NCBI GenBank assembly: GCA_015490175.1
Contig: WFYJ01000133.1
Span: 1-39,347 of the forward strand
Length of the DNA stretch: 39,347 bases
Source: Saprospiraceae bacterium
Lineage (GTDB): Bacteria; Bacteroidota; Bacteroidia; Chitinophagales; Saprospiraceae
Direction: 5' to 3'
The position numbers and the translations under genes are program-made. Under the pieces are notes generated by a model. It was not told the DNA's origin. It searched no databases and was given only the letters and a program-made list of their open reading frames with translations. This document shows positions 1 through 39,347 of the stretch, in pieces. The first letter of the stretch is position 1; the number at the start of each line of letters is the position of its first letter.

Positions 1-365
1 AGCGCCGCAGTTTGAACGCAGTTTTTGACCAGGTTGAGGGTTGAGCGTGTAGGGTTGAGAGAGTTTGCAACTCTGTGAAAATCAGTGCATGCTCAGTGGC
101 TCTCTGTGTAACTGAATGATTTTTCGGACTTTTTTCAGCAGGCTCAAATCCTCGGTTCTTCGGTTCCTCATCCATTGAAACCGCAGCCTTCGGCCGCAGA
201 GCGCCGCAGTTTGGGCGCAGTTTTTGACCAGGTTGAGGGTTGAGCGTGTAGGGTTGAGAGAGTTTGCAACTCTGTGAAAATCAGTGCATGCTCAGTGGCT
301 CTCTGTGTAACTGAATGATTTTTCGGACTTTTTCATCAGGCTCAAATCCTCGGTTCTTCGGTTCC
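1..365. repeat. 199-bp tandem direct repeat (two copies of a composite intergenic element)
   Basis: Bases 1-167 recur almost unchanged at 200-365, an offset of 199 bases. Each copy contains, in order: a GCGCAGTTT segment, heptamers of the TTGAGGG type, a helically phased CTCTGTG-type array (71-118 in copy 1), a T-rich stretch, and a TCAAATCCTCGGTT box (143 and 341). The copies diverge after about 365, just before the stop codon of the PspC gene at 372. Parts of the same element recur near 5941, 10470, 32215, 33819 and 38240. I see no coding sequence in 1-371. Confidence 0.9.
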
Positions 366-371
366 TTGCAT

Positions 372-587
372 TTATTCCCAGAGCCAGTCGTGGGATCGGC
401 GCATGTACTTGCGGATATTGAGCCAGAAGGCAGCCACGAGGTACAGGAGCACGGGCGAGCCCAGGGTGGCAAACGTCGCGTAGATGAAATACAGCCGTAC
501 ACTTGAGCTCGAGATGCCCATTTTTTCGCTCAGCCATTCGCATACGCCGAACAGGGACTGCTCCAGCCATCGGGTCAGGTATCGCAT
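372..587 (-). CDS. PspC-domain small membrane protein
   Basis: This 71-residue protein matches the PspC domain: a short amphipathic N-terminus with the family-like 'FGVCEWLSEKMGI' segment, then 'VRLYF' leading into one hydrophobic helix (about residues 29-55) and a basic C-terminal tail. PspC domains are inner-membrane components of envelope-stress (phage-shock) responses in other bacteria; the role here is inferred from the domain only. I chose the ATG at 587 because the PspC homology begins there. The longer reading upstream adds residues that overlap the end of the GH31 gene. It starts 26 bases after the GH31 stop on the same strand and is probably co-transcribed with it. Confidence 0.75.
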   Translation of the reverse strand: MRYLTRWLEQSLFGVCEWLSEKMGISSSSVRLYFIYATFATLGSPVLLYLVAAFWLNIRKYMRRSHDWLWE

Positions 588-613
588 GCGTCTCGTCTTT
601 GTGGATTTGGTAA

Positions 614-3136
614 TCAGGGGCTTGTCGTTGCAAAAGTACAAATGGCCTGCCGAAAATCAGCAGGAACCCTGCCCGTCCATATTCCTTCGCCGGCCTGCCG
701 GCTCAGGGGCACTGTTTGCCCATCCACCACGAGGGAGGGCCGTGCGGCTGCGGGCAGCACCCACTCGAGCCTGACCCAGTCCCATGCGGGGCGGAATTGC
801 CCTTCGATTTCCTGGGTGAGCACCACGCCTTCCGGCGATTGCCGTTGCTCGAATCGCGCCAGCCGGTAAAGGCCCTGCCGGTAGCCGTAGCCATCGCCTT
901 CGTCTTCGTACCACGCGCAGGGCTGATCGCTCGAGCCGGGGAAGATGCGCAGGGAAGGCACATCGGGGAGGGGCTCGGAGGTATGGTTGCGCACCGGGTG
1001 CAAGGGCAGCACCGATCCCGCTTTCGCAAAAACCGGAATGGTGTGCATGTGGACGCGCATGCGATGGGTGCCCGGCCCGAATGCTCTGCCGGTTTGCAGG
1101 TGATACCATTTGCCTTCCGGCAAATGGATGGTTTTGGTTTTCTGGCCTTTCCGCAAAACGGGCCAGGCCAGCAGGTGCGGGCCGAGCAGAAAGGCTTCTT
1201 CGGTGCGAACGGCCGTGGCATCGGTTGGCCAGCAGGCGGCGAGGGGCCACAGTACGGGCGTGCCATCCTGATGGTGGCGGTAGAACAGGGTGTAGAAATA
1301 CGGCAGCAGTCGGTAGCGCAGGCGGATGGCCGCACGCGCATGGCTGGTCCATGGTTCGCCCCAGGCCCAGGGCTCCCGGTCCATTCGCTTTTCCGGTGGG
1401 GGAAGCACCGGCATGCCATTTTCCCGGGCGGCGTCGCCGTCCGTATTGTTGCCGATGCTGTGCACGCGGAAGAGCGGATGGAAGACGCCGAGCTGCAACC
1501 AACGCACCATCAACTCGCCATCGGGCTGCCCGGCAAAGCCGCCGATGTCGGAGCCGGCGAAGGAGAAGCCGCTTACGCTCAGGCGCAGCATTTGCCGCAA
1601 GGCGATGGCCAGATGCTCCCAGCTGGCGACGTTGTCGCCCGTCCATACCGCCGCATAGCGCTGCCCGCCCGCAAAGGTGGCGCGCGTGAGCACGAAGGGT
1701 CGCTGCTGAGGCTTCAGTTGGCGCAGCCCCTCGAAGGTGGCCCGACTCATCTGCTGGCCATAGACGTTGTGTGCCTTGCGGTGATCGGTAGGGTGGCCGT
1801 CGTAATCGTGTGCCACGTTTTCCGGAAAGGTCTTCGAGTTGACCTTGAACACGGCGGGCTCGTTCATGTCGTTCCAGAAGCCATCCACGCCCTGCAACAC
1901 GTAGAGTTCGCGGTACAGTGCCCCCCACCATTGCCGCACGCGCGGGTTGGTAAAGTCGGGAAAAACGCAATCGGGTGGCCACACGGGACCAATCATCCAC
2001 TCGCCATTGGTGCGCTTGCACCACACGTCGTGATCGGTGCCGTGTTGAAATACGAAATACTGTTCATCAATCCGAATGCCCGGATCAATCATGACGATGG
2101 TGTGGAAGCCGCGGTCGCGCAGCCACTGGATCATGCCCTTGGGGTCGGGGAAATAATCGAGGTTCCAGGTGAAGCAGCGATATCCGTCCATGTAGTCAAT
2201 GTCGAGCCAGATGGCATCGCACGGAATATCGAGTTGCCGAAACGTTTCGGCGACCTCCCTGACGCGCGATTCGGGGAAATAGCTCCAGCGGCACTGGTGA
2301 AAGCCCAGTGCCCAGAAGGGCGGCAGGGGAGCGCGACCTGTCAGCAGGGCGTAGCGCCGGCATACGTCGAGCCAGGCCGGGCCGCCAATGAAAAACCACG
2401 AGAAAGGCCCGCCGGCGGTGCGTACCTCGATGAAGCCTTTGCGCCGGCTGTCGAAGTCGAACCACGACTGGAAGGTGTTGTCGAGGAAAAAGCCCGAAGC
2501 GACCTTATCGGTTACCTGAATGAAAAAGGGGATGGTCTTGTACATGGGGTCGGTCTCGGCCCCGTACATGAAGGTGTCGGTGTTCCAGTTGGTGAAGCGT
2601 TGCCCGCGCAGGTTGAGCCTGCCGGCCTTGTCGCCCAGGCCGTGGTACCCTGCTCGTTTCGGTGCCTGCGCGCGCAATTGCCATTCCGACAAGCCGGTGA
2701 GGATCGTTTCGCGACAGGCAAAACCCTGCTCATCGGCATACAGCGTCTGCCCTTGCGGGTCTTCGATATGGATGTGGGCATCGGACTTGCGGATGTGCAC
2801 GCGCAGAGCCTGGGTGCGTAGCGTCCAGCCCGATTCGTCTCGGGCCCAGTCGTGCGGGGGGATGGCCTCAAAAGGGTTTTCCGGGTCGATGGCATAGCTG
2901 AAGTCGTCGGCAGGCACATGCCAAACGTACCAGACAAACTGGACGATCTCTGCCGACCAGATGCGTACGCGCAGCGACACTTTGCTATCGGTGCGGAACA
3001 GTCGCGTCCGCTCGTCTTCTTCCATGACCTGAATGATGGATCCCGGCTTGTGCAGGCGCCATGCGTCGTCGGCCCGTTTTTCCGTGCCCAACTTGTCCAT
3101 GGGAACGATATGGAGTCGCCTCTTTTTTTCGCTCAT
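614..3136 (-). CDS. Glycoside hydrolase family 31 (alpha-glucosidase-like)
   Basis: This 840-residue protein has the family 31 architecture: an N-terminal beta-sandwich, a (beta/alpha)8 catalytic domain and C-terminal beta domains. The catalytic nucleophile is Asp423 in 'WNDMNEP' and the probable acid/base is Asp501 in 'WTGDN'. 'WLDIDYMDGY' and 'GSDIGGF' are further family signatures. It most likely hydrolyses alpha-glucosidic bonds in oligosaccharides, but family 31 also includes alpha-xylosidases and transglycosidases, so the substrate is not fixed. No signal peptide is evident, which suggests a cytoplasmic enzyme. I chose ATG 3136: an upstream in-frame ATG at 3223 lies upstream of the probable promoter (-7 box at 3187-3194) and would add non-homologous sequence. 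It is divergent from gyrA and followed by the PspC gene. Confidence 0.92.
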   Translation of the reverse strand: MSEKKRRLHIVPMDKLGTEKRADDAWRLHKPGSIIQVMEEDERTRLFRTDSKVSLRVRIWSAEIVQFVWYVWHVPADDFSYAIDPENPFEAIPPHDWARDESGWTLRTQALRVHIRKSDAHIHIEDPQGQTLYADEQGFACRETILTGLSEWQLRAQAPKRAGYHGLGDKAGRLNLRGQRFTNWNTDTFMYGAETDPMYKTIPFFIQVTDKVASGFFLDNTFQSWFDFDSRRKGFIEVRTAGGPFSWFFIGGPAWLDVCRRYALLTGRAPLPPFWALGFHQCRWSYFPESRVREVAETFRQLDIPCDAIWLDIDYMDGYRCFTWNLDYFPDPKGMIQWLRDRGFHTIVMIDPGIRIDEQYFVFQHGTDHDVWCKRTNGEWMIGPVWPPDCVFPDFTNPRVRQWWGALYRELYVLQGVDGFWNDMNEPAVFKVNSKTFPENVAHDYDGHPTDHRKAHNVYGQQMSRATFEGLRQLKPQQRPFVLTRATFAGGQRYAAVWTGDNVASWEHLAIALRQMLRLSVSGFSFAGSDIGGFAGQPDGELMVRWLQLGVFHPLFRVHSIGNNTDGDAARENGMPVLPPPEKRMDREPWAWGEPWTSHARAAIRLRYRLLPYFYTLFYRHHQDGTPVLWPLAACWPTDATAVRTEEAFLLGPHLLAWPVLRKGQKTKTIHLPEGKWYHLQTGRAFGPGTHRMRVHMHTIPVFAKAGSVLPLHPVRNHTSEPLPDVPSLRIFPGSSDQPCAWYEDEGDGYGYRQGLYRLARFEQRQSPEGVVLTQEIEGQFRPAWDWVRLEWVLPAAARPSLVVDGQTVPLSRQAGEGIWTGRVPADFRQAICTFATTSP

Positions 3137-3174
3137 GCAGGGTTGGTTTTCGATGTATGGTGTCCGAATGGGTT

Positions 3175-3187
3175 TTTGCCGAAAGGC
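3175..3187 (-). repeat. Dispersed 13-mer TTTGCCGAAAGGC, copy 1
   Basis: Exact copy, intergenic, immediately downstream of the GH31 -7 box. Here it extends to a six-pair hairpin, TTTGCC-GAAA-GGCAAA. The strand given is that of the reverse-complement form GCCTTTCGGCAAA. Confidence 0.8.
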
Positions 3188-3194
3188 AAATATA
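3187..3194 (-). promoter_or_regulatory. Bacteroidota-type -7 box for the GH31 gene
   Basis: On the minus strand the sequence reads TATATTTG followed by C, a full match to the Bacteroidota -7 consensus TAnnTTTG. It lies about 50 bases upstream of the chosen start at 3136. No clear -33 TTG at the usual spacing is seen. A TTTGCC-GAAA-GGCAAA hairpin (3175-3190) overlaps its downstream edge and the expected transcription start. Confidence 0.6.
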
Positions 3195-3328
3195 GCTGCT
3201 TGCAAAAGGGGATGAATGCGCACCCCGGCAAATGATGCTCTCCGGATAGCTCAGCCTCACCCTTGCAACTGCTGTGTTTTCCTGCCGAATTGGTCGGCAG
3301 GGCAGTCTGTCGAGCTCTTCAAATTTGT

Positions 3329-3336
3329 TACCTTTG
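3329..3336 (+). promoter_or_regulatory. Bacteroidota-type -7 box for gyrA
   Basis: TACCTTTG followed by CA matches the consensus TAnnTTTG. It lies 68 bases upstream of the gyrA ATG. A convincing -33 element is not visible. Confidence 0.65.
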
Positions 3337-3403
3337 CATGTTTTTCAGAACGATCACCCTGTGGTGGATGTTAATCTGTTGATTGTCAAACAAATATTGT
3401 TGA

Positions 3404-5869
3404 ATGGCGACAGGAGCGCGCATTGTGCCCGTGAGCATAGAGGAGGAAATGAAATCCGCCTACATCGACTATTCGATGTCGGTCATCGTATCGCGGGCGC
3501 TTCCTGACGTGCGGGATGGACTCAAGCCGGTACATCGGCGGGTGTTGTACGGGATGTACGAGTTGGGGCTCACCTGGAACAAGCCGCACAAGAAGTCGGC
3601 GCGTATCGTGGGTGAAGTGCTGGGTAAGTATCACCCTCATGGCGACAGCTCGGTGTACGATACCATGGTGCGTATGGCCCAGCCTTGGTCGTTGCGCTAT
3701 CCGCTGGTCGATGGACAGGGCAATTTCGGATCGATGGACGGCGACAGCCCCGCGGCCATGCGTTACACCGAGGCGCGCCTGACACGCATTGCCGACGAGA
3801 TGCTGGCCGATATCAACAAGGATACGGTTGATTTCGCGCCCAACTTCGACGATTCGCTCATGGAACCCACGGTGCTGCCGGCGCGCCTGCCCAACTTGCT
3901 GGTCAACGGCGCCTCGGGCATTGCCGTCGGCATGGCGACCAACATGCTGCCGCACAACCTCAACGAGGTGGTGGATGGCATCGTGGCCGCGGTGGACAAT
4001 CCGGAGATCACCATCGCGGAGCTGTGCAAGTACATCAAGGCTCCTGACTTTCCCACAGGTGGCATCATTTACGGCCTCAAAGGCGTGCGGGAAGCCTACG
4101 AAACGGGTCGGGGCAGGGTAGTGGTGCGCGGTCGGGCCCGCATCGAAGAGCTGCCTTCCGGCAAAGAGCAGATCATCATCACCGAGGTGCCCTACCTGGT
4201 CAACAAGGCCAACCTGATCATGAAGATCGCCGACCTGGTCAACCAGAAAAAAATAGAAGGCATCACGAATATCCGAGACGAGTCGGACCGCCACGGCGTG
4301 CGCATCGTCATCGAGGTCAAGCGCGATGCCATGGCCAGCGTGGTGCTCAGCCAGCTGTACAAATACACGCCCCTGCAGACCAGTTATGGCGTGAACAACG
4401 TGGCGCTGGTCAATGGTCGGCCCCGTCTGCTCAATCTCAAACAGCTCATCGAGGAGTTCATCGGGTTCCGCATCGAGGTGGTGGTGCGACGCACGCGCTA
4501 CGAGCTGCGCAAGGCCGAAGAGCGGGCGCACGTGCTGGAAGGCTTGCTGATTGCCCTGGATCATCTCGACGAGGTCATTGCCCTGATTCGCGGCTCGCAG
4601 ACCGTGGAGGAAGCCCGCGAAGGGCTGATGAGGCGCTTCGAGCTGTCGGAGATTCAGGCACGGGCCATCCTCGACATGCGGCTTCAGAAACTGACGGGGC
4701 TGGAGCGCGAAAAACTGCAGGCCGAGTACGATGAGCTGCAACGCCAGATTGCAACGTACAAGGAGATTCTGAACAGCGAGGCCAGACAGCGGCAAATCGT
4801 CAAGGAAGAGCTGCTGGAACTGAAAGAGAAATACGGCGATCCGCGCCGCACGGACATCACCTTCGAAGAGGGCGACATTTCGGTAGAGGACATGATCCCC
4901 AACGAGGAGGTGGTCATCACCATCACGCATCGCGGATACATCAAGCGCACGCCCATCGAAGAGTTTCGCGTGCAGGGGCGCGGCGGCCGCGGCTCGCGCG
5001 GAGCCCGGACGCGCGATGAGGACTTCGTGGAACACATATTCATCGCCACCAACCACGATTACCTGCTGCTCTTCACCGAGGCAGGGCGCGTGCATTGGCT
5101 GCGCGTGTACGAGATCCCGGAAGCGCCCAAGACTTCGAGCGGGCGCGCCATCCAGAACATCCTGTCGATTCCCAGGGAGGACACGGTCAAGGCCTACATC
5201 AAAGTGAAGGACCTGAACGACAGGGAATTTCTGGACGGTCACTACCTCGTGTTTGCCACGCGCCGTGGCGTGGTGAAAAAGACGCCACTGGAAGCCTACT
5301 CGCGTCCGCGCAACGGTGGCATCAATGCCATTACCATCCGCGAGGGCGACCAGTTGCTCGAAGTCAAGCTGACCGACGGGCATAGCCACATTTTCCTGGT
5401 GACGCGCGAAGGCAATGCCATTCGCTTCGAGGAAGACAAGGTGCGCCCCATGGGGCGTACCGCGGCGGGTGTGCGTGGCGTGACCCTGCAATCGGAGGAA
5501 GACGAAGTGGTCGGTATGGTGACCATCGACCCGGCCGATGAGGAAAAGACACTGCTGGTCATTTCTGAAAAGGGCATGGGCAAGCGGACCGCGTTCAGCG
5601 AATACCGCATCACCAACCGCGGCGGCAAGGGTGTGCGCACGCTCATGGTCACCGAGAAGACGGGCAAAGTCATTGCCGCCAAGGTGGTCAGCGATGAGGA
5701 CCAACTCATGCTCACCACCCGCAACGGCATCATGATCCGCATCCCGGTAAATACCATTCGCGTACAGGGGCGCGCCACGCAGGGCGTTCGGGTCATCAGG
5801 CTGGAAGCGGGAGATGAGATTGCCGATGTGGCCGTAGTGGTGCGTCAGAATGGTGAGGAAGAAGAGTAA
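3404..5869 (+). CDS. gyrA: DNA gyrase subunit A
   Basis: GyrA is the breakage-reunion subunit of DNA gyrase, which introduces negative supercoils with GyrB (not in this window). The 821-residue protein begins with the conserved N-terminal block '[20 protein letters not shown]'. The active-site tyrosine is Tyr121 in 'RYTEARL'. The quinolone-determining region reads '[10 protein letters not shown]', with Ser82 and Asp86 corresponding to E. coli Ser83 and Asp87, so it looks wild type. The C-terminal DNA-wrapping domain starts with the GyrA-box-like 'QGRGGRG' at residue 524, which identifies gyrase rather than topoisomerase IV although the second residue deviates from the usual basic one. The protein ends in an acidic tail. 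It is transcribed divergently from the GH31 gene. The dispersed 13-mer variant GCCTTCCGGCAAA lies at 4153-4165. Confidence 0.97.
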
Positions 5870-6250
5870 GCTGGAGGATCGATGTCCTGAGCACACGGAT
5901 GATATTTTGCTTAAAGCATTGTAAATCAAGTGTTTTTGCGCATCAGTTTGAACGAACCGCAGCTTTCAGCCGCAGATGGGCGCAGTTTGCGCGCAGCTTT
6001 TGTAACTATATGAAAATCAGTGTGTTCTTGGTGGGTACTCTGTGCATCTGAATCATTTTTGCGGCTTTTTTCAGGGGCCTCATGTCATTGGCTGTTCAAG
6101 AGGTTTTTTGACAATTTAACTTTTCAGTAAGACGAAGAATGGAAATAGCCGCGTCTTGAGAACGACAGGCCAATGAAACTCTTGCGATTTTGGTGGAAGC
6201 GATGATCTGGCGTAAAACCAATTTGAACTTGTAAATCAAAATTATCCATT
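5870..6250. repeat. Intergenic gap with a diverged copy of the composite repeat
   Basis: No gene is seen in these 381 bases. Bases 5950-6075 hold a degenerate copy of the element at 1-365: GCGCAGTTT segments followed by CTnnnTG-type heptamers at 6006, 6016, 6027, 6038 and 6048, again spaced 10-11 bases, then a T-rich segment. TAACTTTT at 6117-6124 resembles the -7 consensus with one mismatch and could serve the downstream TPR gene. Confidence 0.65.
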
Positions 6251-7573
6251 ATGAAGAAGTTTGTGCTGAGCCTTCTGGCAGTAATGGTCGTCTTTCAGTT
6301 GGGCCTGACCCAGGACGATCCGGTGAAGGCCATGAAGAAGGCTGCCCGAGACCTGGGGGCCTACAATCTGGATCCGGAGAACAACAAGGATAAGCTCGAA
6401 GAAGCCCGCGAGCTGATTGACTATGCTGCTCAGGCAGAGGAAACCAAAGGGCTTTTCAAGACCTGGCAGACGCGCGGCGAGGTGTACGCCGCTCCGGTGT
6501 TCAAGGAAGTGTCGGCCTTGTCGCTGAGCCAGGGTGCCGAAAAGCCGGTAACCTGGGAGTACGCCCTCATTGCCGCCGAGTCGTATGCCAAAGCCTTAGA
6601 GCTGGCACAGAAGAAGTTCGAAAAGCGCGATGCCCTCAAGGGCCTCAAGGACGTGACGGGCTGGCTCAACTACTTCGGCAACCTCATGATCAACCATCAG
6701 GACTACGAAGCCGCCTATCACATTCTGGACAAAGTGCTGTACTACGACCAGTTTCTGCGCGAAAATGGCGGTGATCCGGCGCTGGCCACGCCCGAAGACG
6801 TGAACAATACGAAGTTCATCGTGGCCTACACGGCCATGCTCAGCGGCGACATTGATCGCGCCAAACATTTGTTCATGGAGCTGTACGAGGCGGGTTACGA
6901 CGATCCCGGCGTGTATGCCAACCTGTTCCAGATGCTGCTGGATGAGGATGAGGAGAAAGCCGTGGAAATTCTCGAGGAAGGTCGCAAGAAGTATCCGGAA
7001 GATACGGAGATCCTTTTCGCCGAAATCAATTACTACATCCAGCAGGAGAACTACGACGTGCTGAAGGAGAAACTGGCCGAAGCCATCGAGCGCGAACCGG
7101 ACAACCCCTCGGTGTACACGGCTCTGGGCAACGTGTATATGAACCTGTTCAACCAGGAATACGCTGCCAACGGCGATTCCGAGCTGGCCCGGCAGTACTT
7201 CGATGAAGCGCGCAAATACTTCGAAAAGGCCATCGAGCTCAATCCGCAACAGTACGACGCCATTTACTCGCTCGGTTCGCTCTATTACAACAAGGCCGTG
7301 GAGATCATCAAGAAGATGAACGCGCTGGGGCTGAGCAAGGAAGATCAGAAGAAGTACGACGAATACGGCAAGCAGGTGGATGAGCTCTTTGCCAAGGCCT
7401 TGCCCTACTTCCAGCAGGCCGAGTCCATCAACCCCGGCGACCGCAACACGCTGATCGCTCTCAAAGAGATCTACGCGCGCCAGAACAACTTCGAGCTTTC
7501 GAACGAGTTCAAGCAGCGCCTCGAGACGGTAGAGGCCGGTGGTCAGATCGAAAAAAGCTACTTCGGTCAGTGA
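6251..7573 (+). CDS. Secreted tetratricopeptide-repeat protein
   Basis: This 440-residue protein has a Sec signal peptide (hydrophobic residues 4-19, likely cleavage near residue 20). The rest is almost all helical, with several TPR-like motifs. Examples are 'AYHILDKVLYYDQF' near residue 160, 'PSVYTALGNVYMNLFN' near residue 290 and a canonical unit ending 'YFEKAIELNPQQYDA' near residues 325-340. TPR domains are protein-protein scaffolds. Location is probably periplasmic or associated with the outer membrane. It precedes a TRAP transporter, but a strong terminator at 7618-7650 separates them, so the link to transport is weak. The partner is unknown. Confidence 0.85.
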   Translation: MKKFVLSLLAVMVVFQLGLTQDDPVKAMKKAARDLGAYNLDPENNKDKLEEARELIDYAAQAEETKGLFKTWQTRGEVYAAPVFKEVSALSLSQGAEKPVTWEYALIAAESYAKALELAQKKFEKRDALKGLKDVTGWLNYFGNLMINHQDYEAAYHILDKVLYYDQFLRENGGDPALATPEDVNNTKFIVAYTAMLSGDIDRAKHLFMELYEAGYDDPGVYANLFQMLLDEDEEKAVEILEEGRKKYPEDTEILFAEINYYIQQENYDVLKEKLAEAIEREPDNPSVYTALGNVYMNLFNQEYAANGDSELARQYFDEARKYFEKAIELNPQQYDAIYSLGSLYYNKAVEIIKKMNALGLSKEDQKKYDEYGKQVDELFAKALPYFQQAESINPGDRNTLIALKEIYARQNNFELSNEFKQRLETVEAGGQIEKSYFGQ

Positions 7574-7617
7574 TCGCTTCACTGCCCCTGGCTGAAGTTC
7601 GCAACCACATGGCACGA

Positions 7618-7650
7618 GCGCAGGCTGTTTCAGCCTGCGCTTTGTATTTT
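7618..7650 (+). terminator. Rho-independent terminator after the TPR gene
   Basis: A perfect 10-pair stem (GCGCAGGCTG / CAGCCTGCGC, 7618-7627 and 7631-7640) with a TTT loop is followed by TTTGTATTTT. It lies 44 bases after the stop codon of the TPR gene and 30 bases before the TRAP small-subunit gene. Confidence 0.8.
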
Positions 7651-7680
7651 GGCGCAAGCCTGAATACAATCGGCTGTGCC

Positions 7681-8202
7681 ATGAAAGACCGACTGCAACA
7701 GCTTGCAAGGGGCATTGATGCACTGAACGAACGCGTGGGCCGCGCGGTGTCGTGGCTCAACTTTGTCCTTGTGCTGGTGGTGTGTGTAGCAGTGGCGGTG
7801 CGCTACCTGCTCAACGAAGACAAGCCCTTCATCATGGAGCTGGAATGGCATCTCTTTTCGCTCGTCTTTCTGCTGGGGGCCGGCTATACGCTCAGGCACG
7901 ACCGTCATGTGCGCGTGGACCTGTTTTACAGCCGCTTCCATGTGCGCGACAGGGCCCTGGTCAATCTCGTGGGCACGCTCTTCTTGTTCATTCCCTGGTG
8001 CCTGATGCTCATCGTCACCTCTTGGCACTACGCCCTGGAAAGCTTCCGGCTCATGGAGGGCTCACCCGATCCGGGCGGCTTGCCGTTCCGCTTCGTCATC
8101 AAGTTTGCCATCACGGCAGGCGCCTTTCTGCTGTTGTTGCAGGGGCTTTCCCTTGCCATCACCTCGTGGCGCCAATATCGCACCGCTGCTGAAACTGACT
8201 GA
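7681..8202 (+). CDS. TRAP transporter small permease subunit (DctQ family)
   Basis: This 173-residue integral membrane protein has four hydrophobic segments (about residues 24-41, 57-74, 98-122 and 140-162), the size and topology of the DctQ subunit. TRAP transporters take up organic acids and related solutes using ion gradients together with a periplasmic binding protein. The family feature 'VRYLL...MELEWHLFSLVFLLGAGYTLRHDRHVRVDLFY' is clear (residues about 35-80, abbreviated here). I chose ATG 7681 because an earlier in-frame ATG at 7570 would overlap the TPR gene stop and read through the terminator hairpin. It lies 5 bases upstream of the large subunit. No DctP-type binding protein gene is in the window. 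Confidence 0.87.
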   Translation: MKDRLQQLARGIDALNERVGRAVSWLNFVLVLVVCVAVAVRYLLNEDKPFIMELEWHLFSLVFLLGAGYTLRHDRHVRVDLFYSRFHVRDRALVNLVGTLFLFIPWCLMLIVTSWHYALESFRLMEGSPDPGGLPFRFVIKFAITAGAFLLLLQGLSLAITSWRQYRTAAETD

Positions 8203-8207
8203 AAGCC

Positions 8208-9527
8208 ATGGAATGGATCGCCATTATCCTGTTCATCAGCATTTTCGTGCTCATTCTGTATGGCTATCCGGTGGCCTTTACGCTGGGCGGGCTGGCCGTG
8301 TTGTATGCACTGTTCTTTCTCGATCCGTCCAGCTTCAATGCCCTGCCTTCGCGGGTGATGGGCGTCATGTCCAATTACGTGCTCATCGCCGTGCCGCTGT
8401 TCATCTTCATGGGCATCATGCTCGAAAAATCGGGCCTGGCAGAGAATCTTCTGGAAACCATGGCCATGCTGTTTGGTCGCCTGCCGGGGGGGCTGGCCAT
8501 CAGCGTCGTGATCGTGGGGGCCATGCTGGCCGCCTCGACCGGGATCGTGGGGGCGACGGTGATCACCATGGGCCTGATCAGCCTGCCGACCATGCTGAAA
8601 CGGGGCTATGATCCGAAGCTCGCCACCGGCGTCATTGCGAGCTCCGGCACCCTCGGGCAGATCATTCCGCCATCGATCGTACTGGTATTATTGGGCAGCG
8701 TGCTCAACGTGTCGGTAGGCGACCTGTTTGCCGCGGCCATGTTGCCCGGTTTTGTCCTCGTAGGAGGCTACATGCTGTTTGTCGTGCTGCGCGCCCTGTT
8801 GCGGCCCGAGGATGCGCCGCCCATACCTCAGGAAGAGCTGGATGCCTTTCGGCAAAAAGGCTTCGGGCGCCAGGTGATCCTGGCCTTTGTGCTGCCCTTT
8901 CTCCTCATCTTGGCCGTGCTGGGCAGCATTTTTGCCGGTGTGGCCTCACCAACCGAAGCGGCTGCAGTGGGGGCGCTGGGGGCCACTTTGCTGACGCTGC
9001 TCCAGGGCAGGCTGGACAAAGACACGCTCGGGGCCGTGTGTCGGGAAACGACCTTCCTCACCAGCATGGTGTTTTTGATTCTTCTGGGGGCCACTACCTT
9101 CAGTATGGTGTTCCGGGAGATGGGAGGCGACAGATTTCTGGTAGCGGCAGTGACGCGTGCAGAGCTGTCGCCTTACGTTTTCCTCGCCGTGGTCATGATC
9201 GTAGTGTTCATTGCGGGCTTTTTCATCGACTTCATCGAAATCGTATTCATCATTGTGCCCGTGGTGGCGCCCATTTTCGAGCAGTATGGCATGAACCTCG
9301 TGTGGATCGGCGTCCTCTTCGCCCTCAACCTGCAGACGTCGTTCCTCACGCCGCCTTTTGGCTTCAGCCTGTTCTACCTCAAGGGAGTCGCACCACCGGA
9401 AGTCACCACTACACATCTGTACCGAGGCATCGTGCCCTTTGTGTTGTTGCAAATCGCAATCCTCGCCGTGGCCATTGCCTGGCCCGAGGTGGTGCTGTGG
9501 CTGCCGGACCTGTTGTCGGTGGAATGA
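8208..9527 (+). CDS. TRAP transporter large permease subunit (DctM family)
   Basis: This 439-residue, highly hydrophobic protein has about eleven to twelve predicted membrane segments and DctM signatures: 'VPLFIFMGIMLEKSGLAE' near residues 64-81, 'ASTGIVGATVITMGL' near residues 107-121, and 'GVIASSGTLGQIIPPSI', the motif preceding the second substrate-binding half. The second half repeats the pattern with 'ASPTEAAAVGALGA'. It forms the transport channel with the DctQ-type subunit upstream and is surely in the same transcript. The substrate cannot be read from the sequence. The dispersed 13-mer GCCTTTCGGCAAA lies at 8844-8856. The gene converges on the minus-strand gene ending at 9553, with a 25-base gap that shows no hairpin. 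Confidence 0.92.
   Translation: MEWIAIILFISIFVLILYGYPVAFTLGGLAVLYALFFLDPSSFNALPSRVMGVMSNYVLIAVPLFIFMGIMLEKSGLAENLLETMAMLFGRLPGGLAISVVIVGAMLAASTGIVGATVITMGLISLPTMLKRGYDPKLATGVIASSGTLGQIIPPSIVLVLLGSVLNVSVGDLFAAAMLPGFVLVGGYMLFVVLRALLRPEDAPPIPQEELDAFRQKGFGRQVILAFVLPFLLILAVLGSIFAGVASPTEAAAVGALGATLLTLLQGRLDKDTLGAVCRETTFLTSMVFLILLGATTFSMVFREMGGDRFLVAAVTRAELSPYVFLAVVMIVVFIAGFFIDFIEIVFIIVPVVAPIFEQYGMNLVWIGVLFALNLQTSFLTPPFGFSLFYLKGVAPPEVTTTHLYRGIVPFVLLQIAILAVAIAWPEVVLWLPDLLSVE
8844..8856 (+). repeat. Dispersed 13-mer GCCTTTCGGCAAA, copy 2
   Basis: Exact copy inside the DctM-family gene, read there as Ala-Phe-Arg-Gln. Confidence 0.75.
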
Positions 9528-9552
9528 GACCGTCACTTCTCACCCATATCAC

Positions 9553-10449
9553 TCACGGATTGCGGATTACGATATCGCCAAAAGTGATTTTGATGGAAAT
9601 CGTACCGGTTTCCTTGCCCGGGTTGAACACAGCGCGTTTCAGGCTTCTCGAATTTTCCACGAAGTTGAAGCGCAGGTCGGCTGGTGCGGTAATGTTGCCG
9701 TAATGCGCCGTAAGGGTGTAGCCGTATAATCCCGGCTGTGGGTCAAAGAAATAGACGTCTGACCTGTCGGCGGTGATATTGAGGCTGAGCAAGGGATCAG
9801 TGGGAGCGGTAAAGAGCTTGACCACCCCGTATTTCGATACGATATCGACGCGGCCCTGCAGGCGATGCAGGCTGATGTCGCCCCGATTGGCCTGGATGAA
9901 CACGTTGCCCGACAGGCCGTCCCCTTCCACGTCGCCATAGCTGGAGACGACCTGGATGTCGCCCTGCAGTTGCCGCAACCAGGTTTTGCTGAACTCGCTG
10001 TTGATGCGCAGCGACCGAGAGAGCTCACGCACGTCTGTCATGCCGAAATGATTTTTCAGATAGACCGGGCAATCGGCGGGGAGCAGCACGGTGTACACGG
10101 CCTTGAGTGCGGCGGAAGGATTGAGCTTTTCGTCAATGTAGTTGCGGAAGTAGATTTTGTTGGCATGCTGATCCACCTTCCACCGCATCGCTTCGAGGCT
10201 GCGTGCGGCTTCGTGTTTTTCGGGATGGCGGCTGAAAATTTCGAGCTTGATTTTCACCTCGTCGCGCTCCCAGGTACTTACCCGAATTTCGGCTTTTTCG
10301 CCTTCGATATTGAGTTCGGCGCCTTGCTGGTAGGGAAACGTTTTTTCGATGGTACGGCTGGCCACTTGCAACACCTTTTGCGCGCTGAGCGCATGGGCTG
10401 CGGTCAGACAGGCCAGTGCGAGCATCCACGTCCGGATTTTGCCATTCAT
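9553..10449 (-). CDS. Secreted DUF4097-like beta-repeat protein
   Basis: This protein of about 298 residues starts with a signal peptide ('WMLALACLTAAHALSAQ'). The body consists of short, regularly spaced beta strands typical of DUF4097/adhesin-like right-handed beta-helix folds, for example 'GDIQVVSSYGDVEGDGLSG' followed by 'GNVFIQANRGDISLHRLQG' and 'GRVDIVSKYGVVKLF'. The function of such proteins is not established. They are often found near ECF sigma/anti-sigma pairs in Bacteroidota, as here, where the anti-sigma-like gene lies about 250 bases upstream on the same strand. The start could be 10449 or the ATG three codons earlier at 10458. Confidence 0.75.
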   Translation of the reverse strand: MNGKIRTWMLALACLTAAHALSAQKVLQVASRTIEKTFPYQQGAELNIEGEKAEIRVSTWERDEVKIKLEIFSRHPEKHEAARSLEAMRWKVDQHANKIYFRNYIDEKLNPSAALKAVYTVLLPADCPVYLKNHFGMTDVRELSRSLRINSEFSKTWLRQLQGDIQVVSSYGDVEGDGLSGNVFIQANRGDISLHRLQGRVDIVSKYGVVKLFTAPTDPLLSLNITADRSDVYFFDPQPGLYGYTLTAHYGNITAPADLRFNFVENSRSLKRAVFNPGKETGTISIKITFGDIVIRNP

Positions 10450-10469
10450 TATTGACACGTTTTTTGCCA

Positions 10470-10680
10470 GTTGAGGGTTGAGCGTGTAGCGTTGAGGGTT
10501 TTTTGAAGTTGATTGTCAGGATATTGACACGACCAGTCCCGTCCCGGGGCGTCTCAACATCGCTGGCGCAGCCAGCGTATCAACCTCCGCGTAGCGGTCT
10601 CAACCGCGCTCAAATCCTCGGTTTCTCATTCATTCAACCGCTGTTTTTGGTCGCAGTGCACACGCAGTTTGAATCCATTT
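10470..10680. repeat. Mosaic intergenic repeat
   Basis: This spacer joins several repeat modules: TTGAGGG-type heptamers at about 10472-10500, a seven-pair hairpin CGCTGGC-GCA-GCCAGCG at 10561-10577, overlapping GCGG/CCGC inverted repeats at 10587-10607, a TCAAATCCTCGGTT box at 10610-10623, and a GCAGTTTGAATCC tail near 10665. The first and last modules are shared with the element at 1-365. No gene is visible. Confidence 0.7.
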
Positions 10681-10702
10681 GATCAGGGACGCCACTTGCC
10701 CG

Positions 10703-11293
10703 TTATTGCAGCACGGCCACCAGTTGCCGCATCAGGTGGGCTTCCTGGCGTTCGAGTCGGGCGAAGGTGCGCACCAGCTCGGGCTCGGTATCCCAGGGTG
10801 TGAGGTGGGCGCCGAGCCGTCTTTTCGCTGCCGCCACTTCCTGCAGCTCGGCTTTGAGCTGTTGCACTTCGGGGTCCTCGCACAGGAAGGGATACTCCTG
10901 ACAGATGCGCAGTACTTCCTCGAGCGCTTCTTCTTCGGCCAGGTCGGCCGCGGCGATGAGCTGGTCCTCCGACACCGTTTCCGTATGCCAGACGATTTCC
11001 GTGGCTGCCGGTTCAGAGGGCGCTTGCCAGAGTCCGGACAGTGCCATGAGCAGGGCAATGCTTGCCGCAGCGGCGCCTGCTGCCCACCAGGGCCACAGCC
11101 GCCGCGTCGGTTGCGTCGTCTTCAGCCGGGCCTCGATGCCGGCCCACACCGCATCAGGCGGGTCGTATTCGGGCAGCTCGTCGAGGCAGGGCCGCCAGGG
11201 CGCTTCCCGGGCCTCTTCCAGTCGCTGCCGGATGCCCTCCCAGAGTTTGTCGGGTGGGTCGTAGGAAGGCAGTTTGTGTTTCCACTCGCTCAT
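10703..11293 (-). CDS. Anti-sigma-factor-like membrane protein with duplicated N-terminal motif
   Basis: This 196-residue protein has a soluble N-terminus, one membrane helix (about residues 68-87) and an extracytoplasmic, acidic then helical C-terminal region. Its ATG lies 1 base after the stop codon of an ECF sigma factor gene, the standard place for a cognate anti-sigma factor. The N-terminus holds a repeated unit: residues 8-25 ('LPSYDPPDKLWEGIRQRL') and 40-57 ('LPEYDPPDAVWAGIEARL'). The 'P..(L/V)W.GI...L' pattern is common once at the N-terminus of Bacteroidota anti-sigma proteins, so the duplication is unusual. There is no zinc-binding HxxxCxxC motif. The anti-sigma role is inferred from gene order and topology. 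Confidence 0.7.
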   Translation of the reverse strand: MSEWKHKLPSYDPPDKLWEGIRQRLEEAREAPWRPCLDELPEYDPPDAVWAGIEARLKTTQPTRRLWPWWAAGAAAASIALLMALSGLWQAPSEPAATEIVWHTETVSEDQLIAAADLAEEEALEEVLRICQEYPFLCEDPEVQQLKAELQEVAAAKRRLGAHLTPWDTEPELVRTFARLERQEAHLMRQLVAVLQ

Positions 11294-11294
11294 C

Positions 11295-11831
11295 TTACAA
11301 TTCGTTTTTGAGGGCTTCGCGCAGCTTGCGCTTGGCGTGAAACAGCTGCGACTTGCTGGTGCCTTCGGAAATGCCCAGCATGTCGGCTACTTCTTTGTGT
11401 CCATAGCCTTCGATCTCTACCAGGACGAACACCGTGCGATAGCCTTCGGGCAATGCGAGAATGGCCTTTTCGATGTATTCGGCATCGAGTGGGTTGGTGC
11501 GGATGTGGTAATGCCCTTCCAGCTCGGCCTGCTCGATGCCGTCGAACCACACCTTTTGTTTGCGGAGCTTGCTGTAGGCCGTGCGCACCACGATCGTTTT
11601 GATCCAGGCACCCAGCGTCGATTCCTTTCGGAAGCCGGAAAGCCCGCGGAACACCTTGACGAAGGCGTCCTGCAACACGTCGTTGGCGTCCTCGAAGTTG
11701 CCCGTGATGCGGTAGGCGAGCGTGTACATGGCGCGTTTGTAGCGGTCGTACAGTTCTTTTTGCGCCGCCGGTTCTTCAGCCAGGCAGCGTTCCAGCAGTT
11801 CGGCTTCCGTCATGCGTTTTTGAGAAATCAT
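11295..11831 (-). CDS. ECF-family RNA polymerase sigma-70 factor
   Basis: This 178-residue sigma factor has region 2 at the N-terminus ('YDRYKRAMYTLAYRITGNFEDANDVLQDAFVK', residues about 26-57, abbreviated) and region 4 at the C-terminus ('LPEGYRTVFVLVEIEGYGHKEVADMLGISEGTSKSQLFHAKRKL', also a helix-turn-helix; both given for location only in part). The spacing without region 3 is typical of ECF factors. It directs RNA polymerase to a small regulon, probably in response to an envelope signal relayed by the membrane protein encoded 1 base downstream. I favour ATG 11831; ATG 11867 would add 12 residues. A terminator for the preceding gene ends at about 11907, so a separate promoter between 11840 and 11905 is likely but not clear. 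Confidence 0.9.
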   Translation of the reverse strand: MISQKRMTEAELLERCLAEEPAAQKELYDRYKRAMYTLAYRITGNFEDANDVLQDAFVKVFRGLSGFRKESTLGAWIKTIVVRTAYSKLRKQKVWFDGIEQAELEGHYHIRTNPLDAEYIEKAILALPEGYRTVFVLVEIEGYGHKEVADMLGISEGTSKSQLFHAKRKLREALKNEL

Positions 11832-11906
11832 GGGCACAGGATCAGTACCAGTATCAGTTGGGGTCATCACAAAGTGCTTGTTTGGGAAGGCAAGGTTGCA
11901 TTTGGC

Positions 11907-11942
11907 AAAAAAAGAAAGGCCGTCTCGAGACGAGACAGCCTT
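11907..11942 (-). terminator. Terminator of the beta-barrel protein gene
   Basis: Stem AAGGC-x-GTCTCG / CGAGAC-x-GCCTT (11916-11927 and 11931-11942) has an AGA loop and one internal mismatch. On the minus strand it is followed by TTCTTTTTTT. It lies 21 bases after the stop codon of the gene ending at 11963. Confidence 0.75.
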
Positions 11943-11962
11943 GAATCGTATGGTAGATGAAG

Positions 11963-12598
11963 TCAAAAGGCGATGCCGAGGGTGGCCACGATGCGTTCGG
12001 GGTTCTGGCTGAACGCGTAATTTTGGCCTCCGATGACGATGTGATCGCCGAATTTGTTGAAGTTGCCTTCATACCGCAGGTCGAACGAAAATTTCTTGAA
12101 CAGGTCGATGCCTATACCGGCCTGGAAGCCCACCTTCAGGTTTTTGAAATCTTGCCTGTACCCTTCGATATCGGTCAGGTCGGAGGTCGAAGCCAGAAAG
12201 ACATGCCCCACCGGGCCGGCACCGACACGCACCGGTCCGAGCTTGGTGCCGGCGATGATGGGAATGTCCAGATTCTGGTACTTTTCGGTCAGCACGCTGA
12301 CCGGTGCGCCACTCAGCGAATCGAGCCGGAAATCGACCGAATTGGAGTTGTACACCACCTCGGGACGGATGAAAAACGTGGCTATCTGAAACTGACCGAA
12401 CGCACCGAAGTGGAAGCCATAGTTGGCCTCTTCGATGGCCAGTTTCAATTCTTCCATGCCCTCGGGCGAGAACTGGATGAAGTCGCCCGGTTTGAGTTCG
12501 GTGGTGTTGAGCCCGACGAGCAAGCCGAAACGGGCCTGGCCGTGGGCGATGCCTGCGAGGACGAGCAACAGGGCTGTGATCAGAAGATTTTTTCTCAT
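11963..12598 (-). CDS. Small outer-membrane beta-barrel protein (PorT/OmpX-like)
   Basis: This 211-residue protein has a signal peptide (residues 1-20, ending 'GIAHGQ'). The remainder is rich in alternating aromatic/hydrophobic strands, such as 'GFHFGAFGQFQIATFFIRPEV' (21 residues in the protein, residues about 61-80). It ends in a terminal phenylalanine, as expected for an outer-membrane barrel recognised by the BAM complex. About eight strands fit the length, matching the PorT-family/outer membrane beta-barrel domain of Bacteroidota. The precise function is unknown; 'PorT-like' is a fold label. It is upstream of the ECF sigma gene but separated by a terminator. Confidence 0.8.
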   Translation of the reverse strand: MRKNLLITALLLVLAGIAHGQARFGLLVGLNTTELKPGDFIQFSPEGMEELKLAIEEANYGFHFGAFGQFQIATFFIRPEVVYNSNSVDFRLDSLSGAPVSVLTEKYQNLDIPIIAGTKLGPVRVGAGPVGHVFLASTSDLTDIEGYRQDFKNLKVGFQAGIGIDLFKKFSFDLRYEGNFNKFGDHIVIGGQNYAFSQNPERIVATLGIAF

Positions 12599-12904
12599 GG
12601 CAAGTCAGTTTTAAGGGTGTCCGGAAAAAATGATTGCAAGCAAATTTCAATCGCTCAGGTCTTTGGCAGATCGCTTGATCACCGGCAGATGTTATGCTCC
12701 AGGCGGGATTTTTTGATTCCCTTAACAAAGCGGCTTTTGGGGGGGCTGTGGCAAATGTTTTCCAAAAGTGCTGAGGGTAAATGTCTTACAGGGCGAACGT
12801 GGGTGCACCCTCATGCGAATCAGTGCGAATAGGGGGCAGGGATCATCAAGGGGCAGGCCAGAAGTGGTAACTTTGCCTTCCCTAACAAATGCCAAGCCAA
12901 AAGG
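12599..12904. other. Intergenic region between the divergent beta-barrel and engB genes
   Basis: These 306 bases hold no gene that I can support. They contain the engB -7 box (12868-12875) and, on the minus strand, GAAATTTG (12641-12648), a one-mismatch version of the same box suitably placed for the beta-barrel gene. No repeat of the families seen elsewhere is present. Confidence 0.6.
12868..12875 (+). promoter_or_regulatory. Bacteroidota-type -7 box for the engB operon
   Basis: TAACTTTG followed by C matches TAnnTTTG and lies 37 bases before the engB start. No clear -33 element is seen. Confidence 0.6.
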
Positions 12905-13528
12905 ATGTACCCGACGATACAACATGCAAACTTTGTGGGCAGCTATGTACAGGTGAGCCAGTGTCCGAAGGATGGCCGGCCCGAGTTTGCTTTCATTGGC
13001 CGCTCGAACGTGGGCAAGTCCTCGCTGATCAATATGCTGCTGGGGCGCAAGAAACTGGCCAAAGTCAGCGGCACGCCTGGAAAGACGCAAACCATCAATT
13101 TTTTTGACATTGAACAACGCCTGTATTTTGTCGACCTGCCTGGTTATGGCTATGCGCAGATCTCCAGGACCAAGCGACGTGAGTGGATGCGCATGGTGCA
13201 TAGTTACCTGCAGATGCGCGACACATTGCAGGTGGCTTTCGTGCTGATCGATGCCAACATTCCGCTTCAGCAAAACGACGTGGATTTTCTGAATTGGTGT
13301 GGCCAGGCGCGCATCCCCATTGCGCTGGTGTACACCAAGCTGGACCGAATGAATCGCAACAAGCAACAGAAGAACCTCGCTGCCATACGGAAAGGACTGC
13401 TGGAATACTGGGAGGAGTTGCCCCCTCAATTCGAAACCTCTGCAGTGGAAGGCCTGGGACGGGAGCAGATGTGGCAGTTTATCAACGAATTAACTGAACA
13501 GTACTATGCCCGTCAAAACCGTCAATGA
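12905..13528 (+). CDS. engB: Ribosome biogenesis GTP-binding protein EngB (YsxC/YihA)
   Basis: This 207-residue GTPase has all the G motifs: G1 'GRSNVGKSS' (residues 32-40), G3 'DLPG' (77-80, followed by the family-typical 'YGYA'), G4 'TKLD' (144-147) and a G5-like 'TSA' near residue 178. EngB is usually essential and acts in late assembly of the large ribosomal subunit. The length is normal for the family. It is the first gene of a plus-strand cluster, and its 3' end overlaps the acyltransferase gene by 23 bases. Confidence 0.95.
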   Translation: MYPTIQHANFVGSYVQVSQCPKDGRPEFAFIGRSNVGKSSLINMLLGRKKLAKVSGTPGKTQTINFFDIEQRLYFVDLPGYGYAQISRTKRREWMRMVHSYLQMRDTLQVAFVLIDANIPLQQNDVDFLNWCGQARIPIALVYTKLDRMNRNKQQKNLAAIRKGLLEYWEELPPQFETSAVEGLGREQMWQFINELTEQYYARQNRQ

Positions 13529-15239
13529 GCAAATTTACCCCCAGATCTGGCCCAATATCGAGGACTGGCCGATCTATCAGATCCACCAGCGCCGGGCCGA
13601 GTTCGTCGAAGAAATTGAAGCTTTTACCAACCGGCGCTTGCTCGAAAAGCATGGCGATCGCATCGGTGACCTGTTGGCGCGCGCCATTTACATGGAGCGT
13701 ATCCGCGTCAAGGAAGAGCCCTGGAAGGTAGATCCGCCAAACGAGCGCCAGTTCTGGCGCAGACTGTACAGGAAACTGGCCTCGGCGCCGGTAGGCGAAG
13801 AGCATGCCGAAGAGGCCATGGCGATTTACGAGGAGATTCTGCAAATCATCGTGCACCGGTATGCCGAAGAAATCGTGGCCACCTTCAAAAAGGGCACCTT
13901 TGAGTTTGCAAGGAAATTCCTCACCGTATTTTTCAACCGGCTGCTGAATACAGCGGCTGCACGCAACCTGAAGCGGCTGTACAGCAAGGAGCACAAATTG
14001 TCCGACAAGCTGATCTGCGTCGGTGAGCTGGAGAAGATTCGCAGCCTCATCCAGAAGGGCACCGTCGTCATCGTGCCCACGCATTTCAGCAACCTCGACT
14101 CGATCCTGATCGGCTATGCCATCGACCAGATTCTGGGGCTGCCGGCCTTCAGTTATGGAGCCGGGCTCAATCTTTACAATGCGGGCTATGCGGCCTATTT
14201 CATGAACAGGCTGGGTGCTTATCGCGTCGATCGGCGCAAGAAGAATCCGGTTTATCTCGAGACGCTGAAGTCTATGTCCAACCTGGCACTTCAGCACAAC
14301 GTGCACAGCATCTTTTTCCCCGGTGGCACGCGCTCGCGCTCGGGAGAACTCGAAAAAAAGTTGAAGTTGGGGCTGCTGGGCACGGCGGTGGAGGCGCAAC
14401 GCCACCTCTACCAGAAAGGCGAGGATCGGAAGATCTTCATCGTGCCTCTGATCCTGGGGTACCACGTCGTGCTGGAAGCCAAGTTTCTCATCGAACAGCA
14501 CCTTATCCGTACGGGGCGCGAGCGCTATTTCCGACAGGGGGATCAATCGTACAGTTTTCGCAGGTGGGTGAGCTTCCTGTGGAACTTCTTTGCCGAGAGC
14601 TCGGAAGTGGTGCTTTCCTTTGGCAAGCCACTTGACGTACTGGGCAATTTCGTGGATGCCGAGGGGCAGAGCTACGACCGCCAGGGCCGGCCGGTGGATG
14701 TGCGCGAATATTTCGTGGGAGCGCACGGGCTCGAAGCCCATCTGCAGCGCGAGAGCGAGTACACGAAAATCCTGTCTGAGCGCATCGTCGAGCGCTTCCA
14801 CAAAGACAATGTGGTGCTCGACTCCCACATCGTGGCCTTTGTCGCCTTCCGCCTGCTGATGCACATGCATCCGCGGCTCGACCTGTACCAGTTGCTGCGG
14901 CTGCCCGAGGACGAAATCGAGTTCCCCGTGTACCAGGTCGTCCATGGCGTCGCACAGATCCAGCGTCGCCTGCTCGAGCTGGAACAGGCCGGCAAGGTCA
15001 AGGTGGCCGATGTATGTGTGGGCGATCCCGAAAAGGTCATGCGCCGGGGGTTGCGCAAGCTCGGGGTGTATCACGTGCGCAAGCCGCTGGTCATCAACAG
15101 GGAGGGAGTGCTTGTGAGCCAGGATTTCTCGCTTTTGTATTACTACCACAACCGCCTGTTGCACTACGGACTCGAAGAAGACATCCAGTGGCTCAGTGAA
15201 CCCGTACAGGCCGATCCCGCCCTCGAACACGCATCCTGA
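13506..15239 (+). CDS. Glycerolipid acyltransferase (PlsB/PlsC superfamily)
   Basis: This 577-residue protein carries an acyltransferase domain in its middle: the HX4D catalytic motif is 'HFSNLD' (His193, Asp198), followed by 'GAYRVDR' (residues 237-243) and 'FPGGTRSRSG' (271-280). Enzymes of this superfamily transfer acyl chains to glycerol-3-phosphate or lysophosphatidate at the inner membrane face. In the last motif a glycine stands where PlsB and PlsC usually have glutamate (FVEGGRSR or FPEGTR). The length and the long N- and C-terminal extensions resemble PlsB rather than the short PlsC. Glycerol-3-phosphate acyltransferase is therefore my first guess, not proven. It overlaps engB by 23 bases and precedes kdsA by 19 bases, which suggests co-expression. 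Confidence 0.82.
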   Translation: MPVKTVNEQIYPQIWPNIEDWPIYQIHQRRAEFVEEIEAFTNRRLLEKHGDRIGDLLARAIYMERIRVKEEPWKVDPPNERQFWRRLYRKLASAPVGEEHAEEAMAIYEEILQIIVHRYAEEIVATFKKGTFEFARKFLTVFFNRLLNTAAARNLKRLYSKEHKLSDKLICVGELEKIRSLIQKGTVVIVPTHFSNLDSILIGYAIDQILGLPAFSYGAGLNLYNAGYAAYFMNRLGAYRVDRRKKNPVYLETLKSMSNLALQHNVHSIFFPGGTRSRSGELEKKLKLGLLGTAVEAQRHLYQKGEDRKIFIVPLILGYHVVLEAKFLIEQHLIRTGRERYFRQGDQSYSFRRWVSFLWNFFAESSEVVLSFGKPLDVLGNFVDAEGQSYDRQGRPVDVREYFVGAHGLEAHLQRESEYTKILSERIVERFHKDNVVLDSHIVAFVAFRLLMHMHPRLDLYQLLRLPEDEIEFPVYQVVHGVAQIQRRLLELEQAGKVKVADVCVGDPEKVMRRGLRKLGVYHVRKPLVINREGVLVSQDFSLLYYYHNRLLHYGLEEDIQWLSEPVQADPALEHAS

Positions 15240-15258
15240 TCTCGTTCCCGAAAAGCGC

Positions 15259-16119
15259 ATGTGCATGCATCCATCCATTGCCAACCTGGCCGGCATCAGG
15301 CACGCCGATCGCGGGCAGTTTCTGCTGATCGCAGGCCCGTGCGCCGTCGAGTCGCGCGACCTCTGTTTTCGCGTGGCGGAAAAGGTATTGCAGCTCACGG
15401 ACCGGCTGGAAATCCCGTACGTCTTCAAGGCTTCCTACAAAAAAGCCAACCGTTCGCGTCTGGATTCCTTCACGACCATCGGAGAGGAAAAAGCACTCCG
15501 CATCCTCGAGGAGGTGCGCCGCGCGTTTGGCATTCCCGTGACGACCGATATCCACACCGAGGCCGAGGCGGCCTGGGCGGCCGAGGTAGTGGACGTGATC
15601 CAGATCCCGGCTTTCCTTTGCCGCCAGACCGATCTGCTGGTGGCCGCCGCCAAAACGGACAAGGTAGTCAACATCAAAAAAGGCCAGTTCGTCAGTCCCG
15701 AGGCCATGCGCTTCGCCGCCGACAAGGTGCGTCACAGTGGCAACGACGCGGTCTGGCTCACGGAGCGCGGCACCTTTTTCGGCTATCAGGATCTCGTTGT
15801 GGACTTCCGCGGCATACCCCTCATGCAGGCGCACGGATGCCCCGTCATCGTCGATTGCACGCATTCGCTGCAGCGCCCCAACCAGGCCAGCGGCGTCACG
15901 GGCGGCAATCCCGAATTGATCGAAACCATCGCCAGGGCAGCCATTGCCACGGGCGCCGACGGTTTGTTCATGGAAACGCATCCCGAACCGGAAAACGCCC
16001 TTTCCGACGGCGCCAACATGCTGCACCTCGATCGGCTGGAGCCCTTGCTCGTGCGCCTCAGGGCCCTGAGAGAAGTGGTGCGGTCTTTTTCCGAAAAAAA
16101 CGACGGATCCCATGTATGA
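15259..16119 (+). CDS. kdsA: 3-deoxy-8-phosphooctulonate (KDO-8-P) synthase
   Basis: KdsA condenses phosphoenolpyruvate with arabinose-5-phosphate to KDO-8-phosphate, an LPS inner-core precursor. The 286-residue protein is a single TIM barrel. Its signatures are 'KASYKKANRSR', 'NIKKGQFVSPEAM' and 'VIVDCTHSLQRPN'. The N-terminal motif is 'AGPCAVES', where the cysteine (Cys28 from this start) corresponds to the metal-binding cysteine of class II enzymes such as that of Aquifex. The metal-independent E. coli enzyme has asparagine there, so a metal-dependent enzyme is expected. I favour ATG 15259 (or 15265), because an earlier in-frame start at 15196 would lie inside the acyltransferase gene. The 3' end overlaps nspC by 8 bases. 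Confidence 0.95.
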   Translation: MCMHPSIANLAGIRHADRGQFLLIAGPCAVESRDLCFRVAEKVLQLTDRLEIPYVFKASYKKANRSRLDSFTTIGEEKALRILEEVRRAFGIPVTTDIHTEAEAAWAAEVVDVIQIPAFLCRQTDLLVAAAKTDKVVNIKKGQFVSPEAMRFAADKVRHSGNDAVWLTERGTFFGYQDLVVDFRGIPLMQAHGCPVIVDCTHSLQRPNQASGVTGGNPELIETIARAAIATGADGLFMETHPEPENALSDGANMLHLDRLEPLLVRLRALREVVRSFSEKNDGSHV

Positions 16120-17257
16120 GATTGATCCGGTGCGGGTGGCTTCGCCTGCCTTCGTGTTGGAGGAGAAACTGCTGCGGCGCAACCTCGAGCTCATCCGGCA
16201 GGTGCAGGAAAAGAGCGGCGCCCACATCATTCTTGCCCTTAAAGGCTTTGCCATGTGGCGCGTCTTTCCGCTGGTTTATGAATATCTCTCAGGGGCTACC
16301 GCCAGCTCGCTGCACGAGGCCCGCCTGATTTGCGAAGAGATGGGCTGCAAGGCGCATACCTACGCCGTGGCATACCGCGAGGATGAGTTTCCGGACATAC
16401 TCGGCTGTTCGAGCCACCTGGTGTTCAATTCGGTGGCTCAGCTCGAACGCTTCCGACCTCTCTGGGAAAAGGCCGATCCGCAGGTGTCGGTGGGGCTGCG
16501 CGTCAATCCGGGTTGGTCCGACGTGGCGGTGGCCCTTTACAATCCGGCGGCACCCGAATCGCGCCTGGGCGAACCGGCCTACCGACTCGCAGAGGGTTTG
16601 CCGAAAGGCGTGGAAGGATTGCACTTCCACGTCCTGTGTGAGTCATCGAGCCACTCGCTGGCGCGCGTGCTCGAGGCCTTCGAAGACCGCTTTGGCCAGC
16701 TGTTGCCTCAGGTGAAATGGGTCAACATGGGCGGCGGCCACCTCATGACGCGCAAGGGGTACGACCTGGATCACCTGATCGAATTGCTGCGCCGCTTCCG
16801 CGAAAAATGGGAGGTCGAGGTCATCCTCGAGCCCGGTGCTGCCATCGCCTGGGAAACCGGCACGCTCGTTTCGACCGTGCGCGACATCCACGAGAGCCAT
16901 GGCGTGCAAACGGCCATCCTCGACGTGTCGTTTACGGCACACATGCCCGACACCCTCGAAATGCCCTACAAGCCGCGCATCGTGGGCGCTCGCCTCGAAC
17001 CACAACCCGGCGACTACCGCTACCGGATGGGAGGCGTGAGCTGCCTGGCCGGCGACTTCATGAGCGAATACGGCTTCGACCGCCCCCTGCAGGTCGGCGA
17101 CAAGATCGTTTTCGAAGACATGATCCACTACACCATGGTCAAAACGACCATGTTCAATGGCGTGCGCCATCCCGATATCGCCATCTTGCGCGCCGATGGC
17201 CGGCTCGAAGTCGTGCGCCGCTTCGGCTATGAAGACTACAAAAACAGGCTGTCATGA
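16112..17257 (+). CDS. nspC: Carboxynorspermidine decarboxylase
   Basis: NspC is a fold-type III pyridoxal-phosphate decarboxylase that makes (nor)spermidine from its carboxy form, the last step of the alternative polyamine route. The 381-residue protein has the PLP lysine in 'LALKGFA' (Lys44), 'GLHFHVLCES' near residue 170, the phosphate-binding 'NMGGGH' and 'EPGAAI', and the active-site cysteine region 'GGVSCLAGD'. The length and these motifs separate it from diaminopimelate decarboxylase. Its usual partner, carboxynorspermidine dehydrogenase, is not in the window. It overlaps kdsA by 8 bases and prmC by 4 (ATGA). The dispersed 13-mer lies at 16597-16609. Confidence 0.92.
   Translation: MYEIDPVRVASPAFVLEEKLLRRNLELIRQVQEKSGAHIILALKGFAMWRVFPLVYEYLSGATASSLHEARLICEEMGCKAHTYAVAYREDEFPDILGCSSHLVFNSVAQLERFRPLWEKADPQVSVGLRVNPGWSDVAVALYNPAAPESRLGEPAYRLAEGLPKGVEGLHFHVLCESSSHSLARVLEAFEDRFGQLLPQVKWVNMGGGHLMTRKGYDLDHLIELLRRFREKWEVEVILEPGAAIAWETGTLVSTVRDIHESHGVQTAILDVSFTAHMPDTLEMPYKPRIVGARLEPQPGDYRYRMGGVSCLAGDFMSEYGFDRPLQVGDKIVFEDMIHYTMVKTTMFNGVRHPDIAILRADGRLEVVRRFGYEDYKNRLS
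16597..16609 (-). repeat. Dispersed 13-mer TTTGCCGAAAGGC, copy 3
   Basis: Exact copy inside nspC, read there as Leu-Pro-Lys-Gly. The strand is that of the GCCTTTCGGCAAA form. Confidence 0.7.
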
Positions 17258-18108
17258 TTGGAGGCCGCAATTTCGGCGAGGTATGGGCCCGGATGAAAGC
17301 GCGGCTGGAAGGCCGGGTGGGGCCGCGCGAAGCCGAAGGCATCGTGCGTGCGGTGCGTGAGGATGTGTTTCAGGAGAAAAGTGAGACAGAGATGCCTTCG
17401 GCCGAGGACCTGGCGCTGCTCGAGGAGATGCTGAACCGACTGCTGGCGGGCGAGCCCGTTCAGTACGTCACGGGCTGGGCGCCCTTTTACGGCTACATGC
17501 TCGAGGTCACGCCCGACGTCCTGATCCCGCGCCCGGAAACGGAAGAGCTGGTTTACGAGATATTGCATCATCCGGCTTTCGCCAAAAAGCGTGGCGGGCG
17601 GGTGCTCGATGTCGGCACGGGCAGTGGTTGCATTGCGGTGGCGTTGGCCCGGCAACGGCCCGACTGGGAGGTACATGGCATTGACCTTTCGGAAAAGGCG
17701 CTCGAAGTGGCCCGACGCAATGCCGACAACCTGGGCACATCCGTTGCCTTTCGGCAAATGGACGTGCGCGACGAAGCTTCCTGGGCCGCCTTGCCTCATT
17801 TCGATCTGATCGCGAGCAATCCGCCCTACATCGCACCCTCCGAGCAGGCCCGTATGGATCTGCACGTGCGCCGACACGAGCCGGCCATGGCGCTCTTCGC
17901 GCCCGAAGAGGATCCATTGCTTTTCTATCGCGTTTTGCGCAAGCTGGGAGAAAGCAGACTGCAAGCCGGCGGATGGCTGTTCGCAGAAATCAATGCCCTG
18001 CGTGCCGAAGACACGCTTTCCCTTTTTACCGACGACGCCTGGACCGAAACGGAAATCCTCGACGACCTGCAGGGCAAGCCGCGCATCTTCATCGCACGAA
18101 AACGGTAA
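17254..18108 (+). CDS. prmC: Peptide chain release factor N5-glutamine methyltransferase
   Basis: PrmC methylates the GGQ glutamine of release factors RF1 and RF2, using S-adenosylmethionine. The 284-residue protein has an N-terminal helical recognition domain with 'LAGEPVQYVTGWAPFYG' (residues 64-80), the 'PRPETEELV' block (92-100), a SAM-binding loop 'DVGTGSG' (119-125) and the catalytic 'NPPY' (189-192). It starts within the nspC stop codon (ATGA overlap) and ends the cluster that begins with engB. The 13-mer GCCTTTCGGCAAA lies at 17746-17758. Confidence 0.95.
   Translation: MIGGRNFGEVWARMKARLEGRVGPREAEGIVRAVREDVFQEKSETEMPSAEDLALLEEMLNRLLAGEPVQYVTGWAPFYGYMLEVTPDVLIPRPETEELVYEILHHPAFAKKRGGRVLDVGTGSGCIAVALARQRPDWEVHGIDLSEKALEVARRNADNLGTSVAFRQMDVRDEASWAALPHFDLIASNPPYIAPSEQARMDLHVRRHEPAMALFAPEEDPLLFYRVLRKLGESRLQAGGWLFAEINALRAEDTLSLFTDDAWTETEILDDLQGKPRIFIARKR
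17746..17758 (+). repeat. Dispersed 13-mer GCCTTTCGGCAAA, copy 4
   Basis: Exact copy inside prmC, read there as Ala-Phe-Arg-Gln-Met. Confidence 0.75.
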
Positions 18109-18130
18109 TGCCACCGACGCCCGGGTGGCA

Positions 18131-18143
18131 TTTGCCGAAAGGC
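18131..18143 (-). repeat. Dispersed 13-mer TTTGCCGAAAGGC, copy 5
   Basis: Exact intergenic copy, 22 bases after the prmC stop and 12 bases before the bidirectional terminator. Its flanks (CA before, GGAA after) match copy 7. Confidence 0.8.
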
Positions 18144-18149
18144 GGAAGA

Positions 18150-18185
18150 AAAGGAAAGGCCATTCCACCCGATGGAATGGCCTTT
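18150..18185. terminator. Bidirectional terminator between prmC and the giant adhesin gene
   Basis: A perfect 13-pair stem AAAGGCCATTCCA / TGGAATGGCCTTT (18155-18167 and 18173-18185) has a CCCGA loop. On the minus strand it is followed by a CTTTTCTTCC tail, so it best serves the adhesin gene, which ends at 18211. On the plus strand the stem itself ends in TTT, and it may also stop transcription from prmC. Confidence 0.85.
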
Positions 18186-18210
18186 CCCCACAGCAGCAGG
18201 TGCAAATGCG

Positions 18211-21200
18211 CTACCGCAAGATGACGACGTCGCCTTTATACGTCTTCACGACGCCGTCTATGAACCGCACGTCGATGACATAGATACACACCTGCGGGTT
18301 GACCGGTTTGCCGTGATGCGTGCCATCCCAGCGCGCATCCGGATCGTTGGGGTCGAAGTTTTCCCTCAGGAACAGCACCTCGCCCCAGCGGTCATAGATG
18401 GCCAACCGGTCGATGCGCTCCACCTGCGGTCCCGCAAACACCTGGAAGTAGTCGTTGGCGCCGTCGCCGTTAGGGCTGAAGGCCGAAGGCACGAAAACGG
18501 GGCGCGGGCGGGCCACCTCGACGTGCAACTGGTCGCTGTCGGAGCAGCCATTTTCGATGACCGTGACCGAATAGGTGATGGGCCCCGTGGGCGACACCCA
18601 GTTGAATTGGCAGGTGTCGCAGGGCACCGAATCGCGGGGCGACCAGATGACCTGGTCGAGCGAGTCGAACGGGATGTTGAGGCTCACCTGTACCTGCAGG
18701 CGCACACTGTCGCCCAACTCGACGATGTTTTCGTCGCCTTCGAAGTCGCCGATCAGGGCTACATCCAGTTCTTCCGGCTCCTCGATGGTGAAGGTGGCCT
18801 CGAACTCACAGCCTTTCGAATCCTGCACTACGATCACCACCTCGCCGGGGCCCAGGTTGGTCCACTGGCTCTGGGTGCTGAACGGACCGCCATTGAACGA
18901 ATAGAGATAAGGCGGCGCACCGCCGGTCACACTGTTCACCGCGATGTAGCCGTCCTCATTGCCGAAGCACGAAATATTGGACACATAGAAGTCGGGTTGC
19001 GGGCTCGCCACGCTCTGCACCACTTCCACCTCATCGGTGGCGGTGCAGCCCGTGGCGGGGTCGGTCACGATGAGGGTGTAGGTGCCCGGCTCTGTGATGC
19101 CCTCCTGCGTGGGTGCATCGGGGTCGGGCACGTTGCCGATCCACTCGTATTGCAGGCCGGGCGTGGTGCCGGGGCCACCGAGGCTCACTTCTGTGATGCT
19201 GCAATTCAATTCCTGGTCGGGGCCGGCATCAGCCACCGGACGGGGATGGATCGTGATGGCCACGGCTTCCTGATCGTCGGGGCAGGGCGCCGGCGAATCG
19301 ACCTTGTAGAGGAAGATGTACTGGCCGGGTTCCTGGCCGGCAGTGTTGAACTGGTCCGGTACCAGGTTGCCTTGCAGGTCGGTCCAGACGCCACCGGCAT
19401 CCGCCCCGCTGAGCAAACTGTTGAGATCGACGATCTGGTTTTCGCTTTCGCAAAATGCCGGAGCCGATATGGCCACGCCGGCCGACAGGGGCTGGTTTAC
19501 GGTGATGCCGGCCATGCCGCTGGCCGTATTGCTGCAGCCCGTCGCCAGATCCAACACACCGGTCAGCTCGAAGGTGGTGCTTGCCGCAAAAGCCTCCGTG
19601 ATGGTGTAGGATGGTCCCTGCACATCGAGCGAGTCGGGCGTGCCGTCGCGCAGGAAGTAAAGGCGGAAGCCGGAATTGCCGTTTCCGGTCAGGGCAAAGG
19701 TGACACTGGCCTCGTCGCCCTCGCAAATGGTGTTGGAGCCGCTGATGCTTGCGGTGGGAACGGGATGGAACACCACCGGCTGTGCCAGGGAGACCGACAG
19801 ACAGTCGTCGTCGAGATCGACCTCGCCATTGGGCAGCGCATTGCCCACCACTGCCGATATGTAGTAGGTCACTCCTTCCGTCATCGTGCCGGGGATGAAA
19901 GAGAACACCGGCTGTGAACTGACGGCCAGGATGGTGGTGGCGTTCAGGTCTTGCGTGTTGGTCGTGTGCAGCACGAACATGAGCGTATCGTTGCCGTCCA
20001 ACACCTGGGTGTTGGGGGCATAATTGGCCGTGGCGACATCGCCGGCACACAATTGCAGCAGGTTGGTGCCCATGACACCTGCTGTGGAAATGCACCCGCA
20101 ATCGTGGGAGACTTTTTCCACGACGGCCGGTCCACACCCGCTGGCATCGTCCACGAGGAAGAAGTAGCCGTTGCCACTCGGAATCGGGTCGGAAGTGAAC
20201 ACGTAAGGCGGCGTAGTGGTCAGCGTACCTGCACCGGGCGGCAGCACGACATAAGAGGCGGGGTCGCCCCCAATGATCTGGAAGCTGACCGTGTAGGAAG
20301 TCAGCGTGTTGTCGCAAGTTTCCGTCACGTTGACCACAGTAGGCACTTCATTGACGCTGACCACGGCTACACCACTTGGAGTCCCCGTACAGTAGTCATT
20401 GACCACGTCGATGAGCGTATAGACCGAGGTGGCTGCAGGTGCAGCAAAAAACTCGTACGGGTTGTCCGTGATGCCCGATACCGTGACCGTATCTCCGCCC
20501 GTTACGGTGTACTGAATCGTCCATGGGCCGGGCGAGTCGTTGAAGCTGACGGTGAGCAGCGTACTGTCGCCCATGCAGATACTCGCATCCTGACCCAGGG
20601 TGGCCGTGGGCTGGCGGTGGAAAATCACGCGCTGGCCGCCGGACACGTCTACGCAGGGATCGTTGAAGTCCACGCAGCTCACCCCGTCGAAATCGCCGAC
20701 CACCGCCGAGATGTAGTAAGTCGTTTCGTGGCTCAGCGCGGGGAAATAGCTGAAAGCAGGCGAAGCTGCCGAGGCGAGCACCCCGCTCAATCCGTTGCCG
20801 TCATGCAGGATGAAGCAAAGGGTATCGTTGCCGTCGAGCACCTGCAAGGTCGGATCGTAGGTACCCACGGCCTGGTCCGATCCGCACACTTCGATCAGCG
20901 CATTGTCCATCGTACCTGCCGCACTGGTGCAGGTACACACAATCGGCCCGTCGGACACGACTGCGGGGCCACAACCATTGGCGTCGTCCACCGAAAGGGA
21001 GTAGCTCGAGCCACAGGGCTGCTCCACACTGCACCACCGGGTGGCAGTGGTGAAAGTACCTGCCAGACCGTTTACCTGATAGGTCGCCGTGTCGCCACCA
21101 CTGATGTCGATGCAGACGGTAAAGCCCGTATTGGTGGCATTGAAGGTCACGACGGGCGTAGCCACCATCGGTGGAGTGTTGGTGTTGACGGTGGCACTTC

Positions 21201-24200
21201 CGGTAATGACGGCGGTACAATGCGCATCGCTGCCGGCCGTGAGCGTGTAAGTCACGGATGACTGTCCGGGCAAAACATCGAAGCTGAAAGGCGAGCTGTT
21301 GATGCCCGAAATGGTCTGCGTGCTGCCATCGGATCCGGTCCACGTAAATTCCCAGGGTGCGTCGCCCGTCAGCGCCACCTGAAGGATGGCCGTGTCACCG
21401 GCACAGACTGCCTGATCGCCTTGAAGGACCATGGTCGGCTCGGCATACCATACCACCGAGACCGCTTGCGAGCGATCGAGGCAGGGGTCGTTGAGATCGA
21501 CCAGGCCGTTGCCCGGGTTGCTGCCGACCACTGCCGCAATCTGGTAGGTGGTGCCATAGCTCATGGTGGTGCTGTCGAAAGCGAAAGCGGGCTCCTGCGT
21601 ATTGACCTGCAACACGTTTCCTGCCTGGAAGGGCGCCAGGTAGAGCACGAAGTTCACGGTATCGTCTCCGTCGAATACCTGAGCCGAATCGTCGTAGGCC
21701 GGAGGCGGATTGGTGCCGCTTCCGCAAACTTCGATCAGGCCCGAAGCGAGGCTGCCAGCCGCCGAAGTGCACTGGCAATCCACGAAGGGGGCACTTACCG
21801 CGAACGAATCGCACTGGTTGGCATCCGAAATGGTAAAACTGTAGCCCGTGCCGGCCGGTATGGGATCGCTGATAAATACGGCGGGATCTGCCGAGGTGTC
21901 GAGGGTGCCCGTCATGGGGTTCACCACGTAACTTGCAGGGTCGCCGCCGGTGAAGGTGATGGTGACCGTATAGGCCGTGTTCGTGCTGTTGCAGGCCGTG
22001 GCAGCACTGACCAGAACCGGTGCATCGTGCACTTCTACCGTGCCGCTGCCACTTACCGTGCCCGAACAGAAGTCGTTGTCCACCGAAACGAGGGAATAGG
22101 TAGCAGATACCTGCGGCTGGCTGATGATCAGATCGAAAGTATCCTGAGAGATGCCGGTAATGAACTGGGGAATGCCTCCCTGGTCGTCCTGCCAGGTGAT
22201 GCTCCAGGGCGAGGAGCCGGTGAGCACCACCGTAAGGACGGCGTTTTCACCTTCACAGATGGTGGCTGTGCCGCTCAGGGTAGCCGTGGGTATTTCGTAA
22301 AAGGTAACGGGTGTGCCCTGGTTGACGTCGGTGCAGCCATCTGTGAGATCGACGTTGCCGCCTACATTGTTTCCTGCCACAGGACTGATGTAGTAGGTCT
22401 GTCCGTAGGTCATCGTGGCGGGATCGAAGGTGAAGCTGGGCGTACTGCTGCGCGCGATCTCGTTGACGATCGTGTTGGCACTGCCTTCATGGAGGATGAA
22501 CTGCAGGATGTCGTTGCCGTCGAGCACTTCGGTGCTGTTGTCATACGAGGGCGCGGGATTGGGCCCATCGCCGCATACTTCGATAGGCGTGAGGTCTATG
22601 GTGCCGGCTGCCGTCAGGCAATTGCAAAGCACCTGGTTGTCCGCCACGGTGATCGTATCGCACATGTTGCCGTCGAAAACGAGGAAGGAATAGCCCGAGC
22701 CGCTGGGAATGGGATCGCTGGTGAATACAGCCGGCGTCGCGGTGGTGTCCAACGTGCCGGTTGCGGGTTCCACCTGGTAACTGCCGGGATCGCCGCCCGA
22801 TATTTCAAAAGTGACGGTATAGTTGGTGCTGGTGTTGTCGCAGCTGGTCTGGATGTTGGCTACCGTGGGGCTGGTGTTCTGGGTCACGATTACCTGGCTG
22901 CCATCGCCGGGACTGCTACATCCGTTGGCATCGGTCACGGAAACCACCTCGTAGGTACCTGTTTGTCCTGCCGGAAAAGCATAGGGCAAGCTGTCGATGA
23001 CCAGCGCAGGCAGCATGTTGCCGTCGCGGGTCCACGACACCGTCCAGGGAGCCGTGCCGCTCAGATTGAACTGAATGGGTACGGTCTGTCCCGAGCCGGC
23101 GCAGATGGCGCCTCCGCCCGCAATGGTCACCGCAGGAGCCGGGTTGGCCACCACGGCGATGCTTCCCTGCCCCGGGCTGCTACAGCCGGTGGCATCGCTG
23201 ACCACCCCCAGCGTATAGGTGCCGCCCGTTTGCACATGGAAGATAAAGGGATTGGCCGTGATGCCGGTCAGGGAATCGAGCAGGGTGCCGTCGAGGTAGC
23301 GGGCCACAGCCCATGGCGACTGACCCGTAAATGCAATGCTCAACGCCACCGAATCGCCCGGGCAGAAGGCCGTGTCGGCCACGGCGGTGAGCGTGGCCGT
23401 AGGTGATGGGTTGACCACGACGTCGAAACACAGGGCCGTGCTCGAGCCACAGCCGTTGTCCGCAGTAACGCATACCTGACCCCCACCGGACCCCGTCCAG
23501 TCGAGGGTGAGACATTCCGTATTGGTAAAGGTGCCTACGGGCGTGACCCAGGTGTAGCTGTCGGCGCCTGCCACTGGAGTGACACAGTAATTTTCGGGGA
23601 AGCCGTCGCAGAGGATCGTGTCGCCACTGACAAAGGCCGGTGTGGCGGGAATATCGTTTACCACGACGGGCAGGCAAACCTGGTTGGAAGAACCGCAAGT
23701 GTTCGATACCGTCACGCATACATCGCCTGTGGAGGCACCCCCAAAATCCACATCAATGCTACAGCCATTGTTGGTAAAGGACGCGCCGGGAGGAACGGTC
23801 CACGTAAAAGTAGCGCCTGCTTCGCAGGTGTCGAGTTGGTAGGTGATCACCTGTCCGACACAGACCGTATCCTGACCCATGATGACGGGATCGACGGGGC
23901 CGGTGCTCACAATGGGCGTAATACAGGTGGGCGCGCTGGTGCCGCAGTCGTTCCGGGCTACGACACAGAGCTGTCCCACTGAGTTGGGCGCAAAGGTCAC
24001 TTCCAGGGAATCGGGCGCAATCAGAGTCGTGGTCACATTTGCCGGAAGGCTGTCGAACAGGAAGGTGTCCACGGCCGGGCCGCCGGAGGAGGCCACTACG
24101 TAGAGGTAAGGCGTGCCCGCACAGACCGCGGTGGGGCCGGAAAGCAGCGGTGCGTTGGGTATCTGCACGTCTTGCACCACATCCACACACATCTGATCGG

Positions 24201-25554
24201 TGCAGGTGGTGCCGTTGCGCTGATTGGTGACGGTGAGGCAGTATTGGCCGGGCAAGGAGGCCGTGGCGATGAGCGTGTCCGTTGGTCCGACCAGGCCGCC
24301 CGGTGGCCCCGTCCAGGTGTAGGTGATGCTGTCGCAAGGCCCGGATTCCTGGGTGCTGCCGCTACCGTTAAGCGTGACGGTGGAGCCGGGGGCACAGCCC
24401 AGGGCTGCCGGAGGCGCAATGTCGGCGGTGGCCTCGAGCACGCAGAGGTTGAACAGGACGAGGCTGTCGCATCCCTGCCAGCTGGCCCCGTCGAGGGTCA
24501 CCGACTGTGCCTGACTGGTGGAAAAGGTCTGGCTGCCTACGGTCAGCGAATAGGGAGCACATTCGGTGATATCTCCGAGGTCGTTGATGGCGGGGGCGAT
24601 GGGATTGAGGATACAGGTGACGATACTGTCGCAGCCCAGTGCATTCTGCAAAGTCACGGTGTACACACCCGGTGTGCAGAACTGCTGCCCTGCACAGGTC
24701 ACGCATTCGCCCAGGCACAGGTCCTGCTCTTCCTGCCCCATGAGGGGAGGCGCGACATAGACCGTCGTGCAGGTCGGGGGACTCGTCTCACACGCATTTT
24801 CGGCAGTCACGCAAATCAGGGCATCGGCACCGGCCGGCGTGTTCCATTGGATGGATGCCGTATTGGTCGGTGTGCCGATGATGGTGCCCAGCGGCGGGGT
24901 GATGGTCCAGTTGTAGTTGGTGGCTCCCGGTACGGGAGGTACGCTGTAGAGCAGTGGAGGATTGGTGGTCGCGCACACGCTGTCCTGGCCGGTAATGGGG
25001 CCGGGCGGCGGCAGCGGGCCACCCCCGCCGGAACCACCGGACAGTATCGTGACGGTATAACTGCACTGATCACCTGCCCAGCCATCAACCATGAAAAGGT
25101 AAATTTCCCCTACCGTCAGGTTGCTTGCCGTCACGGTGCCGGTGCCGGGTGCACCGGGGGCCCAGCAGTTGGACACTGCGGTGAAATTGTTACAATCCGG
25201 TGAATAAAAAACCTGCACTTGGATGCCCTGATTGTTGGCGCAATTGGAAGAAGTGACCTGGAAGTCCACCTGGTTGGAAGGGGCGATAAATGCAATGAAC
25301 TGATTGTTTTCGATGGTGCCCCCGTTACAGGATGTGCCAAAATTTACATTCGGATAGGGAGTAAAGCCAACGGTGCTTCCCGTATAGCCGTCCATGTCTG
25401 CAAGGCTGCATGCCACCGGTGCACTTTGGGGCGTGTCGCCGGGGGGATAGGCGGGAAAAGGGCCGGGCGAATTGGAAGGACATTGGGCCCGTGCCGGTTC
25501 AAAGACAAGCAGGCAAGTCAGACTGGCAAGCAATGTGAGTAGCGGTTTCCTCAT
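18211..25554 (-). CDS. Giant T9SS-exported surface protein (PKD-like/SprB repeats, gliding-associated C-terminal domain)
   Basis: This 2447-residue protein has a signal peptide (residues 1-23, ending 'PARA'). The N-terminal region is followed by PKD-like domains, each with a cysteine-containing 'G.D.VC' start and a 'VC.TA.N.CG' strand. Then come four tandem modules of about 280 residues starting near bases 22626, 21778, 20937 and 20100. Each module begins 'C(T/I/L)..AG' and contains 'DGNDT', 'TYYISAVVG' and 'SDPIP.G.GY' blocks; the fourth is diverged in its second half. A SprB-type repeat ('SNISCFGNEDGYIAVNSVTGG') lies near 18950. The C-terminus ('VPSAFSPNGDGANDYFQVF' to 'YKGDVVILR') is the gliding-motility-associated type B sorting domain of type IX secretion. 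It is probably a cell-surface adhesin. I chose ATG 25554 because the signal peptide starts there. Confidence 0.9.
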   Translation of the reverse strand: MRKPLLTLLASLTCLLVFEPARAQCPSNSPGPFPAYPPGDTPQSAPVACSLADMDGYTGSTVGFTPYPNVNFGTSCNGGTIENNQFIAFIAPSNQVDFQVTSSNCANNQGIQVQVFYSPDCNNFTAVSNCWAPGAPGTGTVTASNLTVGEIYLFMVDGWAGDQCSYTVTILSGGSGGGGPLPPPGPITGQDSVCATTNPPLLYSVPPVPGATNYNWTITPPLGTIIGTPTNTASIQWNTPAGADALICVTAENACETSPPTCTTVYVAPPLMGQEEQDLCLGECVTCAGQQFCTPGVYTVTLQNALGCDSIVTCILNPIAPAINDLGDITECAPYSLTVGSQTFSTSQAQSVTLDGASWQGCDSLVLFNLCVLEATADIAPPAALGCAPGSTVTLNGSGSTQESGPCDSITYTWTGPPGGLVGPTDTLIATASLPGQYCLTVTNQRNGTTCTDQMCVDVVQDVQIPNAPLLSGPTAVCAGTPYLYVVASSGGPAVDTFLFDSLPANVTTTLIAPDSLEVTFAPNSVGQLCVVARNDCGTSAPTCITPIVSTGPVDPVIMGQDTVCVGQVITYQLDTCEAGATFTWTVPPGASFTNNGCSIDVDFGGASTGDVCVTVSNTCGSSNQVCLPVVVNDIPATPAFVSGDTILCDGFPENYCVTPVAGADSYTWVTPVGTFTNTECLTLDWTGSGGGQVCVTADNGCGSSTALCFDVVVNPSPTATLTAVADTAFCPGDSVALSIAFTGQSPWAVARYLDGTLLDSLTGITANPFIFHVQTGGTYTLGVVSDATGCSSPGQGSIAVVANPAPAVTIAGGGAICAGSGQTVPIQFNLSGTAPWTVSWTRDGNMLPALVIDSLPYAFPAGQTGTYEVVSVTDANGCSSPGDGSQVIVTQNTSPTVANIQTSCDNTSTNYTVTFEISGGDPGSYQVEPATGTLDTTATPAVFTSDPIPSGSGYSFLVFDGNMCDTITVADNQVLCNCLTAAGTIDLTPIEVCGDGPNPAPSYDNSTEVLDGNDILQFILHEGSANTIVNEIARSSTPSFTFDPATMTYGQTYYISPVAGNNVGGNVDLTDGCTDVNQGTPVTFYEIPTATLSGTATICEGENAVLTVVLTGSSPWSITWQDDQGGIPQFITGISQDTFDLIISQPQVSATYSLVSVDNDFCSGTVSGSGTVEVHDAPVLVSAATACNSTNTAYTVTITFTGGDPASYVVNPMTGTLDTSADPAVFISDPIPAGTGYSFTISDANQCDSFAVSAPFVDCQCTSAAGSLASGLIEVCGSGTNPPPAYDDSAQVFDGDDTVNFVLYLAPFQAGNVLQVNTQEPAFAFDSTTMSYGTTYQIAAVVGSNPGNGLVDLNDPCLDRSQAVSVVWYAEPTMVLQGDQAVCAGDTAILQVALTGDAPWEFTWTGSDGSTQTISGINSSPFSFDVLPGQSSVTYTLTAGSDAHCTAVITGSATVNTNTPPMVATPVVTFNATNTGFTVCIDISGGDTATYQVNGLAGTFTTATRWCSVEQPCGSSYSLSVDDANGCGPAVVSDGPIVCTCTSAAGTMDNALIEVCGSDQAVGTYDPTLQVLDGNDTLCFILHDGNGLSGVLASAASPAFSYFPALSHETTYYISAVVGDFDGVSCVDFNDPCVDVSGGQRVIFHRQPTATLGQDASICMGDSTLLTVSFNDSPGPWTIQYTVTGGDTVTVSGITDNPYEFFAAPAATSVYTLIDVVNDYCTGTPSGVAVVSVNEVPTVVNVTETCDNTLTSYTVSFQIIGGDPASYVVLPPGAGTLTTTPPYVFTSDPIPSGNGYFFLVDDASGCGPAVVEKVSHDCGCISTAGVMGTNLLQLCAGDVATANYAPNTQVLDGNDTLMFVLHTTNTQDLNATTILAVSSQPVFSFIPGTMTEGVTYYISAVVGNALPNGEVDLDDDCLSVSLAQPVVFHPVPTASISGSNTICEGDEASVTFALTGNGNSGFRLYFLRDGTPDSLDVQGPSYTITEAFAASTTFELTGVLDLATGCSNTASGMAGITVNQPLSAGVAISAPAFCESENQIVDLNSLLSGADAGGVWTDLQGNLVPDQFNTAGQEPGQYIFLYKVDSPAPCPDDQEAVAITIHPRPVADAGPDQELNCSITEVSLGGPGTTPGLQYEWIGNVPDPDAPTQEGITEPGTYTLIVTDPATGCTATDEVEVVQSVASPQPDFYVSNISCFGNEDGYIAVNSVTGGAPPYLYSFNGGPFSTQSQWTNLGPGEVVIVVQDSKGCEFEATFTIEEPEELDVALIGDFEGDENIVELGDSVRLQVQVSLNIPFDSLDQVIWSPRDSVPCDTCQFNWVSPTGPITYSVTVIENGCSDSDQLHVEVARPRPVFVPSAFSPNGDGANDYFQVFAGPQVERIDRLAIYDRWGEVLFLRENFDPNDPDARWDGTHHGKPVNPQVCIYVIDVRFIDGVVKTYKGDVVILR
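24038..24050 (-). repeat. Variant of the dispersed 13-mer (TTTGCCGGAAGGC)
   Basis: One-base variant with a GGAA loop in place of GAAA, inside the giant adhesin gene. Similar variants lie at 1112-1124, 1591-1603, 4153-4165 and 30467-30479. Confidence 0.55.
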
Positions 25555-25729
25555 GATGAACGCTTTCTTCTGTACAATAGGGTGTCTTGAGCACAAACGG
25601 CTCATCCACTTCAGGTGGAGTAGGGCAAAGGCGGGCTTTGAGGCGACACAAGGGGGAGATCCGCGGGTTTTGCCGAATGCTGCCTCGACATGCTGGCGGC
25701 TGGATGAAATTATTCTTCCGACCTGCCCA

Positions 25730-25737
25730 CAAAGATA
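25730..25737 (-). promoter_or_regulatory. Bacteroidota-type -7 box for the giant adhesin gene
   Basis: The minus strand reads TATCTTTG, a full match to TAnnTTTG. It would give a 5' untranslated leader of about 115 bases before the start at 25554. No obvious -33 element is seen. Confidence 0.55.
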
Positions 25738-25769
25738 AAATCAGATGGTTCCTCAGGAGGGTTTCTCGA

Positions 25770-25813
25770 AAAAACTGAACTGTTTTGTCAGTGTTCGACC
25801 AAATTCAGTTTTT
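25770..25813 (-). terminator. Possible terminator of the coiled-coil membrane protein gene
   Basis: A 10-pair inverted repeat AAAAACTGAA / TTCAGTTTTT gives U-rich 3' ends in both directions. It lies about 105 bases downstream of the minus-strand stop at 25920 and just upstream of the adhesin promoter. The AT-rich stem and long loop make it uncertain. Confidence 0.4.
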
Positions 25814-25919
25814 GGACAGTAGGGGAGGCAGTGGAGAGATGGAGGGAAGGAGCGAAGGAGTGACGTGAGGGTTTGTGGGCAAGTTGTACTTCGAAGTTTT
25901 TGTGCAGCGGGCTCAGAGA

Positions 25920-26867
25920 TCAATCGGGGGAAGGGTCTTCGTCGAACAGGCTGTCGAAAGGTGAGCTCAGCGAAGATCGGTCGGGCAGGCGCGGCGGATG
26001 CGTGGGGTTCTGGTATTTGAGGTGTTTGCGTTCCCAGGCTTCCAGCATTTCCAGACCTTCCTCGGCGAAAATGCCGGCTTCGGGTTCCATGCCTTCGAGC
26101 CATGCACGAAGCCGGTCCATGAGCGCATGCACCTCGGCGGCTTTGTCTTTGAGTCCGTTTTCGATTTCTTCGAAAAGCGCCTGTGTGTCCAGTACGTTGC
26201 GCGCTTCGTTCATGGCATTGGCTGCCGCGCCGAAGGCTGCCGCCTCGCGCTGGCGAAGGGCTATTTCCTCGCGCATGTCTTCCAGCAGCATTCGGGTGTG
26301 CATGGACAGCCGTTCGAGGATCCGGATGACGGTTTCGAGGCGACGGTCGAGCATGCGGTATCGCTCGGTGGTGTGGCGCAGGCGGCCGGCCTTCCTCAGT
26401 TCGAGTGCCCGCCGGGCCGGTTGGGTGAGCCGGGCTGCCCGGTCCAGGTGCCCCTGCATCTTTTGTTTGTTGGCGGCCATAAGTGCTGACAGCCGAGCGC
26501 GGTGTTTGCGCAAGCTGTGGAGGTGCCGCTCCATGTCGGCCAGGTCCTGTTCCAGTCCGGCCAGGTAATCGCGCACGCGACCGGCCGGATTGGTGAAGCC
26601 GAGGCGGGCGAGGATGCGTTGCCACCACCCGACCCAGCCGCGCCACAGTGCCCGGCGCATGCGCGGATCGAAGAGGAGGAAGGCGATCAGTCCCAGGCTG
26701 CTCAGGGCCAGGCTGATCAGCACCACGTTCCCGATCAATCGGCCCAACATGGGGATCAGCCAGAAGCACACGAGTCCACCCAGCGCCGCAGCCAGCACCA
26801 GCAGCATCACTCCTGCAATCAGGTGTGTGCCCCGGTCGTACCTCATATGTCGGGGCCGTCGGGTCAT
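25920..26867 (-). CDS. Membrane-anchored coiled-coil protein of unknown function
   Basis: This 315-residue protein has two hydrophobic helices near the N-terminus (about residues 15-41 and 45-66), then a long, strongly charged helical region (about 95-275) with heptad-like patterns, and a proline/serine-rich acidic tail. I do not recognise a named family with confidence. The layout, two membrane helices followed by a cytoplasmic coiled coil, resembles XpaC-like proteins that accompany TelA, but no TelA gene is in the window. The start may be 26867 or the ATG at 26846. It lies 28 bases downstream of another coiled-coil gene on the same strand, so the two are likely co-expressed and may interact. 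Confidence 0.65.
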   Translation of the reverse strand: MTRRPRHMRYDRGTHLIAGVMLLVLAAALGGLVCFWLIPMLGRLIGNVVLISLALSSLGLIAFLLFDPRMRRALWRGWVGWWQRILARLGFTNPAGRVRDYLAGLEQDLADMERHLHSLRKHRARLSALMAANKQKMQGHLDRAARLTQPARRALELRKAGRLRHTTERYRMLDRRLETVIRILERLSMHTRMLLEDMREEIALRQREAAAFGAAANAMNEARNVLDTQALFEEIENGLKDKAAEVHALMDRLRAWLEGMEPEAGIFAEEGLEMLEAWERKHLKYQNPTHPPRLPDRSSLSSPFDSLFDEDPSPD

Positions 26868-26895
26868 GCAATGAACAGGTTGGATTGGTTCTGAA

Positions 26896-27456
26896 TCAGC
26901 CCGGGAGGAGCTTGTCGAGTTGCTGCAGATCCTGTTCGATCTGATTGCGCAAGCTCCGCCAGGTGTGTTCGAATTTGGCCTTGGTTCCTTCCAGCTTGTC
27001 CAGCTCCTGTTGCAGGTCTTGGCCTGCCCGTGCCAGTACTTCTTCGGCCTTGGCTACCTTTTGCTGCAGCTCTTCGATCTGAGCCTTCCACTGGGCCACC
27101 TTGGCTTTCAGTTGTGCTACCTCCTTTTCGCGCGTGACGACTTTTTCGTCCAGCCGCTTCTTGAGAGCAGCATCGAATTTCTGCTTTTCCTTCTCCAACA
27201 CATCCTGGTAGTGTCTGGCCGTTTTGAGCAACTTTTCTTTCGACAGCCCTACCGTGGATGCCGTGGCAAAGGCCGATTTGATGGCGGTTTCTTCATCCAT
27301 CTCCATGTCCTGCATCAGGCGCTGAACGGCTTCCCGGAACTCCAGATAGTCAAAGCCCGGGAGGTTTTGCTCTTCCAGTGCCTTGACCAATACCTTGAGG
27401 CTGCGTTCGTCCAGGCCCGAAACGTCGCCGAAGATTTTTATCAGATCTTTTTGCAT
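26896..27456 (-). CDS. Cytoplasmic coiled-coil protein of unknown function
   Basis: This 186-residue protein has no signal peptide or membrane helix. Residues about 1-80 form a compact helical domain ('IFGDVSGLDERSLKVLVKAL', then 'FREAVQRLMQDMEMDEETAI'). Residues about 80-185 are a continuous coiled coil of Lys/Glu/Gln heptads. It appears to be a conserved Bacteroidota hypothetical of the kind found beside membrane-stress genes, but that is from memory and uncertain. It is first in a two-gene unit with the membrane coiled-coil protein, behind its own promoter box at 27518-27525. Confidence 0.72.
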   Translation of the reverse strand: MQKDLIKIFGDVSGLDERSLKVLVKALEEQNLPGFDYLEFREAVQRLMQDMEMDEETAIKSAFATASTVGLSKEKLLKTARHYQDVLEKEKQKFDAALKKRLDEKVVTREKEVAQLKAKVAQWKAQIEELQQKVAKAEEVLARAGQDLQQELDKLEGTKAKFEHTWRSLRNQIEQDLQQLDKLLPG

Positions 27457-27517
27457 AATTCGGTTGGTTGGTGATGTGCTTCAGTTTGTTTGCACCCGGC
27501 AGTTGCAGATAGCCGGG

Positions 27518-27525
27518 CAAACATA
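27518..27525 (-). promoter_or_regulatory. Bacteroidota-type -7 box for the coiled-coil gene pair
   Basis: The minus strand reads TATGTTTG followed by C, a full match to TAnnTTTG, 62 bases before the start at 27456. No obvious -33 element is seen. Confidence 0.6.
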
Positions 27526-27577
27526 GAGACGGGCGATGATTCAGTCAGCGAAATATAGACCAAAGCGCGGCTTCCGT

Positions 27578-30500
27578 CTATGGAGTGCGGGGCAATCTTG
27601 CTTGCGCAATCTCGATGGTGCTGAACCCGCCCCCTCTGGGCCGCACCAGTACCTGCACCGGAATGCGCTCCTTCAATTCCTTCACGTGCGAAATGACCCC
27701 CACGAGGCGTCCCGAACTGCGCAGGCTTTCCAGCACTTCCATGGCGGTGTCCAGGTTTTTGTCATCCAGCGTGCCGAAGCCCTCGTCAATGAACAGGGAG
27801 TCCACCTGAATCTTGCCGCCGGCCATTTCGGCGAGCCCCAGCGCCAGGGCCAGACTGACCAGAAACGACTCTCCGCCGGACAGCGAGCTCACCGGGCGCA
27901 TCGTATCGGCCTGAAACTGGTCCAGGATGTAGAGGTCCAGATTGACGGTGTTGCCCTTGGCATCCACCATGGCGTGCAGGCGGTAGCGCCCCTGCAGCAG
28001 TCTGGCCAGTTGCCTGTTGGCATGGCCGATGAGCTGTCGCAAAGTAAGGGCCTGTGCCAGGGTTCGGAATTTCTGTCCTTCGGCACTGCCGATGAGGTCC
28101 GACAGGGCCTGCCAGCGCTCGGCATCGCGCGTCAGGGCTTCCAGCTCCGCTCGCAGTTTGCCGGCACGCTGCTCATTGTCGCGGTGGTCGGCCAGTTGCT
28201 GCTCGAGGCGTCCCTTTGCCTTCAGCAGTTCGTCTCTGGCCTGTTCGGCTTCCGCCCTCAGCTTTCCCCATTCCTCTATGGCTTTCACCGGATCGCCCTG
28301 CTCGCCCAAAAGAGGTAGCAGCTGTCGCCAAATTTCTTCGACCTTTTTTCGTTGCGCTTGCTGCTGTTTGCCCTTTTCCTCGATCCTGCCCTTGAGCTCC
28401 ATGAGCTGTTCCTCCAGGTCTTTTAGCCCGTATTGATAATCCTCTTCCGCCTTTCGCAAATTCTCCTCTTCGTCTTCCCATTGCCTGCGCTCGTCGGCTA
28501 CCCGGCGGTCGCCAAACTTTTCCCTGCGGTTCTGTATCAACATTTCCAGAGTTTTCTTTTCCTTTTCCAGGATTTTCTCGCTGGTCAAAATATCTTTTTC
28601 AAACTGTTCGAGCCGCTGGCGTTTCCCGTCGCGTTCACCTTTCTTGCCCGCCAGTTTTTCCGAAATATCCTGAAGTTCCTTCCGGTGTTTTTCGGAATCG
28701 GCCAGCTCGCTTTTCAGGCGGGACAGCAGGGTGGAGGAGAGGGTTTCTGCAATGCCCGCTTTTCTGATTCTGTCGGTGATGCGTTTTTTCAGGGATGCCT
28801 GTTCCTCATCTTTTTCTTTGATCTGATCCTGGATGCGGGACAACTCCTCGCTGCGCGACTGTATGTGCCGTTGGGCTTCTTTCAGGGCTTCCCTGACCTC
28901 ATCGAGGGATTTTTTCCATTGCTGCCATTGCCCGGCGAGGGATTTCAGGCGCTGAGCCCTTGTTCGGGTCGTGGCTTGCGCACTTTTGAGCGCTTTCAGC
29001 CATTGCGGCCACTCGCTTTCCGGCCGTGGCTCTGGCAGTTCGTTTTTCAGGATGGCGATCTCCCGTTCGAGTCTGGTGATTTTGTCCTTTGTTTCCTGCA
29101 ATTCATTGCTTTTTGCTCCGATTTGCCGCTTCAGGAAATCCACTCGCGCCTTCTGGTGGCTGATTTTTCCGGTCAGGGAGTCTTTCTCGGCTTTCAAAGC
29201 GGCGAGGTGCTGCTCGGCTTCATCAACTCTGGACGCGATGCCATGTTTCAGGGCGGGGTGATGGGTGGCGCCGCAGAGAGGGCAAGGCTCACCTTCCTGC
29301 AGTTTGTCGCGATGGGCGGCCAGGTCGCGGGCCAGCATTTCGAGGTCGCGTCGGCGCTCGGCTTCCCTGATGGCGGTTTCCACTGCCGGCAGCCTGGCCT
29401 CGAGCTGCTTCAGTGCTCTTTCGGTGGTTTTGAGTTCTCTTTTTTGCTTTGCAAATTCCGCTTCGAGGTGCTGTGCTTTCGTCCCTGTTTCCCGCAGTTC
29501 CTTCAGTGTGGCTATGCCCGTTTCGAGGCGGTGCATGGTTTGCTGCAGGTCCAGTTGTTGCTGGTGCAAGTGTTCAAGCGTTTCGGGCAGTTTTTCCGGC
29601 CGGATGTCCGTTTCATCGAGTACCATGCGGAGCTGCCGGCCCTCTTTTTCGAGTGTCGTCTTGTCGTCTTCGAGCTTCAGCGCAGCGGCTTCCTTCTGCT
29701 CGATTTCCTTTTGAATCCGGGCCTCTTTTTCGCGCAGCTCTTTGAGCTGTTGCGCGAGTTCCCGAGTGCGGTTCCAGTCATTCTCGATGGCCTTCAATTC
29801 GGGGTGGAGTGCTTCCAGCCAGGGCCGCTCGTCCAGCCACTTTTGCTTTTCAGCCTTTTTTTGCTCGAGCGACCCGATTTCATCGTCGAGCTGCACAATT
29901 GCCTGGTCCAGGTTGTTTTTGGCCCGCTTGCGCTCCTCGAGCTGTTTTTGCGCACTTTCTACCCTTTGCTGCTGCAGGGCGATCTCGTGGTCCATCTGTT
30001 GCATGGCCTCCCAGCGCTGTTCCAGTTCATCCTTTTTTGCGCGATGAGTCTCCAGCGCCTGGCGCGCGTGGTCAAGCTTTTCCTTCAGCGGAGCCACTTG
30101 CTTTTCTGCTTTGGACTGTGCTGTACGGGCTTCGGCGATTTCCTTTTCCAACCGCTGTAATTCATTTTGCGCATCTTCATATTCGCAGGCCTTGTCGATG
30201 TGTTGCTCCAGTTTCCCGATCGTTCGGGCATGTCGGGCAGCTTCACTTTCGAACGCTTTCATCCGAGCCCGGATGTCGGCTATTTGTTCTTCCGTGAGGA
30301 GTTTGAGCTCGGCCAGGCGATTCCGGGCGACTTCCACTGCCGTGCGTTTCTCCCTGGCCAGTTGGAAGCAGTACTTCGAAAGCTCGCCGTAGATTTCCGT
30401 GCCGGTCAGCCCTTCGAGGATGTCGGCCCGCTCGCGACCGGAAGCCTTCAGGAAGTTGGTAAAGGCGCCTTGCGGCAAAAACACCGTGCGGGTAAACTGG

Positions 30501-30940
30501 TCGTATGTCAGGCCTAACAAGCGCTCGATGGCCTTGTCGGCTTCCCGTTTTTTTTCGGCTGTTACCTGCCATGCTCCGGTATGCCTGTCGAAAACGGCGA
30601 CGGTGCGCGTGGCGGCATTGAGCCGGCCTTTGTTGGCGCCCCGCCGCTTGCGCGTGATCTCCCAGCGCGCCATCACCTGCTGTCCGTTCATCTCGAAGAT
30701 CACTTCCGCAAATGCTTCCGCTGCGCCATGACTCACCACTTCCGTGAAATTGCCATCGTGGCGCGCGATGCGACCATAGAGTGCCAGCGTGATGGCATCC
30801 AGAATGGTGGACTTCCCCGCACCGGTGGGTCCGGCGATGACGAACAGGCCGGCCCCCCTGAATGGCGGCGCTTCGAAGTCGAGCGTGTGGGTCCCTGCAA
30901 GCGAATGGATGTTGCAAATGCATACTTTCCGGATGCGCAT
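27578..30940 (-). CDS. sbcC: Exonuclease SbcCD subunit C (Rad50-like ATPase)
   Basis: SbcC is the SMC-like ATPase that, with the nuclease SbcD, opens and degrades hairpins and blocked DNA ends. The 1120-residue protein has Walker A 'GPTGAGKST' (residues 37-45) and the conserved 'FLPQGAF' Q-loop near residue 157. Two long coiled-coil arms are joined by the zinc hook 'CPLC' (Cys553, Cys556), almost exactly in the middle. The signature motif 'LSGGE' is at 1020-1024 and Walker B 'SLFIDEG' has Asp1052-Glu1053. The length is normal for the family. Its ATG lies 3 bases after the sbcD stop, so the pair is translationally linked. A 13-mer variant lies at 30467-30479 in the Q-loop codons. Confidence 0.95.
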   Translation of the reverse strand: MRIRKVCICNIHSLAGTHTLDFEAPPFRGAGLFVIAGPTGAGKSTILDAITLALYGRIARHDGNFTEVVSHGAAEAFAEVIFEMNGQQVMARWEITRKRRGANKGRLNAATRTVAVFDRHTGAWQVTAEKKREADKAIERLLGLTYDQFTRTVFLPQGAFTNFLKASGRERADILEGLTGTEIYGELSKYCFQLAREKRTAVEVARNRLAELKLLTEEQIADIRARMKAFESEAARHARTIGKLEQHIDKACEYEDAQNELQRLEKEIAEARTAQSKAEKQVAPLKEKLDHARQALETHRAKKDELEQRWEAMQQMDHEIALQQQRVESAQKQLEERKRAKNNLDQAIVQLDDEIGSLEQKKAEKQKWLDERPWLEALHPELKAIENDWNRTRELAQQLKELREKEARIQKEIEQKEAAALKLEDDKTTLEKEGRQLRMVLDETDIRPEKLPETLEHLHQQQLDLQQTMHRLETGIATLKELRETGTKAQHLEAEFAKQKRELKTTERALKQLEARLPAVETAIREAERRRDLEMLARDLAAHRDKLQEGEPCPLCGATHHPALKHGIASRVDEAEQHLAALKAEKDSLTGKISHQKARVDFLKRQIGAKSNELQETKDKITRLEREIAILKNELPEPRPESEWPQWLKALKSAQATTRTRAQRLKSLAGQWQQWKKSLDEVREALKEAQRHIQSRSEELSRIQDQIKEKDEEQASLKKRITDRIRKAGIAETLSSTLLSRLKSELADSEKHRKELQDISEKLAGKKGERDGKRQRLEQFEKDILTSEKILEKEKKTLEMLIQNRREKFGDRRVADERRQWEDEEENLRKAEEDYQYGLKDLEEQLMELKGRIEEKGKQQQAQRKKVEEIWRQLLPLLGEQGDPVKAIEEWGKLRAEAEQARDELLKAKGRLEQQLADHRDNEQRAGKLRAELEALTRDAERWQALSDLIGSAEGQKFRTLAQALTLRQLIGHANRQLARLLQGRYRLHAMVDAKGNTVNLDLYILDQFQADTMRPVSSLSGGESFLVSLALALGLAEMAGGKIQVDSLFIDEGFGTLDDKNLDTAMEVLESLRSSGRLVGVISHVKELKERIPVQVLVRPRGGGFSTIEIAQARLPRTP

Positions 30941-30943
30941 GGG

Positions 30944-32167
30944 TCAGGTTTTGTCCTTTTGCTGGTATTGTTCGAGCAGCTCTTTGAAAGTGTCGTGCAG
31001 CCGTTTCGCCTCTTCTCCTTCGATGCCGTTGTGTGCCAGCACGAAGTCGAACACTTCCGAAGGGGCCAGATGGCGCAGATCCTCTTCGGGCACCGCATCT
31101 TCGGCATGGGGCGTGTCGGTGGTGAGCGTCACCTTCAGCACGCGCAGCGGCAGCCCTTCGGCAGCTTCTTTTACCACGGCCATGGGTTGGGCGGGCATGC
31201 CGCCCCGACAGTCGAGTTGTACCCAGATCCAGGGTTCGAGCGGCTCGTCATGCCTTTCGGCAAATGCCGCCAGGCGCTCGCGCAACGCTTCCGGACGACA
31301 CGCGACTTTTTTCAGACGGCGGCTGAGCGGCACCGCGCGGGCCTCCACTTGCGTCAGCTTGCGGCCCTCGAATGCGAGCAACCACACCAGCTTGTCGTCG
31401 GGTATTTCGCTGAAGCCGAGCGGAATGAGCGAGCCCGAATATCGGATCCTGCCCTGCGGGTCGAGCGCCTGTGCCCTGTGGATGTGGCCAAGGGCTACGT
31501 AATCGAAAACTTCCGGGAAATCCGAAGTTTCCATGTTGGCCTTGTCGCCCATGTAAATGTTGTCCTGCGCTTCCGGGTCTTCGCATTGGGCCACGTAAAG
31601 ATGCCCGGTGGCGATGAGGGGCACGCCGGCGGCACCCCATTGCTGTTGGAGCGCGGCGCCGATCCGGCGGTAGTGGGCCTTGAGGTTGGCGCGGCGGCGC
31701 TGGATGGCTTCGGTGGGCGCTTCGCCGGGGCGCGCGGGCAGGATGACCGCATCGCGCAAAAAGGGCACGGCGGCCACAACGGCCATGAGTTGCCCTTGCG
31801 CGTCGCGAATGGGAAGGATTTCCTTTTCGACCTCTTCGTCGCCGGCTCCCACGATCTGGATGCCATGGCGGTTGAGGAACGCGTCGGCGAGGTGCAGGGT
31901 GGCCGGCGAGTCGTGGTTGCCGCCCGTGATGACGACCCTACACCTGCCCGCGCGGGTGACGCGTTCCAGGAAGCGGTAGTACATCTCGCGGGCATGGTTG
32001 GGCGGGTTGGTCACGTCGTAAATGTCGCCGGAAACGATGAGCAAATCGGCTGCTTCCTCTTCGATGAGCGCTGCCAACCAGTCGAGTGCGCGCTGGTGTT
32101 CTTCCTGCCGGCTGTGGCCGTGGAGCTGCTGTCCCAGATGCCAGTCGGAAGTGTGAATGATTTTCAT
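30944..32167 (-). CDS. sbcD: Exonuclease SbcCD subunit D (Mre11-like nuclease)
   Basis: SbcD is the manganese-dependent phosphoesterase subunit of the SbcCD complex. The 407-residue protein shows all five phosphodiesterase motifs: 'SDWHLG' (Asp8, His10), 'SGDIYD', 'GGNHDS', 'TGHLY' and 'LGHIHRA'. A C-terminal domain (about residues 270-400) binds the SbcC base. I chose ATG 32167, where the family homology starts; an ATG seven codons upstream adds only basic residues. It is first in the sbcD-sbcC unit, behind a repeat-filled spacer. The dispersed 13-mer lies at 31253-31265. Confidence 0.95.
   Translation of the reverse strand: MKIIHTSDWHLGQQLHGHSRQEEHQRALDWLAALIEEEAADLLIVSGDIYDVTNPPNHAREMYYRFLERVTRAGRCRVVITGGNHDSPATLHLADAFLNRHGIQIVGAGDEEVEKEILPIRDAQGQLMAVVAAVPFLRDAVILPARPGEAPTEAIQRRRANLKAHYRRIGAALQQQWGAAGVPLIATGHLYVAQCEDPEAQDNIYMGDKANMETSDFPEVFDYVALGHIHRAQALDPQGRIRYSGSLIPLGFSEIPDDKLVWLLAFEGRKLTQVEARAVPLSRRLKKVACRPEALRERLAAFAERHDEPLEPWIWVQLDCRGGMPAQPMAVVKEAAEGLPLRVLKVTLTTDTPHAEDAVPEEDLRHLAPSEVFDFVLAHNGIEGEEAKRLHDTFKELLEQYQQKDKT
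31253..31265 (+). repeat. Dispersed 13-mer GCCTTTCGGCAAA, copy 6
   Basis: Exact copy inside sbcD on the non-coding strand, where the coding strand reads Phe-Ala-Glu-Arg. Confidence 0.75.
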
Positions 32168-32212
32168 GTTTCTCTTTACTCGCATCAAAGTGGTTTGGAA
32201 AAATCCTGTTGC

Positions 32213-32375
32213 AATGGTTTAGGGTTTAGAGTTTAAAGTTTTTCTTATTGACTATCAGTTTTTTTGTCAAATCCTCGATTCTTCTGTTCCTCAGCCAAAA
32301 ACCGCAGCCTTCGGCCGCAGCTTCACGCAGTTTGTCCATTGTCTATCGTCCATAGACCATCGTCCATCGTCAAAA
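32213..32375. repeat. Mosaic of short-period repeats upstream of sbcD
   Basis: Three heptamers of the TTTAGGG type lie at about 32217-32238. A TCAAATCCTCGATT box is at 32267-32280. A CCGCAGCCTTCGGCCGCAG segment shared with bases 181-199 is at about 32312-32330. An array of five heptamers (TCCATTG, TCTATCG, TCCATAG, ACCATCG, TCCATCG) runs from 32335 to 32369. No gene is visible between 32168 and 32418. Confidence 0.75.
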
Positions 32376-32418
32376 ATTCCCAAACCGGATTGCGTTGGGT
32401 ATACAAATTGTTGCAGAG

Positions 32419-33657
32419 TCATTGCCGGACGAAGAACAACCTGCCCGATACCGCCCGGCCTTCCTTGTCGTGGTAGCCGACGTAAAAATAGACGCCCGAA
32501 GGGATATTGTTGGGTTGCCACTGCCGGGTTTCATTTGCCGAAAGGCGGAAAGAAGCAAGGGTGCGTCCCTGGACATCGAACAGGCGCATGTGCAGGGGCC
32601 GGGCGCCATTCCATGTGAATTCCAGGCCGTTGGCGAGGGGGCGGATCTGCAATGGGACTTCCGCAGCGGGTTCCGAAGCCGGGGTGGGCAAGGGCCACCA
32701 CTGCACCGTTGGGAGCCGGAGCAGGCGCGCGGGCAACGGTCCGAACTGCTCCGAACCGATGATGCCGCTGCCTGGCCGGACAAAAGCCAGGGCTTCGGTC
32801 TGGCCGCTCGTCAGCACCGAGCCCAGCTCGATGCGGCGCCTGTTTTTCGAAAACGGATTGCCGGTCGGCGGCAACTGCATGGGGGTGTCGTAGCACAGCC
32901 AGAGAAACGATGTGGCCGTTTGCACATTGTAGCCCAGCAGGACGAGCGCGCCGGCGGGGTCTATGGCGGCATCGGTGATCTGGCCGTCGCAGTCGAACGA
33001 CTGGCGCAGCAGGGCGGTGTGCGTGCCGGGCGTGGCGGGCAGCACGTAGTGTCTGGTCTGGAACGAGTTCCAGCCCTTGGTGAAGAGATGCAGGCTGTCG
33101 CCAAAAAACACCACCGCCTCGCAGTCGAAATCTTCTTTCTCGTCCGGTGGCAGGGATTCGTCCCAGTCTTCATAGCTGAACTGGATGATGTCGGGCGTCA
33201 GTTCGGCGCCGACGGCCAGTTGGTCGAGGTCGATGCGGTAGATGCGCAAGACGCTGCGTTCGCCGTTGTTGTTGCCCACGTCGGCCACGAACAGGTGGGT
33301 GTCGCTGCGCGTCAAGGCTTCCCAGTCTTCGTTCGTCACCGCCGCCACGTCAGCTTGTCCGACGATCGAGCCTGCGAGCGTGTCTATGGCATAGAGCACC
33401 GGCTCGTTGCCGCTGTCGTTGATGCCCCACAGCAGGCCGTCGTGCCAGACCAGACCGGACAATTCCGACACCTGCGGATCGAGTACACTCATCAAGGCGG
33501 GCTGGTAAGAAGTGGGCGGATAGGTGCACGAGCCGTCGTTTTGCTGTGCTTGCGGGTCGAAGTTGGAGGCCATGGGATCGGTACAGCCGGATTGTGCGTG
33601 CGTGCCGGCGAGCGAAATCAGCAGCGTGGTGATCCACGTGAGCAAGATGGGTTTCAT
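32419..33657 (-). CDS. Secreted protein with type IX secretion (Por-type) C-terminal signal
   Basis: This 412-residue protein has a signal peptide (residues 1-21, ending 'AGTHAQ'). Next comes a cysteine-containing calcium-loop-like motif 'GCTDPMASNFDP' with 'NDGSCTY', common at the N-terminus of T9SS cargo. A beta-propeller-like central region (about 50-320) has strands such as 'LVWHDGLLWGINDSG' and 'DWEALTRSDTHLFVADVGNN'. The last 80 residues form a type A sorting domain ('MRLFDVQGRTLASF' to 'GVYFYVGY' and terminal 'RLFFVRQ'). It should be exported to the cell surface or medium. No catalytic motif was recognised. CACATTTG at 33674-33681 (minus strand) is a one-mismatch -7 box. The start is set at the signal peptide. 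Confidence 0.82.
   Translation of the reverse strand: MKPILLTWITTLLISLAGTHAQSGCTDPMASNFDPQAQQNDGSCTYPPTSYQPALMSVLDPQVSELSGLVWHDGLLWGINDSGNEPVLYAIDTLAGSIVGQADVAAVTNEDWEALTRSDTHLFVADVGNNNGERSVLRIYRIDLDQLAVGAELTPDIIQFSYEDWDESLPPDEKEDFDCEAVVFFGDSLHLFTKGWNSFQTRHYVLPATPGTHTALLRQSFDCDGQITDAAIDPAGALVLLGYNVQTATSFLWLCYDTPMQLPPTGNPFSKNRRRIELGSVLTSGQTEALAFVRPGSGIIGSEQFGPLPARLLRLPTVQWWPLPTPASEPAAEVPLQIRPLANGLEFTWNGARPLHMRLFDVQGRTLASFRLSANETRQWQPNNIPSGVYFYVGYHDKEGRAVSGRLFFVRQ
32534..32546 (-). repeat. Dispersed 13-mer TTTGCCGAAAGGC, copy 7
   Basis: Exact copy inside the T9SS sorting domain coding region, read there as Arg-Leu-Ser-Ala-Asn. The strand is that of the GCCTTTCGGCAAA form. Confidence 0.75.
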
Positions 33658-33818
33658 GAGGGCCTGTTTTCTGCAAATGTGCGACCTGCAGCGGAAAAGG
33701 CGCCATTGGCCAGTGCTTTTCCGGAGCGATAAGGTGTATTTTCCGCTCCGAATCTGCATCCACTGCAACGGCATGGGGTATGAGGGTTGCGTTTTTTCTC
33801 TGGCTGTCAGGCGTTTGG

Positions 33819-33856
33819 TCAAATCCTCGATTACCTCGGGAAAAACTGTTCCTCGT
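33819..33856. repeat. Diverged copy of the TCAAATCCTCG box
   Basis: TCAAATCCTCGATT at 33819-33832 is followed after a short insertion by TGTTCCTCG. It lies in the divergent spacer between the secreted protein gene and the nicotinamidase-like gene. Confidence 0.6.
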
Positions 33857-33907
33857 CCCTTGCCATCGTTTGAACAATCTTGCGATTTTTTGCACCGAGC
33901 ATCGAGA

Positions 33908-34516
33908 ATGAAAAATGACGACGACATGAGCGGCTTTACCTTGCTCGTATGCGGCATGCAGATTGATCACAGCCAACCGGGCAGCCTGGGCGGCGTGGCC
34001 GATCGCCTGGTGGCACCCATCGTGCAGGCGGCGCGGCAGGCTGCTTACGTCGTCGGCCTGCGTGAGTGGCACCCTGCCGACCACGTCAGCTTCGCGGCGC
34101 GCCATCTGTGGCGCAAGCCCGGCCAGCAAGTCGTTTTCGGGGAGCGCGCCCTCGAGCTGCAGCCCATCCATTGCGTGCAGGGCACCTTTGGCGCGCGCTG
34201 GCTGCCCGGCATTGCGGGGCTGCCCTGGTCGCTGGTCGTCGATACGGGTGCCCGCCGCGATGTGGACCATTATTCGGCTTTCGAAGAGGCCGACGGTGCC
34301 GATACGGGCCTGTTGCCTTGGCTGAAGGCGCGCGATCCCGGGATGCTCGTGCTGGCCGGGCTGCCGCTCGATGGTCTGCTGGGAGCCACATTCGAACAGG
34401 CGCGCGCCCTGGGCTTTGAGGTGCGCTTGTTGGAGGGGGGATGCAGCCTGCTGCACCAGCTCGAGGTGTCGCCTGCGTGGAGGGAGCCACACGCAATGTG
34501 GTGGTCGCCCGGGTGA
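33908..34516 (+). CDS. Nicotinamidase-fold protein lacking the catalytic triad (probable pseudoenzyme)
   Basis: This 202-residue protein aligns along its length with PncA-type nicotinamidases of the isochorismatase-like superfamily. Shared blocks are 'MQIDHSQPGSL', 'EWHPADHVSF' (residues 53-62), 'HCVQGT' (88-93) and 'VDHYSAF' (119-125). All three catalytic residues are changed: the aspartate of 'DMQ' is Gly16, the lysine before the 'VDxYSAF' block is Thr113, and the nucleophilic cysteine of 'DYC' is Leu157. Of the metal ligands, His55 and His88 remain and the aspartate is Glu53. The frame is intact and the fold residues are conserved, so I infer a non-hydrolytic binding or regulatory protein rather than decay. 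The start is ATG 33908 or 33926. It converges on the ybbR-like gene with a 9-base gap. Confidence 0.75.
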   Translation: MKNDDDMSGFTLLVCGMQIDHSQPGSLGGVADRLVAPIVQAARQAAYVVGLREWHPADHVSFAARHLWRKPGQQVVFGERALELQPIHCVQGTFGARWLPGIAGLPWSLVVDTGARRDVDHYSAFEEADGADTGLLPWLKARDPGMLVLAGLPLDGLLGATFEQARALGFEVRLLEGGCSLLHQLEVSPAWREPHAMWWSPG

Positions 34517-34525
34517 AAAGAACAG

Positions 34526-35509
34526 TCAGCGCGATGAGGTGTCCACGAAGTAAAACGACACGGCCTGGGGGGTAAACCGAACGTTGCGCACGAAAGGTGG
34601 GCTCTGCATCAGGTGCAGGGGCACAGTGGTCTGATTACTGCCCGGCTCCAGCCCTCTCAGGTCGGCCACCACGCGGAAGTCCGAGGTGTCCACGGTTTCG
34701 TATTTGCCGACAGGCAATTCGACCAGTAATTGCACATGGGTGGGCTGGATGCGGACATGGGCCGTGTCGCCCAGAATCGTGACGGGTTGGATGAGCGCCT
34801 TTTCCGTCAGCCTTTCTACCTGTACGCGTACTTTTACTTTGTCGGGTCGGGCGCGCAACAGGTCGGCGTGGGGCAACTGGATGGGCACGGTGTGCTCGAG
34901 CGGTGCCGATACTTCCGATGCTTCCAGAGGCTGCGTCTGTACGTGGTCAATGGTCTGTACCAGCGATGCGGGGCCGCTGATTTCCACGGTATCGGGCACG
35001 GCCCGGATGGAATCTGTCAGTACGTATCCCGAAGCGATGGATACCTTTTGTGTGGGCACGCGCACGGGCACGCGCCGCACCAGCCGTCGCTCCACGCGAA
35101 TGGGCAGGAAGTCATATTCGAGCCGCACCACTTCGATGTCTGGATGCAACTGCGACTCGAGCTGTGAGATGATTTCGTCGCGGCTGACCATCGCGTTACT
35201 GCGCTGCCCTACGGGGAAATAGAGCACCGGATCGGAGCGCCACAGGCTCTGTGCCAGCAAATCCCAACCCTCACCGCTCACTTCTACCTGCATGGTCTCG
35301 GGCGGGAGCTCGTGCCAGGCCAGCGTATCGGGCAACTGCCAGGTGATGTGGACCGCGATGGTGGTCGTGTAGCTGTTGTCGAGCTTGACGAAAAGCCAGA
35401 AAACCAGCGAGATGCAAAAGCATACCAGCCAGACCCTGCGGTCTTCAGCCTCAGGCAACACGCTGCCCAACATGGACAAGCGTTTCGATATCCAGGAACC
35501 CGGGTTCAT
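34526..35509 (-). CDS. YbbR-like (CdaR-type) domain protein
   Basis: This 327-residue protein has one membrane helix near the N-terminus (about residues 26-42, 'VWLVCFCISLVFWLFVKL'), then an extracytoplasmic region of YbbR-like beta domains: 'VEISGPASLVQTIDHVQT' (about 175-192) and 'PIQLPHADLLRARPDKVKVRVQV' (abbreviated, about 210-232). In Firmicutes, YbbR/CdaR proteins regulate the di-adenylate cyclase CdaA. In Bacteroidota a related gene typically sits directly after yajC, as here; its function there is not established. It follows yajC by 56 bases on the same strand and is probably co-transcribed. The coaE gene that often follows in this phylum is absent. Confidence 0.78.
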   Translation of the reverse strand: MNPGSWISKRLSMLGSVLPEAEDRRVWLVCFCISLVFWLFVKLDNSYTTTIAVHITWQLPDTLAWHELPPETMQVEVSGEGWDLLAQSLWRSDPVLYFPVGQRSNAMVSRDEIISQLESQLHPDIEVVRLEYDFLPIRVERRLVRRVPVRVPTQKVSIASGYVLTDSIRAVPDTVEISGPASLVQTIDHVQTQPLEASEVSAPLEHTVPIQLPHADLLRARPDKVKVRVQVERLTEKALIQPVTILGDTAHVRIQPTHVQLLVELPVGKYETVDTSDFRVVADLRGLEPGSNQTTVPLHLMQSPPFVRNVRFTPQAVSFYFVDTSSR

Positions 35510-35565
35510 GCTTGGTCAGGTTCATGAGGCGCCCGGTGACAGGATCCGGCCGGCACGGCACCGTA

Positions 35566-35898
35566 TCAGTCTTTCTTCTCTTCTTCGCCGGCGTGCAGGG
35601 CATCGGTCATTTCCTTGGAAATGGCACTGCGCAAGACGCGCACGAAGTGCTTGTTGCCCAGGTCGAGCGTGACGATGTCGCCTTCGATCTTGTTGATGCG
35701 TCCGATGAGGCCACTCCCCGTGACGACCTCCTGTCCTTTCTGGAGGCTGTCGATGAACTGGCGCTGCTCGCGCTGGCGCTTGGCCTGAGGACGGATCATG
35801 AACAGCCAGAAAACCAGGATGATCAATCCCCAGAATACCAGCGTCATAATCCCCTGGTTGCCTCCTGCTTGCAGTAAAATGAGTGCCATGAGTTGCAT
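35566..35898 (-). CDS. yajC: Preprotein translocase subunit YajC
   Basis: YajC is a small accessory subunit of the SecDF-YajC complex, which assists Sec-dependent export. The 110-residue protein has one N-terminal membrane helix (about residues 17-35) ending in the family motif 'FMIRPQAKRQREQ'. A cytoplasmic beta domain follows with 'GQEVVTGSGLIGRINKIEGD' (about 54-73) and a charged tail. Length and motifs are typical. It precedes the ybbR-like gene, and its promoter box is at 35933-35940. Confidence 0.95.
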   Translation of the reverse strand: MQLMALILLQAGGNQGIMTLVFWGLIILVFWLFMIRPQAKRQREQRQFIDSLQKGQEVVTGSGLIGRINKIEGDIVTLDLGNKHFVRVLRSAISKEMTDALHAGEEEKKD

Positions 35899-35932
35899 GT
35901 TTGTTTTGCGTGATCAGTGGAAATGCGTGCGA

Positions 35933-35940
35933 CAAAGGTA
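35933..35940 (-). promoter_or_regulatory. Bacteroidota-type -7 box for yajC
   Basis: The minus strand reads TACCTTTG, a full match to TAnnTTTG and identical to the gyrA box. It lies 35 bases before the yajC start, just after the terminator of the preceding gene. Confidence 0.65.
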
Positions 35941-35960
35941 CTGTCTGGCTCGGGGTTCCT

Positions 35961-35993
35961 GAAACGAAAAAGGCACGGCTCTTGGCCGTGCCT
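35961..35993 (-). terminator. Terminator of the DUF2807 protein gene
   Basis: Stem AGGCACGGC / GCCGTGCCT (35971-35979 and 35985-35993) has a five-base loop. On the minus strand it is followed by TTTTCGTTTC. It lies 22 bases after the stop at 36015. Confidence 0.8.
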
Positions 35994-36014
35994 GTGGTCA
36001 GTGGCGTGGGTACA

Positions 36015-36704
36015 CTATTTCATCGGCTTGACTTTGCCACTTCCGGTCGTATGGCTGCGGATACGTGCAGGGCCGGTGTAGTAGACCGATCCACTTCCCG
36101 TGATGGATGCTTCGATTTCTTCGGTGCCGTGGACGCGCGCATTGCCCGAGCCGGAAATTTCGACTTCTACGACGCTCGCCTCGAGTCCTGCGGCATCCAC
36201 CTGGCCCGATCCGGTAATAGACACTTCCAGCTCGTTTGCCCGACCCGAAAGCTCGATGCTGCCTGAGCCGGTTACTTCAGCATCGACTTCTCTGGCATCT
36301 TCGAGGCTCAGCCCGATCTTTCCCGAGCCCGTGACACTGAACTCGAACTCGTCTCCCTCGAAGGAGTCCTTCCCCAGCACTTTCCCCGAGCCCGTCACAT
36401 CTACGTCTTCCAGCTCGGGTACCGAGATGTAGATGGTGATTTTTCCTTTTTGACGCCAGGTTTGGGGCAAGAAGCGAATGTGCCAGGTGTCGCCTTCGGC
36501 CTCCTTGTTCAAGGCTTCAAAGTCTTCCGGGCTTGCTTCCACGCGCACGTTCAGCGGCCCCCGGTTGACGTACACGGTGGCCGGAATGCTCAGATCGACA
36601 TCGGTGAACGGCCCCGTTTCGATCGTTTTTCCGCCTTGCGCCAGGGCGGTACTCGTAGCCAATGCCCAGGCAAGGCATACCAGCAGAAAGGATTTGCTGC
36701 TCAT
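36015..36704 (-). CDS. Secreted DUF2807 (GIN domain) beta-helix protein
   Basis: This 229-residue protein has a signal peptide (residues 1-23, ending 'TALAQG'). A DUF2807 domain follows with seven regularly spaced 'TGSG' or 'SGSG' turns (TGSGKV, TGSGKI, TGSGSI, TGSGQV, SGSGNA, TGSGSV, TGSGKV) about 15-28 residues apart. This is the pattern of a right-handed beta-helix, each turn bearing the same small loop. These proteins are common in Bacteroidota envelopes and have no established activity. I chose ATG 36704 because the signal peptide starts there. It is divergent from the HtrA-type protease gene, and a terminator follows at 35961-35993. Confidence 0.85.
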   Translation of the reverse strand: MSSKSFLLVCLAWALATSTALAQGGKTIETGPFTDVDLSIPATVYVNRGPLNVRVEASPEDFEALNKEAEGDTWHIRFLPQTWRQKGKITIYISVPELEDVDVTGSGKVLGKDSFEGDEFEFSVTGSGKIGLSLEDAREVDAEVTGSGSIELSGRANELEVSITGSGQVDAAGLEASVVEVEISGSGNARVHGTEEIEASITGSGSVYYTGPARIRSHTTGSGKVKPMK

Positions 36705-36823
36705 GTGACTCTGGTTTTTGTGAAAAAAGTATGCTGCAGGGGGATAATGTCGCTCGAAATGACACACATATTGCCTGTGGGTTGCACTTCCCCAAGTTTT
36801 CGTTGCTTTGCACCATGCTCGTG

Positions 36824-38005
36824 ATGAAAACCAAGGTTATGAAAACACTGATGCGCATTTTTGGTCTTTTTGTCCTGTTGGTGACCGGCTTTTTGCTGGG
36901 TGCGAGTTGGCAGGGAAGTGGCAGAGGAAACCCTGCTACCCTGACCTCCGACCGCCCGGACCAGGCCGGCTGGAGCGATTCGGCCCGTATGGCGGGCGAT
37001 TCCGATGCTTCGACACAGCAGGATGGGGCCGATGCCCTGACGGAAGTGGAACGAGCCACCATCCGCATCTTCGAGCAGGCGGCCCCCTCTGTGGTGTTCA
37101 TCAACACTTCCGTCATGCAGATGGACTTCTTCTCGCTGAACGTGACGGAGATCCCCCGTGGCAGCGGCTCGGGCTTCGTGTGGGACAAACGCGGTCATAT
37201 CGTGACCAATTACCACGTCATCCAGGGCGCCGACCGCGCCCAGGTCACCCTGGCCGACCACTCGACCTGGGATGCCGAGCTGGTGGGCGTGGCGCCGGAA
37301 AAGGATCTGGCCGTACTCAAAATCAATGCACCTGCCGAGAAACTCAAACCCATCCCGCTGGGTATCTCGGAAAACCTGCGTGTCGGTCAGTCGGTGTTCG
37401 CCATCGGCAATCCGTTTGGGCTTGACCAGACGCTGACCACCGGCGTAGTGAGTGCCCTTGGGCGCGAGATCAAGTCCGTATCCGGCACGCCCATCCGTGA
37501 CGTCATCCAGACCGATGCCGCCATCAATCCCGGCAATTCGGGCGGCCCCCTGCTCAACTCCGCCGGCAAGCTCATCGGCGTCAACACGGCCATCTACAGC
37601 CCTTCGGGGGCAAGCGCCGGCATCGGCTTCAGCATCCCGGTCGATGCGGTGAAATGGGTGGTGCCGGAGCTCATCGTCAACGGCCGCATCATGCGGCCAT
37701 CGCTCGGTGCCGAGTATGCTTCGGCGCGCACCATGGCCCGCCTCGGGCTGAAAGGTGCGTTGATTCTCAATGTCATTCCCGGCAGCGCGGCCGATCGCGC
37801 TGGGTTGCGCCCCACGCGCCGCGACCGCTATGGCTATATCGTCCTTGGCGACATCATTACCCGAATCGGCGATGAAACGATAAATTCACCTGCGGAGATC
37901 CCACTGGCACTGGAAAAATATCGGCCGGGCGATCGGGTGCCCGTCCGATTCATGCGCGACGGGAAGGAATACGAAGTAGAGGTCGTGCTCGATCCGCCCC
38001 GATGA
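36824..38005 (+). CDS. HtrA/DegP-type serine protease with one PDZ domain
   Basis: This protein of about 393 residues belongs to the S1C family of envelope quality-control proteases. A single N-terminal hydrophobic helix (about residues 11-28) probably anchors it in the inner membrane. From this start the catalytic triad is His131 ('TNYHVI'), Asp161 ('EKDLAVLKI') and Ser239 ('GNSGGPLL'). One C-terminal PDZ domain follows ('GALILNVIPGSAADRAGL' and 'GDIITRIGDETI'). The single PDZ domain and membrane anchor resemble DegS or Gram-positive HtrA more than two-PDZ DegP. In-frame ATGs lie at 36815, 36824 and 36839; TTGCTTTG at 36803-36810 is a near match to the -7 box, which disfavours starts further upstream. 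It is divergent from the DUF2807 gene. Confidence 0.9.
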   Translation: MKTKVMKTLMRIFGLFVLLVTGFLLGASWQGSGRGNPATLTSDRPDQAGWSDSARMAGDSDASTQQDGADALTEVERATIRIFEQAAPSVVFINTSVMQMDFFSLNVTEIPRGSGSGFVWDKRGHIVTNYHVIQGADRAQVTLADHSTWDAELVGVAPEKDLAVLKINAPAEKLKPIPLGISENLRVGQSVFAIGNPFGLDQTLTTGVVSALGREIKSVSGTPIRDVIQTDAAINPGNSGGPLLNSAGKLIGVNTAIYSPSGASAGIGFSIPVDAVKWVVPELIVNGRIMRPSLGAEYASARTMARLGLKGALILNVIPGSAADRAGLRPTRRDRYGYIVLGDIITRIGDETINSPAEIPLALEKYRPGDRVPVRFMRDGKEYEVEVVLDPPR

Positions 38006-38054
38006 TCCAACCTTGAGGCCCCTGAAAAAACCCCAAATCTCACGCAACAGCTTG

Positions 38055-38210
38055 TCCCGACGGCCAGTCGGGAACGCAAAAGCCTGTCCCGAGCATCGGG
38101 AACGCAACGATTCGTAATACGTTTTTTGCTTTAATTCAGCTTGTTATTTATGGTGTTACGCGTCATCCCGACAAGTCGGGATTGTCACTGCTTGCCCCGA
38201 GCATCGGGGC
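38055..38210. repeat. Cluster of four CCCGA...TCGGG hairpins (REP-like)
   Basis: Four inverted repeats of related sequence lie within 156 bases downstream of the protease gene: TCCCGAC / GTCGGGA (38055-38073), TCCCGA-GCA-TCGGGA (38087-38101), ATCCCGAC-AA-GTCGGGAT (38165-38182) and GCCCCGA-GCA-TCGGGGC (38194-38210). None is followed by a T-run. With the phased repeat downstream they fill the 333-base gap 38006-38338, which has no visible gene. Confidence 0.8.
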
Positions 38211-38229
38211 CGTCACGGACTTTTTTCAG

Positions 38230-38320
38230 TAGCCTCAGAGTTGAGTTTACAACTCTGTGAAAATCAGTGCGTGCTCAGTGGCTCTCTGTGTAACTGAATG
38301 AACTTTCGCTTTTTTTCAAG
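38230..38320. repeat. Copy of the helically phased CTCTGTG element
   Basis: Heptamers CTCTGTG (38253), ATCAGTG (38263), CTCAGTG (38274), CTCTGTG (38284) and CTGAATG (38294) have spacings of 10, 11, 10 and 10 bases. This is nearly identical to the arrays at 71-118 and about 270-317. It lies just downstream of the stop of the minus-strand lipoprotein gene at 38339. Confidence 0.85.
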
Positions 38321-38338
38321 AGAGAGGACATCACTCTT

Positions 38339-39250
38339 TCACTCCGTCTTCTTTTCCAGGCTTTTCAGGAGCTCTTCTTCCGACTTACCCAGGTTGTCGA
38401 GCAGAAAGCGCGCATCGTCGGCAAAGTCGTTGTCGGGATAAGTTTTCAAAAAACGTTCGTACCACACCCGGGCCGAGTCGTATCGAGCCAGGTCGCTGTC
38501 CCAGGTGAACGCAATCATGAACATGGCGTCGGCAGCATCGGGATGGTCGGGATATTGTTCGAGCACCCGCTGGTACAATTCAATGGCCTTGTCGAATTGC
38601 TTCATCACGCGTGCCACCTCGGCTGCGCGGATCAGCAACACGGGCGACAGGGAGTCGCCGGGCAGCAAGGAAGCATACAACTCGCTGATCTCAACGAAGG
38701 CTGCGGCATTCCGATAATTGAGTTTCTGGTTTTTCAGATCGTACAGGTCATTGCCCAGTGCCTTGAGGCGTTCCGGAACGGTGGGCTGTCCTTCCGTGAC
38801 GCGGGCGAGCGAGTCACCCTTGGGCGTGCCCGCAAAGGCCCGTGCGATGCATTGTTCAAGTGCCGAAGCTTGCAGCGTGTCTTTCAGGTAAGTCTGGTAG
38901 ATGGTGGCCAGCAAAAGCGCGTTCTGGAGGGCATTGGGCGCATCGGGATAATCTCTGAGCACCTGCCTGAGCACGTCGGCGGCCGAGCGGTACCGCCTGG
39001 CGTAAAAGAGCGCCTCGGCAGCCTTGTGTTGCAGCTCGGAAGCCAGGCTGTCCGGAACCATCGAGGCCAGTACCTGACATTTTTCGGCCAGCGCCAATGC
39101 AGTCGAATCAGTCGGGCTTTCGCCAAACGAGGCCTCCAGCGCAGCAATCTCTTCCTGCAGTTGCACCGCCTCATCCGGCGCTTCTTCCTGACAACCGGCC
39201 CACAGTGCGCCCGCAAGCGCGACACAAAGTACAAGGCGAAGTGCGTTCAT
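38339..39250 (-). CDS. TPR lipoprotein (BamD/YbgF-like helical repeats)
   Basis: This 303-residue protein has a lipoprotein signal peptide with lipobox 'LWAGC' (Cys19 lipidated), followed by an acidic linker. The rest is helical, with TPR units such as 'AAEALFYARRYRSAADVLRQ' (about 77-96), 'QFDKAIELYQRVLEQYPDHP' (about 217-236) and 'ARVWYERFLKTYPDNDFADD' (about 259-278). The last two resemble outer-membrane lipoproteins of the BamD/YbgF type, but the organisation is not that of BamD. It is probably a periplasmic scaffold on the outer or inner membrane. The start at 39250 is fixed by the signal peptide. Bases 39251-39347 hold no recognisable gene. Confidence 0.85.
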   Translation of the reverse strand: MNALRLVLCVALAGALWAGCQEEAPDEAVQLQEEIAALEASFGESPTDSTALALAEKCQVLASMVPDSLASELQHKAAEALFYARRYRSAADVLRQVLRDYPDAPNALQNALLLATIYQTYLKDTLQASALEQCIARAFAGTPKGDSLARVTEGQPTVPERLKALGNDLYDLKNQKLNYRNAAAFVEISELYASLLPGDSLSPVLLIRAAEVARVMKQFDKAIELYQRVLEQYPDHPDAADAMFMIAFTWDSDLARYDSARVWYERFLKTYPDNDFADDARFLLDNLGKSEEELLKSLEKKTE

Positions 39251-39347
39251 TCCCGATCGCGTTGATAGTGTACAGAATTCGGTCTTTGCCGGGCCGAATT
39301 TAGGGGTTCCTATGAATTGTGCGGCAGGATAATGACCGGCCGATGAC

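Follow-up and report, generated by a model that had tools for sequence, protein, structure and literature searches.

What does a nicotinamidase homologue do in the cell when none of the three catalytic residues of its family is left? The question is raised by a Saprospiraceae gene of 202 codons in the window, by which we mean the whole stretch of 39,347 nucleotides analysed here. We used profile and structure-database matches, comparison with related genomes, measures of selection, and species and gene trees to infer what became of this gene and why it may have been kept.

Identity and active site of the window gene

Asp-Lys-Cys is given as the catalytic triad of the superfamily in PMC8849098, which describes EntB and YecD as having Asp-Lys-Gly. 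For the metal site of a nicotinamidase, PMC13398362 gives the ligands Asp-His-His. The window protein matches the isochorismatase-fold domain (PF00857; E 4.5e-8, 33.8 bits, above the cut-off of 27) and the PRK11609 nicotinamidase model (E 4.6e-19), the latter at 69.1 bits and thus below the equivalog cut-off of 174; the canonical copy of the same genome (L001), as trimmed, scores 173 bits with this model and is likewise just under the cut-off. Its closest solved relative is the Acinetobacter nicotinamidase 2wt9 (E 2e-20). Counted along that alignment, Gly16, Thr113 and Leu157 stand opposite D37, K135 and C180 of the 2wt9 chain, and Glu53, His55 and His88 stand opposite D75, H77 and H110. We take the first three residues of the chain to be D16, K114 and C159, and the other three to be D54, H56 and H89, in the numbering of the structure paper. 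These assumed identities fit the triad and metal motifs given in PMC8849098 and PMC13398362.

The first-pass annotation had described an open frame with all three catalytic residues replaced, and this holds: the Asp-Lys-Cys triad of PncA is missing as a whole. It had also foreseen that a better alignment might place other Asp, Lys and Cys residues in the active site. This is ruled out, as the ten residues to either side of each triad position align to 2wt9 without a gap. A feature that the annotation had not recorded is the replacement of the first metal ligand by Glu53, and compared with the Asp-His-His site of PncA the site of the window protein would differ by one conservative change. The coordinates of these features are listed in Table 1.

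Table 1. Features of the triad-less gene and its conserved downstream neighbours (positions within the window)
Feature	Coordinates	Strand	Basis
Triad-less long-form PncA homologue, 202 aa	33908..34516	+	ORF and profile/structure-database matches; start 33908 or internal ATG 33926
Gly16 codon, replaces catalytic Asp	33953..33955	+	Alignment to 2wt9
Glu53 codon, replaces first metal-ligand Asp	34064..34066	+	Alignment to 2wt9
His55 codon, metal-ligand position kept	34070..34072	+	Alignment to 2wt9
Kept loop FAARHLWRKPGQ, residues 62-73; F62, A63, H66, R69 invariant in 27/27 altered rows	34091..34126	+	Conservation counts
His88 codon, metal-ligand position kept	34169..34171	+	Alignment to 2wt9
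Second kept block HCVQGTFGARWLPGI, residues 88-102; G95 invariant in 27/27 altered rows	34169..34213	+	Conservation counts
Thr113 codon, replaces catalytic Lys	34244..34246	+	Alignment to 2wt9
Leu157 codon, replaces catalytic Cys	34376..34378	+	Alignment to 2wt9
ybbR-like gene, convergent neighbour of the triad-less gene	34526..35509	-	ORF and profile match
yajC, next gene of the conserved block after ybbR	35566..35898	-	ORF and profile match

An AlphaFold model of the protein, built from two sequences (mean pLDDT 52, pTM 0.59), is too weak for residue-level use and for placing the kept loop; in a fold search with this low-confidence model the nicotinamidases 2wta and 2wt9 rank first. A protein search of viral contigs found no viral relatives. 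Two other long open frames, one antisense to the gene (33350-34492, minus strand) and one upstream of it (33524-33907, plus strand), look like side effects of the 59% GC content and do not appear to be evidence of genes.

A constrained orthologue and an intact pncA in the same genomes

A contig search returned one relative, the Saprospiraceae MAG contig JALSGS010000021.1, which is the match in a second genome of the window's genus (G028; locus L033, the window locus being L004). The two proteins are 56% identical, with Gly, Val and Leu at the triad places and Glu at the first metal place of the orthologue, and they share the blocks GGVADRL, REWHPxDHVSFAARHxWRKPGQ, VDHYSAFEEADG and VLAGLPLDGLLG. 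An assembly or sequencing error in the window, one contig among the 291 of its assembly, has a vanishingly small probability and is ruled out by this separate MAG contig, whose corresponding blocks have the Gly and Leu of the window and a Val where the window has Thr. Synteny between the two genomes is kept over sbcD, a secreted-type ORF, the triad-less gene, the convergent ybbR, yajC and htrA. The orthologue is preceded by a VTC-domain gene and a DUF4956 gene, its start overlapping the DUF4956 stop (L033:3448-5992); no such genes lie directly upstream of the triad-less gene in the window.

The pN/pS of the triad-less gene between the two genomes is 0.39 (95% 0.32-0.48), and that of other genes of the same pair is 0.42 for sbcD, 0.51 for ybbR, 0.41 for the GSG-rich secreted-type ORF, 0.15 for htrA and 0.11 for the canonical pncA; synonymous sites are saturated at this distance, so that these values are comparisons between genes and not dN/dS. 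Between these two genomes, dN is 0.45 for the triad-less gene and 0.09 for canonical PncA.

PF00857 finds two genes in the window genome, namely the triad-less one and a short-form PncA on another contig (C99, L001), in which DVQNDF, DWHP, KGT and EYCVKS are all intact. The genome also codes for a NAPRT (C23) that scores above the cut-offs of TIGR01513 and PRK09243.1-2. G028 has the same two PncA types, together with NAPRT. The first-pass annotation had pointed to purifying selection and to a separate intact pncA as checks on its reading of a pseudoenzyme kept for another role; the continued action of selection, and an intact pncA and NAPRT elsewhere in the genome, support that reading.

Triad-altered long forms across Saprospiraceae

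Protein searches gave matches in 86 of 199 genomes of the family and in 88 of 396 genomes of the order, together 128 genomes, and triads were read in 114 of these, with G045 and 13 genomes from the order search left out. Among the 119 distinct rows aligned, 84 carry the DKC triad and 35 do not. Taking out two other hydrolases (L034 and L036) and one row at a contig edge (L127) leaves 32 altered rows, one per genome, from 17 genera, all in the family Saprospiraceae (f1). Altered long-form PncA is thus present in 28 of the 199 sampled Saprospiraceae genomes and in 4 further genomes. The 199 comprise 26 genomes with altered copies only, 2 with altered and canonical copies, 57 with canonical copies, 1 with a truncated copy and 113 with no PncA-like gene retrieved (G045 and G141 are counted among the 113, yet have short forms by profile search). 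A profile of 27 altered rows run against the 199 genomes gave no further long match among the candidates scored, at most 15 per genome. Outside Saprospiraceae, the seven class-level matches that were read (L284-L290) are all canonical in their motifs.

The substitutions vary widely. Besides GTL in the window and GVL in its orthologue, the triad types include GKE and NKD (4 rows each), DKS (3), and DTS, DRA and GME (2 each), with GMV, DKG, NKS, NKN, DKN, DRT, NLI, CQC, CQF and DRK among those seen once; in three altered rows one of the triad places is lost to a gap or a truncation. The CQC row (L007) retains Cys, and the DKS, DKG and DKN rows are altered at Cys only. Several altered lineages have lost the metal residues too (FLF, FLY, AYY and LFY). 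The binding of metal proposed in the first-pass annotation thus may hold for the window protein, with Glu53, His55 and His88, and would not be a general role of its relatives. Two altered ORFs, L124 (G016) and L129 (G196), stop before the old Cys loop yet retain the WRKPGQ loop. In ten of the 119 rows (NKD 4, GKE 4, GME 2), Asp is replaced by Asn or Gly and Cys by Asp or Glu, as though the acidic residue had shifted to the other side of the former active site; new chemistry is possible in these subgroups.

Additional PF00857 proteins in altered genomes (L036 in G182, L163 in G031, L164 in G095 and L172 in G493) were considered as PncA and taken for other isochorismatase-like hydrolases, as was L034 in the canonical genome G175. 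All five match the family profile far more weakly than the PncA rows do, and by eye their HPxxH and HCV blocks are missing.

Two segments retained without the triad

Close pairs of proteins that already had an altered triad in common were examined for selection. The dN/dS values are 0.18 for L006/L009 and 0.16 for L085/L101 (Fisher 8e-11 and 2e-8), and a third altered pair, L131/L157, has just four differences and is uninformative. Six canonical pairs have dN/dS of 0.04-0.10, below those of the altered pairs.

Conservation was counted over 27 altered rows, with L007, L128 and the near-copies L009, L101 and L157 left out. Nine columns (window numbering) are invariant in all 27 rows: Q18, D20, P56, F62, A63, H66, R69, G95 and G151. 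L12, G25, W68, P71, Q73, L84 and A96 are nearly invariant. The mean pairwise column identity of the altered rows is 0.74 in the loop (12 columns) and 0.29 elsewhere, versus 0.71 and 0.61 for 36 canonical rows, one per genus, and the conservation of the block around FGA behaves like that of the loop. The FAxxHxWRxPGQ and HCVxxxFGA segments are therefore as conserved in triad-less as in working proteins, while the rest of the protein drifts. The strict loop pattern is found in 54 of the 77 canonical rows from the family and in 18 of the 35 non-DKC rows; its tail PGQ varies, and only the core (FAxxHxWR) is general. None of seven rows from other families of the order has the strict pattern, and PGKKPF or other sequences are found there. 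Neither the fold nor a canonical triad as such thus depends on this form of the loop.

Number and origin of the triad losses

An rpoB tree was built for 60 genomes, of which 30 are altered and 30 canonical, leaving out G095, G164, G049 (no rpoB match) and G074 (split). On this tree the triad state needs 12 changes, of which at least 11 are forced by supported branches. Altered and canonical copies both occur within the genera g17 and g72. The PncA gene tree, from which the active-site columns were dropped and L034, L036, L127 and L128 (contig edge) left out, needs only 3 changes, and most altered rows branch off outside the canonical ones, with long branches. When the gene tree was constrained to five in-place groupings that synteny or species suggest, none was rejected (AU p 0.32-0.83), and three of the five reached a higher likelihood. 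In a free tree of 42 rows, 18 altered rows form one side of a branch with support 37. Overall, the gene tree does not decide for or against repeated loss, and we read the discrepancy with the rpoB tree as repeated triad loss combined with long-branch attraction.

Canonical long-form PncA genes occur in three settings: NAPRT-NrtR-WG repeat-PNC; PNC-OAT, often after an ABC ATPase; and NrtR-WG-PNC-YbbR-YajC (G015 and G122), the identities of NAPRT, NrtR, WG-repeat and OAT having been checked on one member each. In G015 and G122 the canonical PncA adjoins YbbR and YajC in the same order as at the window gene. The neighbours of altered rows are OAT in 7, WG-repeat in 6 and YbbR in 2 of 32 rows (the window's own included), and those of canonical rows are OAT in 13, WG-repeat in 9 and YbbR in 2 of 81. 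Roughly one altered row in two is thus found in a slot that can be recognised as canonical, and the others are not. In several canonical operons of the NAPRT-NrtR-WG-pncA type, pncA is immediately preceded by a WG-repeat gene, which still adjoins the altered pncA at L119, L123, L097, L132, L126 and L128, in genomes where no NAPRT was found. The WG-repeat protein is a possible partner of altered PncA.

The 3 changes of the gene tree, its placement of most altered rows outside the canonical ones and the 18 rows on one side of a branch would also follow from one ancient triad-less paralogue, present in early Saprospiraceae and then differentially lost. We regard this origin as unlikely, given the 12 changes on the rpoB tree, the two genera that hold both kinds of copy and the three kinds of canonical neighbour found beside altered copies; moreover, no genome among the retrieved rows combines a canonical long form with an altered copy, the only two genomes with both having the short form. 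It competes with repeated loss on origin and is compatible with our preferred explanation of function.

Triad alteration and the loss of NAPRT

PF04095 was searched in 65 genomes, namely the 32 altered ones, the truncated G008 and 32 canonical ones that were hand-picked among those with the canonical long form and are not a random sample. Matches are of a weak and a strong type, which were checked on a few members and assigned by score in the other genomes. The weak type is NAPRT (checked for G000, G028, G127 and one operon copy). For the strong type, the search of solved structures with the G155 protein returned nicotinamide phosphoribosyltransferases, from E 4e-184, which identifies it as NAMPT, although the NCBIfam model that matches it is labelled nicotinate phosphoribosyltransferase. 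The weak type is present in all 32 canonical genomes. Among the altered genomes, 23 have no match, so that neither NAPRT nor NAMPT was found by PF04095, 4 have the strong type only (G091, G095, G133 and G155), 3 have both (G127, G482 and G493) and 2 have the weak type only (G000 and G028). NAPRT is absent in 27 and present in 5 of the 32, and these five have either a second PncA (G000 and G028) or also NAMPT. G127, G482 and G493, with NAPRT-type and NAMPT-type matches next to an altered PncA, are possibly a snapshot of the bypass of PncA by NAMPT.

Across the 199 genomes, several of which are draft MAGs, so that some absences may be gaps, the weak type was found in 53 of 57 genomes with canonical copies only, in 1 of 26 with altered copies only, in both genomes with altered and canonical copies, in 5 of 113 with no PncA-like gene retrieved and in the truncated G008 (1/1). 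Of the four canonical-only genomes without it, G126, G170 and G183 have a completeness of 64-82%, and G175 codes for a TIGR01514-type NAPRT. Among 11 independent pairs on the rpoB tree, whose genomes were chosen among those with a PncA-like gene and not at random, NAPRT loss tracks triad loss in 10, goes in the opposite direction in none and shows no difference in 1 (p 0.002). Triad alteration thus goes with NAPRT loss in the sampled Saprospiraceae. The suggestion of the first-pass annotation that such a protein regulates a true PncA is disfavoured as a general role: 23 of the 32 altered genomes are without any PF04095 match, and a canonical PncA alongside an altered copy was seen only in the two genomes of the window's genus. 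Its interpretation as a whole is partly supported.

A probable pseudoenzyme with a binding role

The window gene probably codes for a pseudoenzyme that derives from the Saprospiraceae long-form PncA, still folds and is retained for binding instead of catalysis. As is expected of pseudoenzymes, it is homologous to a working enzyme and has its catalytic residues missing, and it is maintained by selection (for the window pair by pN/pS only). Upon loss of the triad, a long-form PncA ancestor would no longer hydrolyse nicotinamide by Asp-Lys-Cys chemistry, and the two retained segments may form one surface that binds a putative partner or ligand. From its conservation, we infer that the loop would carry this binding role, which may already have been present in the working enzyme. 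Catalysis would have been given up at one of three events: the loss of the nicotinate route, with NAPRT gone; its bypass, with NAMPT present; or, as in the window's genus, its takeover by another PncA. A wider reading, which we find plausible and put forward tentatively from these comparisons, is that long-form PncA has two jobs in Saprospiraceae, that of an amidase and that of a protein which binds via FAxxHxWRxPGQ/HCVxxxFGA; its catalysis would have been lost some ten or more separate times when nicotinate salvage was lost, bypassed or duplicated, and the pseudo-nicotinamidases would still do the second job. Outright loss of PncA is commoner than retention of an altered copy, so that the second role cannot be indispensable throughout the family. 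Against the binding explanation, altered proteins evolve faster than canonical ones, the strict loop pattern is general in its core only, two altered ORFs stop before the old Cys loop, and a gene tree with 3 changes could mean fewer and older losses.

The retained metal His pair of the window protein and the rows in which Asp to Asn or Gly often goes with Cys to Asp or Glu could instead indicate a neofunctionalised enzyme, a new hydrolase or lyase that carries out another reaction with other residues, such as the Glu53-His55-His88 metal site or His66 and Arg69 of the loop. But the substitutions differ widely by lineage, the metal residues are also lost in several, and the segments kept in the 27 rows exclude the triad; this is difficult to reconcile with a single new reaction common to all, though single subgroups could have one, and we judge the explanation rather improbable. 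Still less credible is slow decay, in which the gene, left without function by the loss or replacement of the nicotinate route, drifts away. The faster evolution of altered copies, the 113 of 199 family genomes without a retrieved PncA-like gene and the early stops of L124 and L129 would fit such a decay, but the measures of selection already oppose it, with low dN/dS and strong Fisher values between relatives that were already altered, nine invariant columns in all 27 rows, and a window orthologue pair about as constrained as sbcD and ybbR. The retained binding function remains our preferred explanation.

Relation to known systems and implications

With the long-form PncA of Acinetobacter baumannii (2wt9; PRK11609), the window protein has in common the fold family, the His pair of the metal site, the HPADHVSFA and HCVQGT blocks and a similar length, but in it all three triad residues (Asp, Lys and Cys) are replaced, as is the first metal Asp, and its loop reads WRKPGQ where 2wt9 has GKQPFE. 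EntB and YecD, the Asp-Lys-Gly proteins of PMC8849098, belong to the same superfamily and likewise have Cys replaced; as that source presents them they retain Asp and Lys, whereas the window protein retains neither and would fall outside the Asp-Lys-Gly class. The CspC pseudoprotease of spore germination, in the account of PMC6636752, is likewise an enzyme fold with its catalytic residues gone and another role kept. In the open-licence PMC literature, we found no description of a pseudo-nicotinamidase, an isochorismatase-like pseudoenzyme or a Saprospiraceae nicotinamidase, and one may exist in print.

If our explanation is true, Saprospiraceae would offer a natural replicate experiment in the passage from enzyme to non-enzyme, with apparently many losses of one active site. 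The loss of NAPRT would then be the metabolic change that accompanies the triad losses, and the one retained surface would point to a hidden second function of nicotinamidase. Annotating the altered genes as nicotinamidase would lead to NAD salvage being inferred for genomes from which it has gone.
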